A stretch of 64,000 bases of DNA from Sphingomonas sp. PAMC 26605 (lineage in GTDB: Bacteria > Pseudomonadota > Alphaproteobacteria > Sphingomonadales > Sphingomonadaceae): assembly GCF_000241485.1 (NCBI RefSeq), contig NZ_JH584241.1:2717661-2781660 (forward strand). The letters run 5' to 3'. Under the pieces are notes generated by a model. The model saw nothing but the letters and a program-made list of their open reading frames with translations, was not told the origin of the DNA and made no database searches. Position 1 is the first letter of the stretch, and each line of letters starts with the position of its first letter. Positions 1 to 64,000 of this stretch are shown here, piece after piece. The position numbers and the translations under genes are program-made.

Positions 1-3
1 CTG

Positions 4-98
4 AAAGGGAGGGGCTGGGGGTGGGTCGGCCCGTGGTCGGGCGGAAGAGTATTACGGAGAGCAACCCACCCCCAACCCCTCCCTTCCAGGGAGGGGAG
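4..98. repeat. Palindromic intergenic repeat, G/C-tract type (copy 1)
   Basis: The left arm is a purine-rich tract (GGGAGGGGCTGGGGGTGGGT) and the right arm its complement, separated by about 40 bases. A second small hairpin around CTCCCttCCAGGGAG closes the right end. The same type recurs at 26616-26725. The right end supplies the purine-rich sequence just upstream of the addA start, so the repeat appears to double as its ribosome binding site. Confidence 0.7.
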
Positions 99-105
99 TA
101 TTTAA

Positions 106-3100
106 ATGACCGCCCCCCACACCCGCCGCCCGCTGCCGATCCTCAAGGACCAGCAGGCGCGCGCCAGCGACCCCGGCGGGCACGTCTGGCTCTCCGCCTC
201 GGCCGGCACCGGCAAGACGCAGGTGCTCACCGCGCGCGTCTTTCGCCTCCTGCTGACCGGCGTCGATCCGAGCGCGATCCTGTGCCTCACCTTCACCAAG
301 GCGGGCGCCGCCGAAATGGCGGGGCGGATCAGCGAGCGTCTCGCAGCCTGGGTGCGCATGCCCGATCCCGATCTGGCGGGGGATCTCAACGCGCTGGGCG
401 AAGACCCGTCGCCTGCGCTCAAGCAACGCGCGCGCACGTTGTTCGCACGCGTGCTCGATTCGCCCGGCGGCGGGATCCGCATCCAGACGATCCACGGTTT
501 CTGCCAGAGCCTGCTCGCCGCCTTCCCGGTCGAGGCGGGGCTCGTCCCCGGCTTCCGCCCGATCGAGGCGCGCGAGGAAGCGGTGATGGCGCGCGATGCG
601 CTCGCCGAGATGCTTGTCGCGGCCGAAACCGAGGGCCGCGAGGCGCCGGTCGCGACCGTAGGCGCGCTGAGCCTGCGGCTCGGCGAGGGCGAGGCCGAGA
701 AGTTCCTGCTGGCCTGCGCGCGCGCGCCGGCGGCGATGGCCGAACTGCCAATGGGAGACGGCGTGCGGCCGTTTCTGCGCCGCGCGCTCGATTTGCCCCA
801 AGGCGAGATCGAAGCCGAGATCGCGGCGGCGTGCAGCGACGAGTCGTTCGATTTTGAGTCGCTCGACACGCTCGGCGGAATGAACACGTCGTGGGGAACA
901 AAAAAAGGGCTCGAACGCGCGTCGACGATTTCCGCGTGGTTGGATGCTTCTCCCACCGAGCGCGCCGTAACCCTAGGCGAACTCCACAAAGTTTGGGCCA
1001 CGACCGCACCAGCCTTGCGCTCCTTTGCGAAGGGGCAAGCGCCGCAAGTCCCTGACTATGCTGAGTTGGCCACTGGCCTATACGACACGTGCGACTTTCT
1101 GTTGAGCTTGCGGAGCCGCGCCGCTTATGCCGATCTGCTCGCCGATGCACTGGCGGTCGGACGCGACTATGCGGTCACCTATGAGAGGGCGAAACGCCGG
1201 CTCGGCGCGGTCGATTTCGACGATCTGATCCGCGCGACGATCGCATTGCTCCAACAGCCCGGGATGGGCGAATGGGTGCGCTACAAGCTCGACCAGGCGA
1301 CCGATCACGTCCTGATCGACGAGGCGCAGGACACCAATCCCGCGCAATGGGCGATCATCCGCGCGCTGGCGGAAGAGTTCTTCGCCGGCGAGGGGGCGCA
1401 TGGCGACCGGGTGCGCACGCTCTTCACGGTGGGCGATTTCAAGCAGGCGATCTTCGGCTTCCAGGGAACCGCGCCGAAATATTTCCGGGCGGCCGAACTC
1501 CATTTCGAGACGCTCGCGCGGAGTGCCTGGGCCGCGGACGAGGACGAACGCAATCGCACCGGGATCGAGCGCGCGCGGCCGTGGCACCAGCTGTCGCTGA
1601 CGCAATCGTTCCGCTCGACCCGGCCGGTGCTCGAATTCGTCGATGCCGCGATCGAGGCGCTGCCCGAACCCGGATTGGGCGCGATCGCCGATCGCGAGGT
1701 GCATGCGAGCGAAGTGCCGGGGCCGGGCACCGTCACGCTGTGGCCGCTCGTCGTCGCGGGCGGCAGCGACGAGGACGAGGAGAGCTGGATCTCCGATTCG
1801 ACGCGCGCGCTCGCGCGGCAGATCGCGCGGACGATCAAGGGCTGGATCGGCACGCTGATGCTCGAGAGCAAGGGGCGGACGCTGCGGCCCGAGGACATCA
1901 TGATCCTCGTCAAGCGCCGCGGCGAGCTCGCCTCGCTGATCGTCGCGCGGCTGTATGCCGAGGGCGTGCCCGTGGCGGGAGTCGACCGGCTGCGGCTTAA
2001 CGCGCCGCTATCGGTGCAGGATCTGCTCGCCGCGATCCGCTTCGTGCTCCAGCCGGCCGACGATCTGTCGCTTGCCGCGCTGCTCGTCTCGCCGCTGATC
2101 GGGTGGAGCCAGGAGCGGCTGATGCGCGCGGCGCCGCCGCGCACCGGGAGCCTGTGGCGGCACATCGCGGCGACCGAACCGCGCGCCGACATCGCGCCGT
2201 TGTTTAATATGCTGGCGCGCGCCGATATCGCGACGCCCTATCAGTTTCTGGAAGAGCTGCTGTCGGGGCCGCTCGGCGGGCGGCGCAATCTGGTGCGGCG
2301 GCTGGGGCAGGAAGCGCGCGACCCGATCGAGGAACTGCTCAGCGCCGCGCTCGATTTCGAATCGCTCGGCACGCCTTCGCTGCAGCGCTTCCTCGACTGG
2401 TTCGATCGCGGCGAGGTCGAGATCAAGCGCGATCCGTCGGCCCCGCTCGATGCGGTGCGCGTCATGACCGCGCACGGCGCCAAGGGGCTGCAGGCGCCGC
2501 TGGTGATCCTGGCCGACGCAGCGGTCGATCCGACGCGCTCGCCGCGCTCGACGCTCAACTGGCGCGCGGGCGACATGGCAAACGAATTGCCGGTGATCCG
2601 CCCGCGCAAAGGCGAGGCGACCGGGCCGCTGGCGGCGCTGGTCGAGGAGACCGCCGCGCGCGATCTCGAGGAGCATTGGCGGCTGTTCTATGTCGCTGCG
2701 ACGCGCGCCGAGGAGCGGCTGGTGATCGCCGGATCGGTTGGCCCGAGCGCCAAGGGGCTGGCACCCGAACACAGCTGGTACGCCGCCGCCGACCGCGCGA
2801 TGGCCGCGCTCGGCGTCGAAGGCGAGGGCGCGCGCGATTTTGCCGGGCGCGTGCCGCAACGGCCCGTCGCGCCCGATCGTCGCGCAGCGCAGGGCAGCTC
2901 GGCGGTCGAGCCGGTTCCCGACTGGGCGCTGCGCCCGGCGCCGCAGGAGGCGCGCCCGCCGCGGCCGCTCGCGCCGTCGTCGCTCGGCGAGGATGTCGTC
3001 GCCGATGCCCCGCCGAGCCCTGCGATGCGCGCTGCGGCGGAGCGCGGGCGGCTGATCCATGCGTTGTTCGAACGCCTGCCCGCGGTCGCGCCAGCGGTGC

Positions 3101-3552
3101 GCGCCGACGCGGCGGATCGCTGGCTGGCGCAGGCCGGGGCCGTCGCCTCGGCGCAGGAACGCGCGGCTCTCGTTGCGCCGGTGCTCGCGGTCCTCGACGA
3201 TCCAGCGCTCGCCGAGCTGTTCGGTCCGCAGGCGCTCGCCGAAGCGCCGATCGCCGCGGTGCTGCGCGACGGGTTCGTCGTGTCGGGAACGGTCGACCGG
3301 CTGCTCGTCACGCCCGACCTCATCCGCGTGGTGGATTTCAAGACCGGGCGCGCGGTGCCGGCGGGGCTGGCCGACGTGCCGGTGTACCATCTCAAGCAGA
3401 TGGCCGCCTATGTCGCCGCGCTCGCGGTGATCTTCCCGCAGCGGCGCGTGGAGGCGGCGTTGCTCTATACCAGTGGCCCCACGCTGCACGTGCTGCCCGA
3501 CGACCTGCTGGCCACGCACAAGCCTGGCTTTGCGGGCGTGGAGCAAAGCTAG
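106..3552 (+). CDS. addA: Double-strand break repair helicase/nuclease AddA
   Basis: This 1148-aa protein is the helicase-nuclease subunit of AddAB, which resects double-strand breaks to load RecA. Visible UvrD-type motifs in order are: Walker A (SASAGTGKT) near residue 30, the DEAQDTN helicase box near 405, [35 protein letters not shown], and [12 protein letters not shown] near 865. The C-terminus has a PD-(D/E)XK nuclease ([12 protein letters not shown], then VVDFKTGR and QMAAYVAAL), as expected for AddA. The ATG at 106 follows a GGAGGGGAG tract at the edge of a palindromic repeat. addB usually lies immediately upstream and would be outside the window. Length matches the family. Confidence 0.95.
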
Positions 3553-3617
3553 CGGGCAGGCGCTTGAGTGTACGGCGCGCGCATCCTATCTCTGCATCGA
3601 CACGAAGGAGTTTCACC

Positions 3618-3941
3618 ATGGCGACCAAGAAGATCACCGACGCGAGCTGGGAAGCCGACGTCACCAACGCGACCGGCCCGGTGCTCGTCGATTTCTGGGC
3701 GGAATGGTGCGGCCCGTGCAAGATGATCGGGCCGAGCCTCGAGGAAATCTCCGAGGAGCTCGGCGAGCAGGTGACGATCGCCAAGCTGAACATCGACGAC
3801 AATCCCGATGCGCCCGGCAAGTACGGCGTGCGCGGGATCCCGACGATGATCCTGTTCAAGAACGGCGCGCCTGCCGCGACCAAGGTCGGCGCCGAGCCCA
3901 AGGGCCGGTTGAAGGCCTGGCTCGAGGGCGAACTCGCCTGA
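3618..3941 (+). CDS. trxA: Thioredoxin
   Basis: A 107-aa classical thioredoxin, the cytoplasmic protein disulfide reductant recycled by thioredoxin reductase. The redox motif WCGPC is at residues 30-34, with the conserved cis-proline segment GIPTMILF near 72. Length is typical and there is no signal peptide. The ATG at 3618 follows AAGGAG at 3604-3609 with good spacing. It lies 65 bases after addA, an arrangement common in sphingomonads. Confidence 0.97.
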
Positions 3942-4035
3942 TGGCGTTCGCCGTCGCTTTGCGGTAGGATTGCCGATGGCGACGGCGATCGGACACAATC
4001 GAAGCGGCCACCGCGCCAATTTCAGCGGGGGCAGC

Positions 4036-4320
4036 ATGTACGCCATCGTGTTCGATCTTGATACCAATCTGCTCGAGCAGACCTACCCCAATGCGTCCTG
4101 GCGCAATGCCTATGCGGATGTGCGGCGCGTGCTTGAGCAGCGCGGGTTCGACTGGCAACAGGGGTCGACCTATTTCGGCAACGATCGTGTAACCGCGGTC
4201 GATTGCGTCCTGGTCGTGCAGGAGCTCAAGCGCAGCTTCAATTGGTTTCAACCCTCGGTCCGCGACATTCGGATGTTGCGCATCGAGGAGAATAACGATC
4301 TCTCGCCGGCGCTTGATTAG
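4036..4320 (+). CDS. vapD: VapD-family endoribonuclease-like protein (orphan)
   Basis: This 94-aa protein begins MYAIVFDLDTNLLEQTYPN and ends with the block RDIRMLRIEENNDLSPAL, characteristic of virulence-associated protein D. The family has a ferredoxin-like, Cas2-related fold, and characterised members cleave RNA. The ATG at 4036 is preferred over an in-frame ATG at 3970, because family members begin at this MYAI. The 95-base gap to trxA is too short for a VapX-type antitoxin gene, so no partner is visible. Its stop overlaps the stop of the convergent GST-like gene by a few bases. Cellular role here is unknown. Confidence 0.85.
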   Translation: MYAIVFDLDTNLLEQTYPNASWRNAYADVRRVLEQRGFDWQQGSTYFGNDRVTAVDCVLVVQELKRSFNWFQPSVRDIRMLRIEENNDLSPALD

Positions 4321-5222
4321 GCCGGCGCGAGGATCTGCCCGATCCGCGGGAAATGGACCGCGACCTGCCCGACCTGCGGATCGTCGCGCAGCAGCACGAT
4401 CTCACGCTGTGTCAGGCGCAGGAGCGCGCCGGCAACCGGATCCGCACCTGGATCCTCGGTCCTGACGGTGACCGCTTGGCCGGCCGCGAAAATGCTGTCG
4501 GGCTGGATGGCAGCGATCGTGGTCGGCGCGGCGTCGCGCGCGATGGCGAGCGCCTCCGCCGCAGACAGGTCGCTCGGCGTGCCATGGCCGATTGCGGTGA
4601 CGCGCTCGAACCAGGCGGCGAGATGCGGCAGGCGGGCGGTGCGCGCGTCCTTCATCCCGAAAATACCGTGGAACCACAGGTTCATCGCTGCGGCGCAATC
4701 GGCATAGCCCGGCGCGTCGCCGCCGAGGAATGCGCGCCCGTCGCTCAGCGCATCGTCGAGCCGCGCGAGCCAGGCGGTGAATTGTGCGAGCAGATGCGGC
4801 GCCGCCTTGGCGACGCGCTGGCGTTCGAAGCCGAACAGCTTCTTGCGATCATCGAAGAAGGCGTCGGGGATGCGGTCGAGAAACGGCGCCATGCCCGAGC
4901 CGACCGCCTGGCTGAAGGTCGCGCCGCCCGCCTGAAGCGCGAGCACTGCGTGCAACCGCCCGAGCGGGGCGGGGAACAGGCTCGGTCCGGGCAGCGCGGC
5001 CTCGATCGCCTCGATCGCGATCGCCGTGTCGCAATAGATGTCGGCGCCGATCTGCAGCACCGGCGTCTTGCGATAGCCGCCGGTGAGCGGGGTGAGATCG
5101 GGCTTGGGGGCGATGTCGGGGATGATCACCGAGCGCCACGCCGCCCCCTTGATGCCGAGCGCGATCCGCAGCAGCTCGCTATAGGGCGAGCGCGGATAAT
5201 GGTGGAGGATGATCTCGGACAT
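4317..5222 (-). CDS. Glutathione S-transferase family protein
   Basis: A 301-aa protein with an N-terminal thioredoxin-fold GST domain (EIILHHYPRSPYSELLRIALG, then KTPVLQIGADIYCDTAIAIEAI near residues 50-70) and an all-helical C-terminal domain to about residue 215. About 85 further residues form an extra C-terminal module seen in a subset of bacterial GST-like proteins. The substrate cannot be told from sequence. It stands alone, convergent with vapD and 44 bases downstream of argJ on the same strand. Confidence 0.85.
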   Translation of the reverse strand: MSEIILHHYPRSPYSELLRIALGIKGAAWRSVIIPDIAPKPDLTPLTGGYRKTPVLQIGADIYCDTAIAIEAIEAALPGPSLFPAPLGRLHAVLALQAGGATFSQAVGSGMAPFLDRIPDAFFDDRKKLFGFERQRVAKAAPHLLAQFTAWLARLDDALSDGRAFLGGDAPGYADCAAAMNLWFHGIFGMKDARTARLPHLAAWFERVTAIGHGTPSDLSAAEALAIARDAAPTTIAAIQPDSIFAAGQAVTVRTEDPGADPVAGALLRLTQREIVLLRDDPQVGQVAVHFPRIGQILAPA

Positions 5223-5266
5223 CGTGGCTCTCCTGTCGCGCGGCTATGGTGTTTCCCGAGCGAGGC

Positions 5267-6493
5267 TCAGCTCCGATAGTCCGCGTTGATCGAGATGTAG
5301 CCGTGCGTCAGGTCGCACGTCCAGACCGTCGCCTGCCCATCGCCGAGGCCGAGATCGACGCCGATCTCGATATCCTGCCCCTTGAGATGCGCCGCGACCG
5401 GAGCCTCGTCATAGCCGACCACCGCGAGGCCGCCTTGCGCGACCTGCGTGTCGCCGAAGCGGATCGCGAGCAAATCGCGCTCGGCCGGTTCGCCGGCCTT
5501 GCCGACCGCCATCACGACGCGGCCCCAATTCGCGTCCTCGCCGGCGATCGCGGTCTTGACCAAGGGCGAGTTGGCGATGCTGAGCGCGATCGTGCGTGCG
5601 CTGGCGTCGCTCTCCGCGCCCGTCACCGCGATCTCGATGAACTTGGTCGCGCCTTCGCCGTCGCGCACGACAAGCTGCGCGAGTTGCAGGCACAGGTCGG
5701 ACAGCGCCGCGCGGAAGGCGTCGGCGCCGGCATCCTCGGCATCGGCGAGCGGCGCGTTGCCCGCCTTGCCGGTCGCGAAGGCGAGCACAGAGTCGCTCGT
5801 CGAGGTGTCGCTGTCGACGGTGATGCACGAGAAGCTCGCGCGGTTCGCTTCGCTGAGTGCGGCTTGCAGGAAGGCGGGCTCGACCGCGGCGTCGGTGAAG
5901 ATGAAGCCGAGCATCGTCGCCATGTCGGGCGCGATCATCCCCGAGCCCTTGATGATGCCGACGAGCGTCACGGTGCGCCCATCGATCACCGCGGTCGTCA
6001 TCGCCGCCTTGGCGAAGGTGTCGGTCGTGCCGATCGTGTTGGTCGCCTCTTCCCAAGAGCACGGCGCGGCGGCGAAGGCCATGTCGAGCCCGGCCTCGGC
6101 CTTGTCGATCGGTAGCGGGACGCCGATCACGCCGGTCGAGGCGACGAACACGTCGGACGGCCGGCAGCCGAGCTGCCCCGCCGCGCGCGCCGCGATCGCC
6201 TCGACCGCGGCGCGACCGCGTGCGCCGGTAAAGGCGTTGGCGTTGCCGGCGTTGACCACCATCGCGCGCGCCTGGCCCAGCACGAGAGCCGCGCGGCACC
6301 ATTCGACCTCGGGCGAGGGGCATTTGCTCTGCGTCAGTACGCCCGCGACGCTGGTGCCCGGATCGAGCGTGATCAAGGTCAGGTCGGTGCGCTCCCACGC
6401 CTTGTAGCCGGCGCGCGCGACACGCGGCGTGACGCCGGCAATCTGCGGCAGCAGCGGGAAGGGGCGGGCGAGCGGGGAGCGCGGGCTGGTCAT
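5267..6493 (-). CDS. argJ: Bifunctional glutamate N-acetyltransferase/amino-acid acetyltransferase ArgJ
   Basis: This 408-aa enzyme transfers the acetyl group from N-acetylornithine to glutamate, closing the cyclic arginine pathway, and in many species also makes acetylglutamate from acetyl-CoA. The self-cleavage block KGSGMIAPDMATMLGF is present, with the nucleophile Thr at about residue 193 exposed after cleavage of the Ala-Thr bond. Upstream blocks TQSKCPSPEVEWC and NAGNANAFTG are also typical. The start at 6493 (MTSPRSPLARPF) gives the usual family length, so the longer in-frame extension is not used. Confidence 0.96.
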   Translation of the reverse strand: MTSPRSPLARPFPLLPQIAGVTPRVARAGYKAWERTDLTLITLDPGTSVAGVLTQSKCPSPEVEWCRAALVLGQARAMVVNAGNANAFTGARGRAAVEAIAARAAGQLGCRPSDVFVASTGVIGVPLPIDKAEAGLDMAFAAAPCSWEEATNTIGTTDTFAKAAMTTAVIDGRTVTLVGIIKGSGMIAPDMATMLGFIFTDAAVEPAFLQAALSEANRASFSCITVDSDTSTSDSVLAFATGKAGNAPLADAEDAGADAFRAALSDLCLQLAQLVVRDGEGATKFIEIAVTGAESDASARTIALSIANSPLVKTAIAGEDANWGRVVMAVGKAGEPAERDLLAIRFGDTQVAQGGLAVVGYDEAPVAAHLKGQDIEIGVDLGLGDGQATVWTCDLTHGYISINADYRS

Positions 6494-6531
6494 GGCGTTC
6501 TCATAGATGCCCGACCGCGCGGCGCAAAGGC

Positions 6532-6561
6532 GTGGCGCGCCCCGAATCGGAGCGCGCCACC
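6532..6561 (-). terminator. Candidate hairpin between the exported-protein gene and argJ
   Basis: A perfect 9-bp inverted repeat GTGGCGCGC...GCGCGCCAC with an 11-base loop lies just after the stop of the leftward gene 6565-7020 and before argJ. There is no T tract, so termination is only inferred. Confidence 0.35.
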
Positions 6562-6564
6562 GGT

Positions 6565-7020
6565 TTATTTGGCGAACCTGACCTCGCCCCACAGCGCATC
6601 CTCGACGAACTGGCGATACTTCTCGTAGCCGGCGACCGCGGCCTTGCCGTCGGCCTCGCTCATCGTCGCGACGATTTCCTTCTCGATCATCTGGTCGCGC
6701 GCCTGATCGGGTTCGAGCATCGCGGCGCTGACATAATGCGTCTCGATCAGCACGCTGGGCGAACCCTTGGCGTAGCCGTAGCGGACGAGAAAGCGATAGT
6801 CGTCGATGATGCCGTGCTTCTTCATGATCTCGAAGCCGGGCACGTCGCTGCGCCGCAGCCCGGTCAGATACTCATCGACATGGTTGGGATCGACCTCGAC
6901 CGCGACGATCTCCCACACGCCCTTCTGCGGCGTGTAATCGACATATTGCTTGGCGATGGCGAGGTTGGACGACAGCAGCGCGGACGTGGCCGCGATGGCA
7001 CGGATCACTTTGCGAATCAT
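6565..7020 (-). CDS. Exported protein of unknown function
   Basis: A 151-aa protein with an N-terminal signal peptide (basic MIRKVIR, hydrophobic stretch, likely cleavage after LAIA near residue 23). The mature part is a single soluble domain (VWEIVAVEVDPNHVDEYLTGLRR), whose size and pattern recall small alpha/beta-barrel dimer proteins. That is only an impression, and I do not recognise the family. A 16-bp palindrome lies 50 bases upstream of the start (7070-7085). Confidence 0.75.
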   Translation of the reverse strand: MIRKVIRAIAATSALLSSNLAIAKQYVDYTPQKGVWEIVAVEVDPNHVDEYLTGLRRSDVPGFEIMKKHGIIDDYRFLVRYGYAKGSPSVLIETHYVSAAMLEPDQARDQMIEKEIVATMSEADGKAAVAGYEKYRQFVEDALWGEVRFAK

Positions 7021-7069
7021 GCGTGTTCCCCTGTTTAAGGAGACCGCTTGATCGCACCTTTTTCGGTTC

Positions 7070-7085
7070 GTTACGAGATCGTAAC
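7070..7085. promoter_or_regulatory. 16-bp palindromic candidate operator
   Basis: The sequence is GTTACGAGATCGTAAC: two perfect 7-bp arms around GA, in the 255-base gap between the leftward gene starting at 7020 and the rightward EF-hand gene at 7276. The short, nearly uninterrupted symmetry suits a dimeric repressor (TetR- or MarR-like) rather than an RNA hairpin. No regulator gene is adjacent. Confidence 0.4.
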
Positions 7086-7275
7086 ATGCGCGTGCCGGTC
7101 CGAAAGCGACCGTGCAGCGTTGGCGAAAGGCGCTTGGTGGTGGATCTCGCGCAAAATCACGCAATTGTGCTCGGTTTGTCGCGGCGGACGCTCCGCTCGT
7201 CGCAGGTGCAAGCAATCGCCTTCTTGCTGCCCCGTCTGGAGCGACTGTCGTGCGCGTCCCTAGGAGGTTTCGACG

Positions 7276-8100
7276 ATGCGCTTTTTCCTGTTGTCCTGCC
7301 TCGCTTTGAGCGTGACCGCCTGCGCAGCGGGCGGCGATCGTCCCGCACCGCGGCACGGCCCTCCGGGCGGCCGGTTCGGTGACCATCGCGGGCCGGGCAA
7401 CCCGCATGGCGGCGGCGAGCGCGGTCCGCGCGGGCGCCTGTTCGTCAGCCCGATGGGCGAGCCGTTCCGCGCCGAGGCGGGCGGGATCGACCCCGAGACA
7501 CGCTGGTTCGAAGCGGCCGACACCAATCACGACGGCGTTCTGTCGCCGGTTGAGTTCTCGGCCGATGCGATGCGCTTCTTCGCGCTGCTCGATCGCGCTC
7601 ATGATGGCGAGGTCGATCCCGACGATATCGACTATTACGAGTCCGAACTGCTCCCCGAGGTCCGCGTTGCCGCAGGGAGCGGCGGCGGTGGCGGCGGCGT
7701 GCGCTCGGGCGGGGGCGGCGGTCGTGGCGGCGGCCGGCGCGGCGGCGGTGGTGGGATCGGCGGCGGTGGCATCGGCGGTGGCGGCCGGCATGGCGGCGGC
7801 GCTGGCCAGGGTAGCGAGAGCGGCGGGGCTGCGGCTCCGCGCCAACCCGACGATTCGAAGGCGGGCGCGGCGCGCTACGGCCTGTTCGACTATCCCGAGC
7901 CGATCACCCCGCTCGACACCAATTTCAACCGCGGGATCAGCGCGGCCGAATTCCAAGCGGGCGCCGAGGCGCGTTTCGCATTGCTCGATCGCGCGCATGC
8001 GGGCGTGCTGCATCTCGCCGATCTGCCGCGCGTCTCGGCCGAAAGCTTCGCGCGGCCGCATCGCCCGGGCGGCCCGCGGCCGGCCCGCGACGAGGAATAG
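7276..8100 (+). CDS. EF-hand domain lipoprotein with glycine-rich linker
   Basis: A 274-aa protein with a lipoprotein signal (LALSVTAC, Cys at about residue 16). It has EF-hand-type calcium loops: DTNHDGVLSPVE is canonical, DRAHDGEVDPDD and DTNFNRGISAAE are weaker, and DRAHAGVLHLAD is degenerate. Between the two pairs lies a Gly-rich stretch of roughly 50 residues (about 134-185). AGGAGG at 7262-7267 precedes the ATG. It is probably an envelope-anchored calcium-binding protein of unknown role. Gly-rich repeats make the linker prone to length variation. Confidence 0.85.
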   Translation: MRFFLLSCLALSVTACAAGGDRPAPRHGPPGGRFGDHRGPGNPHGGGERGPRGRLFVSPMGEPFRAEAGGIDPETRWFEAADTNHDGVLSPVEFSADAMRFFALLDRAHDGEVDPDDIDYYESELLPEVRVAAGSGGGGGGVRSGGGGGRGGGRRGGGGGIGGGGIGGGGRHGGGAGQGSESGGAAAPRQPDDSKAGAARYGLFDYPEPITPLDTNFNRGISAAEFQAGAEARFALLDRAHAGVLHLADLPRVSAESFARPHRPGGPRPARDEE

Positions 8101-8106
8101 CGCCGA

Positions 8107-8148
8107 CGTGCAACGGGCGGCCATGCGGTTCGGACCGTCCGTTGCACG
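8107..8148 (+). terminator. Candidate terminator after the EF-hand lipoprotein gene
   Basis: A perfect 10-bp inverted repeat CGTGCAACGG...CCGTTGCACG with a 22-base loop lies 7 bases after the stop codon. There is no T tract, so it could also be a 3'-end stabilising structure. Confidence 0.4.
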
Positions 8149-8196
8149 ATCCGCCGCTGGACGTGCGCGCGGTTAGCTCCTAGATCGCCCGGAGCC

Positions 8197-8460
8197 ATGC
8201 CGTTTCTGCTGCTTCTCTCTGCCCTCCTGACCGCGCTCACCGGCGTGGTAAGTGGCGTGCGGCCGGTCGAGATCAGCGCGCAATGCCCCTTGGCGACCGC
8301 CGGCATCCAGCGTCTTGCGGTTACGGTCGCGCCGTTCGTGATGGGCCACCGGCATTTGCTCGGCGCGTTCGGGCTGAACGATAGCTTCGCGCTTGCCGCT
8401 TCGCTGCCCGCCCTGCTGTCGGCGGCCCCGCGGCTGTATCTGGATCGCCCACGGGCTTGA
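8197..8460 (+). CDS. Small exported or membrane protein of unknown function
   Basis: An 87-aa protein with a hydrophobic N-terminus (MPFLLLLSALLTALTGVVSG) resembling a signal peptide or anchor, followed by about 65 residues with one Cys. A GGAG precedes the ATG. It lies 86 bases upstream of secA on the same strand. I do not recognise it. Its placement and ribosome binding site favour a real gene. Confidence 0.5.
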   Translation: MPFLLLLSALLTALTGVVSGVRPVEISAQCPLATAGIQRLAVTVAPFVMGHRHLLGAFGLNDSFALAASLPALLSAAPRLYLDRPRA

Positions 8461-8546
8461 TCCGGGGGCGCTGACCGCGCTCGCCCGCTCTTCATCCTAT
8501 TCTGCGCAGCCTCGGCGCGCGCGTTCTTTTCGTACAGGAATTCCCC

Positions 8547-11282
<2,736 letters not shown>

Positions 11283-11289
11283 GCTCATT

Positions 11290-11322
11290 CCGGCGCGGTA
11301 CCCGATAAGGGCGCCGCGCCGG
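11290..11322 (+). terminator. Candidate secA terminator hairpin
   Basis: A perfect 9-bp GC inverted repeat (CCGGCGCGG...CCGCGCCGG) with a 15-base loop lies 8 bases after the secA stop. It lacks a T tract. Confidence 0.4.
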
Positions 11323-11335
11323 ATCGTTCGGAGCC

Positions 11336-11360
11336 GGAACGAATTGCGAAACCTCGGGTT
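11336..11360 (+). promoter_or_regulatory. Possible EcfG (general stress) promoter
   Basis: GGAAC, 16 bases, then GGTT, against the alphaproteobacterial EcfG consensus GGAAC-N16/17-CGTT (one mismatch). It lies 31 bases upstream of the small membrane-protein gene at 11391. The match is short and could be chance. Confidence 0.25.
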
Positions 11361-11390
11361 TGTTTCCCAGACGTAACAGGGAGACGAACA

Positions 11391-11639
11391 ATGAACGACA
11401 GAGATACCGACTCGCCGACCGTAACCGTGATCGAGCGCAAGGGCGGCGGTGGCGCCGCAATCTTGATCGGGATCGTGCTGCTCGTCGCGGTTGTGGTGGG
11501 CGCTTTCTACCTCTTCAATCGCAGCCAGAACGACAATATCCGCACCGATGCGATCTCGGGCGCGGCGGACAAGGTCGGCGATAGCGCGAAGAAGATCGGC
11601 GACAGCGCGTCGAAGGCGACCGACGAGGCTGCTAAGTAA
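11391..11639 (+). CDS. Small single-pass membrane protein with amphipathic tail
   Basis: An 82-aa protein with a hydrophilic N-terminus, one transmembrane helix (about residues 22-42: AAILIGIVLLVAVVVGAFYL), then a repetitive tail (KVGDSAKKIGDSASKATDEAAK) likely to form an amphipathic helix. Such KxGDxAxK repeats resemble small stress-associated, LEA/YtxH-like proteins. AGGGAG precedes the ATG. Its function is unknown. A possible stress promoter is noted upstream. Confidence 0.75.
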   Translation: MNDRDTDSPTVTVIERKGGGGAAILIGIVLLVAVVVGAFYLFNRSQNDNIRTDAISGAADKVGDSAKKIGDSASKATDEAAK

Positions 11640-11657
11640 GCGGTCGCCTCTCATCTG

Positions 11658-11754
11658 CCGTCACCCCGGCCTTGTGCCGGGGCCCACCGTGCCACGCGCA
11701 CACCCACGGCAATTCGCGCCGCGCGGTGGCCCCGGCACGAGGCCGGGGTGACGG
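11658..11754. repeat. Palindromic intergenic repeat (copy 2)
   Basis: CCGTCACCCCGGCCTTGTGC on the left mirrors GCACGAGGCCGGGGTGACGG on the right with almost complete complementarity. It lies between the small membrane gene and the end of mtgA, which are convergent, so it may also act as a bidirectional terminator. Confidence 0.7.
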
Positions 11755-11758
11755 GGGG

Positions 11759-12502
11759 CTAGCGCAGGCAGGCGTCCAGGCCGTCGGTCCGCACCACGTT
11801 CACGCGTCGCGCGATCGTGTTGCCATGACGGCGCGTGAAGCCACGCGGGGCGACCGCCGCGCGCTTCTTCGGCAGCGGTAACACCGCAGCGATCCGGCCC
11901 GCCTCATCGGGTGACAAACGCGACGCGTCGTGCCCGAAATAGCGGTGCGCCGCGGCATCGACCCCGTAAGTGCCGATCCCCGTCTCGGCGACGTTGAGAT
12001 ACACCTCCATGATCCGGCGCTTCCCCCAGATCGCCTCGATCAGGACGGTGAAATACGCCTCGAGCGCCTTGCGCGGATAGCCGCCGCCCTGAATCAGGAA
12101 GACGTTCTTCGCGGTCTGCTGGCTGATCGTCGAGCCGCCGCGAATCCGCCCGCCCCGGGCATTGCGCGCTATCGCGGTCTCGATCGCGGTGAAATCGAAG
12201 CCGTGATGCGCGCAGAAGCGCGAATCCTCGCCGGCGATGGCCGCGCGGGCCATGTTTCGATCGATGTCGGAGAGCGGACGCCAGCTCTTGTCGATGCCGT
12301 GCCCGCCGAGCGCGTCGCCGATCATCGTCAGCGTGATCGGCGGCGGGACGAAGCGATAGACGACGACCATCAGCACCGAGAGCAGCAGGAAGCCGATCAC
12401 CAGCTTGACGATCCAGCCGACCGCCCAGCCGATCCAGCCGCGGCGGCGCGGCGTTCTGGTCCGGTTGGGCAGGGGCGCGCGGGATTGCCTGGTGTCGCTC
12501 AT
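11759..12502 (-). CDS. mtgA: Monofunctional biosynthetic peptidoglycan transglycosylase
   Basis: This 247-aa enzyme polymerises lipid II into glycan strands at the periplasmic face. It has a single N-terminal membrane anchor (about residues 25-50), then a GT51 domain with the catalytic Glu block AGEDSRFCAHHGFD and the signature GGSTISQQTAKNVFL, followed by KALEAYFTVLIE and GKRRIMEVYLN. There is no transpeptidase domain, which separates it from class A PBPs. It is the last gene of a leftward run, 23 bases after the amine oxidase gene. Confidence 0.95.
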   Translation of the reverse strand: MSDTRQSRAPLPNRTRTPRRRGWIGWAVGWIVKLVIGFLLLSVLMVVVYRFVPPPITLTMIGDALGGHGIDKSWRPLSDIDRNMARAAIAGEDSRFCAHHGFDFTAIETAIARNARGGRIRGGSTISQQTAKNVFLIQGGGYPRKALEAYFTVLIEAIWGKRRIMEVYLNVAETGIGTYGVDAAAHRYFGHDASRLSPDEAGRIAAVLPLPKKRAAVAPRGFTRRHGNTIARRVNVVRTDGLDACLR

Positions 12503-12525
12503 CTTCGCGTCTTAGGGCGCTGCGG

Positions 12526-13878
12526 TCAGCGCTGTCCACCACGTGCGGCAAGCACGGCTTCGGCGGCGGCGAGGCCGGTCGCATAGGCGCCGTGCGCGGT
12601 CGAGAAATCGTGGTGCGAGCACGCTTCGCCGGCGAAGAACAGGCGATCGTCGATTGGGGCGGCGAGCACTGCGCGCTGATCCGCGGCACCGATCCGGGCG
12701 TGCGAATAGCTGCCATGGATGTGCGGCGCGTGTCGCCAGCGGGTGCGGGCGAGCAGGGTCAGTTTCGCGCGCCAGTCGCTGCCGAGCAGGGCGACCAGTT
12801 CGCCGATCGCGAAGTCGGCGGCGGCGCGATCATCCTTGTCCTCGAGCAGTGCCGCGCAGTCGGCGCCGAGAAAGCCTTCGATCAGCGGCGTGCCGAACGG
12901 CGCGAGCCGGTAGCTCGCGGTGCAGGCGCTATGGGGATCGCCGATCAGATGGCCGTTACGCGGCAGATCGGCGTCGCTGACGTGGAGGAAGATCTTGTCG
13001 GCGAGCCCGAGCGGCAGGTCGGCGGCGGCGGCGTGTTTGGCGGGGAGCGGGGGATCGAAGCGGATCGTCTCGCGCGCTAGCGCGGTGGTCGGAACGGCGA
13101 CGATGACGTGGCGCGTTTCCAGCGTCCCACGGTCGGTCTCGACGCGGATGGTAGTGCCGCGATGGTCGATCCGCGTCACCACGGTCTGGAGCCGACTTGG
13201 CAGGCCGTGCCCATGGCGGGCGATCAGCGTGCCATAGCCTTGCTCGACCGCCCAATTATCGTCGGTCGCGGCATCCTCATACGCCGCCCAGTCGTGCAGC
13301 GAGACTTCGTCAAGCGGCGCGCCATTGGCGTAGCCCGAGATCGCATCGATCATTGGGCGCCACGGATCGTCTGTCGCGATGAAGTCGCCAAGCGGGCGAT
13401 CGGGGCCGCTCAGCGCTGCATGCGCGGCGGTGTCCCAGCGATCCCAGGCGGCGTGATAGGCGTCCTGCTCTTCGCGCGGAAAACCGAGGTCGCGCCACTG
13501 GTTGCCCCAATTGGCGGGGCTTCGATCGACGGTGAGGCCGTAGTGGCTCGCGAGCTTGGTCCAGGGGTTACGCTTCGCGGAATGAAGCCAACCGCAGCCG
13601 TAATCGACCGTTATGCTCCCCGGCGAAGGCCGGGGCCCAGTCGTGATGTCGCTATTTGGCTGGGGCAGCGGCTGACTATGACCACCTTCGCTACTGGGCC
13701 CCGGCCTTCGCCGGGGTGCGTCAGCAAAGGGGAGCTGAAGCGCCACGCTATGCGCTCGGCCACCGATCCGGTCGCCCGCTTCGACCAGAAGAATATCGAG
13801 CCCGGCATCGTGCAACACCCGCCCCGCGGCGATGCCAGCGGCGCCGGCACCGACGATGATCGCATCGGCGCCGGCCAT
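12526..13878 (-). CDS. FAD-dependent amine oxidase-family oxidoreductase
   Basis: A 450-aa flavoprotein. The N-terminal dinucleotide-binding motif AIIVGAGAAGIAAGRVL is followed by the acidic strand end and GG motif (LLVEAGDRIGGRAHS). The C-terminal FAD block ends FFAGEACSHHDFSTAHGAYATG. The family oxidises amines or polyamines, but the substrate here is unknown. Residues 54-87 are encoded by a palindromic repeat inserted in frame between LQLPFA and VDYGCGWLHS, where related enzymes have only a short connection. The ATG at 13878 lies 5 bases after the rpoH stop, so it is probably co-transcribed with rpoH. Confidence 0.88.
   Translation of the reverse strand: MAGADAIIVGAGAAGIAAGRVLHDAGLDILLVEAGDRIGGRAHSVALQLPFADAPRRRPGPSSEGGHSQPLPQPNSDITTGPRPSPGSITVDYGCGWLHSAKRNPWTKLASHYGLTVDRSPANWGNQWRDLGFPREEQDAYHAAWDRWDTAAHAALSGPDRPLGDFIATDDPWRPMIDAISGYANGAPLDEVSLHDWAAYEDAATDDNWAVEQGYGTLIARHGHGLPSRLQTVVTRIDHRGTTIRVETDRGTLETRHVIVAVPTTALARETIRFDPPLPAKHAAAADLPLGLADKIFLHVSDADLPRNGHLIGDPHSACTASYRLAPFGTPLIEGFLGADCAALLEDKDDRAAADFAIGELVALLGSDWRAKLTLLARTRWRHAPHIHGSYSHARIGAADQRAVLAAPIDDRLFFAGEACSHHDFSTAHGAYATGLAAAEAVLAARGGQR
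13618..13716. repeat. Palindromic repeat inserted inside the amine oxidase gene (copy 3)
   Basis: Two perfect complementary 23-base arms (13618-13640 and 13694-13716) flank a 53-base centre. Total length is 99 bases, exactly 33 codons, with no stop in the frame used. The arms are identical in sequence to those at 33482-33504 and 33557-33579. Confidence 0.9.
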
Positions 13879-13882
13879 CCGC

Positions 13883-14788
13883 TTACGCCGCGACGAGCAT
13901 CCGCTGGTCGCCCGCAATCCGCATCATCGCCTTCTGCAGCTTCTCGAACGCGCGTACTTCGATCTGGCGGACACGCTCGCGCGAAACGCCGTAGACCTGC
14001 GACAGCTCCTCGAGCGTCTTGGGTTCGTCGGTGAGGCGGCGCTCGGTGAGGATGAACTGCTCGCGCTCGTTGAGATCCTCCATCGCGGCGGTCAGCATCG
14101 AGTGGCGAACGTCGGCTTCCTGCGCTTCGGCAACGACGGTATCCTGCAGCGGCGCGTCGTCCTGCAGCCAATCCTGCCACTGGCCGTCGCCATCCTCGCG
14201 CATCGGGACGTTGAGCGAGGTGTCGCCGCCCATCGCCATGCGGCGGTTCATGCTCGTCACCTCGGCCTCGGTGACGCCCAAGTCCTTGGCGATCTTCGCG
14301 AGATGCTCGGGGCTGAGATCGCCATCCTCGAACGCGTCGAGCTTGGACTTCATCCGGCGCAGGTTGAAGAACAGCTTCTTCTGCGCCGCGGTGGTGCCCA
14401 TCTTCACGAGGCTCCACGAGCGCAGGATGAATTCCTGGATCGAGGCGCGGATCCACCACATCGCATAGGTCGCGAGGCGGAAGCCGCGATCGGCCTCGAA
14501 CTTCTTCACGCCCTGCATCAGGCCGATATTGCCTTCGGAGATCAGCTCGCTGACTGGCAGGCCGTAGCCGCGATAGCCCATCGCGATCTTCGCCACGAGG
14601 CGCAGATGCGAGGTGACGAGCTGCGCCGCGGCGTCGGTGTCGCCATGCTCCTCGAAGCGCTTGGCGAGCATATATTCCTGCTCGGGCGCGAGGATCGGGA
14701 ATTTCTTGATCTCGGAGAGGTAGCGATTGAGGCTCGCTTCGCCACCGAGGGCGGGAATCGTCGCGGGGACGTTGCTGCGGGCTGCCAT
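13883..14788 (-). CDS. rpoH: RNA polymerase heat-shock sigma factor RpoH
   Basis: A 301-aa sigma-32 type factor directing transcription of chaperone and protease genes. Region 2 has the core-binding and -10 recognition block (SELISEGNIGLMQGVKKFEADRG; YAMWWIRASIQEFIL). The RpoH box QKKLFFNLRR (about residues 136-145), a hallmark of the family, is present. Region 4 has the helix-turn-helix LEELSQVYGVSRERVRQIEVRA. Alphaproteobacteria often carry two RpoH paralogues, and only this one is in the window. It heads a leftward run with the amine oxidase and mtgA. Confidence 0.96.
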   Translation of the reverse strand: MAARSNVPATIPALGGEASLNRYLSEIKKFPILAPEQEYMLAKRFEEHGDTDAAAQLVTSHLRLVAKIAMGYRGYGLPVSELISEGNIGLMQGVKKFEADRGFRLATYAMWWIRASIQEFILRSWSLVKMGTTAAQKKLFFNLRRMKSKLDAFEDGDLSPEHLAKIAKDLGVTEAEVTSMNRRMAMGGDTSLNVPMREDGDGQWQDWLQDDAPLQDTVVAEAQEADVRHSMLTAAMEDLNEREQFILTERRLTDEPKTLEELSQVYGVSRERVRQIEVRAFEKLQKAMMRIAGDQRMLVAA

Positions 14789-14845
14789 GGATCGAGTCTC
14801 CCTTACTAGGTCGGGTGCCGTGAAACGCGGACGCCAGGCCGAATG

Positions 14846-15796
14846 TTATACCAAGAGGGCGGTGAACAGTTCCTGCATGTCGTCAGGCATTTCGCTGTCG
14901 AACGCCAAAGCGTTACAATTCACCGGATGAATGAACCCCAAGCGGGCGGCGTGCAACGCCTGACGTCGGAAACCCAAGGTTTCCAGAAGCGCCTTGTGGC
15001 CCTGCTTTGTTCTACCGTAAACCGGGTCACCGATCAAGGGATGCCCAAGCGAGGCCATATGGACGCGGACCTGATGCGTCCGTCCCGTCTCCAGCCGACA
15101 TTCCACCAGCGCGCCCCCGTTCACCCGTTCGAGCGTAGTATAGTGCGTGACGGCCCGTTTCCCGCCGGGGACGATCGCCATTTTCTTGCGGTTCGACGGC
15201 GAGCGCGCGAGCGGCGCATCGACCGAGCCCGCCGTCGGGGCAGGGCGGCCCGAGACGATCGCCTTGTAGCGGCGGTCGATCGAATGGTCGTGGAACTGGC
15301 GGGCAAGACCTTCGTGCGCGCGGTCGGTCTTGGCGGCGACCATCAGCCCCGAGGTGTCCTTGTCGATCCGGTGAACGATCCCCGGCCGCGCGACGCCGCC
15401 GATGCCCGACAGATTGCCGGCGCAATGATGCAGCAGCGCGTTGACCAGCGTGCCGTCGGCATTGCCGGCGGCGGGGTGGACGACGAGCCCGGCCTGCTTG
15501 TCGATCACGATGAGATGGTCGTCCTCGAACACGACGTTGAGCGCGATGTCCTGCGCGGCGTTGGTCGAGGGCGTCGCTTCGGGAATGGCGACGCTGTAGA
15601 GTCCGCCGGCCATCGCCTTGCTCGACGGGTCGCTGACGATCGCGCCGCGCGGGTCGGACACTGCGCCGCCCGCGATCAACGCCTTCAGCCGCTCGCGTGA
15701 AACCTCGGGAAGGGCATCGGCGAGCGCGCGATCGAGCCGGAGCCCCAAAGCCTTTTCGGAAACGCGCGCTTCGATGGTGACGACCCCCCGGTTCAT
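14846..15796 (-). CDS. rluD: RluA/RluD-family 23S rRNA pseudouridine synthase
   Basis: This 316-aa enzyme isomerises uridines in RNA. An N-terminal S4 RNA-binding domain (LRLDRALADALPEVSRERLKALI) precedes the catalytic domain with the signature GIVHRIDKDTSGLMV, whose Asp is the nucleophile, and the late block LETGRTHQVRVHMASLGHPL. This architecture matches RluD, which modifies 23S helix 69. The exact target is inferred from similarity only. The start at 15796 leaves just 16 bases to the divergent JAMM gene. Confidence 0.88.
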   Translation of the reverse strand: MNRGVVTIEARVSEKALGLRLDRALADALPEVSRERLKALIAGGAVSDPRGAIVSDPSSKAMAGGLYSVAIPEATPSTNAAQDIALNVVFEDDHLIVIDKQAGLVVHPAAGNADGTLVNALLHHCAGNLSGIGGVARPGIVHRIDKDTSGLMVAAKTDRAHEGLARQFHDHSIDRRYKAIVSGRPAPTAGSVDAPLARSPSNRKKMAIVPGGKRAVTHYTTLERVNGGALVECRLETGRTHQVRVHMASLGHPLIGDPVYGRTKQGHKALLETLGFRRQALHAARLGFIHPVNCNALAFDSEMPDDMQELFTALLV

Positions 15797-15812
15797 GCCG
15801 TAGAATCTGGGC

Positions 15813-16208
15813 ATGGCGATCGAGATTTCAAGCACTCTCCTGGCGAGACTGCTAACCGAAACGCGAAATTCGCCCGAGCGCGAGATTTGCGGTCTGCTGT
15901 TCGGCACGGCGCAGCGGATCGCCGCGGCAACGGCGTGCACCAACGTGGCGGCCGATCCGCATCGCGCGTTCGAGCTCGACCCCGGCGCGCTGTTCGCCGC
16001 GCTCCGCGCCGCGCGGATCGGGGGACCGACCGTGATCGGGCATTATCATTCGCATCCCTCGGGGGTGGCGGTGCCCTCGACGCGCGACGCCGAGGGGGCG
16101 ATGGGGGACGGGGCGCTCTGGCTGATCGTCGCTGCGCATGAGGCACGGTTGTGGCGGACGTCTCAACCGGGCGCTTTCGTCGAAATCGCCCTTATAGCGA
16201 TCGGGTAA
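15813..16208 (+). CDS. JAB/MPN (JAMM) metallopeptidase-like protein
   Basis: A 131-aa single-domain protein with a complete JAMM zinc site: Glu24 in EICGLL, then H79-S-H81, Ser89 and Asp92 within GHYHSHPSGVAVPSTRD. The family includes isopeptidases and bacterial enzymes that process ubiquitin-like or sulfur-carrier proteins. No E1-like or sulfur-carrier gene is adjacent, so the substrate is unknown. It is divergent from the RluD-type gene with 16 bases between starts, so its promoter must lie within that gene or be shared. Confidence 0.88.
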   Translation: MAIEISSTLLARLLTETRNSPEREICGLLFGTAQRIAAATACTNVAADPHRAFELDPGALFAALRAARIGGPTVIGHYHSHPSGVAVPSTRDAEGAMGDGALWLIVAAHEARLWRTSQPGAFVEIALIAIG

Positions 16209-16337
16209 GGCGTCGCGCCCGCACCTTCGTCGTCTTATGGCTGCGGTCCGACCATGCTAGACCCGCTAGCGACTTGCGCGCGACGCCGTGCGTCGTAAGA
16301 AGATCCGACACTTCGTGACCCGAAAGCCGCTTATCCC

Positions 16338-16982
16338 ATGACGATGACCTCCGTCGATTTCGCCAGTCTGTTGTGCTCGCGGCTGTGCCATGACCTGCTG
16401 AGCCCGGTCGGCGCGCTCAACAACGGGCTCGAACTGCTCGCCGACGAGCACGATCCCGAGATGCGCGCGCGCTGTCTCGAGCTGCTCGGCGAGAGCGCCA
16501 GGGCGTCGGCCAACAAGCTCAAATTCTTCCGGCTCGCGTTCGGCGCGGCGGGCGGTTTCGGCGAGACGGTCGATGCGCGCGAGGCGCGCGCCGCGATCGA
16601 GGGGCTGTTCGGCGACGGGCACCGCGTCAAGCTCGGCTGGCTGGTCGAGGATGCTACCTTGCCCAAGCCCGCGATCAAGGTGCTGCTCAACCTCGCGCTG
16701 ATCGCCGGCGATGCGCTGGTCCGCGGTGGACAGCTCGACGTCGGCGCCGAGAGCAACGGCGGACAGGTCGAGATCGTCGTGCGCGCGTCTGGCCCGCGGA
16801 TCGTGCTCGACGCCGAGTTGCGCGCGGCGCTGACCGGGACGCAGGGCAACGCGGTGATCACGCCGCGCGCGGCGGCGGCCTATCTCGTCCACGCGCTCGT
16901 CGCCGAAGGTGGCGGGATCGTCCAGGTCTCCGACCCGGCCGATGCCGTTCTGCTGTTCGGCGCCGCGTTCAAGGTTGGCTGA
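16338..16982 (+). CDS. chpT: Histidine phosphotransferase ChpT
   Basis: A 214-aa protein resembling ChpT, which relays phosphate from CckA to CtrA and CpdR in alphaproteobacterial cell-cycle control. The N-terminal helix has the phosphorylatable His in LCSRLCHDLLSPVGALNNGLELL (about residue 19). The C-terminal half is a degenerate GHKL-like domain without ATP-binding G boxes, as in ChpT. It lies about 100 bases upstream of cheA on the same strand, so co-transcription is possible. Confidence 0.88.
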   Translation: MTMTSVDFASLLCSRLCHDLLSPVGALNNGLELLADEHDPEMRARCLELLGESARASANKLKFFRLAFGAAGGFGETVDAREARAAIEGLFGDGHRVKLGWLVEDATLPKPAIKVLLNLALIAGDALVRGGQLDVGAESNGGQVEIVVRASGPRIVLDAELRAALTGTQGNAVITPRAAAAYLVHALVAEGGGIVQVSDPADAVLLFGAAFKVG

Positions 16983-17084
16983 CGGATCGCCGGAACAGAT
17001 TGCGGCAAAAGGTCGATTTGATCCGCTATACCCGGCCTTAACCATTTTCCGCGCAAGGTCCCCCGTACCGTTTCGCGGGGACCC

Positions 17085-19376
17085 ATGGACGATCTACTAC
17101 AGGAATTCATCGCCGAGACGCGCGAGACGTTGCAGGCGCTCTCGGGCGAGATCGTCGCATGGGAATCGGCGCCGGGCGACCGCGACCGGCTCGATTCGAT
17201 CTTTCGCTTCGTCCACACCGTCAAGGGCAGCTGCGGGTTCCTCGACCTGCCGCGGCTGGCACGGCTGAGCCATGCCGCCGAGGACGTGCTCGCCGCGGTC
17301 CGCGCGGGCGAACGCACCCCGGATACCGCATTGGTCAACGCCGTGCTCGCGATCGTCGATCGGATCGGCGAACTGGTCGAGGCGATCGATGCGGGGCATG
17401 CGATCGATGATTCGGGCGAGGATTTGCTCGTCGCCGCGCTCGATGCCGGCGCGCAGCCGGTCGCGCCGCTCAGCGTCGCGGTGCCGACGCGGGCGCAGAC
17501 GCGCAGTGTGCGCCTGAACGTCGATCTGCTCGACCGGATGATGAGCGGCATGTCCGACATGGTGCTCGCGCGCAACGAGCTCGCGCGCCGCTTGCGCGAC
17601 GACGGTGCCGACCCCAGCGTCGAGGCGGCGCTCGAGCGCCTGTCGCTCACCGTCGCCGAGATGCGCGACACCGTCACGCGGACGCGGATGCAGAAGATCG
17701 ACGCTTTGTTCTCGGCGCTGCCGCGGATGGTGCGCGATACCGCCGCCGAGCTCGGCAAGTCGGTCACGCTGCATATCGAGGGCAGCGACGTCGAGCTCGA
17801 CCGCGAGATGATCGAGATGATGCGCGACCCGCTCGTCCATATCATCCGCAATTCGATCGACCATGGGATCGAACCACCCGCGCTGCGCCGCCTCGCCAAG
17901 AAGCGCGAAAATGGCTGGCTCGCCGTCTCGGCGCGGCAATCGGGCAATCAGATCATCATAGAGATCGCCGACGACGGCCGCGGGATCGACACGGATGCGC
18001 TGATCGCCAAGATCGCGCAGGACGGGAGGCGCAGCGAGGCTGAGCTGCGCGCGATGAGCCCGCAGGCGAAGCTCGACCTGATCTTCGAACCGGGCCTGTC
18101 GACCAAGCAGGTCGCCACCGCGATCTCGGGGCGCGGCGTCGGGATGGACGTGGTGCGCGCCAATGTCGAGCAGATCGGCGGGCGGATCGACCTGTTCAAC
18201 ACGCCCGGCGCGGGGCTTCGCATCGCGATCCACGTGCCGCTGACACTGTCGATCATGTCGACGATCGGCGTCGGCGTCCGCGACCAGCGTTTCGCCATCT
18301 CGCGCCAGGCGATCGAGGAGATCGTCCGCGTTGGCGGCCAGACGATCCGCATCGACCGGATCGGCGACACGCTCACCGCCACCGTCCGCGACCGGCGGAT
18401 GCCGCTGATCGACCTTGGGGACCTGCTCGGCTTTTCCTCGCGCGATCCCGCCATGCTCGTCATCGTCAGCGTGTCGGGCGGGAGCTACGCGCTCGCGGTC
18501 GATGCCGTGCTCGATCACGAGGAACTGGTGATCAAGCCCGCCGCGCCCGCGATCATGGCGACCGGCATCTATGCCGGCCAGACCTTGCCCGACAGCGGAC
18601 TGCCGATGCTGATGCTCGATTGCGCGGGGATCGCGCAGGTCGCCGGGCTGGTCTTCACCCGCGCATCCGCGGCCGACCAGGAAGCCGAGATCGAAACGGT
18701 GCCCGGCGTCCAGGCCTTGCTGTTCGAGGATCTCGACGGCTGCCGCCGGATCGTCCCGCTGTCGGTGATCGACCGCGTCGAACCCGTCGCGGCGGGTGCG
18801 ATCCGCCTGTCGGCGGGGCGCTTGCGGCTGTCGGTCGAAGGCGGGATCATCCCGCTCGTCGCGCTCGGCGAATGGGCGAGCCTGCCGGCGGTCTCGGTGC
18901 TGCGGCTGCGCGACGGTACGACCGAGATCGCCTATGCGATCAAGGAAGCGCTCGACATCGTCGAACTGCCCGCCGCAATCGTCGCCGCGCACGCGGTCGG
19001 GCCGATCGCGGGGGTCGTCGCGCTCGACGGCGAGCAGATCGAGGTGCTCGACCTGTTCTGGATCTTCTCGGCGCACGGCGCGGGCGAGGTCGAGGCCGAG
19101 GCGCCGCTATGCCTGCTCGACAGCGCCGAATCGGCGTGGATGACGACCTTTCTCAAGCCCGTGCTCGAAGCCGCGGGCTACCGCGTCACCGCCGCGCTGC
19201 GGCCGGGCGAGGTGCCACGCGTGCTCGTCCGGATGGAGAGCGACGCCGACCCGGCGGCGAACACCATCCCCGTCGTCCGGCTGCGGCGCGATGCCGAAGG
19301 CGCAGGCGACACGATTTTCCGCTATGATCGCCCGGCCGTGCTGGCGGCGGTCGCGCGCTCCGCTGGAGGCCGATGA
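17085..19376 (+). CDS. cheA: Chemotaxis histidine kinase CheA with two CheW-like domains and a degenerate receiver-like tail
   Basis: A 763-aa kinase that phosphorylates CheY and CheB. The Hpt domain carries His44 (FVHTVKGSCGFL). A dimerisation region near 140-210 is followed by the ATPase (NSIDHGIEP, DDGRGID, GRGVGMDVV). A CheW-like regulatory domain spans about 388-520 and a second spans about 540-660. The last ~90 residues (from about 672, PLCLLDSAESAWMTTFLKPVLEAAGYRV) look like a receiver fold. The aspartate pocket seems incomplete and no clear phospho-acceptor Asp is visible. The usual CheY-binding P2 domain is short or absent. It overlaps cheW by 4 bases. Confidence 0.95.
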   Translation: MDDLLQEFIAETRETLQALSGEIVAWESAPGDRDRLDSIFRFVHTVKGSCGFLDLPRLARLSHAAEDVLAAVRAGERTPDTALVNAVLAIVDRIGELVEAIDAGHAIDDSGEDLLVAALDAGAQPVAPLSVAVPTRAQTRSVRLNVDLLDRMMSGMSDMVLARNELARRLRDDGADPSVEAALERLSLTVAEMRDTVTRTRMQKIDALFSALPRMVRDTAAELGKSVTLHIEGSDVELDREMIEMMRDPLVHIIRNSIDHGIEPPALRRLAKKRENGWLAVSARQSGNQIIIEIADDGRGIDTDALIAKIAQDGRRSEAELRAMSPQAKLDLIFEPGLSTKQVATAISGRGVGMDVVRANVEQIGGRIDLFNTPGAGLRIAIHVPLTLSIMSTIGVGVRDQRFAISRQAIEEIVRVGGQTIRIDRIGDTLTATVRDRRMPLIDLGDLLGFSSRDPAMLVIVSVSGGSYALAVDAVLDHEELVIKPAAPAIMATGIYAGQTLPDSGLPMLMLDCAGIAQVAGLVFTRASAADQEAEIETVPGVQALLFEDLDGCRRIVPLSVIDRVEPVAAGAIRLSAGRLRLSVEGGIIPLVALGEWASLPAVSVLRLRDGTTEIAYAIKEALDIVELPAAIVAAHAVGPIAGVVALDGEQIEVLDLFWIFSAHGAGEVEAEAPLCLLDSAESAWMTTFLKPVLEAAGYRVTAALRPGEVPRVLVRMESDADPAANTIPVVRLRRDAEGAGDTIFRYDRPAVLAAVARSAGGR

Positions 19377-19804
19377 TGCCGCTGTTCCTGATCGCCCAGA
19401 TTGCCGGCCGCACCGTCGCGATCGAATCCGACCAAGTCGAATCGGTGGTCGATATCGGCACCGTGATCCCGGTGCCGCGCGCCGACCGTCACGTCCGCGG
19501 GCTCGCCGCGCTGCGCAGCCGCGTCGTCACCGTGCTCGACACGCGCGCCGCGCTCGGGCTCGAGCCCGGTTCGGGCGACGCGTCGCGCGCGGTGATCACG
19601 ATCGTCGACGGGCATCATTATGCGGTGCTGGTCGATGCGCTCGACGACGTCGCGCCGTTCGATCTTGCGCCGCTCGCTGCCGGGATCGTGCTCGACAATG
19701 GGTGGCTGACCGTGGGGCGCGGGATCGTCGAGCGCGATGGCGAGCCGATCCTTGCGATCGGTCTTGCCGCGCTCATACCGCGCGGGCTCGCGCTGGCGGC
19801 GTGA
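19373..19804 (+). CDS. cheW: Chemotaxis adaptor CheW
   Basis: A 143-aa SH3-like adaptor that couples CheA to chemoreceptors. The pattern LFLIAQIAGRTVAIESDQVESVVD, VRGLAALRSRVVTVLDTRAALGL, then HHYAVLVDALDDV is typical of CheW. The start overlaps the cheA stop (ATGA), indicating translational coupling. Confidence 0.93.
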   Translation: MMPLFLIAQIAGRTVAIESDQVESVVDIGTVIPVPRADRHVRGLAALRSRVVTVLDTRAALGLEPGSGDASRAVITIVDGHHYAVLVDALDDVAPFDLAPLAAGIVLDNGWLTVGRGIVERDGEPILAIGLAALIPRGLALAA

Positions 19805-19869
19805 GATTAACGCGACGCTTACGCTTTCTGGATTAGGATCGCCATAGCGTGCTTAAACAGGGTGAATTC

Positions 19870-20235
19870 ATGAAGACCTGCCTCGTCGTCGACGATTCGA
19901 AGGTGATCCGCAAGGTCGCCCGCCACATCCTGGAGACGCTCAATTTCCGCGTGACCGAAGCCGGCGATGGCCGCGAGGCGCTCGATTCGTGCCTCGCCTC
20001 GGCGCCCGACGTCGTATTGCTCGACTGGAACATGCCGGTGATGAGCGGCATGGATTTCCTGCGCGCGTTACGCGACAGCGCGATCGAGAGCCGCCCCAAG
20101 GTGGTGTTCTGCACCACCGAGAACGGCATGGCGCATATCCGCGCCGCGATCGAGGCGGGCGCCGACGAATATGTCATGAAGCCGTTCGACCGCGAAACGC
20201 TCGAGAGCAAACTCCAGATTGTCGGCCTCGCCTGA
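19870..20235 (+). CDS. cheY: Single-domain response regulator CheY
   Basis: A 121-aa receiver with the acidic pair Asp8/Asp9 (LVVDDSK), phospho-acceptor Asp52 (VLLDWNMPVMSG), and the conserved Lys in YVMKPFD. No output domain is present. Its position in the che operon points to flagellar motor control. The start at 19870 (MKTCLVVDD) gives standard CheY length. An upstream in-frame ATG adds seven unlikely residues. Confidence 0.93.
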   Translation: MKTCLVVDDSKVIRKVARHILETLNFRVTEAGDGREALDSCLASAPDVVLLDWNMPVMSGMDFLRALRDSAIESRPKVVFCTTENGMAHIRAAIEAGADEYVMKPFDRETLESKLQIVGLA

Positions 20236-20247
20236 GGGCCTGCGGCG

Positions 20248-21339
20248 GTGCCGTTGCTGTCTTCCCCCATCGCCGGGTGTAGCGCCGACGACTTGCCACG
20301 CGTGCTGATCGTCGATGATTCGGCGGTCGCACGCGCGGTGATCGGGCGGGCGCTCGAGGCGGGACGGTTCATCGTCGCGGGGGCGGTGTCGAATGCCGAT
20401 GCGGCGCTGTCGTTCCTGCATCGCACGCCGGTCGACGCGGTGGTGCTCGACATCGCGATGCCGGGCACTTCGGGGCTCGCGGCGCTGCCCGAGCTGATTA
20501 TCGCGGGGCAGGGCGCGAAGGTCCTGATCGTCTCGTCCTCGGCAAGCGACGGCGCGGCGGCGACGATCGAGGCGCTCGCGCTGGGCGCGGCCGACACGCT
20601 GATGAAGCCCGGCGTCGGCGATTTCGCGGGGCGCTTCTCGGTCGCGATCGTCGAAAAGCTGCGGCGGTTGCTGGCGATCGAGACGCCGCTCGAGACGCCG
20701 ATGGCGCTCGCGGCGTACCGCGTCGGTGCCGATCCGGTCGGCGTTGCGCCGGAAACGGCGCACAGCTTCGACATTGTCGGGATCGGCGCATCGACCGGCG
20801 GGATCCACGCGCTCGCCACGCTGCTGCGCGAGGTCCCGCGCGGCTTCACGCTGCCGATCCTGATCACGCAGCATCTGCCGGGTTCGTTCATGCCGTTCTT
20901 CGCCGCGCAGGTCGCGGTGATGGCGGACCGGCCGTGCGACGTCGCGACCGATTCGATGCGGATCCGCCCCGGGCGGACGATCGTCGCGCCCGGCGACGCG
21001 CATATGCGGGTCGTCAGCACCGGCGACGGCGCCGCGATCCGGCTTACCCACGAGCCGGCCAAGAGCGGCTGCATGCCCTCGGTCGATCCGATGTTCGACA
21101 GCCTCGCCGAGGTTTACGGCGCGCGTGCGCTCGGCATCGTGCTGAGCGGGATGGGGCGCGACGGCAGCGAGGGCGCCCGCCGCATGGCCGATCGCGGCGG
21201 GGTCCTTTTCGCGCAGGATCGCGCCAGTTCGGTGGTGTGGGGCATGCCGGGCGCGATCGCCACCGCCGGGCTCGCCAGCGCGCTGCTGCCGCCGGCCGAG
21301 ATCGGCCGCTTGGTCGCCGCGCGGCGACGTCCCTCATGA
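20248..21339 (+). CDS. cheB: Protein-glutamate methylesterase CheB
   Basis: A 363-aa enzyme that removes methyl groups from (or deamidates) chemoreceptors during adaptation. The N-terminal receiver has Asp68 (AVVLDIAMPG). The C-terminal esterase has the Ser-His-Asp triad in GIGASTGG, ITQHLPGSF and SGMGRDGSEG. It is 12 bases after cheY and overlaps cheR by 4 bases. Confidence 0.95.
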   Translation: MPLLSSPIAGCSADDLPRVLIVDDSAVARAVIGRALEAGRFIVAGAVSNADAALSFLHRTPVDAVVLDIAMPGTSGLAALPELIIAGQGAKVLIVSSSASDGAAATIEALALGAADTLMKPGVGDFAGRFSVAIVEKLRRLLAIETPLETPMALAAYRVGADPVGVAPETAHSFDIVGIGASTGGIHALATLLREVPRGFTLPILITQHLPGSFMPFFAAQVAVMADRPCDVATDSMRIRPGRTIVAPGDAHMRVVSTGDGAAIRLTHEPAKSGCMPSVDPMFDSLAEVYGARALGIVLSGMGRDGSEGARRMADRGGVLFAQDRASSVVWGMPGAIATAGLASALLPPAEIGRLVAARRRPS

Positions 21340-22199
21340 GCCTTACAAGCGACGTTTCGAAACTGCAGCCTTCGCAACAACGGGCGTCCTCAAGCGGGGC
21401 CACCGGTGTGCTGACCGCGATCCTCGAGGCGCATACCAGCCAACAGCTCGCGGCCAACCGCGCATGGCGGATCGAAACCGAACTGACCCCGCTGATGCGC
21501 GATCTCGGGCTCGACACGCTCGACTCGCTCGCGCTCGCGGCGCAGCGATCCCCGGCGATCGCGGCGCAGGTCGCCGACGCCCTGCTCAATCAGGAAAGCT
21601 CGTTCTTCCGCGACGCTCCGATGCTCGATCTGATCGGCAAGGCCGCTGCGGCGATGCGCGTCGATCCCCCCGGGCGACGCCTGCGGGTGTGGTCTGCGGG
21701 GTGCTCGGTCGGGCAGGAGCCGTTGTCGCTGGCGATGCTGTTCGCGGAAAATCCGCTGCTGAGCGGCGCGACGATGCCGGAGATCCTCGCCACCGATGTC
21801 TCGGAAGCGGCCTTGGCGCGTGCGCGCAGCGGACGCTATTCGCAGTTCGAGATCCAGCGCGGGCTGCCGATCCGACGGATGATCGAGTGGTTCGACAGCG
21901 ATGGCGGGGATTGGGTCGCCAAACCCGATCTCGTCCGTCGAATCGCGTTTCGCCGGATGAATCTCGTCGGCGATCCGCTCCCGCAGGGCCGGTTCGACAT
22001 CATCCTGTGTCGCAACGTCCTGCTCTATCTCACTGCGGAGCATCGGAGCGCGATCTTCGAGCGGCTCGCGACGATCCTGCGGCCAGGCGGCCTGTTGATG
22101 CTTGGCGCCGGCGAGACGGTGATCGGGCACACCGAGGCGTTCCGCCCCAGCCCCGACTATCGCGGCCTCTACGAACTGACGGCAGCGCCCCGCGGCTGA
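21336..22199 (+). CDS. cheR: Chemoreceptor glutamate methyltransferase CheR
   Basis: A 287-aa SAM-dependent methyltransferase. The alpha-helical N-terminal domain includes NQESSFFRDAPMLD. The SAM-binding site is VWSAGCSVGQEPLSLAML, followed by ATDVSEAALARARSGRYS and FDIILCRNVLLYL. The ATG at 21336 overlaps the cheB stop (ATGA) and is preferred over starts further upstream inside cheB. It ends the chemotaxis operon. No receptor, cheD or cheZ is in the window. Confidence 0.94.
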   Translation: MSLTSDVSKLQPSQQRASSSGATGVLTAILEAHTSQQLAANRAWRIETELTPLMRDLGLDTLDSLALAAQRSPAIAAQVADALLNQESSFFRDAPMLDLIGKAAAAMRVDPPGRRLRVWSAGCSVGQEPLSLAMLFAENPLLSGATMPEILATDVSEAALARARSGRYSQFEIQRGLPIRRMIEWFDSDGGDWVAKPDLVRRIAFRRMNLVGDPLPQGRFDIILCRNVLLYLTAEHRSAIFERLATILRPGGLLMLGAGETVIGHTEAFRPSPDYRGLYELTAAPRG

Positions 22200-22261
22200 C
22201 GGGGTTTCTTGTCGCGCGTGTCCGTGCTTAAGCTCTGGTTTGGCTTGCGCAGGGATTTCCC

Positions 22262-22951
22262 ATGACGATCATCGATACGCCCTCGCCCAATTTCGACGAC
22301 CGATCGCTCCCCGTCTCGATCATCGTGCTGCATTATACCGGCATGCAGAGCGCACAGGCGGCGATCGACCGGCTGCGGGACCCCGAAGCGAAGGTCTCGG
22401 CGCATTATCTCGTCGCCGAGGATGGCCAGGTGCTGCGCATGGTGCCCGAGGACAAGCGCGCCTGGCATGCCGGCCAGTCGTGCTGGCGTGGGATCGAAGA
22501 CGTCAATTCGGCAAGCATCGGGATCGAGATCGTCAATCCGGGACACGAATTCGGCTATCGCCCCTTCATGGAGCAGCAGATCGACGCGCTGATCCCGCTC
22601 GTTTCGGGGATCAAGGACCGCTACCGCATTTCCCGCGGCAATGTCGTCGGCCATTCCGACATCGCGCCGACGCGCAAGCAGGATCCGGGCGAGCTGTTCC
22701 CGTGGAACCGGCTCGCCAAGGTGCGGCTCGCTTTGCCGCGGCCGACCAAGAAGCTGCTCGATCCGCTGTGGACCGATGCCGGCTTCCTCGTCGCGCTCGA
22801 GCGCTTCGGCTATGACGTGCGCGACAAGCTCGCCGCAGTCGTCGCGTTCCAGCGGCGCTTCCGCCCCGAACTGATCGACGGCGTGATCGACGGCGAATGC
22901 CGCAGCATCCTGCTCGCACTGCTGTTGCCAAAGCCGCAAGGGGACGACTAA
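22262..22951 (+). CDS. amiD: N-acetylmuramoyl-L-alanine amidase (amidase_2, AmiD-like)
   Basis: A 229-aa zinc amidase that cleaves the amide bond between MurNAc and the stem peptide. Visible zinc and catalytic blocks are IIVLHYTG, the central IGIEIVNPG, and VVGHSDIAPTRKQDPGELFPW. About 60 C-terminal residues resemble a peptidoglycan-binding helical domain (VAFQRRFRP). There is no obvious signal peptide, so it may act on cytoplasmic recycling substrates or be exported another way. Confidence 0.9.
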   Translation: MTIIDTPSPNFDDRSLPVSIIVLHYTGMQSAQAAIDRLRDPEAKVSAHYLVAEDGQVLRMVPEDKRAWHAGQSCWRGIEDVNSASIGIEIVNPGHEFGYRPFMEQQIDALIPLVSGIKDRYRISRGNVVGHSDIAPTRKQDPGELFPWNRLAKVRLALPRPTKKLLDPLWTDAGFLVALERFGYDVRDKLAAVVAFQRRFRPELIDGVIDGECRSILLALLLPKPQGDD

Positions 22952-22961
22952 GGAACCCGCA

Positions 22962-23339
22962 GCCAGAGGGTCGGGCGGCCGCGGGTATCTTTGGATACGC
23001 GAGGAAAGTCCGGGCTCCGCGGAACGACGGTGCCGGGTAACGCCCGGCGGGGGTGACCCCAGGGACAGTGCCACAGAGAGCAGACCGCCGATGTCCTTTT
23101 CGGAGGAACAGGCAAGGGTGAAAGGGTGCGGCAAGAGCGCACCGCGCGACGGGTAACCGAAGCGGCATGGTAAACCCCACCGGGAGCAAGATCGAATAGG
23201 GATGGCACATGGGCCTCGTTCCGGCTCGTCATCCGGGTTGATTGCTTGAGGCGGCGTGCAAACGTCGTCCTAGAGGAATGGTCGCCTATCCCCGTCGCAC
23301 GACGGGGGGGACAGAACCCGGCTTACAGACCCTCTGGCG
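22962..23339 (+). ncRNA. rnpB: RNase P RNA (type A)
   Basis: The catalytic RNA that removes tRNA 5' leaders. The terminal helix pairs GCCAGAGGGTC at the 5' end with GACCCTCTGGC at the 3' end. The universally conserved block GAGGAAAGTCCGGGCT begins at 23001, and the 3' block ACAGAACCCGGCTTACAGAC begins at 23311. The size of about 378 nt fits bacterial type A. It starts about 10 bases after the amidase gene. Confidence 0.95.
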
Positions 23340-23405
23340 CATTTTCATATGGGTTTCACAAAAGCGTCATGGCGCTATCGCACCGCGATGCTTAGATGGC
23401 CCGCT

Positions 23406-23951
23406 ATGGCGCGTACATCATCACGATCGGTCGACTGGGGTTTTCCGCGCTGGCGCGCTTATGGCGAGGCGAGCACCGAAGCGGCGACCGTGCGGCTGTG
23501 CGACCGCCATGGCTGCACCGAAAAGGGCGATTGCCCCGCGCCGAAATCGCCCAACAGCCCCGAGCGCTGGTATTTCTGCCAGGTCCACGCCGGCGAGTAT
23601 AATCGCGGCTGGAACTACTTCGAAGGCCTGAGCGCCGAAGAGGCCGCCGAGCGCGAGCGCGCCGAGACGCAGACCGCCGAGGGCTATACCGAATCGCGCA
23701 CCAATCAGTGGGCCGGGCCGGGCGACGGCAGCCGCTCGCGCGACGAGATGCGCGCGCTCGAGCTGCTCGAGCTCGAGGTCGATGCCGATTTCGACGCGGT
23801 GCGGCTCGCCTGGCGCAGGCTCGCCAAGTCGAACCACCCCGATGTCCGCCCCGGCGACAAGGAGGCCGCGGCGCGCTTCCTGGCGATCCAGGCGGCGTAT
23901 GACGTGCTCAGGGCCGCCGAGGAGCAGCGGCAGTGGAAGCCCGAAGGGTGA
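23406..23951 (+). CDS. J-domain (DnaJ-like) protein
   Basis: A 181-aa protein with a C-terminal J domain (ALELLELEVDADFDAVRLAWRRLAKSNHPDVRPGD...), including the essential HPD at about residues 144-146. The N-terminal half has four Cys (LCDRHGCTEKGDC, YFCQVHAGEYN), possibly a metal site. It is a probable specialised DnaK co-chaperone. The ATG at 23406 is chosen. In-frame starts at 23349 and 23388 are possible but run close to the RNase P RNA end. Confidence 0.85.
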   Translation: MARTSSRSVDWGFPRWRAYGEASTEAATVRLCDRHGCTEKGDCPAPKSPNSPERWYFCQVHAGEYNRGWNYFEGLSAEEAAERERAETQTAEGYTESRTNQWAGPGDGSRSRDEMRALELLELEVDADFDAVRLAWRRLAKSNHPDVRPGDKEAAARFLAIQAAYDVLRAAEEQRQWKPEG

Positions 23952-24319
23952 AGACCGTCCGCTCGGACTGGTCGAACACCATTCTGGTCTGCAAGAAATG
24001 TTCGAAAAAGCTCGGCGGCGGCTTCGGGGCGAAAGGCAAGACGGGGCTCGCCAAGGCGCCGCGCGAGGAACTCGGCGTCGGCAAGGGGCGCAAGGGGGCG
24101 GTCGGGATCATCGAGGTCAAATGCCTCGGCGTTTGTCCCCGCGGCAGCGTGACGGTGGTCAACGGCGCCGCGCCGGGCACGTGGCTGCTCGTCGAGCAAG
24201 GCCTGCCCGCCGCTAAGGTGGCGGCCGAACTCGGCCTCGGGCAAACCCGCGACGCGCGCGTCGTCACGGACCCGAACGAGGCCTCACGCCCCGATCCGAC
24301 AGAGCTTCGTATCGCGTAA
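23948..24319 (+). CDS. Thioredoxin-like [2Fe-2S] ferredoxin-domain protein
   Basis: A 123-aa protein with four Cys in the pattern C15-x2-C18 (ILVCKKCSKKL) and C59-x3-C63 (VKCLGVCPRG), fitting the thioredoxin-fold 2Fe-2S family. Electron partner unknown. The GTG at 23948 overlaps the J-protein stop (GTGA), and homologous proteins start at this KTVRSDWSN. An ATG at 23933 is the alternative. Tight coupling to the J-domain gene suggests a shared operon. Confidence 0.82.
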   Translation: MKTVRSDWSNTILVCKKCSKKLGGGFGAKGKTGLAKAPREELGVGKGRKGAVGIIEVKCLGVCPRGSVTVVNGAAPGTWLLVEQGLPAAKVAAELGLGQTRDARVVTDPNEASRPDPTELRIA

Positions 24320-24323
24320 GCGG

Positions 24324-24452
24324 TTACAGAAGGCCGATCGACCAGAAGGCTCCGGCGAACGCCGCTACCGCAATTACGGCCTGACAAATGTGCCAGGCAT
24401 CGCGCCGATGGAAATTCGACGGGCGTCGATCCTCATTGTGGCTTTGCATCAT
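24324..24452 (-). CDS. Small membrane protein of unknown function
   Basis: A 42-aa protein with a basic, hydrophilic N-terminus (MMQSHNEDRRPSNFHRRDAW) and one C-terminal transmembrane helix (HICQAVIAVAAFAGAFWSIG). GGAGAG precedes the double ATG, the same leader (GGAGAGTGATGATG) as the small gene at 61121-61324. It is convergent with the 2Fe-2S gene, 4 bases from its stop. Not recognised. Confidence 0.5.
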   Translation of the reverse strand: MMQSHNEDRRPSNFHRRDAWHICQAVIAVAAFAGAFWSIGLL

Positions 24453-24716
24453 CACTCTCCTGACCGGCACCATCCTGCGGTGTTCGTATCGTGAGGTAAA
24501 CTTGGCCAGATCGGCCCTTTCGTCAAGTCGATTTGACACATGTCGCGCGCGATTCGGATGCGCGGCTCGCGCTCAGCGTCTGGTGATTGCGCGATGCAAA
24601 CGGTACGAATCGCGACCATCGCGCCCAAGCAGTTGATATACCGGCCGCACCACAGTGTATTTGCGTAAGGATCGTCGGCGTTATAGTGTAGCTGATAGTG
24701 CGGATGAGCGACTTGT

Positions 24717-26177
24717 GTGAAAGTTGTGATACGTATGACGACAGCCCTGTGTGAGAGCGTCATTTCAGCACCGAATATGGCGTCACGCTGTTTTGGAGAC
24801 TCTCGGCTGGCACCGCTGGTGTTCGACAGTATCGACCAAGGCATCTGTTTGCTGTCGTTCGACTTCATCATTCTCGACATCGACGATCGGGCGCTGCGGA
24901 CCGATGGGCGCCAGCGCGACGCGGTCATCGGCCGATCCTATTGGGACGCTTATCCCGAATGCGAGCACACGGCTCTCGGGCAGTCCATCGTGGAGGCGAT
25001 GCGTAAGCGCTCGCCGCGGCGAATCGAGCAAGCCCACACCCTGTCGTGCGGCGGCGTTGCCTGGCTTGAAACGCGCTGCGTTCCGGTGCCCGATGGCAAC
25101 CTTCTGCTGCTGGTCCGCGACATCACCGATCAGCACCGCGAGGCCGAGCGCCTGCGGCACAGCGAGCGCGCCTTTCGGCAACTCGGCGAGACGATCAGCG
25201 AAGTCTTCTACATCCACGAACTCGACGAAGCGCGGATCTCGTACGTCAGCAAGGCCTATGAACGCGTCTGGGGGCGACCCCGCGCCGAGCTCTATGAAGA
25301 TCTGATGAGCTTCACCCGCGTCATCCATCCCGACGATCGAGCGAAGGTCACCGCGGCCGTCGCGCGGCAGCGGGCCGGCTATCCGACCGATACCGAATAT
25401 CGCCTCTGCTGCGAAGACGGGAGCGAGCGGATCATCCATGATCGCGCGTTTCTCGGGCGTGATCCTGTCAGCGAGTCCACGCGCGTCTTCGGGCTGGCGA
25501 CCGACATTACCGAATATCGCCGCGCGCTCGCCGAAAAGGACCTGCTCGCGCGCGAGATCGATCATCGCGTCAAGAACAGCCTGATGATCGTCAGTTCGCT
25601 GCTCGCGATCCAACGCCGGGCCTCGGCGTCGTGCGAAACGCGGGCCGCGCTCGAGGAAGCCGGCGACCGCGTGACCGCGATCGCGCGCGTTCACGAGCGG
25701 CTGCACAAGAGCCACCAGCTCGGCGTGATCGCGTTCGGCGCCTATCTCGAGCAATTGTGCGCCGACGTATCGGCATCCTTGCGGGGCGACGCGGTGGTCG
25801 TCGATGTTCGCGCAGTCGCGGTCGAGTTGTCGGCCGAGGTCGCGCTGCCGCTCGCGCTGATCGCGAACGAACTCGTCACCAACGCGTTCAAACATGGCTG
25901 CGCCGCGGGCGCGACGCGGATCTCGATCGTCCTCGAGCAGACTTCCGACCGTCTGACGCTGACGGTCGATGACGATGGCGCCGGGCTACCGCCGGGCGCG
26001 CCCAGCGGCGCGGGCAGCCTTGGCTTTCGCCTGTTCGGATCGATGGCGCGGCAATTGGGCGGCACCGCGATCTTTCCGCAACCGGGCGGGCGCGCCTGCT
26101 TCCGCGTCGAGATCCCGCATATCGGTCGCGAGGTCGCCAATACGGGGTGCGGCGCCCGGCAAGTTCAGGCGGTATAG
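24717..26177 (+). CDS. PAS-domain sensor histidine kinase (HisKA_2 type)
   Basis: A 486-aa cytoplasmic kinase. There is an N-terminal PAS-like domain (about 30-140), then a second PAS with PAC (about 150-270, ending GLATDITEYRRAL). The dimerisation/phospho-acceptor segment is LAREIDHRVKNSLMIVSSLLAIQRR (His near 283), of the HisKA_2 class used by general-stress and light-sensing kinases. The HATPase has ANELVTNAFKHG and DDDGAGLPPG. No response regulator is adjacent, so its partner lies elsewhere. GTG start at 24717; ATG at 24735 is possible. Confidence 0.88.
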   Translation: MKVVIRMTTALCESVISAPNMASRCFGDSRLAPLVFDSIDQGICLLSFDFIILDIDDRALRTDGRQRDAVIGRSYWDAYPECEHTALGQSIVEAMRKRSPRRIEQAHTLSCGGVAWLETRCVPVPDGNLLLLVRDITDQHREAERLRHSERAFRQLGETISEVFYIHELDEARISYVSKAYERVWGRPRAELYEDLMSFTRVIHPDDRAKVTAAVARQRAGYPTDTEYRLCCEDGSERIIHDRAFLGRDPVSESTRVFGLATDITEYRRALAEKDLLAREIDHRVKNSLMIVSSLLAIQRRASASCETRAALEEAGDRVTAIARVHERLHKSHQLGVIAFGAYLEQLCADVSASLRGDAVVVDVRAVAVELSAEVALPLALIANELVTNAFKHGCAAGATRISIVLEQTSDRLTLTVDDDGAGLPPGAPSGAGSLGFRLFGSMARQLGGTAIFPQPGGRACFRVEIPHIGREVANTGCGARQVQAV

Positions 26178-26572
26178 CGCGCCGCGGTCTCGCGGATCAG
26201 CGCGATCATGTTGGGGATGCCCTGCGTGCGATTCGAGCTGAGCTGGCTTTTGAGGTCGAACGGCGCGAGTTCGGCGGGGATGTCGGTGGCGAGGATCGTC
26301 GCGGCGGGCCGGTCCTGCACCGCGAGCAGCACGAGCGCGATGATCCCCTTGGTGATCGCCGCGTTCGAATCGGCGAGGAAATGCAGCGTGCCGTCGTCCT
26401 TCGCCATCGGATAGACCCATACCGACGCCGAGCATCCCCGCACCAGCGTCGCGTCGGTCTTGAGCGCGTCGGGCATCGGCTCGAGCTCGCGCCCGAGATC
26501 GATCAGGAGCCGGTAGCGGTCGTCCGCATCGAGGAAGCTGTAATCGGATTCGAGGTCGGCGAGCGTTTGCAT
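26165..26572 (-). CDS. sufE: Cysteine desulfurization protein SufE
   Basis: A 135-aa sulfur acceptor that takes persulfide from SufS for Fe-S cluster assembly. The acceptor Cys47 lies in LVRGCSASVWVYP, and the C-terminal block LSSNRTQGIPNMIALIR is typical. Its 3' end overlaps the convergent kinase gene by 13 bases. The start at 26572 gives the normal length. Confidence 0.93.
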   Translation of the reverse strand: MQTLADLESDYSFLDADDRYRLLIDLGRELEPMPDALKTDATLVRGCSASVWVYPMAKDDGTLHFLADSNAAITKGIIALVLLAVQDRPAATILATDIPAELAPFDLKSQLSSNRTQGIPNMIALIRETAARYTA

Positions 26573-26615
26573 GGGGTGGCTATAGTCGCCTCGTGCCGGC
26601 TTCGTCACCTTTTTC

Positions 26616-26725
26616 GCCCCTCCCCTTTAGGGGAGGGGATGGGGGTGGGGGAGGTCTCACCGAGACTGCCTGCGCACGGTTCGCGGCACGGCCCCACCCC
26701 AACCCCTCCCCTGAAGGGGAGGGGC
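26616..26725. repeat. Palindromic intergenic repeat, G/C-tract type (copy 4)
   Basis: The left end GCCCCTCCCCTTTAGGGGAG forms its own hairpin. The whole unit is mirrored by CCCCACCCCAACCCCTCCCC and a terminal hairpin TCCCCTGAAGGGGA. Related to the repeat at 4-98. It lies between sufE and the end of the psp operon. Confidence 0.75.
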
Positions 26726-26732
26726 TAGATAG

Positions 26733-26978
26733 TTACAGATCCACCCCAGCCGCGATCGCCTCCAGCTTGCGGATGCGCTCCTTCAAGTCGGCGATCTCGA
26801 TCCGCGCGCTCGCGTTGGGCAGCGATGGCGTCGGCGATGGGTCGCCGAAGGCATGCAGCTCCTGCTGCTTGAAGGCGAGCCAGCCGCGCCAGCCGGTCAG
26901 CGTGGCGAAGGTCAGCATCGCAAGGCCCGCGAGCCCCGCGGTCGCCATGGTGATGTAGAAGGTCGGGTCGGTCATCAT
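26733..26978 (-). CDS. Small membrane protein at the end of the psp operon
   Basis: An 81-aa protein with one N-terminal transmembrane segment (about residues 8-30, ITMATAGLAGLAMLTFATLTG) and a cytoplasmic tail ending in a short coiled coil (ARIEIADLKERIRKLEAIAAG). That tail resembles those of the upstream PspB-like proteins but is shorter and lacks the EIDxLR end. AGGAGC precedes the double ATG. Its function is presumably tied to envelope stress by position only. Confidence 0.7.
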   Translation of the reverse strand: MMTDPTFYITMATAGLAGLAMLTFATLTGWRGWLAFKQQELHAFGDPSPTPSLPNASARIEIADLKERIRKLEAIAAGVDL

Positions 26979-27005
26979 CCCTGCTCCTGTGAAATGCGTC
27001 ATCGC

Positions 27006-27287
27006 TTATGGCCGTGGGTCTTGGTGGTCGCGCAGCTTCTCGATCTCACGATCGAGGCGGGCGCCGCTGTCGTTGCTGTCGGTGGCGAGGCGTTCGAGCA
27101 CGGCGAGCCGCTCCTTCATCGCCCGCAGCTCGTCGCGCAGCCGGTCGTTCTCGGCCTGCGCCGCGGGATCGTCGCGGAAGCGGAGGTCCTCGCCATGCCT
27201 GCTGCGGACCACGCCGTAGCGCGCCATCGCGACGCGGCCGATCGTGACGACGACGATGATCGCGACGACCATTTCAAACGGGTTCAT
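27006..27287 (-). CDS. PspB-like small membrane protein (paralogue C)
   Basis: A 93-aa protein: N-terminal transmembrane helix (MNPFEMVVAIIVVVTIGRVAM), a polar linker, then a coiled coil with the tail motif ERLAVLERLATD...LDREIEKLR. The same tail appears in the proteins at 27473 and 27765 and, more loosely, in PspB and PspC. AGGAGT precedes the start at good spacing. It probably contributes to Psp envelope-stress sensing at the inner membrane. That is inference from position and motif. Confidence 0.8.
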   Translation of the reverse strand: MNPFEMVVAIIVVVTIGRVAMARYGVVRSRHGEDLRFRDDPAAQAENDRLRDELRAMKERLAVLERLATDSNDSGARLDREIEKLRDHQDPRP

Positions 27288-27319
27288 AGGGGTCACTCCT
27301 GCAAAAGGGTGGAACGGGC

Positions 27320-27436
27320 TTATTCGGCGGGGACGGCGGCTTCGCGCAGCTTGCGGCGGCGTGGGCGGTCGATGCTTTCGGTCGCCCAGACACCCCCCGC
27401 CGTGACGACGGCGAGCACGATAAAGAATGCGATCAT
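27320..27436 (-). CDS. 38-residue membrane microprotein in the psp operon
   Basis: This short frame reads MIAFFIVLAVVTAGGVWATE followed by a basic tail SIDRPRRRKLREAAVPAE. It gives one transmembrane helix with a positively charged cytoplasmic end. GAGG sits 7 bases before the ATG. It fills the 185-base gap between two PspB-like genes in the same direction, and codon use resembles its neighbours. No family recognised. Confidence 0.6.
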   Translation of the reverse strand: MIAFFIVLAVVTAGGVWATESIDRPRRRKLREAAVPAE

Positions 27437-27472
27437 GATATCCTCGGGGAGAAAGAGTGCGTTTGTATGGAG

Positions 27473-27745
27473 TCAGTTGAGCGGTGCGTCGCGCAGCCGG
27501 TCGATCTCGTGCGAGAGATCGACGCCGCGGTCGGTGATGATCCGTTCGAGCACGCGGACGCGCTGTTCGAGCCGTTCGGTCTGCGCGGCATATTGTGCGG
27601 CTTTCTCGGCGACCAGCGACGCCTCGATCTCCATCCGGCGCTCCTGATGGCGCAGCCACGGGCGGACGATGAAGATGCCGATCACCGCGCAGAGCGGGAT
27701 GCTGACGGCGAAGATCGGGATCAGCAGCGCGATGTTGAAGCCCAT
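27473..27745 (-). CDS. PspB-like small membrane protein (paralogue B)
   Basis: A 90-aa protein with an N-terminal transmembrane helix (IALLIPIFAVSIPLCAVIGIF), then RPWLRHQERRMEIEASLVAEK and the coiled-coil tail RLEQRVRVLERIITD...LSHEIDRLR. Same layout as its two neighbours. AAAGGA lies upstream of the start. Part of the leftward psp operon. Confidence 0.8.
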   Translation of the reverse strand: MGFNIALLIPIFAVSIPLCAVIGIFIVRPWLRHQERRMEIEASLVAEKAAQYAAQTERLEQRVRVLERIITDRGVDLSHEIDRLRDAPLN

Positions 27746-27764
27746 GGCCGTGTCCTTTCGGGTG

Positions 27765-28061
27765 TCAGCGCAGCGCGTCGATTTCGCGCGAGACACGCTC
27801 GGCGGGATCGGTGGCGATGCGTTCGAGCACCGCAAGGCGCTCCTCGAGCCGGCTGATCTGGCCGTGCAGCTTCTCGTTCTCGGCGACCAGCAATTCGGTC
27901 TGGCGGCTGGTGGTGAGATCGCCGTCGCGGCCGATCAACTGGCCCTTCTTGGTCTCGATCGGGTAGCCGTGCTTGGCGCGGACCCAGGTGTTGACGGTCC
28001 AGGCGATCGGACCGATCGTGATCGCCGCGAGCGGGATCAACATGCCGAGATGACTGCTCAT
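27765..28061 (-). CDS. PspB-like small membrane protein (paralogue A)
   Basis: A 98-aa protein: transmembrane helix near residues 5-25 (LGMLIPLAAITIGPIAWTV), a polar middle, then a coiled coil RLEERLAVLERIATD...VSREIDALR, the clearest copy of the shared tail. GGGGAAG precedes the ATG. It directly follows pspC with a 34-base gap. Confidence 0.8.
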   Translation of the reverse strand: MSSHLGMLIPLAAITIGPIAWTVNTWVRAKHGYPIETKKGQLIGRDGDLTTSRQTELLVAENEKLHGQISRLEERLAVLERIATDPAERVSREIDALR

Positions 28062-28095
28062 GATATTCTTCCCCTGTTGTGCCCCCCGGATACGA

Positions 28096-28473
28096 TCAGC
28101 GCAGGCTGTCGATCTCGTCGGCGAGGCGTGAATTGCGGCTGACGTACATCGTCTCGATGTCGGCAAGGCGGCGGTCGATATCGCGGAACGTCGAGCGGAC
28201 CTCGGCGGTCGAGCGGGTCGGGTTGGCGCGCACGCCCTGCCAGAATTTCGCGTCCTCGGCGCTGTCGTAGAGGCCGAGCGGCTTCTTGTCGGCGACGCAG
28301 GCGATGACGATGTACGCCAGCAACACCCAGCCGCTGGTGACCAGCGTCAGCATCGCGGTACCGACGCGGACGAGCGTCACGTCGATGCCGGTGTAATCGG
28401 CGATCCCCGAGCAGACCCCCAGCCATTTGCTGTTCTGCTTGTCGAGGTAGAATTTGGTGCGGCTGGCGGACAT
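28096..28473 (-). CDS. pspC: Phage shock protein C
   Basis: A 125-aa inner-membrane PspC-domain protein that, with PspB, relays envelope stress to the PspA-PspF complex. The N-terminal PspC domain reads YLDKQNSKWLGVCSGIADYTG with a transmembrane helix (VLLAYIVIACVA, about 50-65). The C-terminus carries the tail RRLADIETMYVSRNSRLADEIDSLR. The start is one base after the pspB stop, with GGAGG inside the end of pspB. Confidence 0.93.
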   Translation of the reverse strand: MSASRTKFYLDKQNSKWLGVCSGIADYTGIDVTLVRVGTAMLTLVTSGWVLLAYIVIACVADKKPLGLYDSAEDAKFWQGVRANPTRSTAEVRSTFRDIDRRLADIETMYVSRNSRLADEIDSLR

Positions 28474-28474
28474 T

Positions 28475-28750
28475 TCAGTTCCTCCGTGCTGGATCGTAAG
28501 GGGTGGGCGAAGGCTCGGCGAGCGGCAGGCTGACGCGCCATTCGGGATGATCGGCGGCGATGATCCGCTCGACCGTGCCGAGGCGCTCCTCGAGCCGGCG
28601 GGCGAGCGAGTAGAGCTCGTCGAGCAGCTTCTCGTCTTCGTTGGTGATCTTGGGCGCCTGCCGCCACTTGGTGATGTAGTGCAGGATGATCCAAGGCATT
28701 CCGATGAAGATCGCGGGGATGACGACGATCGGGACCAAGACGTCCTCCAT
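28475..28750 (-). CDS. pspB: Phage shock protein B
   Basis: A 91-aa protein with an N-terminal transmembrane helix (VLVPIVVIPAIFIGMPWIILHY) and a cytoplasmic coiled coil (DELYSLARRLEERLGTVERII). This is the classical PspB layout, and position between pspA and pspC confirms it. It starts one base after the pspA stop. Confidence 0.92.
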   Translation of the reverse strand: MEDVLVPIVVIPAIFIGMPWIILHYITKWRQAPKITNEDEKLLDELYSLARRLEERLGTVERIIAADHPEWRVSLPLAEPSPTPYDPARRN

Positions 28751-28751
28751 C

Positions 28752-29432
28752 TCAGCTGTCCCCGCCAGTGCTCGGGCCGACGCGGGCCTTCATCGCGGCG
28801 AGCTCGGCCTCGACCTTCTCGGCCGACTTGAGTTCGGCGATTTCCTCGTCGAGCGTCTTGGGCGGGGCGCCGAAGCCGGCGACCTCGGCGCGGCCTTCGG
28901 CCATATCGACGCGGCGCTCCATGATCTCGAAGCGGCTGAACGCGTCCTGCATCTTGGGACCGGCGTAGAGGTCGCGCAGCTTGAAGCGGTTCTGCGCGCT
29001 CTCGAGCCGCGTCGCGATCGAGTTCTGGCGCGTGCGCGCTTCGCGCAGCTTGCCGGTGAGCTTGGCGATGTCCTCTTCCGAACCGCGCAGGGCGTCGTCG
29101 AGCACGGCGATCTCGCCGCTCAACTGCTCGGCCATGTCGGCGGCCTTCTGCTTTTCGACCAGAGCGGCCTTGGCGAGGTCCTCGCGGCCCTTCGACAGCG
29201 CGAGCTCGGCCTTTTCGGTCCAGCTCTCCTGCAGGCTGCCAAGCTTGCCGATGTGGCGGCGCATTTCCTTCTGGTCGGCGATCGTACGCGCGGCGGAGGC
29301 GCGGACCTCGACCAGCGTTTCCTCCATCTCGAGGATGATCATGCGGATCATCTTCGCGGGGTCTTCGGCCTTGTCGAGCAGATCGGTGAAATTAGCGGCG
29401 ACGATGTCGCGGGTTCGGCTGAAGATGCCCAT
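28752..29432 (-). CDS. pspA: Phage shock protein A (PspA/IM30 family)
   Basis: A 226-aa, almost wholly helical peripheral membrane protein of the ESCRT-III-like PspA/Vipp1 family. It restrains PspF in unstressed cells and supports damaged membranes under stress. The N-terminus MGIFSRTRDIVAANFTDLLD is the amphipathic membrane-binding helix, and long coiled coils follow (EEDIAKLTGKLREARTRQNS; FSRFEIMERRVDMAEGRAE). It is the second gene after the sigma-54 promoter. Confidence 0.95.
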   Translation of the reverse strand: MGIFSRTRDIVAANFTDLLDKAEDPAKMIRMIILEMEETLVEVRASAARTIADQKEMRRHIGKLGSLQESWTEKAELALSKGREDLAKAALVEKQKAADMAEQLSGEIAVLDDALRGSEEDIAKLTGKLREARTRQNSIATRLESAQNRFKLRDLYAGPKMQDAFSRFEIMERRVDMAEGRAEVAGFGAPPKTLDEEIAELKSAEKVEAELAAMKARVGPSTGGDS

Positions 29433-29512
29433 GGTGTTACTCCTTCGGGGGGTACGCGGTCGTTTACGAAAAGTGTGCCGCGGCGGGAGTGGGGCCCCCG
29501 CCGCGGATCGCC

Positions 29513-29662
29513 TCACCCGTGGGGCTGGGCGGCGATCTGGTACGGCGCGGCGCTCGCCTGACCGACGGTGCCGACCAGCGCGACCGACCCGATCAGCATG
29601 GTGGCGACGAGGGCGACGGCGATCTGGGCGAGCGAGCTGCGTGATTTGTATTCGGTGGTCAT
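29513..29662 (-). CDS. Short membrane/exported peptide heading the psp operon
   Basis: A 49-aa protein, MTTEYKSRSSLAQ, then a hydrophobic stretch (IAVALVATMLIGSVALVGTVG) and an end QASAAPYQIAAQPHG with a possible signal-peptidase site after ASA. If cleaved, only about 10 residues would be released. It more likely stays as a single-pass membrane peptide. It is the first reading frame after the sigma-54 promoter, about 42 bases downstream of the expected start of transcription. Confidence 0.7.
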   Translation of the reverse strand: MTTEYKSRSSLAQIAVALVATMLIGSVALVGTVGQASAAPYQIAAQPHG

Positions 29663-29715
29663 GGCGGGTCTCCTTGGCGGAACAACGGTGCCCGGTGGGG
29701 CGATGCCAAGAGCTC

Positions 29716-29731
29716 TGCAGGGAGCGTGCCA
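29716..29731 (-). promoter_or_regulatory. Sigma-54 promoter of the psp operon
   Basis: Read on the minus strand the site is TGGCACG-CTCC-CTGCA, against the sigma-54 consensus TGGCACG-N4-TTGCW (one mismatch, GG and GC at -24/-12 intact). It points at the 49-aa gene and pspA and lies beside the divergent enhancer-binding gene pspF. Confidence 0.88.
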
Positions 29732-29785
29732 GTTTTCGAAATGGCGGATTTGCGCCGTTCCTAGTGTGGTATAAGAAAAACACAC

Positions 29786-29822
29786 TTGCCAAGGCTTGGG
29801 ATTTTACGCCAAGCGTTGGCAA
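29786..29822. promoter_or_regulatory. Inverted repeat, probable PspF upstream activating site
   Basis: Arms TTGCCAAGGCTTGG and CCAAGCGTTGGCAA are complementary at 13 of 14 positions around a 9-base spacer. It sits 55-90 bases upstream of the sigma-54 promoter, a normal enhancer distance. Its right arm runs into the pspF start codon (A at 29822), so PspF binding here should also repress pspF. A second smaller repeat AGTGTG...CACACT (29763-29786) adjoins it. Confidence 0.7.
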
Positions 29823-30868
29823 TGGAACGAACGACCCAGGTGATCGGCCATTCGGGCGCGTTTCTCGATGCGCTCGAACTCGCCAGCCGCGCGGCGGCGC
29901 TCGACCGGCCGGTGCTCGTCATCGGCGAGCGCGGGACGGGCAAGGAACTCGTCGCCGAGCGTCTGCATCGCCTCTCCCCGCGCTGGGATCAGCCGCTCGT
30001 CATCATGAACTGCGCGGCTTTGCCCGAGACGCTGATCGAGGCCGAACTGTTCGGTCACGAAGCCGGCGCGTTCACCGGCGCCACCAAGGCGCGGGCAGGG
30101 CGGTTCGAGGAGGCGCATCGCGGCACGCTGTTCCTCGACGAGCTGGGCACGCTGTCGATGGCGGCGCAGGATCGGCTGCTGCGCGCGGTCGAATATGGCG
30201 AGGTGACGCGGATCGGCTCGTCGCGGCCGATGCGCGTCGATGTCCGCATCGTCGCGGCGACCAACGAGCATTTGCCCGACAAGGTCGCGCGGCACCAGTT
30301 CCGCGCCGATCTGCTCGATCGATTGAGTTTCGAGGTCGTGACGCTGCCGCCGATGCGCGCGCGGATCGACGACATCCTGCTGCTCGCCGAGCATTTCGGG
30401 CGGCGCATGGCCTCCGAGCTGGGTCGCGACAGCTGGCCGGGCTTCACCAAGCTGGCCGAAGCGGCGCTGGTCGCCTACCCATGGCCGGGCAACGTGCGCG
30501 AACTGCGCAACGTCGTCGAGCGCGCGGTGTATCGCTGGGATCTCGACGGGCCGATCGACGCGATCCAGTTCGATCCGTTCCACTCGCCGCACCGGCCCGC
30601 GACTGCGCAACCGCTTCCCGCGGCGAGCCCCGCCGCGCCCGCGGCTCCGGCTGCCGCGCCGCCCGCACCGGCGCCGGCCGATCTGCCGATGGACTACAAG
30701 TCGCGGCTCGCGCGTTTCGAGTGCGAGATGCTGCAGGCGGCAATGGCGGAAAACCGCTTCAATCAGCGCGCTACCGCCGAGGCGCTGGGGCTCAGCTACG
30801 ACCAGTTGCGCCACGCTTTGAAGCGGCACGGCTTGATTTCCGGTGCCGCGACGGAATCGGTTGCGTAA
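29822..30868 (+). CDS. pspF: psp operon transcriptional activator PspF
   Basis: A 348-aa sigma-54 enhancer-binding protein without a receiver domain, as expected for PspF, which PspA inhibits directly. The AAA+ domain has Walker A GERGTGKE, the sigma-54 contact loop GAFTGA, Walker B LFLDELGT, and PWPGNVRELRNVVERA. An Ala/Pro-rich linker (about residues 260-290) joins a Fis-type helix-turn-helix (QRATAEALGLSYDQLRHALK). The ATG at 29822 lacks a clear ribosome binding site. An in-frame TTG at 29786 adds 12 residues. Confidence 0.93.
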   Translation: MERTTQVIGHSGAFLDALELASRAAALDRPVLVIGERGTGKELVAERLHRLSPRWDQPLVIMNCAALPETLIEAELFGHEAGAFTGATKARAGRFEEAHRGTLFLDELGTLSMAAQDRLLRAVEYGEVTRIGSSRPMRVDVRIVAATNEHLPDKVARHQFRADLLDRLSFEVVTLPPMRARIDDILLLAEHFGRRMASELGRDSWPGFTKLAEAALVAYPWPGNVRELRNVVERAVYRWDLDGPIDAIQFDPFHSPHRPATAQPLPAASPAAPAAPAAAPPAPAPADLPMDYKSRLARFECEMLQAAMAENRFNQRATAEALGLSYDQLRHALKRHGLISGAATESVA

Positions 30869-30932
30869 CGAGCCGGCCGGACCCATTTGCCGGGCCTGAC
30901 GTTTGCGTCTCGAGCTCTAAAGGAGAAGACCC

Positions 30933-31538
30933 ATGGCTTTCGAACTTCCCCCGCTGCCTTATGCCTATGACGCGCTGGAGCCGACGATCTCGAAGGAGAC
31001 GATGACCTTCCATCACGACAAGCATCACGCGGCCTACACCGCCAAGCTCAACGAAGGCGTCGCGGCCGACCCCAAGCTCGAGGGCAAGACGATCGAGGAG
31101 ATCCTCGGCATGATCTCGACGCTGCCGCCGCTGGTGCGCAACAATGGCGGCGGTTTCTGGAACCACGACTTCTTCTGGAAGATCATGGCGCCGGCCGGTT
31201 CGACCCAGCCTTCGGGTGCGCTCGCCGAGGCGATCACCGCGTATGGCGGCCTCGACAAGCTCAAGGACGATTTCAACACCAAGGGTGCGGGCCAGTTCGG
31301 TTCGGGCTGGGCGTGGGTGATCAAGGACGAAAGCGGCGCGCTCAAGGTCGTGTCGACGCCGAATCAGGACAATCCGCTGATGGACGACGCCAAGGACAAG
31401 GGCACGCCGATCCTCGGCAACGACGTGTGGGAACACGCTTACTATCTGACCTACATGAACGATCGCCCCGGCTATCTGAAGGCGTGGTGGAACGTCGTGA
31501 ACTGGGACGAGGCCGGCAAGCGGTTCGACGCGGCCTAA
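30933..31538 (+). CDS. sod: Superoxide dismutase (Fe/Mn family)
   Basis: A 201-aa cytoplasmic enzyme converting superoxide to peroxide and oxygen. Metal ligands are His in TFHHDKHHAAY, His in GGGFWNHDFFW, and Asp/His in DVWEHAYYLTY. The second-shell residues (GGGFWNH rather than AAQxWNH; Gln in GAGQFGSGWAWV) resemble the Mn/cambialistic arrangement more than classical SodB, so metal choice is uncertain. AGGAGA at 30921 precedes the ATG. Confidence 0.95.
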   Translation: MAFELPPLPYAYDALEPTISKETMTFHHDKHHAAYTAKLNEGVAADPKLEGKTIEEILGMISTLPPLVRNNGGGFWNHDFFWKIMAPAGSTQPSGALAEAITAYGGLDKLKDDFNTKGAGQFGSGWAWVIKDESGALKVVSTPNQDNPLMDDAKDKGTPILGNDVWEHAYYLTYMNDRPGYLKAWWNVVNWDEAGKRFDAA

Positions 31539-31566
31539 GGCACTGAAAAGGAGCGGAGGCCGTTAC

Positions 31567-31699
31567 GATTGCGTTTTACGCAGTTGGTAGCGCAATCATT
31601 GCAATTGCTAAAAGATCTGCTGCACTGCACAAAGACTGTGCCTTTCAGGCATCCTCTCCTAAAACTTTCACGGCCGGTCGAAAGACCGGCCTTTTTTTT
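31567..31699 (+). ncRNA. Candidate structured small RNA or processed 3' UTR downstream of sod
   Basis: The stretch between the sod stop and its terminator is richer in A/T than its surroundings and holds successive hairpins. These are GATTGCG (31567-31573) with CGCAATC (31591-31597), GCACA with TGTGC around AAGAC (31627-31641), and an alternative TGCCT/AGGCA. It ends with a strong intrinsic terminator. Between the hairpins and terminator is an unpaired ATCCTCTCCTAAAAC, complementary to AGGAG-type Shine-Dalgarno sequences. No convincing promoter is visible, so it may be released from the sod mRNA. Confidence 0.35.
31672..31699 (+). terminator. Intrinsic terminator downstream of sod
   Basis: Perfect 8-bp stem GGCCGGTC/GACCGGCC with a GAAA tetraloop followed by eight T. 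The strongest terminator in the window. Confidence 0.95.
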
Positions 31700-31914
31700 G
31701 GTCCCGCGCCTGATATAGCCGAATCGCTGTCGTAGCGCCGGATCATAAAAGAAACGATGGAAGAGGTTGGCCGCCGGTAAGACCGGCAACGGCGACACGA
31801 TCGTGCGGGGGATCGAGCCGGGGGCTCTCCCCCGCGATTTGCAGGTATCCGCCTGAGTATCCACGTCATCGCAACAAGCGCGGGGTGACGGTCAGCTCGC
31901 TTGGTCGACGCGGA
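31700..31914. other. Non-coding gap between the sod terminator and ispZ
   Basis: No convincing gene is seen here. It holds a hairpin GCGGGGG...CCCCCGC near 31806-31835 that could end the leftward mtaB-ftsY-ispZ transcript, although no T tract follows it. A short leftward reading frame crosses the gap but runs through the sod terminator and shows no recognisable protein. Confidence 0.5.
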
Positions 31915-32529
31915 TCACTCCTGCGGCGGGACCGGCGGCTCGTCCTGCGTGCTGAAACCGTGCTTCATCAGCATCGGCACGTTGGCGAAGGCGAAAATCA
32001 GCGTCAGCGGGATCACGCCCCACAGCTTGAAGCCGAGCCAGAAGGCATAGCTGAATTCGTGCCGGACGACCTCGTTGAGCACCGCGAGGAAGGCGAAGAA
32101 TACCGCCCAGTTGATCGTCAGCTTGCGCCAGCCGGTCTCGTTGAGGCCGGGATAGGCCGCTTCGAGGAACAGGCTGAGCAGCGGCCGGCCGGTGACGAGG
32201 CCGAACACCAGGATCGCCGACAGCATCGCATAGATCACCGTCGGCTTGATCTGGATGAATTCCTTGTTGTGGAAATAGAGCGTCAGCCCGCCGAACACGA
32301 GCACCAGCGTCCCGGTCAGCCACAGCATCGGCGAGATCCGGCCCGTGCGGACCAGCGCGTAGATCATCGCCGCGATGCTCGCGATCATGAACGCGGCCGT
32401 CCCCGCTATCACTTTGACTATGTCGAGACCGGGCGTGAGGAAATTGACAAGGAAGAAGACCACGATCGGCCCGATGTCGATCGCCAGGCGCTGGCCCGCG
32501 CCGAGCGGCTGCTTGGTGGTGGAGGTCAT
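31915..32529 (-). CDS. ispZ: Inner membrane-spanning protein YciB/IspZ (septation protein A family)
   Basis: A 204-aa protein with five or six transmembrane helices. The family signature includes IDIGPIVVFFLVNF, RDxxxKPT-like FIQIKPTVIYAML, and NETGWRKLTINWAVFFAFLAVLNE. The family is linked to septation and envelope maintenance, but its biochemistry is unsettled. The start overlaps the ftsY stop by 4 bases (ATGA). Confidence 0.92.
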   Translation of the reverse strand: MTSTTKQPLGAGQRLAIDIGPIVVFFLVNFLTPGLDIVKVIAGTAAFMIASIAAMIYALVRTGRISPMLWLTGTLVLVFGGLTLYFHNKEFIQIKPTVIYAMLSAILVFGLVTGRPLLSLFLEAAYPGLNETGWRKLTINWAVFFAFLAVLNEVVRHEFSYAFWLGFKLWGVIPLTLIFAFANVPMLMKHGFSTQDEPPVPPQE

Positions 32530-33455
32530 TTGCGGACCCCTTCCACGCCGGCGATGATCCGTGCAACCTCGTTTGCGTCGAACGGGCGCAGATCGCCCAT
32601 CCCCTCGCCGACGCCGATCGCGTGGATCGGCAGGCCGTATTGCTCGGCCGCCGCGACGAGCACGCCGCCGCGCGCGGTGCCGTCGAGCTTGGTCATGACG
32701 AGGCCGGTGACGCCGGCGTCCTTCTTGAACACCTCGATCTGGCTGAGCGCGTTCTGGCCCGTCGTCGCGTCGAGCACGAGCAGGACGTCGTGCGGCGAAT
32801 CGACGTTGAGCCGGCCGAGCACGCGGCGGATCTTCGACAGTTCGTCCATCAGCTCGCGCTTGTTCTGGAGGCGGCCGGCGGTGTCGACGATCAGCACGTC
32901 GATCCCGGTCGCGGTCGCCTGCTTGACCGCTTCGTAGACGATCCCCGCGGCGTCGCCGCCTTCCTTGCCGCTGATGATCGGAACGCCGGCGCGCTCGGCC
33001 CAGGTCGCGAGCTGGCCGATCGCAGCGGCACGGAACGTGTCGCCCGCCGCCAGCATCACGCCGTAATCCTGCTCCTTCAGCAGATGCGCGAGCTTGGCGA
33101 TCGTCGTCGTCTTGCCCGAGCCGTTGACACCGATCACCAGGATGACGTGCGGGCGCGGGAAGCCGGTGATCTCGAGCGGCTTGGCGACGGTATCGAGCAC
33201 CTTCTCGATCTCCTCGGCGACGACCAGGCGGATGCCGAGATCCTCCATGTCGCGTTCGAACACCCCGGTCGAGAGGCGATGACGGATCCGCGCGGCGGTC
33301 TGCGGGCCGAGGTCGGAGGCGATCAGCGCCTCCTCGATTTCGTCGAGCGTCGCCTGGTCGAGCGGACCGGTGCCGAGCCCGGCGAGATTGCCGAGCAGCC
33401 GGTCGGAGGTGCGCTTGAACCCGCCAAGGAGTTTTTCGTGCCAGGTGGGGGTCAT
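32526..33455 (-). CDS. ftsY: Signal recognition particle receptor FtsY
   Basis: A 309-aa SRP receptor GTPase that docks Ffh-ribosome complexes at the membrane. The NG domain is intact: N-domain helices, then GVNGSGKTTTIAKLA, the insertion-box region GDTFRAAAIGQL, VDTAGRLQNK, and TKLDGTARGG. The long acidic A domain of enterobacterial FtsY is absent, which is usual in alphaproteobacteria. Both ends overlap neighbours by 4 bases (mtaB upstream, ispZ downstream). Confidence 0.96.
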   Translation of the reverse strand: MTPTWHEKLLGGFKRTSDRLLGNLAGLGTGPLDQATLDEIEEALIASDLGPQTAARIRHRLSTGVFERDMEDLGIRLVVAEEIEKVLDTVAKPLEITGFPRPHVILVIGVNGSGKTTTIAKLAHLLKEQDYGVMLAAGDTFRAAAIGQLATWAERAGVPIISGKEGGDAAGIVYEAVKQATATGIDVLIVDTAGRLQNKRELMDELSKIRRVLGRLNVDSPHDVLLVLDATTGQNALSQIEVFKKDAGVTGLVMTKLDGTARGGVLVAAAEQYGLPIHAIGVGEGMGDLRPFDANEVARIIAGVEGVRK

Positions 33456-34813
33456 GCGGGGATTCCGGTTGATTGATGCTTCCCCGGCGAAGGCCGGGGC
33501 CCAGGAGAAACGGCGGTAGTGGGCGAGTGCTGCGCGTCGCTAGGAACGTCCCGCGACTGGGCCCCGGCCTTCGCCGGGGGGGCAGCGAGGGGAATGGCGC
33601 GGAGCGTCCTGCCGTCGGTGTCGACGATGCGGAGTTTTTGCACCGTCCCGACGGCTTGCGGATCGAAGCGGATTTCGGCGAAATTTCCAGAGTGCCCGCG
33701 GTCACCCGGCCGTTCGACCAGCACGTCCTGCGTTGTGCCGACCAGCCCGCCGAGCCACGCTGCCTTGCGCCGCGCGCCAGCCACGCGCAGCAGCGCCGCG
33801 CGCGCCTTGCGGACCGGTACGGGCACTGCCGGCATCCGCGCGGCGGGCGTGCCGTCGCGCTCCGAATAGGGGAAGATATGCGCGTGGACCACGTCGCAAT
33901 CGTCGATCAGCGCGAGCGTGTCGGCGAACATCGCGTCATCCTCGGTCGGGAAGCCCGCGATCAGATCGGCGCCGATCGCAATCTCCGCGCGGGCCGCCTT
34001 GAGCCGCTCGACCAAAGCGACGCTTTCACCACGCGAATGGCGGCGCTTCATGCGCTTGAGGATCAGGTCGTTGCCTGCCTGCAGCGACAGATGGACGTGC
34101 GGCATCACCCGCGGCTCCTGCGTCAGCAGCGCGAACAGGCGATCGTCGATCTCGATCCCGTCGAGTGACGACAGCCGCAGCCGCTCGAGCGCCGGCACAT
34201 GCCGGAGGATCCGCTCGACCAGCAGCCCAAGGCTCGGCGCGCCGGGCAGATCGGGACCGTAGCTGGTGAGATCGACCCCGGTCAGCACGATCTCGCGGTG
34301 GCCGGCATCGACGAGACCCGCGATCCGCTCGATCACCGCGCCCGCGGGCACCGAGCGGCTGTTGCCGCGGCCGTACGGGATCACGCAGAAGGTGCAGCGA
34401 TGGTCGCAGCCATTCTGTACCTCGACGAACGCGCGGGCGTGCGCGGCGAAGGCTGGGGCCAAGTGCGGCGCGGTGTCGCGAACGCGCAGTATGTCGCCGA
34501 CGATGACGGGGTCGGACGCTTCCCAGGCGTGCGACGTCAGTTTCTCGGCATTGCCGAGCACGCGGTCGACCTCGGGCATCGCGGCGAAGCTCGCCGGGTC
34601 GATCTGCGCCGCGCACCCGGTCACCACCAGTTGCGCCGAGGGCCGCTCGGCGCGCGCGCGGCGGATCGCCTTGCGCGTCTCGGCGACGGCGCCGTTGGTG
34701 ACCGCGCAGCTGTTGACGACGACCAGGTCGCGCCCGCCGACGAGCGCGCGGATCGCCTCGCTTTCGGCGATGTTGAGGCGGCAGCCGAGGGAGATGATCT
34801 GTGGGACGGGCAT
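33452..34813 (-). CDS. mtaB: tRNA t6A37 methylthiotransferase MtaB
   Basis: A 453-aa radical-SAM enzyme that converts t6A37 to ms2t6A in tRNA. The N-terminal UPF0004 domain has cluster Cys in LGCRLNIAES, VNSCAVTN and VTGCAAQIDP. The radical-SAM motif is CDHRCTFC. The conserved region ends near TLRAIPLAA (about 408). The last ~40 residues come from a palindromic repeat (33482-33579, residues about 411-444), giving a Pro/Gly/Ser-rich tail that replaces the usual end. It overlaps ftsY by 4 bases. Confidence 0.93.
   Translation of the reverse strand: MPVPQIISLGCRLNIAESEAIRALVGGRDLVVVNSCAVTNGAVAETRKAIRRARAERPSAQLVVTGCAAQIDPASFAAMPEVDRVLGNAEKLTSHAWEASDPVIVGDILRVRDTAPHLAPAFAAHARAFVEVQNGCDHRCTFCVIPYGRGNSRSVPAGAVIERIAGLVDAGHREIVLTGVDLTSYGPDLPGAPSLGLLVERILRHVPALERLRLSSLDGIEIDDRLFALLTQEPRVMPHVHLSLQAGNDLILKRMKRRHSRGESVALVERLKAARAEIAIGADLIAGFPTEDDAMFADTLALIDDCDVVHAHIFPYSERDGTPAARMPAVPVPVRKARAALLRVAGARRKAAWLGGLVGTTQDVLVERPGDRGHSGNFAEIRFDPQAVGTVQKLRIVDTDGRTLRAIPLAAPPAKAGAQSRDVPSDAQHSPTTAVSPGPRPSPGKHQSTGIPA
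33482..33579. repeat. Palindromic repeat forming the 3' end of mtaB (copy 5)
   Basis: Perfect complementary 23-base arms at 33482-33504 and 33557-33579, identical to the arms of the repeat at 13618-13716, with a different 52-base centre. It lies within the mtaB reading frame, which continues through it and stops 30 bases beyond. Confidence 0.9.
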
Positions 34814-34894
34814 GAGTTGCGCGATCTAGGGGGCGTGGGGTGGTAAGTCCATGGATCGCGCGCCGCCGCGGCGGAAGGGACGGCGCACGACTCG

Positions 34895-34986
34895 CGTCGC
34901 CCCGGCGAAGGCCGGGGCCGCTGGGTTGGACGCGGAGCGGTCGCTGCGCGCTCGACCTAGCGGCCCCGGCCTGCGCCGGGGCGACG
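34895..34986. repeat. Palindromic intergenic repeat (copy 6)
   Basis: CGTCGCCCCGGCGAAGGCCG on the left is mirrored by CGGCCTGCGCCGGGGCGACG on the right. It shares the CCCCGGCGAAGGCCGGGG core with copies 3 and 5. It lies between the mtaB start and the end of the GGDEF-EAL gene, both leftward. Confidence 0.8.
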
Positions 34987-34989
34987 GGG

Positions 34990-36657
34990 TTAGCCCGCGC
35001 GCCGCGTGTCCGTGCTGTCAGACTCGACCGACTCGCTCGCCACCACATGCAGCATCCGCCGCTCGGCCAGCATCCGGCGCGTGTTGGCGATGCTCGTCGG
35101 GCGCCCGTAGAGATACCCCTGGCCCTTGCCGCAGCCGAGCGCGCGCAGCCGTTCCTCGATCCGGACATCCTCGACCCCCTCGGCGGTGATCGGCAGATTG
35201 AGGCTGTCGCCCAGCCGCGTGATCGCGGTGACGATCGCGGCGCTCTCGCTATTTTCGTTCATCGACATGATGAAGCTCTTGTCGATCTTGATCCGGTCGA
35301 ACGGCAGCGCGCGCAGATGCGCGAGCGACGAATAGCCCGTCCCGAAATCGTCGAGCGCGAGCCGGATGCCCTGGTTCTTGAGGCTGCCGACGATCGACTG
35401 GGCGAGCGGGAGATTGTCGAACAAGGCGGTCTCGGTGATCTCGATCTCGAGCCGGCTCGGCGGGAAACCCGTCTCGGTCAGCACCTTGATGATCTTCTGC
35501 GCGAGCCAGGCGTCGCGCAACTGGCACGGCGAGATATTGACCGAGAGCGACAGCTCGGCATCCCAATCCTTCGCCGCAAGAAACGCCTGCCGCATCAGCG
35601 ACAGCGACAGATCGGCGATCAACCCGGTCTCCTCGGCGATCGGGATGAATTTGTCGGGGACGATCAGCCCGCGCGTCGGATGCTCCCACCGCGCGAGCAC
35701 CTCGAACCCGCTCAGCCGCCCGCTCTGCAGCTCGATCTGCTGCTCGAAATACGGGACGATCTCCTCGCGCGGGATCGCGTTGCGAAGACCCACTTCGAGC
35801 TCGTTGCGCGCCTGCAATTCGCGTTCCATCGACAGGTCGAACCAGGCGAGGCGGTTGCGGCCCGAATTCTTCGCGGCGTACATCGCGATGTCGGCGGAAC
35901 GCATCAGCGCGTCGATGCTCGGGCAATCGAAATCGGAACGTGCGATGCCGACCGAGACCGAGATATGGAGCTGAAGCCCCTCGACGCGGAACGGCTGGGC
36001 GAGCTGACTGACGAGCTTCTCGGCGATCCGCTCGACCGTCGCGGGATGCGCCGCGTCGAACAGGAAGGCGCAGGCGAATTCGTCGCCGCCGAAGCGCGCG
36101 GTGAGCGCGACGCCGGGCATCGCCGCGGCGATCTCGAGCGCGACCTGCTGGAGCAAGGCGTCGCCGATCGCATGGCCGTGCATGTCGTTGACCATCTTGA
36201 AATGGTCGAGATCGAGCATCAGCAGCGCCATCGCCTTGTTGCGTGTCTGCGCGCGGACGAACATCGCCGCGCCTTCCTCGGCGAGGCTGCGGCGATTGAG
36301 GAAGCCGGTCAGCGGATCGCGCGCCGCGAGCATCTGCGCGCGTTCCTCGGCGGCGGTGCGCACCGTCACTTCCTTCGCCAGCTCGCGGTGCCGCAGCCAG
36401 CCGAACAGGATCAGCGCGACGTTGAGCAGCAGCGCGATCACCAGCGACTTGTCGGTGCCCGCCCCGCCGTTGAAATAGTGGCGCAGCGTCGCCGAAAGCA
36501 CCGAGCTTCCGGTCCCGACGAACAGCAGGATCGAGGCGACCGTGATCGCGCCGCTGAGCATCTCACGGCGCGGCCGGACGGCGGCCGGTGAGGCGTCCCC
36601 TGTTTCGCCGCGTGAGTCGACCGTCATAGAAAAGCTGCCCGCCCCCAGGTTGAGCAT
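34990..36657 (-). CDS. Membrane-anchored GGDEF-EAL cyclic-di-GMP signalling protein
   Basis: A 555-aa protein with two N-terminal transmembrane helices (about 35-55 and 70-90), then a GGDEF domain (RDPLTGFLNRRSL... ARFGGDEFACAF) and an EAL domain (GFEVLARWEHP, ITETALFDN, LALDDFGTGYSSL, ITAEGVED). The GGDEF signature is intact, with no RxxD inhibitory site just before it. The EAL motif reads EVL, a tolerated variant. Either cyclase or phosphodiesterase activity is possible. Start at 36657 follows AAAGGGGG; an ATG at 36626 is the alternative. Confidence 0.9.
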   Translation of the reverse strand: MLNLGAGSFSMTVDSRGETGDASPAAVRPRREMLSGAITVASILLFVGTGSSVLSATLRHYFNGGAGTDKSLVIALLLNVALILFGWLRHRELAKEVTVRTAAEERAQMLAARDPLTGFLNRRSLAEEGAAMFVRAQTRNKAMALLMLDLDHFKMVNDMHGHAIGDALLQQVALEIAAAMPGVALTARFGGDEFACAFLFDAAHPATVERIAEKLVSQLAQPFRVEGLQLHISVSVGIARSDFDCPSIDALMRSADIAMYAAKNSGRNRLAWFDLSMERELQARNELEVGLRNAIPREEIVPYFEQQIELQSGRLSGFEVLARWEHPTRGLIVPDKFIPIAEETGLIADLSLSLMRQAFLAAKDWDAELSLSVNISPCQLRDAWLAQKIIKVLTETGFPPSRLEIEITETALFDNLPLAQSIVGSLKNQGIRLALDDFGTGYSSLAHLRALPFDRIKIDKSFIMSMNENSESAAIVTAITRLGDSLNLPITAEGVEDVRIEERLRALGCGKGQGYLYGRPTSIANTRRMLAERRMLHVVASESVESDSTDTRRAG

Positions 36658-36857
36658 CCCCCTTTCCACGCCATGCGTGTAGATGGGGTTAAGCCCGATG
36701 GTTGCGTAATCGTTCGAACCGGGGTAGGGCGCTCTCGATCGTGCCTGCGAGGACACGTGAAGGCTGCCCCACGGGGCTACGCCGGCCGACGAGGTTTCGT
36801 CCGCCGGCGTTCTTTGCGTTACGCTGCAGCTGCGATGTTTTGGAAGGGTTTTTTCGG

Positions 36858-38348
36858 ATGTTCGAGAGCCTGAGCGACCGCCTTGGCGGTGTGTTCGATC
36901 GGTTGCGGGGGCGCGGTGCGCTCACCGAGGCGGACGTGCGCGGCGCGATGCGCGAAGTGCGAGTCGCCTTGCTCGAGGCCGACGTCGCGCTGCCTGTCGC
37001 ACGCGATTTCGTCGATAAGGTTACCGAACTGGCGGTCGGCCAGAACGTGCTGCGCTCGGTCACGCCGGGGCAGCAGGTCGTCAAGATCGTCAGCGACGCG
37101 CTGACCGAGATGCTCGGCGCCGAAGCGGTCGAGCTCGAGCTTGGCGTCACGCCGCCGGCGATCATCATGATGGTCGGCCTGCAGGGCTCGGGCAAGACGA
37201 CCAGCACGGCGAAGATCGCGCTGCGGCTCGCCAAGCGGCAGGGCAAGAAGGTCTTGATGGCGTCGCTCGACGTCAATCGCCCGAACGCGCAGGAACAGCT
37301 CGCGGTGCTCGGGACGCAGGCCGAAGTCTCGACGCTGCCGATCGTCGCCGGGCAGCAGCCCGTCGATATCGCGCGGCGCGCGGTGCAGGCGGCGAAGCTC
37401 CAGGGCTATGACGTCCTGATGCTCGACACCGCGGGTCGTCTCCACGTCGACCAGGCGCTGATGGACGAGATGCGCGCCGTCGCCGACGTCGCCAAGCCCA
37501 ACGAGATCCTGCTCGTCGTCGACTCGCTGACCGGTCAGGACGCCGTCAACGTCGCGCAGAACTTCTCGGAGCAGGTTCCGTTGACCGGGATCGTGCTGAC
37601 CCGCATGGACGGCGATGCGCGCGGTGGCGCGGCGCTGTCGATGCGCGCCGTCACCGGTAAGCCGATCAAGTTCGCCGGCATGGGCGAGAAGCTCGATGCG
37701 CTCGAGGCGTTCGATCCCAAGCGCGTCGCCGGCCGGATCCTCGGCATGGGCGACGTGGTCGGCCTGGTCGAGCGCGCGGCCGAAGCGATCCAGGTCGAAG
37801 ACGCCGAGAAGATGGCCGCCAAGATGGCCAAGGGGCAATTCGACCTCGACGATCTGCGCGGCCAGCTCAAGCAGATGCAGCGGATGGGCGGCATCGGCGC
37901 GCTCGCCGGCATGATCCCCGGCATGGGCAAGGCCAAGGGCATGGTCGATCAGGTCGGCGGCGAGAAGGTGCTGGTGCGGATGGATGCGATCATCACCTCG
38001 ATGACCGCGAAGGAACGGCGGAAACCCGAACTGCTCAACGCCAAGCGCAAGATCCGCATCGCCAAGGGCTCGGGGACGACCGTGCAGGACGTCAACAAGC
38101 TGCTGAAGATGCACCAGGAAATGGCGAACGCCATGAAGAAGATCAAGAAGATGGGCGGCCTCGCCGGCATGGCCAAGATGTTCGGCGGTGGTGGCGGCGG
38201 CATGGGCGGTCTCGGCGGCGCGCTCGGCGGAATGGGCGGGATCGACCCGGCCAAGATGCTGAGCGGCGGCGGGGGCGGTCTCCCCGGCCTCGGCGGCGGC
38301 CAGACCAAGCTTCCCCCCGGCTTCGAGAATTTGCTCAAGAAGAAATAA
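36858..38348 (+). CDS. ffh: Signal recognition particle protein Ffh
   Basis: A 496-aa SRP54 GTPase that binds 4.5S RNA and signal sequences. The NG domain has GLQGSGKTTSTAKIA, LDTAGRLHVDQ and TRMDGDARGGAAL. The M domain (from about 325) is Met-rich (QMQRMGGIGALAGMIPGMGK) with the RNA-binding KERRKPELLNAKRKIRIAKGSG. The C-terminus is a Gly/Met-rich tail. The ATG at 36858 (MFESLSDRL) matches the family, so further-upstream starts are rejected. It lies 3.4 kb from ftsY, on the opposite strand. Confidence 0.97.
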   Translation: MFESLSDRLGGVFDRLRGRGALTEADVRGAMREVRVALLEADVALPVARDFVDKVTELAVGQNVLRSVTPGQQVVKIVSDALTEMLGAEAVELELGVTPPAIIMMVGLQGSGKTTSTAKIALRLAKRQGKKVLMASLDVNRPNAQEQLAVLGTQAEVSTLPIVAGQQPVDIARRAVQAAKLQGYDVLMLDTAGRLHVDQALMDEMRAVADVAKPNEILLVVDSLTGQDAVNVAQNFSEQVPLTGIVLTRMDGDARGGAALSMRAVTGKPIKFAGMGEKLDALEAFDPKRVAGRILGMGDVVGLVERAAEAIQVEDAEKMAAKMAKGQFDLDDLRGQLKQMQRMGGIGALAGMIPGMGKAKGMVDQVGGEKVLVRMDAIITSMTAKERRKPELLNAKRKIRIAKGSGTTVQDVNKLLKMHQEMANAMKKIKKMGGLAGMAKMFGGGGGGMGGLGGALGGMGGIDPAKMLSGGGGGLPGLGGGQTKLPPGFENLLKKK

Positions 38349-38357
38349 CCGCCCCCA

Positions 38358-38440
38358 CCGTCACCCCAGCGCAAGCTGGGGTATCAAGCGGCAAGGGCCC
38401 GACATTCAACCCAAAGGCCCTAGCGTTCGCTGGGGCGACG
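38358..38440. repeat. Palindromic intergenic repeat (copy 7)
   Basis: CGTCACCCCAGCGCAAGCTG and the mirror AGCGTTCGCTGGGGCGACG flank a 45-base centre containing AAGGGCCC/GGCCCTAG. It fills the gap between ffh and rpsP. Confidence 0.65.
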
Positions 38441-38460
38441 ATTAACGAAGGAAAATACCC

Positions 38461-39015
38461 ATGGCAGTCAGCATTCGTCTTTCGCGCGGCGGTTCCAAGA
38501 AGCGCCCGTATTACCGCATCGTCGTCGCCGATGCGCGCGCACCGCGCGATGGCCAGTTCATCGAGAAGATCGGCACCTACAACCCGCTGCTCGCCAAGGA
38601 TGACGAGAAGCGCATCGTGCTCGACACCGACCGCGCGACCTATTGGCTCGGCGTCGGCGCGCAGCCGACCGACCGCGTCGCCCGCTTCCTCGACGTGAAG
38701 GGCGTGCGCGAGCGCGTCGCGCGCAACAACCCGAACAAGGGCAAGCCCGGCGAGAAGGCCACCGAGCGCGTCGAAGAGCGCCAGAAGAAGCTCGACGACG
38801 CCGCCGAGGCTGCGGCCGCCGCTGCCGCCGCCGAGGAAGAGGCCAAGGCCGCTGCCGCAGCCGAGGCTGCTGAAGCCGCCGAAGCCGCCAAGTCGGCGCC
38901 GCCTGAGACGGGCAGCAACGAGGAGACCGAGCAGGTCATGGCCGCCGAAGTCGAATCGGCGACCGAAGATGCGACCAACGAAGGCGAGAGCGCCTCGGCA
39001 CCGGCCGAGGGCTGA
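38461..39015 (+). CDS. rpsP: 30S ribosomal protein S16 with long Ala/Glu tail
   Basis: A 184-aa protein. The first ~80 residues are canonical S16 ([24 protein letters not shown]... [12 protein letters not shown]). The remaining ~100 residues form a low-complexity Ala/Glu/Lys-rich extension, which many sphingomonads share in shorter or longer form. E. coli S16 is 82 aa. It heads the rpsP-rimM pair, and its TGA overlaps the rimM ATG by one base. Confidence 0.96.
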
Positions 39016-39533
39016 TGCCGGACAACCCTTCCGCAAGCGGAAGGGGGCCGGACGCCCCCGTCACGCTCGCCGTCATCATCGGCGCGCATGGTGTGACGGG
39101 GGAGGTCCGTCTCAAGGTCTTCACCGACGATCTTGGTGCGTACAGCGACTTCAACGGCGGCACGCTGTCGTTGAAGTCGGTGCGCCACGGCAGCAACGGC
39201 ATGATCGCGCGGATCGCCGAGGTAACCGACCGCAACAAGGCTGAGGCGCTGCGCGGGACCGAGTTGACCGTGCCGCGCTCGGCGCTCCCGCCGCTCGGCG
39301 AGGGCGAATATTATCATGCCGACCTGCTGGGGCTTCCTGCCGTCTCGACCACGGGCGAGGCGCTCGGCCATGTCGTCGCGATCGACGATTTCGGCGCGGG
39401 CGACGTGATCGAGATCGAACGGCCGGCCGAGGACGGCAAGCCGGGCAAGCGTTTCATGATCCCGATGAACGCCGATGCGGTGCCCGCATGGGATGCCGAG
39501 AAGCTCGTCGTCGAACCGGGGTTTATCGTCTGA
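39015..39533 (+). CDS. rimM: Ribosome maturation factor RimM
   Basis: A 172-aa 30S assembly factor that binds S19. The N-terminal domain has [21 protein letters not shown] and the PRC-barrel has [24 protein letters not shown], ending with [13 protein letters not shown]. It overlaps rpsP by one base and the convergent oxidoreductase gene by 11 bases. trmD, its usual next neighbour, is displaced 1.7 kb downstream. Confidence 0.95.
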
Positions 39534-40428
39534 GCGGCTGACGCTCGTCGAGCAGATTGCGGATCGTCGTTGCGGCGACGCCGGCTTCGCCCATCGCGTG
39601 GCTGATCTGGTCGAGACCCTTCACGACATCCCCCGCGGCGAACAGGCCGGGGATCGAGGTGCGCTGATGGTCGTCGACCTCGAGACAGCCTTCGTCGGTT
39701 GCGTTCGCGCCGGCGGCCACTGCCAGCTTCGAGCGGATCGTCGAGCCGAGCGCTGGATAGACGCTGTCGAAGCGCAGCGCGCCGCCGGGCGTGGTGACGA
39801 CGATCTCGTCGTCCTCGACCTGGATCGGCGTGCAGGGGCCGTCGCGATGCACGATCCCGGCTGCATCGAGTTTGGCGAGACAGCTGTCGTCGAGATCGTG
39901 CGCACCGCCGGGGGCGATCAGCGTCACGTCCTTGGTATAGCCGCGCAGGAACAGCGCTTCCTTCATCCCGTGGGTGCCGGTGCCGATCACCCCGACTCGC
40001 TTGTCGGTGACTTCATAGCCGTCGCAGATCGGGCAATAGCGGATCAGGCCCCGCTCGAGCGCGGCATCGTGTACGGCGTCGTCCATCTTGGGACGGATAT
40101 TGACCACGCCGGTCGCCAGCAGCACCGAGCGTGTCGGGAAGCTGCGGCCTTCGACCTCGACGGTGAAATCGTCGCCGCTGCAGACGATCGCGGTAACCTC
40201 GGCCTCTTCGCGGAGCGCACCAAATTCGGCCGCCTGTTCGCGCATCAGCCGCAGCAGTTCGGTCCCCTTGATCCCGCCGGGATAGCCGGCATGGTTGTGC
40301 GTCCGCGGGATCAGCGCAGCGCGGCTGCTCCCGCAATCGAAGAGCCTGATCTGCAGGTGGAATCGCGCGAGATAGATCGCCGCGGTAAGGCCGGCGGGAC
40401 CGGCGCCGATGATGATGCAATCGTCCAT
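39523..40428 (-). CDS. Thioredoxin reductase-like FAD/NAD(P) oxidoreductase
   Basis: A 301-aa flavoprotein: FAD motif [19 protein letters not shown], the redox-active pair CPIC at about residues 132-135 ([11 protein letters not shown]), an NAD(P) site ([17 protein letters not shown]), and the closing FAD block [23 protein letters not shown]. The NAD(P) motif is GTGTHG and the pair is CPIC, unlike classical TrxB, so the electron acceptor is unknown. The gene is inverted within the ribosomal operon. Start at 40428 ([10 protein letters not shown]). Confidence 0.88.
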
Positions 40429-40480
40429 GGCTGCGATACGCGCCGCCGTCACGAGAGGTTCCTTTACAATCGAAACGCCT

Positions 40481-40506
40481 GTATATACATGACGTATATA
40501 CGTCAT
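40481..40506. promoter_or_regulatory. Palindromic operator upstream of vapBC
   Basis: A perfect 18-bp palindrome ATGACGTATATACGTCAT (40489-40506) directly preceded by the 8-bp palindrome GTATATAC (40481-40488). It begins 33 bases before the vapB start and ends 16 before it, overlapping a possible -10 (TATACA). This fits autoregulation by the AbrB-type antitoxin VapB, alone or with VapC. Confidence 0.75.
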
Positions 40507-40521
40507 ATTCGGAGACTCGCT

Positions 40522-40866
40522 ATGAGCACAGATCGCATGTCCGAGCTTCATCGCCTCTTTGGATCGGCTCCGTGGCTAAAAGTCAGGGAGCGACGGGACT
40601 ATCGAGTTAAGGTGTTCCAATCTGGCAACTCTGTCGCATTGCGGCTGCCCGCGGAACTTGGCCTTAAGCCAGGACTGGAAATGAACTTGCGCGTCGAAAA
40701 CGGGGAAATCGTATCGGTCGAGCCCGTGGAACGGCCGAAGCGCAAATTCAATGCCGTAAAAGTGGCGGGGTCGGCGAGCGATCTGACGCTGCTGACCGAC
40801 GCGGATCGAACGTTCGCGGACCGCCCCCTGTCCTGGCAAGGCAGGGATGAAGGATCGGCGGCATGA
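40522..40866 (+). CDS. vapB: Antitoxin VapB (AbrB/SpoVT fold)
   Basis: A 114-aa antitoxin. The swapped-hairpin DNA-binding core is [20 protein letters not shown] (about 33-52) followed by [16 protein letters not shown]. The C-terminal part should wrap the toxin. A 30-residue N-terminal extension is longer than usual. GGAGA at 40511 precedes the ATG at 40522; ATG 40537 is possible. It overlaps vapC by 4 bases. A strong palindrome lies just upstream. Confidence 0.88.
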
Positions 40867-41237
40867 AATATTTGCTCGACAGCAATATCATCATCGCCTT
40901 GGCGATGGGGAACAGCGACCAACTGACAAACCGTGCCGCGCAGTGCGACGAGGATGAGATCGTCACCAGTGCTGTCGCACTTGCCGAGGTCGTCTATGGG
41001 TCGGCCCGCGACAAGCCGCCTGCACTCGATCAACTTCGCGCTTTCATTGAGGAGGTGCCCGTGTTGGCATTCGACTATAAGGCCGCCGTCGCTTATGCCA
41101 CGCTGCCGTTCAGGCGGGGCGGATATGACCGACTGATCGCTGCCCATGCGCTGTCGCACGACCTTACGGTTGTTACCGACAATCAACGGCATTTCGCGGA
41201 CATCCCCGGACTACGCGTAGAAAATTGGATGGCATGA
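40863..41237 (+). CDS. vapC: PIN-domain ribonuclease toxin VapC
   Basis: A 124-aa toxin with all four PIN acidic residues visible: Asp6 (YLLDSNIII), Glu42 (VALAEVVYG), Asp89 ([11 protein letters not shown]) and Asp106 (VVTDNQRHF). VapC toxins cut specific RNAs, often initiator tRNA, when VapB is degraded. It appears complete. Its stop overlaps the trmD start by 4 bases (ATGA), so toxin and tRNA methyltransferase are translationally linked. Confidence 0.92.
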
Positions 41238-41965
41238 CCTTCGCCGCCACCATCCTCACGCTCTACCCCGAGATGTTCCCCGGCCCGCTCGGCCTGTCGC
41301 TCGCCGGGCGCGCGCTGGGCGAGGGCAGATGGAGCCTCGACGCGCGCAACATCCGCGATTTCGCGACCGACAAGCATAGCACTGTCGACGGCACCCCGGC
41401 GGGCGGCGGGGCAGGGATGGTGCTGCGCCCCGATGTGCTCGCCGCGGCGATCGACAGCGTGCCCGCCGGACGCCCTTTGCTCGCGATGACGCCGCGCGGC
41501 GCCCCGCTCACCCAGGCGCGCGTGCGTAGCCTCGCCGAAGGCCCCGGCGTCACCATCCTGTGCGGCCGCTTCGAGGGCTTCGACGAACGCATCTTCGGCG
41601 CGCGCGAGATCGAGGAAGTGTCGATCGGCGACTATATCCTGTCGGGCGGCGAGATGGGCGCGCTCGTCCTGCTCGATGCTTGCATTCGGCTGCTCCCCGG
41701 CGTAATGGGCGCGGCTTATAGCGGCGTGGACGAGAGCTTCGAAACGGGGCTGCTCGAATATCCGCAATATACCCGACCATATGAATGGGAAGGGCGCACG
41801 ATCCCCGAAGTGTTGCGATCGGGGGATCATGCGAGGATTTCGGCATGGCGCAAGTCGATGGCCGAGACCGAAACACGGCTAAGGCGGCCGGATCTATGGG
41901 AGCGCCATGAGGGTGCTCGGGTCCAGTCGCCCTCTGGCGCGCGACGAACGAAGAAGGACGCATGA
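41234..41965 (+). CDS. trmD: tRNA (guanine-N1)-methyltransferase TrmD
   Basis: A 243-aa SPOUT methyltransferase making m1G37 in tRNA, which prevents frameshifting and is usually essential. Signatures are [41 protein letters not shown] and the knot [23 protein letters not shown]. The ATG at 41234 overlaps vapC. It is followed one base later by rplS. Expression from the usual rpsP-rimM promoter is interrupted by an inverted gene, so the vapBC promoter or an internal one must serve it. Confidence 0.96.
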
Positions 41966-41966
41966 G

Positions 41967-42359
41967 ATGAATCTCATCCAGACGATCGAAGCCGAGAACA
42001 TCGCGAAGTTTCTCGAGAACAAGAAGATCCCCGAATTCCGCCCCGGCGATACGCTGAAGGTTGGCGTGAAGGTGGTTGAAGGCGAGCGCACCCGCGTCCA
42101 GAACTACGAAGGCGTGTGCATCGCGCGGTCGAACAAGGGCATGGGTTCGAACTTCACCGTACGGAAGATTTCGTTCGGTGAAGGCGTCGAGCGCGTTTTC
42201 CCGCTGTATTCGCCGAACATCGACAGCATCGAAGTCGTCCGCAAGGGCGCGGTGCGTCGTGCGAAGCTGTATTACCTGCGTGGCCGCACCGGCAAGTCGG
42301 CGCGTATCGCCGAGCGTCGCGACACGCGTCCGGCCAAGACGGTCGCTGCCGCCGAGTAA
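41967..42359 (+). CDS. rplS: 50S ribosomal protein L19
   Basis: A 130-aa ribosomal protein at the 30S-50S interface. Recognised by [56 protein letters not shown] and [16 protein letters not shown]. One base separates it from the trmD stop. It closes the operon and is followed by a strong terminator. Confidence 0.97.
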
Positions 42360-42388
42360 TCGGTCGGTTCGCTGAAAGGCACAGGAAA

Positions 42389-42422
42389 GGGCGCGGGGAT
42401 TTCGATCCCCGCGCCCTTTTTT
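42389..42422 (+). terminator. Intrinsic terminator after rplS
   Basis: Perfect 12-bp stem GGGCGCGGGGAT/ATCCCCGCGCCC with a TTCG tetraloop followed by six T. Confidence 0.95.
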
Positions 42423-42426
42423 GTGC

Positions 42427-43905
42427 TTAGGCCTCGGCGCGGACCAGCGGTGCGTGCCGGTCTACCAGGATCGCGCTCGCCGCGTTCAGGCCGATCAGCT
42501 CGACGATCGTCCCGTGGCGCCGCATCCTGGTGACCAAATCCTCGAGCGTGCCGACCGCGGTGACGTCCCACAGATGCGCCCGCGTCAGGTCGATCCGGAC
42601 GGTGCGCGCCGTGTCGCGCAGGTCGAATTGATCGGCGAAGATATCGGCGCTGGCGAAGAACACCTGCCCCGACACGGTGTAGCTGCGCGTATCGGTCGCC
42701 GGATCGAACGTGGTCTCGACGCGCAGCAGCTTGGTCACCTTGAAGGCGAAGAACACGCCGCTGAGCAGAACGCCGACGCCGACCCCGGCGGAGAGGTCGT
42801 GCGTCACCACCGTCACCACGACGGTCGCGAGCATGACGACGCCTGAGACCTTGGGATGCCGCGCCAGATCGGCGAGCGAGCTCCACGAGAAGGTGCTGAT
42901 CGACACCATGATCATGATCGCGACGAGCGCCGCGACGGGCACCTGCGCGACCCATGGGCGCAGCGGCACCATGATGACGAGCAGGAACACCCCCGCCGCC
43001 AGCGTCGACAGCCGCCCGCGGCCGCCATAGCGGACGTTGCCGACGGTCTGGCCGATCATGCCGCAGCCCGCGATCCCACCGAACAGGCCGGCAGCGACGT
43101 TCGCCAGCCCGAGCCCGCTGCATTCGCGCGCCTTCGAGCTGCTGGTGTCGGTGAGATCGTCGACGACGCTCGCCGTCATCATCGATTCGAGCAGGCCGAC
43201 CGCGGCCATCGCGAAGGCGTAGGGCGCGACGATGCGCAGCGTCGCCCAGTCGAGCGGGACATTCGGCAGAGCGAACGCCGGCAACGACGTGGGGAGCCGG
43301 CCGAGATCGGCGACGGTGTGGATCGGCATCGGGAAGGCGATGCTGATCGCGGTGAGCACGACGATGCAGATCAGCGGCGAGGGGATCGCGGTCGTGATGC
43401 GCGGCACGAGATAGATGATCGCCAGCCCGCCCGCGATCATCGCATAGGTGTGCCAGGTGACGCCGAGCATCTGCGGCACCTGCGCCGAGAAGATCAGGAT
43501 CGCGAGCGCGTTGACGAACCCCGTCCGCACCGAGCGCGAGACGAAGCGCAGCAGCACGTCGAGCTTGAGCAGCCCGAACACGATCTGCAGCAGCCCGGCG
43601 AGCACCGTCGCGTAGAGCAGGAATTGCAGGCCGTGGCCGTGGACGAGCGCCGCCGCGACGAGCGCGACCGAGCCGGCGGCGCCCGAGATCATCGCCGGGC
43701 GACCGCCGACAAAGGCGAGGACGATGCCGATCACGAACGAGGCGAACAGGCCGACCTCGGGGTCGATCCCGGCGACGAACGAAAAGGCGATGACTTCGGG
43801 GATCAGCGCAAAGGTGCCGACCAGGCCCGCGAGCAGGTCGCGCCGGGCGCCACCGACGTCGCTGAACCATTCGGCGCGATACCGCGAGAGGGGGGTGCTA
43901 TTCAT
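42427..43905 (-). CDS. SulP-family anion transporter with STAS domain
   Basis: A 492-aa inner-membrane transporter with about 10-12 hydrophobic helices in its first ~390 residues (LLAGLVGTFALIPEVIAFSFVAG; GCGMIGQTVGNVRYGGRGRLST) and a C-terminal STAS domain (about 410-485, RIDLTRAHLWDVTAVGTLEDLV). Family members move sulfate, bicarbonate or dicarboxylates, but the substrate cannot be told here. It lies downstream of the pentapeptide gene on the same strand. Confidence 0.9.
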   Translation of the reverse strand: MNSTPLSRYRAEWFSDVGGARRDLLAGLVGTFALIPEVIAFSFVAGIDPEVGLFASFVIGIVLAFVGGRPAMISGAAGSVALVAAALVHGHGLQFLLYATVLAGLLQIVFGLLKLDVLLRFVSRSVRTGFVNALAILIFSAQVPQMLGVTWHTYAMIAGGLAIIYLVPRITTAIPSPLICIVVLTAISIAFPMPIHTVADLGRLPTSLPAFALPNVPLDWATLRIVAPYAFAMAAVGLLESMMTASVVDDLTDTSSSKARECSGLGLANVAAGLFGGIAGCGMIGQTVGNVRYGGRGRLSTLAAGVFLLVIMVPLRPWVAQVPVAALVAIMIMVSISTFSWSSLADLARHPKVSGVVMLATVVVTVVTHDLSAGVGVGVLLSGVFFAFKVTKLLRVETTFDPATDTRSYTVSGQVFFASADIFADQFDLRDTARTVRIDLTRAHLWDVTAVGTLEDLVTRMRRHGTIVELIGLNAASAILVDRHAPLVRAEA

Positions 43906-44084
43906 AAAGGGAGTGTCCGCAGAAATCGCAGCTGCGCCGTCTCTCGAGAGCGGCGTCAAAAAAGAGTGCGATGTGCGTTGTCCGGCGGATCGGCGGCCGG
44001 AATAGCCACCCGGATTTGCACCGGGTCCATACGAGTACGCCCTGGATAGCGGGAATCGTGCTGCGGTGCAACACGCAGCGGGCG

Positions 44085-44771
44085 TTAAAGGACGCGCAGC
44101 TCCAATTCGCCCAGCAACTGCCCGGCTTGCTCGCGCGAGATTGTCGCGCCGCGGAACTGGCGCGCATCTACTAGGGCGATCCCTCCCAGATCGCAGCCGC
44201 GCAGATCGGCCCCGTCGAAGCGGCAACCGGCGACACCGGCGTCGCGCAGGCTGCACTCCTCGAACACCGCCGCGCGAAAATCGCTCTTGCGCAGATCGGC
44301 CTGGCCGAAGTCGAGCTTGCGCAGCGTCTGCTTGCGGAACGAGAAGCCGGGCAGCTTGGCGTTGATCAGCAGCACTTCGTCGAAGCGCAGATCGAACGTT
44401 TTGGCGTCGGTGAGGTCGGCGAAGGTGAGCTTGCAGCGTTCGAAGCTGGCCGCGGTCAGCGTGGCATTGCGCAGGCTTGCATTGTTGAGGTCGCTCGCCT
44501 CGAAGCGCGCGTCGGCGAGATCGGCGCGGGTGAACTGCGCGAAGGCGGCGCGACACGACACCCACGCCGTCGCTTCGAGCCGCGCGCCCGACAGATCGGC
44601 GCGGCGCAGGCTGCAGCGCTCGACGCGCCAGTGCGACAGATCGAGCCCCGACAGATCGCTGTCGTCGAGATTGCAGTCGACCAGATGCTGCGCGCCGGAC
44701 GCGACGAGGCGTTCGATATCGGCGCGTTGCAGCGGTTCGACGCTCGACACGGTGGGGAGGGGCGCGGTCAT
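44085..44771 (-). CDS. Pentapeptide-repeat protein
   Basis: A 228-aa protein made largely of A(D/N)LxX repeats forming a right-handed quadrilateral beta-helix (for example DLSGLDLSHW, RRADLSGARL, TRADLADARF, GADLRGCDLGG). Qnr-type relatives mimic DNA and protect gyrase from quinolones, but most family members have no known role. There is no signal peptide, so it is likely cytoplasmic. Confidence 0.88.
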   Translation of the reverse strand: MTAPLPTVSSVEPLQRADIERLVASGAQHLVDCNLDDSDLSGLDLSHWRVERCSLRRADLSGARLEATAWVSCRAAFAQFTRADLADARFEASDLNNASLRNATLTAASFERCKLTFADLTDAKTFDLRFDEVLLINAKLPGFSFRKQTLRKLDFGQADLRKSDFRAAVFEECSLRDAGVAGCRFDGADLRGCDLGGIALVDARQFRGATISREQAGQLLGELELRVL

Positions 44772-44806
44772 CGCTCTTCCTATCGCGATGCGCCGCGCAG
44801 CGCGAC

Positions 44807-45667
44807 CTATTGGAAAGCGATCAGCTTGACGGTGTCGGGAAGCGGCGGGGTGGCGCCTGCGGAATGGTCGAGCCGCGCAGCGATCGCTTCGATGATCGGA
44901 GCGATCACCGCGCCGTCGGGATGGTGCCCGGCGCCGCGGATGACCGCGCTGAAGCCGTCGCGCTTGGCGAGGAAGGCGGCCTTGTGGAGTTCCTGCCCCA
45001 TCGCGGCAGGGACGGTGTCGTCGGCAAGACCGTGGATCAGGAAATAGGGCTCGTCGAGCTTGGGCACCGCGGCGAGATTGTCGTAGCGGTCCGCAATGAA
45101 GCTGCGCGCGATCTTGGGCGCCATCGCACGCAGGCCGGTGAAGGTGCCGATCGTCACCAGCGCGTCGAGCTTCTGCCGCATCGCCAAGCCGAACGCGACG
45201 CCGCCGCCGATGCTGTGGCCGATAACGATCACGCGGTTGCTTCCGGCAAGCCGTCGCGCCTCGGCGTAGAACGCATCGGCGTCGCGCCCGAGGCCGGCTT
45301 CGTCGGCGCGGCCGGGATTGCCCGAATAACCGCGATATTCGGCGGCGACGACGCCATAGCCCGCGGCGACGAGCGGTGCGAACCAGTCGAGCGAGCCCAT
45401 CGCGCTCGACGCATTGCCGTGGAAGACGAGCAGCGTCGGCTTGCCCGGTCGAGGCGCGATCTCGGCACCGGTGATGGCGAGGCCGTCGCTTGTCTTCACC
45501 GTCACCCGCTGCGCGCCTGCGGGAAGCGGCGCGGTGGCGATCGGGGCGGTCGGCGCGGGGTAGATCCGGTCATGGATCAATTGGCTCGACCCGGGGCCGG
45601 CAGCCGCGACGAGGAGCGTTGCGCCGAGCGCCGCTTGTCCGAGCAAACGGATTTTACGCGGTTTCAT
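44807..45667 (-). CDS. Alpha/beta hydrolase, exported or membrane-anchored
   Basis: A 286-aa protein with an N-terminal signal-like segment (MKPRKIRLLGQAALGATLLVAAAGPGSS) and an alpha/beta-hydrolase core. The oxyanion region is LVFHGNASSAMGS, the nucleophile elbow GHSIGGG, the Asp loop LIHGLADDTVP and the His in GAGHHPD. Related to bacterial hydrolases of the BEM46/YfhR type. Substrate unknown. Confidence 0.87.
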   Translation of the reverse strand: MKPRKIRLLGQAALGATLLVAAAGPGSSQLIHDRIYPAPTAPIATAPLPAGAQRVTVKTSDGLAITGAEIAPRPGKPTLLVFHGNASSAMGSLDWFAPLVAAGYGVVAAEYRGYSGNPGRADEAGLGRDADAFYAEARRLAGSNRVIVIGHSIGGGVAFGLAMRQKLDALVTIGTFTGLRAMAPKIARSFIADRYDNLAAVPKLDEPYFLIHGLADDTVPAAMGQELHKAAFLAKRDGFSAVIRGAGHHPDGAVIAPIIEAIAARLDHSAGATPPLPDTVKLIAFQ

Positions 45668-45774
45668 AAGTCTCCTTTGCGGCGCCCGCGCTCCCCGCAA
45701 GCGCGATCGTGTTATGGTTGCATAACACACGTCATCGCGCTATACTTTTCGCGCTTTGAGGTCATGGGGGGATC

Positions 45775-47133
45775 ATGTCCGACGTCGCGATCACCACTGC
45801 CGCCGAACCCGATGGCGCGCCGCGCATCGTGGTGCTCGATATCCTGCGGGGCGTTGCGATCCTCGGCATCCTGTTCATGAACATCAACGACATGGGGCAG
45901 TCGCTCTATGCCTCGTTCGACGACATCCGCCATCTCGGCTGGTCGGCGAGCGATCAGGTCGCATGGTGGCTGCGCGAGGTGTTCGCCAACGGCACGGCGC
46001 GCTGCATGCTCGAGATGCTGTTCGGCGCCGGGATGGTGATCCTCACCGATCGCGTCGCCGAGCGCGCAGGCGAGTGGGTCGTGCTGCGGCGCTATTATGT
46101 CCGCAATCTGATCCTGTTCGGCTTCGGGCTCATCCACGTTTTCCTCCTGCTGTGGCCCGGCGACATCCTGCACACCTATGGGCTTGCCGCGCTGGTGGCG
46201 TTCCTGTTCCGGCGGCTGCGCCCGCGGTTGCTGATCATGATCGGGCTGACGCTGGCGCTGTTCCAGCTCGTCGCCGGCGGCTATTTCGGCTATTACCAGA
46301 CGCTGCAGACGCGCGCGCAGGTCGCCGCGATCGAGGCGCGGGTCGCGGCGGGCGCCAGGCCGACCGTTGACGAGCGCAAGCTGCTCACGAGCAAGGCGGA
46401 GCGAACCAAGAAGCGCGCGGAGAACAAGGCGAAGTCGCGCCGCAACATCGCCGCCGAGGACACCGCGCGCACCGGCAGCTTCGCGAGCTGGGCGGCGGCG
46501 CAATGGCACAGCTTCCTCGATCTGGAATCGCAATTCCTCGAATTGCTGTTCGTCTGGGAGGCCGCGAGCGTGATGCTGCTCGGCGCCGCGCTGTACAAGC
46601 TTGGCGTGCTGCAGGGGCGGCGCTCGCGGCGTTTCTATGCCTGGACCGCGGTGATCGCCTACGGCGTCGGGATACCGTTGCGCGTGATCGGCGCGCACGA
46701 GCAGATGCAGTTCGGCGACGGCCCCTATACCTTCTGGGCGAGCTACGAGATCGCGCGCCAGGCGATGACGCTCGGGCATGTCGCGCTGATCAACCTGCTC
46801 GTCTCGACCGCGATCGGCGCGCGGCTGCTGCAGCCGTTCGTCGCGGCGGGGCGCACCGCGCTGTCGATCTATATCGCGCAGACGATGATTTGCTTGTGGG
46901 TGCTGTATCCGCCGTTCGTGCTCGCGCTGTACGGCAAGATGAGCTGGGGGCCGCTGATGGTGACCTCGCTCGTGATCGACGCGGTGCTGCTGGTCGGGGC
47001 GAACCTGTGGGTGCGGCAGTACGACATCGCGCCGGTCGAATGGGCGTGGCGGTCGCTGGTCGAACGGCGCGTGCTGCCTTGGCGCAAACGCCCGCGCGCG
47101 CCGCTGCCGAGCGGTGCGCCCGCGCTCGCCTGA
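45775..47133 (+). CDS. DUF418-family multi-pass membrane protein
   Basis: A 452-aa protein with a conserved N-terminus (RIVVLDILRGVAILGILFMNI) and about eight hydrophobic helices. A hydrophilic, Lys/Arg-rich cytoplasmic loop lies near 190-235, and a C-terminal DUF418 domain includes GRTALSIYIAQTMICLWVLYPP and YDIAPVEWAWRSLV. The family is related to acyltransferase-like membrane proteins but has no assigned reaction. Confidence 0.87.
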   Translation: MSDVAITTAAEPDGAPRIVVLDILRGVAILGILFMNINDMGQSLYASFDDIRHLGWSASDQVAWWLREVFANGTARCMLEMLFGAGMVILTDRVAERAGEWVVLRRYYVRNLILFGFGLIHVFLLLWPGDILHTYGLAALVAFLFRRLRPRLLIMIGLTLALFQLVAGGYFGYYQTLQTRAQVAAIEARVAAGARPTVDERKLLTSKAERTKKRAENKAKSRRNIAAEDTARTGSFASWAAAQWHSFLDLESQFLELLFVWEAASVMLLGAALYKLGVLQGRRSRRFYAWTAVIAYGVGIPLRVIGAHEQMQFGDGPYTFWASYEIARQAMTLGHVALINLLVSTAIGARLLQPFVAAGRTALSIYIAQTMICLWVLYPPFVLALYGKMSWGPLMVTSLVIDAVLLVGANLWVRQYDIAPVEWAWRSLVERRVLPWRKRPRAPLPSGAPALA

Positions 47134-47215
47134 CGCCCCTTTACCTCGCGCACGGTCCCCGCGATAAGCGCGCTCAAACGCCCGTCTGGGGCGCGACAGG
47201 GACTGGAGATGCGGG

Positions 47216-49444
47216 ATGCGGGCGAGTTGGGCTTTTGCGGGCGTGATGCTCGCCTGTGCGGCGGTGCCGGCGATGGCTGCTGATCCTGCACCCAGCCAGC
47301 TCACGCTGAAGGCCGTGTTCGGCAGCCCCGATCTGTCGGGCGTCCAGCCGCGCGGCGTCAAGCTCTCGCCCGACGGGACGCTGCTCACGTCGCTGCGCCC
47401 GCGCGCCGAGGAGAAGGAGCGTTTCGACCTGTGGGCGCGCGACACGCGCACCGGCGAAGAGCGCATGCTGGTCGATTCGAAGAAGGTCGGATCTGGCGCC
47501 GAACTGTCCGAGGCCGAGAAGATGCAGCGCGAGCGTGCGCGCATCGCCGGCTCGAAGGGCATCGTCACCTATGACTGGGCGCCCGACGGCAAGACGATCT
47601 TGGTGCCGATCGACGGCGACCTGTATCTCGCCGGACTCGACGGCACCACGCGCCGCCTGACCAACGCGCCGGGCGATGGCGCGCTCAACCCGGTGATCAG
47701 TCCCAAGGGTGGCTTCGTCAGTTTCGTGCGCGGGCAGAATCTGTTCGTCCAGCCGCTCGGCGGCGGCGAGGCGCGCGCCGTCAGCAGCGATGGCGGCGGC
47801 ACGGTGCATTGGGGCGAGGCCGAGTTCGTCGCGCAGGAGGAAATGGACCGCCGCACGGGCTATTGGTGGTCGCCGCAGGACAGCCATATCGCGGTCGAGC
47901 GCTTCGACGAGGCCCCCGTCGGGATCGTCACCCGCGCGGCGATCGGCGCGAACGGGACCAAGGTCTATGATCAGCGCTACCCCGCCGCCGGTACGCCCAA
48001 CGTCGCGGTCGCACTGTACGTGATGAAGGCGGACGGGTCGGGCAAGGTCAAGGTCGACCTCGGCAGCAACCCCGACATCTATCTCGCGCGCGTCGACTGG
48101 ACGCCCGACGGCAGCGCCTTGCTCGTCCAGCGCGAGAGCCGCGACCAGAAGACGCTCGACATGCTCAAGGTCGATCCCGCGACCGGCAAGGCCACGGTGC
48201 TGTTCACCGAAAAATCGGGCACGCGCAGCTGGCTCAACCTGTCCGACGCGTATCGCCCGATGAAGGACGGCAGCCTGATCTGGCGCTCCGAGCGGACCGG
48301 CTTCGGCCACCTCTACCGCTTCGACAAGGGCCAGTGGACCGCGCTGACCAAGGGCGACTGGGTCGTCCAGGCGCTGCTCGGTGTCGACGAGGCCAAGGGC
48401 CGGCTGTTCTTCACCGGCAACAAGGACGGCGTGCTCGAGCAGCATCTCTATTCGGTCGATATCGCGCATCCGAACCAGATCACCCGCCTCACCGAGGCGG
48501 GCTGGTGGAACAGCGGCACGATGGACGACGCCGCCACGCGGATGATCGTCTCGCGCTCGAGCCCGACCCAGCCGACGCAGGTCTATCTCGCCGATGTGGA
48601 CGGCAAGCGGCTGTCGTGGATCAACGAGAATGCGATCAAGCCGGGGCATCCCTACTACCCGTATCTCGCGCGCCACCAGCAGACCAAGTTCGGCACGATC
48701 AAGGCCGACGACGGGACGACGCTCTATTACGAGATGATCACCCCACCGCTCGAACCCGGCAAGAAATACCCCGTCTTCTTCCAGCACTATGGCGGCCCCG
48801 GCACCGGGCAGCAGGTCACGCGCGGCTGGGGCGGGGCGTTGCCGCAATACCTCGTCCAGCACGGCTATATCTATTTCCAGATCGACAATCGCGGCTCGTA
48901 CAATCGCGGCAAGGCGTTCGAGGATCACATCTACCGCGCGATGGGCACGGTCGAGGTCGCCGACCAGCTCGCCGGCGCGAAGTTCATCAAGAGCCAGCCG
49001 TTCGTCGATCCATCTAAGGTGGCCATCTATGGTTGGTCGTATGGCGGCTATATGACGCTCAAGATGCTCGAGGCGAACCAGGGCGTCTATGCGGCGGGCG
49101 TGTCGGGTGCGCCGGTGACGCAATGGGAGCAGTACGACACCCATTATACCGAGCGCTACATGGGCTCGCCGGTGGCGGACAAGCAGGCCTATCTCGCGTC
49201 GGATGCGCTCGGCAAGGCGCCCGACATCAAGGATCCGCTGCTGCTGATCCACGGCATGGCCGACGACAATGTCGTCTTCACCAACTCGACCGCGCTCGCC
49301 GCACGGATGCAGGCGACCGCGACGCCGTTCGAGATGATGTTCTACCCGGGCTACACCCACCGCGTCGCTGGCCCCGGGATCAGCGAGCATCTGTGGGGGA
49401 CGATTTTGACTTTCCTCGATCGGAACGTGAAGGACAAAAAATAG
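47216..49444 (+). CDS. Dipeptidyl-peptidase IV-like S9 family serine peptidase
   Basis: A 742-aa exported peptidase: signal peptide MRASWAFAGVMLACAAVPAMA, an eight-bladed propeller domain (to about 490), then the alpha/beta-hydrolase domain. The triad lies in YGWSYGGYMTL (Ser near 607), HGMADDNVVF (Asp) and GYTHRVAG (His). The double-Glu region for N-terminal recognition may be AEFVAQEEMDR near 205. It should release Xaa-Pro dipeptides in the periplasm. Confidence 0.93.
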   Translation: MRASWAFAGVMLACAAVPAMAADPAPSQLTLKAVFGSPDLSGVQPRGVKLSPDGTLLTSLRPRAEEKERFDLWARDTRTGEERMLVDSKKVGSGAELSEAEKMQRERARIAGSKGIVTYDWAPDGKTILVPIDGDLYLAGLDGTTRRLTNAPGDGALNPVISPKGGFVSFVRGQNLFVQPLGGGEARAVSSDGGGTVHWGEAEFVAQEEMDRRTGYWWSPQDSHIAVERFDEAPVGIVTRAAIGANGTKVYDQRYPAAGTPNVAVALYVMKADGSGKVKVDLGSNPDIYLARVDWTPDGSALLVQRESRDQKTLDMLKVDPATGKATVLFTEKSGTRSWLNLSDAYRPMKDGSLIWRSERTGFGHLYRFDKGQWTALTKGDWVVQALLGVDEAKGRLFFTGNKDGVLEQHLYSVDIAHPNQITRLTEAGWWNSGTMDDAATRMIVSRSSPTQPTQVYLADVDGKRLSWINENAIKPGHPYYPYLARHQQTKFGTIKADDGTTLYYEMITPPLEPGKKYPVFFQHYGGPGTGQQVTRGWGGALPQYLVQHGYIYFQIDNRGSYNRGKAFEDHIYRAMGTVEVADQLAGAKFIKSQPFVDPSKVAIYGWSYGGYMTLKMLEANQGVYAAGVSGAPVTQWEQYDTHYTERYMGSPVADKQAYLASDALGKAPDIKDPLLLIHGMADDNVVFTNSTALAARMQATATPFEMMFYPGYTHRVAGPGISEHLWGTILTFLDRNVKDKK

Positions 49445-49468
49445 GGTCAGGCGTTCGCCTTCCCATCG

Positions 49469-49593
49469 GTCATTCCCGCGTAGGCGGGGATGCCTCCTTA
49501 CTGTCATCCCCGCGGAGGCGGGGATCCATTGGCAGGGACGCGCTTAATTTGCGAGACCTGCCAGTATGGATTCCCGCCTTCGCGGGAATGACG
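49469..49593. repeat. Compound palindromic intergenic repeat (copy 8)
   Basis: Three hairpin units are CATTCCCGC...GCGGGGATG, TCATCCCCGC...GCGGGGAT and ATTCCCGCCTTCGCGGGAAT. The outer ends GTCATTCCCGCG and CGCGGGAATGAC are mutually complementary. It lies between the peptidase and mgtC-family genes. Confidence 0.75.
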
Positions 49594-49659
49594 GAGGAGG
49601 GGGCAACGATACGAGTCTACCCCTAGTCCCCACCGCCCCTCTCCCATAAGACCCGCCGC

Positions 49660-50376
49660 ATGCGGTTCCTCACCACCTTCCACCTCTGGCCGTTCCTCGA
49701 CACGGTCGTCAGTTACCTCGTCGCGTTCATCCTCGGCACGCTGATCGGCGCCGAACGCCAGTATCGCCAGCGCACCGCGGGCCTACGCACCAACGCGCTC
49801 GTCGCGCTCGGCTCGGCGGCGTTCGTCGATCTCGGGCAGCGCTTGGGCGGCGACATCGAGTCGATCCGGATCATCGCCTATGTCGTGTCGGGGATCGGCT
49901 TCCTCGGCGCGGGCGTGATCATGAAGGAGGGGATGAACGTCCGCGGGCTCAACACCGCGGCGACTTTGTGGTGCTCGGCCGCAGTTGGCGCGATCGCGGG
50001 GAGCGACATGATCGCCGAGGCGGTGCTGCTGACAGGCTTCGTCATCCTCGCCAACACGATGCTCCGCCCGCTCGTCGACGCGATCAACCGTATCCCGCTG
50101 GAAGGGCGCAGCGTCGAGGCGACCTATAGCGTGACGATCACCACCGATGCCGAGGAAGCCGGCCCGATGGGCGACTTGCTGACCGAGCATCTCGAAACCG
50201 CACAGCTCCCGGTCGCCGAACTCGATATCGTCTCGCGTGGCGAGGACCGGGTGGAGATTGTGGCGAAGCTCGTCAGTACCAATATAGCGGTCAGCGAGCT
50301 CGACGCGCTGACCGATCATCTCGCCACGGTGCATGGAATAACCCATGCCACCTGGCAGGCGCGCACGCACGATTAG
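49660..50376 (+). CDS. MgtC/SapB family membrane protein
   Basis: A 238-aa protein with an MgtC-type membrane domain of four to five helices (about 1-145: LIGAERQYRQRTAGLRTNALVALG, GIGFLGAGVIMKEGMNVRGLNTAATLW). A C-terminal ACT-like cytoplasmic domain follows (YSVTITTDAEEAGPMGDLLTEHL). Family members are linked to growth at low magnesium and to modulation of the F-ATPase, and are not themselves proven transporters. Confidence 0.9.
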   Translation: MRFLTTFHLWPFLDTVVSYLVAFILGTLIGAERQYRQRTAGLRTNALVALGSAAFVDLGQRLGGDIESIRIIAYVVSGIGFLGAGVIMKEGMNVRGLNTAATLWCSAAVGAIAGSDMIAEAVLLTGFVILANTMLRPLVDAINRIPLEGRSVEATYSVTITTDAEEAGPMGDLLTEHLETAQLPVAELDIVSRGEDRVEIVAKLVSTNIAVSELDALTDHLATVHGITHATWQARTHD

Positions 50377-50437
50377 CAAAGCGATTGGACGTGCCGGCGT
50401 AATGTCGCTACGGGCGCGATCCGAATTGGAGGATTAC

Positions 50438-51466
50438 ATGGGTTATCGGATCGTGGTCGCGGGCGCGACGGGCAATGTCGGGCGCGAGATGCTCAATATT
50501 CTGAGCGAGCGCGAGTTCCCGCTCGACGATATCGCCGTGGTCGCCTCGTCGCGCAGCCAGGGCGACGAGGTCGATTTCGGCGAGACGGGCAGGAAGCTCA
50601 AGGTCCAGAACATCGACCATTTCGACCCGACCGGCTGGGACATGGCGCTGTTCGCGATCGGCTCGGAAGGGACCAAGCTGCATGCCCCGCGCTTTGCCGC
50701 GGCGGGCTGCACGGTGATCGACAATTCGTCGCTCTACCGGATGGACCCCGACGTGCCGCTGATCGTGCCCGAAGTGAACCCCGATGCGATCGCCGGCTAC
50801 ACGCGCCGCAACATCATCGCCAACCCCAACTGCTCGACCGCGCAGATGGTAGTCGCGCTCAAGCCGCTCCACGATTTCGCCAAGATCAAGCGCGTCGTCG
50901 TGTCGACCTATCAGTCGGTGTCGGGCGCGGGCAAGGCGGGGATGGACGAGCTGTTCGAGCAATCGCGCAACATCTTCGTCGGCGATTCGGCCGAGGCCAA
51001 GAAGTTCACCAAGCAGATCGCGTTCAACGTGATCCCGCACATCGACAGCTTCCTCGACGACGGGTCGACCAAGGAAGAGTGGAAGATGGTGGTCGAGACC
51101 AAGAAGATCCTCGATCCCAAGATCAAGGTCACTGCAACCTGCGTGCGCGTGCCGGTGTTCGTCGGGCATTCGGAGTCGATCAACATCGAGTTCGAGAACG
51201 AGATCTCGGCGGCACAGGCGCAGAAGATCCTCCGCGAGGCGCCCGGCGTGATGCTCGTCGACAAGCGCGAGGACGGCGGATACGTGACGCCGGTCGAATG
51301 CGTCGGCGAATATGCCACCTTCATCAGCCGCGTCCGCGAGGATTCGACCGTCGAGAACGGGCTGTCGCTGTGGTGCGTCAGCGACAACCTCCGCAAGGGC
51401 GCGGCGCTCAACGCGGTGCAGATCGCCGAATTGCTCGGGCGGCGCTATCTCGGCAAGGGCGACTGA
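50438..51466 (+). CDS. asd: Aspartate-semialdehyde dehydrogenase
   Basis: A 342-aa enzyme reducing aspartyl phosphate to the semialdehyde for lysine/DAP, threonine and methionine synthesis. The NADP motif VAGATGNVGREML is at the N-terminus. The catalytic Cys is in NPNCSTAQMVVAL, and the His/Glu region includes CVRVPVFVGHSES. The ATG at 50438 follows GGAGG at ideal spacing. Longer in-frame starts overlap the mgtC-family gene and are rejected. Confidence 0.96.
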   Translation: MGYRIVVAGATGNVGREMLNILSEREFPLDDIAVVASSRSQGDEVDFGETGRKLKVQNIDHFDPTGWDMALFAIGSEGTKLHAPRFAAAGCTVIDNSSLYRMDPDVPLIVPEVNPDAIAGYTRRNIIANPNCSTAQMVVALKPLHDFAKIKRVVVSTYQSVSGAGKAGMDELFEQSRNIFVGDSAEAKKFTKQIAFNVIPHIDSFLDDGSTKEEWKMVVETKKILDPKIKVTATCVRVPVFVGHSESINIEFENEISAAQAQKILREAPGVMLVDKREDGGYVTPVECVGEYATFISRVREDSTVENGLSLWCVSDNLRKGAALNAVQIAELLGRRYLGKGD

Positions 51467-51474
51467 ACCCGAGC

Positions 51475-52767
51475 CTAGGCGACGGGCTGCGCGGTGACGT
51501 GCAGCCCCGTCGTCGAATGCGTCGAGACCTTGAGGCTGACGACGGGCGCGGCGCCCGTCGGCGTGAAATGCAGATCGCGCACCAGTCCCGCGACGATCGT
51601 CGCGATCTCAGCGGTCGCGAACCCGGCGGCGATGCAGAGCCGCGGCCCCGCCCCGAACGGCAGATAGGCACCGCGCGGATAGTGCCCCGCCGGTGCGAAG
51701 CGGCCGGGGTCGAACCGGTCGGGGTCTGCCCACAACCGGCGATGGCGGTGGATCGCGAAGACCGGGATGATCACCGTCTGCCCGCGCCGGATCCGATGCC
51801 CGAGCAGCTCGGTCTCGCGCGTCGCGGCGCGCACCAGCAGCGGGCCGGGCGGGTACAGCCGAAGCGCTTCCTGCACGACCGCGCGCGCGACCGGCCGGGT
51901 CGTGTCGTCGGGCGCGTCGGTCGCCTCCGCGCGCACCGCCGCTTGCCAGTCCGGATGGAGCGCCAGCAGATAGAGCGCCCACGCCGCCCCCAGCGCGCTC
52001 GTCTCGAACCCGGCGATCATGAAGCCGAACAGATTGTCGGCGAGCGGCCCGACATCGCGGAGCAGGGCTGTCAGGTGGTGCGGCTCGGTCGGCGCGCGCG
52101 CGGCAATATCGCGCGCTATGCGGCGCAGCCGCGCTTCGGCATCGCTTCGGCCGGTCCGCCGCAGCCGATCCAGCCAGGCGGCCGGGATCGGCGCCACCTC
52201 GAGCAGGCCGAACCGCGCGACGTCGCGCATCACCTCGGGAATGTCGGCGGCGATCGCGTCGCTATCCCAGTCGCGCGCGTCCGACAGCAGCGTCTCCAGC
52301 ACGATGCGCGCCACGATCCGGCCGAGCGCGGGTTGCAGGTCGACGCTCTCGCCGCACGGCCAGCGCTCGGCGGCGTGGCGGGTGGCGGCGGTCATTACCG
52401 GCATGGCGGCGGCGATCGCGCTCGGGCGAAACGCGGGCGCGGCCGCGCGGCGTTGCGCAGCCCAGGATTCGCCCTCGGCGGCGGCGAGGCCGTTGCCCCA
52501 GGCGCGCCGCATCAGCGTCCGCAGCGGACGATTGCGGCCGAAGGTCGCGCCCGGGTCGAGCAGGATCGCGCGCACCGCATCGGGCTCGGCGATCACCAGC
52601 GGCGAGCGCGGGCCGGGTAGCGCATAGCTCCATTCGTCGTAGATGCTGGCGGGGATGGCCCGTGCCGGGTCGGCGATCGCGTGCCGGAGCATCGCGAGAA
52701 GCGACGGCGCGGTTGCAGGAGAAGCGAATTTGGGGATGCACGGGGGCGATTCGGGGCAGGGCTGCAT
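51475..52767 (-). CDS. Cytochrome P450
   Basis: A 430-aa soluble P450 monooxygenase. The I-helix oxygen-binding segment is GFMIAGFETSALG, the K-helix ExxR is in QEALRLYPPGPLLVR, and the haem Cys loop is FGAGPRLCIAAG, where Ala replaces the usual second Gly after Cys. There is no membrane anchor, so redox partners must be supplied in trans, and none is encoded nearby. Substrate unknown. Confidence 0.92.
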   Translation of the reverse strand: MQPCPESPPCIPKFASPATAPSLLAMLRHAIADPARAIPASIYDEWSYALPGPRSPLVIAEPDAVRAILLDPGATFGRNRPLRTLMRRAWGNGLAAAEGESWAAQRRAAAPAFRPSAIAAAMPVMTAATRHAAERWPCGESVDLQPALGRIVARIVLETLLSDARDWDSDAIAADIPEVMRDVARFGLLEVAPIPAAWLDRLRRTGRSDAEARLRRIARDIAARAPTEPHHLTALLRDVGPLADNLFGFMIAGFETSALGAAWALYLLALHPDWQAAVRAEATDAPDDTTRPVARAVVQEALRLYPPGPLLVRAATRETELLGHRIRRGQTVIIPVFAIHRHRRLWADPDRFDPGRFAPAGHYPRGAYLPFGAGPRLCIAAGFATAEIATIVAGLVRDLHFTPTGAAPVVSLKVSTHSTTGLHVTAQPVA

Positions 52768-52878
52768 GACGTCCTCGCGGCTCGGGATGACGCCGGGATA
52801 CGCAACTGGGCAACGCTGTACGCCGACCCCCTCGGCCCTGGCCGCCCCGTCAGAAGAAGGGGCGGGTGGGCCGATGGG

Positions 52879-52959
52879 TCAGAGGATGAGAACCTCGACC
52901 ACCAGCGCGACGCCTGCAACGGCGAAAAGTCCGCCGGCAAGGCTCTGAAGGATGCGCAT
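52879..52959 (-). CDS. Possible 26-residue membrane peptide
   Basis: A short frame MRILQSLAGGLFAVAGVALV followed by VEVLIL and TGA, almost entirely one transmembrane helix. GGAGA sits 9 bases upstream of the ATG. It lies 111 bases upstream of the P450 gene in the same direction. Its length makes chance hard to exclude. Confidence 0.4.
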   Translation of the reverse strand: MRILQSLAGGLFAVAGVALVVEVLIL

Positions 52960-53294
52960 GGTAGGTGTCTCCGATACCGGGCTCGTCCCGGCACGGACGC
53001 ATTTGGAGATTGTTGCTCATGCGCGCAATTTTATTACGCGCATTCGCAGGTGCAGCATTTGCACGTTGAGATGTGCAAAACCATCGACGAAGCGTTTGAG
53101 GCGAATGCGGAGCCTTTCGTCTTCGGCAGTTTCGGGAGGGCGCTGTCCTACAAGGACCGATTCGGCTATACTGAGTCGGCTCTTTGAAATTGTCGGTGTC
53201 ACGCCTCAAATCGGTACGGAAACGGAAACGATCGCCCCGGACGATCGCACGTCCGGGGGTCAATCGAGTCAAGCCAGCTGCGAACCGGTCGCAA
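52960..53294. other. Gap between the P450 region and purB
   Basis: No recognisable gene. It holds an A/T-rich inverted repeat TGCGCG...CGCGCA (53020-53042) and a candidate purB terminator (53235-53258). A leftward 61-codon GTG-started frame (53017-53202) has no recognisable features and is not called. Confidence 0.5.
53235..53258 (-). terminator. Candidate purB terminator
   Basis: Perfect 8-bp stem CCCCGGAC/GTCCGGGG around an 8-base loop, about 40 bases past the purB stop. On the minus strand it is followed by CGATCGTTTCCGTTTCC, only loosely T-rich. Confidence 0.5.
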
Positions 53295-54611
<1,317 letters not shown>

Positions 54612-54773
54612 GGAATATCCTCGAATAGCTGGGTCGGTCGGCACGGAATCGGCACGAGCGCGTGTCGAGCCGCGCGTTAGCAGGGTGGAGGCGCGCCTTC
54701 AAATCGGCGGCGTGGAGCGTCGCGCGGCCCGGTGCGTTGGGGGGAAGACATCCGAATCGCACAGGAGAGACCG

Positions 54774-55238
54774 ATGGTGAAATCCGCCTTGCTCGCGACC
54801 GCGCTCGCGCTCGCCACCCCAGCCTTCGCGCAGGACGCGCCGCCGGCCACCGAACCCGCACCGCAATCCGCGCCCACCGCGGTCGATCAAGCCGTCCCGG
54901 CGACGCAAAGCAGCGCGGCGCGCGATGCCGCCATCCCGGCGTCGATCGTCGCGCCAGAGGCCGAAGCCGCGGCCAAGCCGGCGGCGGCAGGGACCCCCGC
55001 CGGCGACATCATCAACCGCGAGTTTGCGGGCTATGACAAGGATGGCGACGGCGTCCTGAACGCGGCCGAGTTCGACGCGTGGATGGTCGCGCTCAAGAAG
55101 GCGAGCGATCCGACCACCGACGCCAGCGCGCCCGAGACCAAGAGCTACCTCGCCAAGGCCTTCGCGCAGGCCGACGCAGACAAAAGCAAGACCGTGTCCA
55201 AGGCCGAGCTGACCGCGTTCCTGTCGCAGCCGGCCTGA
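54774..55238 (+). CDS. Exported EF-hand protein
   Basis: A 154-aa protein with a signal peptide (MVKSALLATALALATPAFAQ, cleavage after AFA) and an Ala/Pro-rich spacer of about 60 residues. It has two EF-hand loops: DKDGDGVLNAAE (canonical) and DADKSKTVSKAE (plausible). AGGAGA lies upstream of the ATG. Probably a periplasmic calcium-binding protein of unknown role, similar in plan to the EF-hand lipoprotein at 7276. Confidence 0.82.
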   Translation: MVKSALLATALALATPAFAQDAPPATEPAPQSAPTAVDQAVPATQSSAARDAAIPASIVAPEAEAAAKPAAAGTPAGDIINREFAGYDKDGDGVLNAAEFDAWMVALKKASDPTTDASAPETKSYLAKAFAQADADKSKTVSKAELTAFLSQPA

Positions 55239-55255
55239 GCACCCTCTCCGCCGGG

Positions 55256-55939
55256 CTAAAGCAGCCCCATCGCGCGCAGGCTCGAATGTCCGTTCGCACC
55301 GATGATGATATGGTCGTGCAGCGCGATATTGAGTCGCCGCCCCGCCTCGGCGACCTTGCGCGTGATGTCGATATCGGCGCGGCTCGGGCTTGGATCGCCG
55401 CTCGGGTGATTGTGGACGAGGATGATCGCCGCCGAGCCGAGATCGATCGCGCGGCGGATCACCTCGCGGACATAGACCGCGGCCTCGTCGATCGAGCCGT
55501 CGCTCATCACCTCGTCGCGGATCAGCATGTTGCGCGTGTTGAGGTGGAGCACGCGGACGCGCTCGGTGCCGCGATGCGCCATGTCGGCGTGGAGATAGTC
55601 GATCAGCGCCTGCCAGCTCGCCAGCACGGGCTGCGCCTTCGCCTCGACCTGCAGGAGGCGCAGCGCCGCCGCCTGGACGATCTTGATCGCCGCCGCGGTC
55701 GTCTCGCCCATGCCGGGAATTCGCATCAGCGCTTCTGCATCGGCGCTGAACACGCCGCCAACGCCACCGAATTCCGCCAGCAGCGCCTTCGCCAGCGGCT
55801 TGGTGTCGCGACGCGGGATCGCCAGCGTCAGCAGATATTCGATCAATTCGTAATCGAGCAGCCCGTCGCCGCCTTGCTCGATCAGCCGCTGGCGCAGCCG
55901 CGCGCGGTGTCCGGCGTGATCGGGGAGGGGCGCGCTCAT
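55256..55939 (-). CDS. radC: RadC family (JAB-domain) protein
   Basis: A 227-aa protein with an N-terminal helix-hairpin-helix region (FSADAEALMRIPGMGETTAAAIK) and a C-terminal MPN+ metal site in LVHNHPSGDPSPSRADIDIT (HxH, Ser, Asp). Despite the name, RadC proteins have no settled repair role. The start at 55939 (MSAPLPDHAGHRARLR) matches the family. It is a second JAMM-type protein in this window. Confidence 0.92.
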   Translation of the reverse strand: MSAPLPDHAGHRARLRQRLIEQGGDGLLDYELIEYLLTLAIPRRDTKPLAKALLAEFGGVGGVFSADAEALMRIPGMGETTAAAIKIVQAAALRLLQVEAKAQPVLASWQALIDYLHADMAHRGTERVRVLHLNTRNMLIRDEVMSDGSIDEAAVYVREVIRRAIDLGSAAIILVHNHPSGDPSPSRADIDITRKVAEAGRRLNIALHDHIIIGANGHSSLRAMGLL

Positions 55940-56131
55940 CGTGCTATGGAATAATCCTCGTGCGAGGTACGCGCAACGCCGCAGCGAGACCGGAGCGGCC
56001 ACAAGAGTTGACACCCCGAAGCCAGCTTCCTAAACGGCGCGGGAAGCGGGGGTGTCGGTCTCCAACTCTCCGCATATCATCGTCGCGGTGCTGCACGCAC
56101 GGCGGCGTTTTTCTATCAGGATACACGCCGC

Positions 56132-56416
56132 TTGGCCGAGAACCGCCCTAACGACGATCTGGACGCCCGCATTGCTTCGGCAAAAGCGGCTGGCCAGGCG
56201 CGTGGGTCGGGGCCCTTGCCGCAGGGCAAGGGGTATGGGCAGGGCTCGAAGGTCCTTGCACTGTTGCTCGGCGCGCTGTTCGGCGGCGGGATCATGGGCT
56301 GGGCACTCGATCAGTGGCTCGGCACGTCGCCTTGGGCGCTGTTGATCGTGCTGACCCTTGCGATCATCGGGGCGTTCCTCAACATCATGAAGATTTCGAA
56401 GGAGCGCCCAGAGTGA
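56132..56416 (+). CDS. atpI: ATP synthase accessory protein AtpI
   Basis: A 94-aa protein with a hydrophilic N-terminus and two transmembrane helices (VLALLLGALFGGGIMGWALD; WALLIVLTLAIIGAFLNIM). AtpI aids c-ring assembly and magnesium supply for the F1F0 synthase. The only suitable start is TTG at 56132, an unusual codon. It overlaps atpB by 4 bases (GTGA) and heads the F0 operon. Confidence 0.88.
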   Translation: MAENRPNDDLDARIASAKAAGQARGSGPLPQGKGYGQGSKVLALLLGALFGGGIMGWALDQWLGTSPWALLIVLTLAIIGAFLNIMKISKERPE

Positions 56417-57207
56417 CTGGAAGCGTGAGCGCCGGCAGAATCGATCCGATGGAACAATTCAAGGTGGAGCCCGTACTGGGCCACCATCTGACGCTGTTCG
56501 GCTATGACGTGTCTTTCACCAACTCGGCGCTGTTCATGGTCGTCGTGTTCGTGCTGCTAGCGGTGTTCATTTCGGGCGGGCTCAAGCGCCAGCTCGTGCC
56601 GGGCCGCTGGCAGGTCGCCGCCGAGGATGCGGTGAGCTTCATCGACAATATGGTGTCGGTCAACATCGGCGCCGGCGGCAAGAAGTTCGCGCCGTACATC
56701 TTCTCGCTCTTCTACTTCATCCTGTTCGCCAATCTGATCGGCGTCGTGCCGCTCGCGATCCTGCCCGGGTTCCACACCTTTGCGGTGACGAGCCACATCA
56801 CGGTCACCGCGATCCTCGCCTTCCTGTCGTTCGCGATCGTGCTGGTCGTCGGCTTCGCGAAGCACGGCTTCAAATTCTTCTCGCTGTTCGTGCCGCACGG
56901 CGCGCCGCTCGCGCTGCTGCCGGTGATCGTGCCGGTCGAGTTCATCTCGTTCATGGTGCGGCCTTTCTCGCTGGCGCTGCGACTGTTCGTCGCGATGACC
57001 GCGGGCCACATCCTGCTCGAAGTGTTCGGCAGCTTCGCCGTCCAGGGCTTCACTGCGGGCGGCGGGCTCGGCTCGCTGGTCGGCGTGCTCAGCTTCGTGA
57101 TGATCATCGGCGTCAGCGCGCTCGAGCTGCTGGTGTGCGCGATCCAGGCCTATGTGTTTGCCTTGCTCACGTCGCTGTATCTGCACGACGCGGTGCATCT
57201 GCACTAG
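56413..57207 (+). CDS. atpB: ATP synthase F0 subunit a
   Basis: A 264-aa proton-channel subunit with five to six helices. The essential Arg lies in FSLALRLFVAMTAGHILLE, and the C-terminal helix is ALELLVCAIQAYVFALLTSLY. GTG at 56413 is preceded by AAGGAG and overlaps the atpI stop. ATG 56449 is possible but lacks a ribosome binding site. Confidence 0.95.
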   Translation: MTGSVSAGRIDPMEQFKVEPVLGHHLTLFGYDVSFTNSALFMVVVFVLLAVFISGGLKRQLVPGRWQVAAEDAVSFIDNMVSVNIGAGGKKFAPYIFSLFYFILFANLIGVVPLAILPGFHTFAVTSHITVTAILAFLSFAIVLVVGFAKHGFKFFSLFVPHGAPLALLPVIVPVEFISFMVRPFSLALRLFVAMTAGHILLEVFGSFAVQGFTAGGGLGSLVGVLSFVMIIGVSALELLVCAIQAYVFALLTSLYLHDAVHLH

Positions 57208-57249
57208 AATTTCCAACCACTTACCTACCGTATTCCTAGGGAGCTTATC

Positions 57250-57480
57250 ATGACTGATCTTGGTGCAATGTACATCGGTGCCGGCCTGGCAGCGATCGGT
57301 GTCGGTCTTGCCGCACTCGGCGTGGGCAACGTGTTCGGCTCGTTCCTCGAAGGCGCACTCCGTAACCCGGGCGCAGCAGACGGCCAGCAGGGCCGCCTGT
57401 TCATCGGCTTCGCGGCGTCGGAGCTGCTCGGCCTGATCGCGTTCGTCGTCGCGATCCTCATCCTCTTCGTCGTCAAGTAA
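57250..57480 (+). CDS. atpE: ATP synthase F0 subunit c
   Basis: A 76-aa hairpin of two helices. The first holds the Gly-rich packing motif (AGLAAIGVGLAALGVGNVFG). The second carries the proton-binding Glu in FAASELLGLIAFVVAIL. The loop RNPGAADGQQ is typical. AGGGAG lies upstream of the ATG. Confidence 0.96.
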   Translation: MTDLGAMYIGAGLAAIGVGLAALGVGNVFGSFLEGALRNPGAADGQQGRLFIGFAASELLGLIAFVVAILILFVVK

Positions 57481-57496
57481 GAAGAGTAGCAAGCCA

Positions 57497-57991
57497 ATGC
57501 CGCAGCTATCCCAAATCGGCGAGATCTACGCGTCGCAGCTGTTCTGGCTCGCGATCGTCTTCGCGCTGATCTATTTCGGGATCGGCAAGGCGATGGTCCC
57601 CAAGATCGAGGCGACGATCGAAGATCGTAACGGCCGGATCGCGGGCGACCTCGCTGCGGCGGAGGCGGCGCGGGCGACAGCGCTCGCGTCCGAACGTGAT
57701 TATCAGGCCGGGCTCGACGCAGCCCGGTCGAAGGCGATGATCGCGATCGGCGATGCCAAGGCGCGGGCGACCGCCAGCGCCGAGGCACAGCTCAAGACGA
57801 GCGATGCAGGTCTGGCCGCGCATCTCCACGCGGCGACCGGGCGGATCGAATCCTCCAAGACCGCGGCGCTCGCCGAAATCGAGACCGCGACCACCGACGC
57901 GGTCGAGCAGATCGTCGCCAAGCTCTCGGGCGTGGCGGTGGATCGTGCGACGGTCGAAACACGCGTGAAAGCGGAATTGGCGCATGGCTGA
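57497..57991 (+). CDS. atpF': ATP synthase F0 subunit b'
   Basis: A 164-aa stator subunit: one N-terminal membrane helix (FWLAIVFALIYFGIGKAMVPKI) and a long charged coiled coil. It is the first of two tandem b-type genes, the arrangement of alphaproteobacteria and phototrophs whose stator is a b/b' heterodimer. It overlaps atpF by 8 bases. Confidence 0.92.
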   Translation: MPQLSQIGEIYASQLFWLAIVFALIYFGIGKAMVPKIEATIEDRNGRIAGDLAAAEAARATALASERDYQAGLDAARSKAMIAIGDAKARATASAEAQLKTSDAGLAAHLHAATGRIESSKTAALAEIETATTDAVEQIVAKLSGVAVDRATVETRVKAELAHG

Positions 57992-58538
57992 GTCGAGCCA
58001 AGTCTCAACCGTGGCCCATATCGGAGTCGCCGAATTGCATCACGAACCGTCGGTCTTCGGGATCACCGCGGCAGGCTTCGTCGCTTTGTCGATGCTTGTC
58101 GTGATCGGCATCATGATCTGGCAGAAGGTGCCCAAGATGATCGCGCGTGCGCTCGATTCGCGCATCGCGACGATCCGCACCCAGCTCGACGAAGCGTCGC
58201 AGCTGCGCGCCGAAGCCGAGGCGCAGCTCGCCGAAGCCAAGGCCCGCAATGCAGCGAGCGCCGGCGATGCCGCCGCGATCGTCGCGCATGCCGAAGCCGA
58301 GGCGGCAGCGATGCTCGCCAAGGCCGAGACCGATCTCGCCGACCTGATCGCGCGTCGCCAGACGATGGCGGAAGACAAGATCGCCGCCGCCGAGCGCGGG
58401 GCAATCGCCGAAGTCCGCGCGCTTGCCGCCGATGCAGCGACGCGGGCGGCGGCCACCATCCTTGCCGAGCGCCACGGCGTCGATGCCGACAAGGCATTGG
58501 TCGATCGCACGATCGCCGGGCTTGGGCGGCTCAATTAA
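57984..58538 (+). CDS. atpF: ATP synthase F0 subunit b
   Basis: A 184-aa stator subunit with one membrane helix (FVALSMLVVIGIMIWQKVPKMI, about 31-52) and a long Ala/Glu-rich coiled coil (LRAEAEAQLAEAKARNAA). It ends the F0 cluster. The F1 genes are not in this window, as is usual in alphaproteobacteria, where F0 and F1 operons are separate. Confidence 0.94.
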   Translation: MAESSQVSTVAHIGVAELHHEPSVFGITAAGFVALSMLVVIGIMIWQKVPKMIARALDSRIATIRTQLDEASQLRAEAEAQLAEAKARNAASAGDAAAIVAHAEAEAAAMLAKAETDLADLIARRQTMAEDKIAAAERGAIAEVRALAADAATRAAATILAERHGVDADKALVDRTIAGLGRLN

Positions 58539-58630
58539 GCGCTGCCGCCGGGCACATGCGGAGCAAATCCGCGTGGGATCGCTTGATCCAATCCATTTCG
58601 TTTCGCCACTAGCCGGGGTAAACCTTGGTC

Positions 58631-58649
58631 AGCGGCGATTCGCGCCGCT
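58631..58649 (+). terminator. Candidate terminator after the F0 operon
   Basis: Perfect 7-bp stem AGCGGCG/CGCCGCT with a 5-base loop followed by TTCGCTTTCG. It is weakly T-rich and lies close to the next gene's leader. Confidence 0.35.
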
Positions 58650-58673
58650 TTCGCTTTCGAAAGAGGCTCTCTT

Positions 58674-59000
58674 ATGAAGTCCGTCCTTCTGCCCGTGCTC
58701 GTCGCGCTGACCGCAACGCCACTCGCGGCCCAGACCGCGCCTGCGCCCGCCGCGACCGCCACTCCGACGACCCCGGCCGCCTCGACCGCCAAATTCACGC
58801 TCGAAACACCGATCGAGACGATCGCCGCCGATCCCAAGGGCAAGGCCGTGCTCGACACCGACCTCCAGAACATCACGTCCCATCCGATGTACGATCAGTT
58901 CAAGCAGATGTCGCTCGCGCAGGTGCAGCCGATGTCGCAGGGCGCGCTGACCGATGCTGCGCTTGCCAAGGTCAAGGCTGACCTCGAAGCGATCAAGTAA
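58674..59000 (+). CDS. Small exported protein of unknown function
   Basis: A 108-aa protein with a signal peptide (MKSVLLPVLVALTATPLAAQ), an Ala/Pro/Thr spacer, and a small helical domain (TPIETIAADPKGKAVLDTDL... MYDQFKQMSLAQVQPMSQG). Not recognised beyond general similarity to hypothetical sphingomonad proteins. Confidence 0.75.
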   Translation: MKSVLLPVLVALTATPLAAQTAPAPAATATPTTPAASTAKFTLETPIETIAADPKGKAVLDTDLQNITSHPMYDQFKQMSLAQVQPMSQGALTDAALAKVKADLEAIK

Positions 59001-59007
59001 CCTGCTT

Positions 59008-59096
59008 GTCGCCCCGGCGAAGGCCGGAGCCTGTCGAAGCCGGCGCGACCTAGCGTCCGCGCGGTCGCTGACCGGCCCGGCCTCCACCGGGGCGAC
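59008..59096. repeat. Palindromic intergenic repeat (copy 9)
   Basis: GTCGCCCCGGCGAAGGCCGG on the left is mirrored by CCGGCCTCCACCGGGGCGAC on the right. It carries the same core as copies 3, 5 and 6, with a diverged right arm. It lies between the small exported protein gene and uvrC. Confidence 0.7.
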
Positions 59097-59148
59097 GAGA
59101 CTGTCATATTCCGTGGCATCCGGCGCGCGGACTCCCTAGATCAAGCGC

Positions 59149-61074
59149 ATGTCCTCGCCCAACGCGCCTGATCGTTTCAACGAAGAGAAATCCACTTTTG
59201 CCGTTCGCGGCGCCGGCGACACGCCCGATCTGCAGACCGGGATTGCCGCGATCCGCAACGTGCTCGCCACGCTGCCGATCCGCCCCGGCGTCTATCGCAT
59301 GCAGGATGCGCGCGGCGACGTGCTGTATGTCGGCAAGGCCAAGGCGCTCAGGAACCGCGTGACCAACTACACGCAGGTCGAGCGGCTCTCGAAGCGGCTC
59401 CAGCGGATGGTGGCGCAGACGCGCTCGATGACGATCGTCACGACCAATAACGAGGCCGAGGCGCTGTTGCTCGAGGCGCAGCTGATCAAACGCTATCGCC
59501 CGCCGTACAACGTGCTGCTGCGTGACGACAAGAGCTTCCCCTTCATCCTGCTGCGCGCGGATCACGAATTTCCGCGAATCCAGAAACATCGCGGCGCGCG
59601 GCGTGCGAAGGGCAATTATTACGGGCCGTTCGCGAGCGCGGGCTCGGTCAACAACACGCTCAACGCGTTGCAGAAGCTGTTCCTGCTGCGCTCGTGCACC
59701 GACGGCTTCTTCAAGAATCGCGACCGGCCGTGCCTGCTCTATCAGATCAAGCGCTGTTCCGCCCCGTGCGTCGGGCGGATCGACGAAGCCGGCTATGCCG
59801 AGCTCGTCGCCGACGCAAAGGCGTTCCTCGGCGGCAAATCGACCCAGGTCCAGACCAAGCTCGGCGGCCAGATGGAAGCCGCCGCCGCCGCGATGGATTT
59901 CGAGCTTGCCGCGATCCTGCGCGATCGGTTGCGCGCGCTGACCTTCATCCAGGGCAGCCAAGCGATCAACGCCGAGGGGCTGGGCGATGCCGACATCTTC
60001 GCGATGGCCAACAAGAACGGCGTGATCGGCATCCAGGCGTTTTTCATCCGCGGCGGGCAGAATTGGGGGCATCGCAGCTTCTTCCCGCAACACACTGTGG
60101 ACGTGCCCGAAGACGAGATCCTCACCGGCTTCCTCGCGCAATTCTACGAGGAGGTGCCGCCGCCCAAGACGATCTTCCTCGATCGCGAACTGGAGGAGGG
60201 CGAGTTGCTCGGCGAGGCGCTGGGAGCAGGGGTAGGTTTCAAGGTGTCGCTGTCGATGCCGCAGCGCGGCACGCGCCGACGCTTACTCGACCAAGCCAAG
60301 CGCAACGCCGAGGAAGCACTTGATCGCCGGCTCGCCGAGAGCACGACGCAAGCCAAGCTGCTACGCGAGGTCGCCGAGCTGTTCGACCTCGCCGAACCGC
60401 CCGACCGGATCGAGGTCTACGACAACAGCCATATCCAGGGCACCAACGCGGTCGGTGCGATGGTCGTCGCGGGGCCCGAGGGGTTCCGCAAGGGGCAGTA
60501 TCGCAAGTTCAACATCAAGAACCCCGAGACCAAGCCGGGCGACGATTTCGGGATGATGCGAGAAGTATTCCAGCGCCGCTTTGCGCGCGCGCAGAGCGAG
60601 AACCCCGATCGCGATTCGGGCGACTGGCCCGATCTCGTGCTGATCGACGGCGGACGCGGGCAGCTGGGCGCCGCCAAGGCGGTGCTCGAGGAAATGGGGA
60701 TCGAGGACGTGTGCCTGGTCGGCGTCGCCAAGGGGCCGATGCACGGCCGCGACGGGCGCGAGGTGTTCCATCTGCTCGACGGGCGCGAGTTCCAGCTGCC
60801 GGTCAACGCCCCGGTCCTGTTCTACCTCCAGCGGCTCCGCGACGAGGTGCACCGCTTCGTGATCGGCGCGCATCGCGACAAGCGCTCGAAGGCGATCGGC
60901 GCGTCGCCGCTCGACGATGTCCCGGGGATCGGCCCGGCGCGCAAGAAGGCGTTGCTCATGCATTTCGGCACCGCCCGCGCGGTGCGCGGGGCGAGCCTGG
61001 AGGATCTGCGGAAGGCACCGGGGGTAAGCGCGGGCGTAGCGCAGCAGCTCTACGATTTCTTCCACGCACGTTGA
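59149..61074 (+). CDS. uvrC: Excinuclease ABC subunit C
   Basis: A 641-aa nuclease making both incisions in nucleotide excision repair. The N-terminal GIY-YIG domain reads GVYRMQDARGDVLYVGKAK. It is followed by the Cys-containing linker (RCSAPCVGRI), the UvrB-binding UVR motif (AAAAMDFELAAILRDRLRAL), and an RNase H-like endonuclease (IEVYDNSHIQGTNAVGAMV, VLIDGGRGQLGAA). The end holds HhH repeats (DDVPGIGPARKKALLMHFG). Confidence 0.97.
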   Translation: MSSPNAPDRFNEEKSTFAVRGAGDTPDLQTGIAAIRNVLATLPIRPGVYRMQDARGDVLYVGKAKALRNRVTNYTQVERLSKRLQRMVAQTRSMTIVTTNNEAEALLLEAQLIKRYRPPYNVLLRDDKSFPFILLRADHEFPRIQKHRGARRAKGNYYGPFASAGSVNNTLNALQKLFLLRSCTDGFFKNRDRPCLLYQIKRCSAPCVGRIDEAGYAELVADAKAFLGGKSTQVQTKLGGQMEAAAAAMDFELAAILRDRLRALTFIQGSQAINAEGLGDADIFAMANKNGVIGIQAFFIRGGQNWGHRSFFPQHTVDVPEDEILTGFLAQFYEEVPPPKTIFLDRELEEGELLGEALGAGVGFKVSLSMPQRGTRRRLLDQAKRNAEEALDRRLAESTTQAKLLREVAELFDLAEPPDRIEVYDNSHIQGTNAVGAMVVAGPEGFRKGQYRKFNIKNPETKPGDDFGMMREVFQRRFARAQSENPDRDSGDWPDLVLIDGGRGQLGAAKAVLEEMGIEDVCLVGVAKGPMHGRDGREVFHLLDGREFQLPVNAPVLFYLQRLRDEVHRFVIGAHRDKRSKAIGASPLDDVPGIGPARKKALLMHFGTARAVRGASLEDLRKAPGVSAGVAQQLYDFFHAR

Positions 61075-61079
61075 ACCGC

Positions 61080-61100
61080 GGGCGGCCGTATCGGTCGCCC
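61080..61100. terminator. Candidate bidirectional terminator between uvrC and the small leftward gene
   Basis: Stem GGGCGGCCG/CGGTCGCCC (8 of 9 pairs) with a TAT loop in the 46-base convergent gap. No T tract. Confidence 0.35.
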
Positions 61101-61120
61101 TCGGCTCAGCGGCGAAAGAG

Positions 61121-61324
61121 TCAGGCTTCGGCGGTGGGCGCGAGCGACAGGTCGTCGCTGGTGGCGGTTTCTGACGGCTCATGACGGCCGACGAGGCGGA
61201 TGAACCCGACGACGAGCAGTACCGCAGGAACAACGTTGAAATATGCCGGGGCGCTGACGATGTGCAGCGCCGATACCAATACAAGTGCCGCAACCACGGC
61301 AAACGACCCAATGCGGTCCATCAT
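61121..61324 (-). CDS. Small two-helix membrane protein
   Basis: A 67-aa protein with two hydrophobic helices (FAVVAALVLVSALHIV and YFNVVPAVLLVVGFIRLVG) and a short acidic tail. GGAGAG precedes tandem ATGs, the same leader as the gene at 24324-24452. Codon 61327 (GTG) could also be used. Not recognised. Confidence 0.6.
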   Translation of the reverse strand: MMDRIGSFAVVAALVLVSALHIVSAPAYFNVVPAVLLVVGFIRLVGRHEPSETATSDDLSLAPTAEA

Positions 61325-61557
61325 CACTCTCCGTCTTTTTTAATTGTCATCAAGCTGCAACGCCACGACTTGGCCGTCAATCGGTAATTTCAAGAACCCG
61401 ACCACCCCATTTTTAGCGAGGGCATGGTGCTGCTATCGCTTTGCCTTTGCTGCAGACGTTCGCATGCTGCGTCGCAGCAATAAAATGTCATCCTTTGCTA
61501 ACACTCGATTTGCGAGCGTTTCCCAGCTTGGTGACGTTGCCAACAAGGAGCTTTGCT

Positions 61558-61797
61558 ATGCAGACATCGCCATCCCTCAAGTCGTCGAAGATCACCCCAA
61601 CGGCGCGTGCGTCGCTGTGCCTGCTGGGATTCGGGTTGGCGCTGCTGACATTCCTGATCGCGATCGATCGCCCGCAATGGTTCGTGCTGCGCCCCGCCTC
61701 GGGTACTGCGGCGGCGCTCGCGAAGGCATCGGTCAATCCGGTCGATACACATGAGACGGCGCGCGTCGGCGCGGCCGCGTCGGACGCCATGCCGTGA
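61558..61797 (+). CDS. Small single-pass membrane protein
   Basis: A 79-aa protein: a basic N-terminus, one transmembrane helix (ASLCLLGFGLALLTFLIAID, about 19-38), then a periplasmic tail. A strong AAGGAG lies 8 bases before the ATG. The 233-base gap upstream is A/T-richer than average and contains TGCTGCGTCGCAGCA, a 15-bp palindrome at 61464-61478. Function unknown. Confidence 0.6.
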   Translation: MQTSPSLKSSKITPTARASLCLLGFGLALLTFLIAIDRPQWFVLRPASGTAAALAKASVNPVDTHETARVGAAASDAMP

Positions 61798-61865
61798 TCC
61801 GCGAGATTTGCGAAAGGCACGATTTGGCCCTATCGCAACCCGACAGTTGAGAGCCCAGAGATACG

Positions 61866-62750
61866 ATGATCGTCACCAATAGCCCCGGCTTTCGTCACAT
61901 CTTGCGCGAGATCTGGCGCCCGGCGGCGTTGCTGTTCGTGTGGGACGTGATCGTCACGGTGACCTATTATTGGGTCCCGTTCACCGCGCCCTCGCTCCCG
62001 CTGACGCTGTTTGGAACGGCGCTCGCGCTGTTCCTCGGTTTCCGCAGCAACTCGGCCTATCAGCGCTGGTGGGAAGGGCGCGTGCTGTGGGGGCAGATGA
62101 TCAACGCCAGCCGCAGTCTGGCGCGGCAGGCGCGCAATTTTCTGCCCGATGAGGCGAAGGACCTGAAGCGGACGATCGTGCTACGCCAGATCGCCTATGT
62201 TAACGCGCTGCGCTGCCAGTTACGGCGCCAGCCGGCCGATGGCGAAGTGCTGCGCTTCCTGTCGCGCGGCGAGGCCGATTTCGCGCTCGGCCGCGTCAAT
62301 ATCGCCAACGGGATCGTCGACGGCACCGGCCGCCGGATCAACGGCGCGCGCGCCGAGGGTTGGATCGACACGATCCAGCAGGCGGCGATGGAAGGCATCC
62401 TGGTCGATATCTCGAACGCGCAGGGGGGGATGGAGCGGCTCAAGAACATGCCGTTGCCGAGTCAATACCGCTTCTTCCCGACGATCTTCACGCATCTGCT
62501 GTGCATCCTGCTGCCGATCGGGCTGGTCGAGACGCTTGGCTTCGCGACGCCGCTCGGGTCGAGCATCGCCGGGCTGATGTTCCTCGTCGTGCTCGCGATC
62601 GGCGATGACCTGGTCGATCCGTTCGCCAACAGCGTCCACGACGTGCCGCTGGCGGCGATGTGCCGGACGATCGAGATCGATCTGCTGCAGGCGATCGGCG
62701 ATCCGGCGCCCGAAGCGTTGAAGCCCGATGCCGAAGGGGTGTTGTGGTAG
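61866..62750 (+). CDS. Bestrophin-family membrane protein
   Basis: A 294-aa protein of the bestrophin/UPF0187 family, whose characterised bacterial members form pentameric ion channels. Diagnostic blocks are LTLFGTALALFLGFRSNSAYQRWWEGR, NASRSLARQARN, and late helices (FFPTIFTHLLCILLPIGLVETLG; SIAGLMFLVVLAIGDDLVDPF). Ion selectivity cannot be read from sequence. Confidence 0.9.
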   Translation: MIVTNSPGFRHILREIWRPAALLFVWDVIVTVTYYWVPFTAPSLPLTLFGTALALFLGFRSNSAYQRWWEGRVLWGQMINASRSLARQARNFLPDEAKDLKRTIVLRQIAYVNALRCQLRRQPADGEVLRFLSRGEADFALGRVNIANGIVDGTGRRINGARAEGWIDTIQQAAMEGILVDISNAQGGMERLKNMPLPSQYRFFPTIFTHLLCILLPIGLVETLGFATPLGSSIAGLMFLVVLAIGDDLVDPFANSVHDVPLAAMCRTIEIDLLQAIGDPAPEALKPDAEGVLW

Positions 62751-62757
62751 CCGCGGG

Positions 62758-63762
62758 CTAGGCCCAGCCCTCGAGCACCTGATCGGGCGGGCGATGGCCG
62801 TCGGCCCACATGCGGATGTTGGCGATGACCTTCTCGCCCGTCGCCATCCGCCCCTCATAGGTCGCCGAGCCCATATGCGGCGTCATCACGACGTTGGGCA
62901 ATGCGAGCAGCCGCGGGTCGATCTGCGGCTCGTGCTTCCACACGTCGAGCCCGGCGCCCGCGAGCCGCTGGCCCTCGAGCGCGTCGATCAGCGCATCCTC
63001 GTCGACGATCCCGCCGCGCGCGGCGTTGATGAGATAGACGTGCGGGCGGAGCAGCGCGATCCGGCCGGCGTCGAGCAGGCCCTCGCTATCGGCGTTGCGC
63101 GGGGTGTGGATCGTCAGGATGTCGATCGCGCCGAGCATCTCGTCGAGATGGGGATGCCATTGCGCCTGCAGTTCGGCCTCGACCACCTTCGGCAGGCGAT
63201 GGCGGTTGTGATAGTGGATCGACAGCCCGAAGGCGCGTGCGCGGCGTGCGACCGCCTGGCCGATCCGCCCCATGCCAAGGATGCCGAGCGCCTTGCCGCC
63301 GATCCGATGGCCGAGCATCCCGCCCGGGGACCAGCCCTGCCAGGCGCCCGAGCGCACCAGTTTCTCGCCCTCGGCGAGGCGGCGCGGGACCGAGACGATC
63401 AGCGCCATCGTCATGTCGGCGGTGTCTTCGGTCAGCACGCCCGGCGTGTTGGTGACGAGAATGCCGCGCGCGCGCGCCGCTTTCAACGCGATATGGTTCA
63501 CGCCCGCGCCGAAATTGGCGATCAGTTTAAGCCGTGGGCCCGCGCCCGCGATCAGCTCGGCATCGATTTCGTCGGTAACGGTCGGGACCAGGACGTCGCA
63601 TTCGGCCATCGCCGCAGCGAGTTGGTTGCGCGTCATGCCGATCGGGCCGCGATGGAGCTGCGTATCGAACAGCTGCGTCATGCGCTCCATTACCGCGTCG
63701 GGCAATTCGCGCGTCACGGCGACTTTCGGGTTCGGCACGCGTCTCGTTTCGGGCATGGACAT
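62758..63762 (-). CDS. D-isomer-specific 2-hydroxyacid dehydrogenase
   Basis: A 334-aa NAD(P)-dependent dehydrogenase. The Rossmann motif is GILGMGRIGQAVARRA. Catalytic residues are Arg in INAARGGIVDE, Glu in DVWKHEPQIDP and His in MTPHMGSAT. Best general fit is glyoxylate/hydroxypyruvate or related 2-ketoacid reduction, with substrate not resolved. The start could be 63762 or the second Met at 63756. Confidence 0.9.
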   Translation of the reverse strand: MSMPETRRVPNPKVAVTRELPDAVMERMTQLFDTQLHRGPIGMTRNQLAAAMAECDVLVPTVTDEIDAELIAGAGPRLKLIANFGAGVNHIALKAARARGILVTNTPGVLTEDTADMTMALIVSVPRRLAEGEKLVRSGAWQGWSPGGMLGHRIGGKALGILGMGRIGQAVARRARAFGLSIHYHNRHRLPKVVEAELQAQWHPHLDEMLGAIDILTIHTPRNADSEGLLDAGRIALLRPHVYLINAARGGIVDEDALIDALEGQRLAGAGLDVWKHEPQIDPRLLALPNVVMTPHMGSATYEGRMATGEKVIANIRMWADGHRPPDQVLEGWA

Positions 63763-63853
63763 GGCTTGGCGGAGCGCTTTGCCCTCGTCAACGGTGTTGA
63801 AGCGCGCGTACGAAAGCCCGATAAACGGGCGCGAACACAGACGGGGAAGTTGT

Positions 63854-64000
63854 ATGCGTATCGGGGCCAGACTTTTGCTGGCGGGTGTAGCGATCGCGCT
63901 CGGTGGCGGCGCGGTGGGGCCGGCGCTGGCGGGGCTCGTTCAGAAGAAGCCGCCCTATTTCGCGTCCATTTCGGCGGGTAAGGCGCGGATGCGGACCGGG
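63854..64000 (+). CDS. Exported SH3-like domain protein (5' part only)
   Basis: The first 49 residues are present before the window ends. They comprise a signal peptide (MRIGARLLLAGVAIALGGGA, cleavage near ALA) and then KKPPYFASISAGKARMRTG, the opening of a bacterial SH3-type domain. It is divergent from the dehydrogenase gene. The rest lies outside the window. Confidence 0.7.
   Translation, partial: MRIGARLLLAGVAIALGGGAVGPALAGLVQKKPPYFASISAGKARMRTG

Follow-up and report, generated by a model that had tools for sequence, protein, structure and literature searches.

A palindromic repeat is read in frame within the flavin amine oxidase gene at positions 12526-13878 of the window (the whole 64,000-nt stretch of DNA analysed here), at a loop which different repeat families appear to have entered more than once. 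The explanation that best covers the whole, and which we consider very probably correct, is that palindromes spread through the genome, are tolerated where they fall in protein loops, decay there, and arrive recurrently at one loop.

The oxidase (minus strand; 450 residues; Pfam PF01593, E 3e-42) carries a type 2 palindromic element of 99 nt at 13618-13716, read on the minus strand as oxidase residues 55-87. Inverted-repeat comparison places the first arm, CCCCGGCGAAGGCCGGGGCCCAG, at 13618-13640 and the second, its exact reverse complement, at 13694-13716; the stem continues imperfectly out to 13615-13719, and the ends of the element are ATGCT and ACGCA. The predicted fold has an energy of -71.7 kcal/mol and a z score of -6.9 (6.9 standard deviations better than its own shuffles). 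An earlier reading made from the sequence only had proposed a 99-nt palindrome with perfect 23-nt arms lying without a stop in an amine oxidase frame; the exact length and the identical inverted arms are seen, the minus-strand reading of 12526-13878 is open throughout, and the in-frame palindromic repeat within the oxidase is confirmed. Two details of that reading need correction, as the element starts at codon 55, and so comes after residue 54 instead of 53, and adds 33 residues where about 34 had been given. Its point that the length is a multiple of three is accurate but carries no weight as an argument; we regard it as incidental because other in-gene copies are 74, 78, 84, 97 and 98 nt long.

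LSD2 and a polyamine oxidase are among the top Foldseek matches to the fold of the oxidase, and the nearest named carriers of the gene are two S. glacialis strains (best-segment identity 85 and 88%). For the gene without its insert, dN/dS comes to 0.116 in comparison with G031 and 0.119 with G139; for the insert itself it is 0.28, a value calculated from 9 changes. On these codon comparisons the amine oxidase is under purifying selection, and the pseudogene that the sequence-only reading had allowed for is not what the 0.12 against each of the two nearest relatives resembles. In an AlphaFold model built with 32 sequences (mean pLDDT 83), residues 57-83 score below 50 and sit between strands 44-48 and 88-92, such that the insert is predicted to be a disordered loop between two strands, in keeping with the placement expected for it.

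The repeat recurs throughout the genome. Exact 23-nt arms occur 26 times in 4.80 Mb (reversed-sequence control, 0), and an 18-nt core with up to two mismatches gives 140 matches, 71 forward and 69 reverse (reversed-pattern control, 0). Element positions derive from the first 100 of the 140 core arms together with a second listing, with their surroundings then examined; at least 62 complete inverted pairs were found, most of them intergenic, a count from which elements with both arms off the core may be absent. Among the matches listed, every copy is on contig 1, the contig of the window; the 22 other contigs of the assembly (G000), approximately 0.84 Mb, hold none of the copies listed. Across the genus, exact arms are present in 109 of 151 genomes. 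A search with the arm sequence had been proposed; other copies of the repeat do lie in frame in known genes of this genome.

Type 1, with at least 41 pairs as labelled, is 73-91 nt long with tags outside; its ends are CGTCG in 71 of 82 cases, CGTCA in 5, TGTCG in 2 and something other in 4. By eye, the type 1 arm reads GCCCCGGC-GNAG-GCCGGGGC, with a stem of 8 bp, mostly starting with GC, a loop of 4 nt and a CCGCT-like tail. Type 2 has at least 21 copies as labelled, of 97-99 nt plus one of 106 nt. CGCTT is its commonest end (12 of 42), and the CGTCG at 2 of 42 ends comes in both instances from one misassigned copy (1492581), which was assigned to type 2 by length yet bears a type 1 tag. GTAG was absent from the 5 bases flanking the core on the outside at all 124 element ends. 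As judged with a codon-score gene caller, most type 1 copies have co-directional genes on either side (25 of 41), and for type 2 the most frequent class is between convergent genes (10 of 21). The window holds a CGTCG-tagged type 1 element at 34895-34986, between mtaB and the next gene, and a degenerate one at 59012-59092, called intergenic.

Other arrangements were noted in passing. Locus L124 (G000 contig 1, 454694-455041) holds three type 1 elements in tandem, 135 nt from start to start. In the window, an inverted repeat at 11658-11754, with arms CCGTCACCCCGGCCTTGTGCCGGGGCC set 43 nt apart, lies between two convergent called genes and is similar to a CGTC-tagged family described below as family C; another, at 49457-49604 between two called genes, has arms GTCATTCCCGC...GCGGGAATGAC that are 76% complementary and resembles a CGTC-1 type pair. 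An inverted repeat of another kind, GCCCCTCCCCTTTAGGGGAGGGG, is found outside called genes at 26609-26732.

At least nine of the at least 62 elements lie inside genes, of which one is close to the C-terminal end of MtaB and the other eight are within coding frames. The in-frame hosts are the amine oxidase, QueG, ThiL, a nitrite/sulfite reductase, threonylcarbamoyl-AMP synthase, IspDF, BirA and a membrane protein, and the reading frame through the element differs between them; the genes for IspDF, BirA and threonylcarbamoyl-AMP synthase are usually regarded as essential. In-gene copies are depleted (9 of 62 vs approximately 42 expected at a coding share of 0.675, the gene caller's figure for the window; P ~1e-17), as expected if most insertions are lost. 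The gene caller, a simple codon-score method trained on the window, missed the amine oxidase, whose copy was added by hand; a stricter rescan of the unflagged copies returned no frame, the oxidase included, and a looser one, set to show the oxidase, gave it and one implausible frame. Because the caller and the stricter rescan miss the oxidase, nine is a lower bound; flagged copies 759535 and 2017652, which lie at a presumed 5′ frame edge, are left out of it. Six of the nine hosts reach the NCBIfam cut-off, namely QueG, ThiL, TsaC/Sua5 (threonylcarbamoyladenylate synthase), MtaB, IspDF and BirA. The nitrite/sulfite reductase is named through Pfam NIR_SIR, its NCBIfam matches (NirA and others) being under the cut-off, and the membrane protein with copy 1940098, for which neither Pfam nor NCBIfam gave a match, is a weaker case.

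Relatives lacking the element were compared for eight of the nine in-gene copies (all but the membrane protein). QueG, ThiL, NirA, TsaC, IspD and BirA, each aligned with 11 other genomes (the TsaC alignment has 12 rows, two of them from G085), show the elements as insertions, with empty sites in relatives. The elements in QueG and NirA are found in this genome alone of the 12 compared; the BirA and IspD inserts are common to this genome, G031 and G139, and the TsaC insert to this genome and G139, with a similar one in G061. Copies elsewhere in this genome provide a background for spacer identity (type 2, median 0.60 and 95th percentile 0.67; type 1, median 0.56 and 95th percentile 0.71). Because spacer identity exceeds this background for the oxidase (0.85), BirA (0.89 and 0.82), IspD (0.82 twice) and MtaB with G139 (0.81), common descent of these inserts is supported by the alignments. 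Values near background are obtained for MtaB with G031 (0.67) and for TsaC with G139 (0.69) and G061 (0.65); that for ThiL with G053 is 0.52. In G053, a family C pair lies inside ispD (contig 30, 17541-17626), where this genome bears type 1. Outside its own gene, the inserted piece of IspD gives a single weak match within the genome (39% over 63 residues, E 9.9e-4). It falls between two matched blocks of the PDB relative 4ys8, before VLVHDAARP, and the BirA insert likewise between two matched blocks of 9drn, before the KWPND motif; from these alignments both sites are taken as loops.

The copy near the C-terminus of MtaB is the second that the sequence-only reading had located, and it too was found as described: a type 2 element of 98 nt (33482-33579, minus strand), in frame within the last codons of mtaB (33452-34813, minus strand; NCBIfam TIGR01579, above cut-off). 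It is followed by nine codons and a stop that overlaps the start of the gene directly downstream (32526-33455, minus strand), which we take to be ftsY. Element and ATGA overlap are kept in this genome, G031 and G139. MtaB is without the element in G053, G085, G061 and G114 and has a different, longer tail in G098; in the comparison of C-terminal ends, the motif was not found for G043.

Across Sphingomonas, the oxidase search gave a match in 118 of 151 genomes, of which 86 loci (E 9.6e-69 or better) were used and weaker ones left out; 84 of these were parsed (L090 and L108 failed), together with 36 named loci, all but L266. The GGRA-to-GCGW segment of the 84 loci is 18 residues or shorter in 56, 19-24 in 4 and at least 25 in 24, the short majority bearing out the proposal that, set beside its orthologues, this oxidase carries an insertion. 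Of the 24 loops of at least 25 residues, 14 contain an inverted repeat of 10 nt or longer. The loop of L110 and L111, read as 37 residues, is a parsing artefact, the true length being 16.

Family A, that of the element described above, occupies the oxidase loop in this genome and G031. Family B (CCCCCGCGAAGGCGGGGG...) occupies it in a single clade of roughly twelve rows, including G061, G058, G124, G018, G092 and G034, family C (...GGACTTGTTCC...) in G098, and family D (CGTCATCCCAGC...) in G147. Each is a repeat in its own carriers: family B arms number 34-59 in eight carriers vs 1 in this genome, family C arms 245 in G098 and 20 here, and family D arms 122 in G147 and 14 here, with a reversed control of 0 in every case. 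Sequence comparison thus shows the same oxidase loop to have been hit by at least four repeat families. The sister rows L033 and L034 carry families C and D, and on a tree computed quickly from the sequence outside the loop, at least 15 changes are needed to explain nine loop labels, the L110/L111 artefact accounting for one of them; this tree holds 100 of the 119 parsed rows, those bearing stops, shorter than 380 residues or identical outside the loop having been dropped. Two named genomes have extended loops, of 100 residues with a C-like repeat in S. liriopis (L263) and of 80 residues in S. beigongshangi (L258). The loop of L263 apparently comprises a series of Ala-Pro repeats alongside two palindromic elements that differ from each other. 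It had been anticipated that orthologues with an equally long, repeat-free segment would speak against insertion; such loops do exist, but in a minority (L036, 64 residues; L252, 52 residues; L044, L045 and L274, 32-34 residues), most loops being short. These long loops, in which no repeat was recognised, may be decayed elements or something else.

The relatives also inform on the fate of an element once inserted. G031 has the whole element in its oxidase, with a loop identical to that of L244 (S. glacialis CGMCC 1.8957). In G139, whose loop is identical to that of L243 (S. glacialis E6.1), 81 nt are missing within the element, and a mutated arm remnant and both flanks are kept; the alignment shows that most of the element has been lost in frame. 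In the family B clade (14 rows) the loop insert is exactly 33 residues in all. With arm pairing defined on L042, whose own zero is by construction, 12 of the 14 rows keep the palindrome, with breaks in 0-4 of the 24 arm pairs and two-sided changes in none. In the remaining rows, L054 and L058, 8 and 10 of the 24 pairs are broken and 3 and 4 are changed on both sides to another standard pair, which we take as chance in diverged sequence. Upkeep of the palindrome by compensatory change was considered and rejected, there being no two-sided change in the 12 rows and a broken palindrome in L054 and L058. Given the family B decay, the in-frame loss in G139 and the dN/dS of the oxidase, frame and length are, on this comparative evidence, more tightly kept than the palindrome is. 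The oxidase gene of G024 (L039), a carrier of family B, contains a TAA stop in frame.

The elements are open in most frames (4.9 of six for type 1 and 4.1 for type 2). Shuffles of the whole element were as open in 80 of 200 cases for type 1 and 43 of 200 for type 2, and shuffles of the spacer only in 9 of 200 and 23 of 200, respectively; we attribute this openness to base composition, type 1 showing a slight excess at most. The possibility of coding selection on the element was rejected, since its openness lies within that of the whole-element shuffles and several frames are used. Because stop-freeness is no higher than in shuffles, and arms decay with length and frame kept, the evidence points to passive tolerance of the in-gene elements and not to a coding function.

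The insertions themselves are not clean. At the QueG site 153 nt were gained for a 98-nt element, at the NirA site the net gain is 57 nt for a 78-nt element, and at the ThiL site it is 78 or 102 nt, depending on the relative; these net changes are multiples of three, and the junctions are untidy. Target duplication was not recognised in DNA alignments of the three sites with two relatives each. Given the unclean insertions and the unrecognised target duplication, simple transposition is at most a candidate mechanism. A profile search for the Y1 transposase (PF01797) gave 0 matches in this genome and matches in 16 of 151 genus genomes. Exact-arm counts in those 16 range from 0 to 68, yet G022, which is outside them, has 158. 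A Y1 transposase was rejected as the mover, being without a match here and rare in the genus.

In the mechanism that we propose, short GC-rich, non-autonomous REP-like palindromes (inverted hairpin pairs of 73-106 nt) would be mobile and spread through Sphingomonas chromosomes, mostly settling between genes, with few inside them. Such an element would be stop-free in most frames through its base composition. Where landing alters the net length by a multiple of three and the site is a turn joining elements of secondary structure, the palindrome would be translated as part of its host and give a protein that still works, with an added disordered loop, and the insertion would presumably be neutral. 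Afterwards the palindrome would decay or be deleted in frame, length and frame being kept more strictly. Few protein sites are likely to tolerate insertion, and for that reason different repeat families would hit the same loop independently.

It is unlikely that the recurrent loop reflects a target preference of the mobilising machinery, that is, a DNA landing site, more than protein tolerance. A preference of this kind would account for at least four different families in one oxidase loop, for family C at the same IspD site in G053, and for the perhaps independent same-site insertions in ThiL (G053, 0.52) and TsaC (G061, 0.65), whose spacers are at about background. However, the families differ in sequence, the inserts replace varying amounts of flank, the oxidase insert is a predicted loop, and those of BirA and IspD lie between two aligned blocks of solved relatives. 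We give very little credence to the idea that the in-gene hairpin is kept for a role in RNA or DNA (transcript pausing or attenuation), as proposed for intergenic REPs. The very stable predicted fold (-71.7 kcal/mol, z -6.9) and arms that are perfect here and near-perfect in several family B carriers are what it would predict, but in family B two-sided changes are absent from the 12 rows in which the palindrome persists, two other rows have lost it with length and frame retained, and G139 does without most of the element.

It is highly improbable that the elements are selected as coding modules from which enzymes gain a new segment of use to them. Although the BirA, IspDF and MtaB elements are retained across three relatives, frames vary by gene, open frames do not exceed those of whole-element shuffles, the insert is predicted to be disordered, and G139 has lost it in frame. 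It is scarcely credible that the oxidase is inactivated or the repeat an assembly error: the stop in the gene of the family B relative G024 has no counterpart here, the dN/dS of 0.12 argues against inactivation, and the same element is present in a separately sequenced relative (L028; L244, S. glacialis CGMCC 1.8957) that is 88% identical over its full length. Spreading palindromes tolerated in loops remain the reading that we prefer. The oxidase hairpin and the loops of IspD, ThiL and TsaC may be standing landing sites at which different palindromic families arrive, decay and give way to others, with REP turnover, ahead of substitution or slippage, as the chief cause of changing loop length in these proteins, a possibility that we consider rather doubtful.

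With the matched empty sites as evidence, a repeat termed 'extragenic' is seen to have joined reading frames more than once, also in genes generally considered essential, and caution is warranted in the annotation and structure prediction of sphingomonad proteins. The oxidase loop offers a natural series (empty, occupied by four families, decayed, deleted) for the absorption of foreign segments by a protein.

S. alaskensis and E. litoralis, which figure in previous work on such repeats, are sphingomonads. In the excerpted text of Di Nocera, De Gregorio and Rocco (2013; PMC3733652), CGTC REPs are described chiefly from alphaproteobacteria, with S. wittichii, S. chlorophenolicum and S. alaskensis among the hosts, and in-frame intragenic REPs are given for several species, S. 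alaskensis and E. litoralis among them. The same excerpts suggest that REP insertions in protein loops are possibly neutral, and note different REPs at approximately the same gene site only for recB of two Xanthomonas species. Type 1 resembles these repeats, as excerpted, in the CGTC at most of its ends, for which PMC3733652 admits variants such as TGTC, in a stem of 8 bp and a loop of 4 nt (8-9 bp and 4-5 nt in PMC3733652), and in its 41 pairs with tags outside, CGTC REPs being predominantly HH dimers. Mostly intergenic placement with co-directional or convergent neighbours, in-frame intragenic copies and the want of a dedicated transposase (here, 0 PF01797 matches in the genome) are further likenesses within that text. 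In contrast to CGTC REPs as described in PMC3733652, type 1 is without the near-invariable A/T pairs at stem positions 1-2 and the CCA tail, and type 2, to which the 13618-13716 copy belongs, is without a terminal CGTC, its ends most often being CGCTT.

RAYT-associated GTAG REPs are likewise short, paired palindromic repeats and largely extragenic, but GTAG is at 0 of 124 ends here and a Y1 transposase match is absent from this genome. The likeness to Rickettsia palindromic elements drawn by the sequence-only reading is real as a way of working. In the passages of the Rickettsia literature used here, palindromes of approximately 100-150 bp are found both in frame within unrelated genes and in intergenic DNA (PMC10969869, PMC2229807), as are those of this genome, the comparison being by description; an RPE-bearing guanylate kinase, the one tested case in those passages, still works (PMC2229807). 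The genus differs, and the frame varies by gene here, whereas the review describes a conserved peptide, so far as its excerpted text goes (PMC10969869/PMC2229807). That the element family is a different one is correct in part, as RPE-4 and RPE-6 are equated with CGTC REP families in the excerpts of PMC3733652, to which superfamily type 1 conforms in tag, stem and loop length and dimer form, the 13618-13716 copy being of the untagged type 2. No description of at least four families repeatedly invading one loop was found for sphingomonads in searches of open-licence papers. The phenomenon of in-frame REPs is already known; what is new here is a set of them with matched empty sites, together with the recurrent invasion of a single loop.
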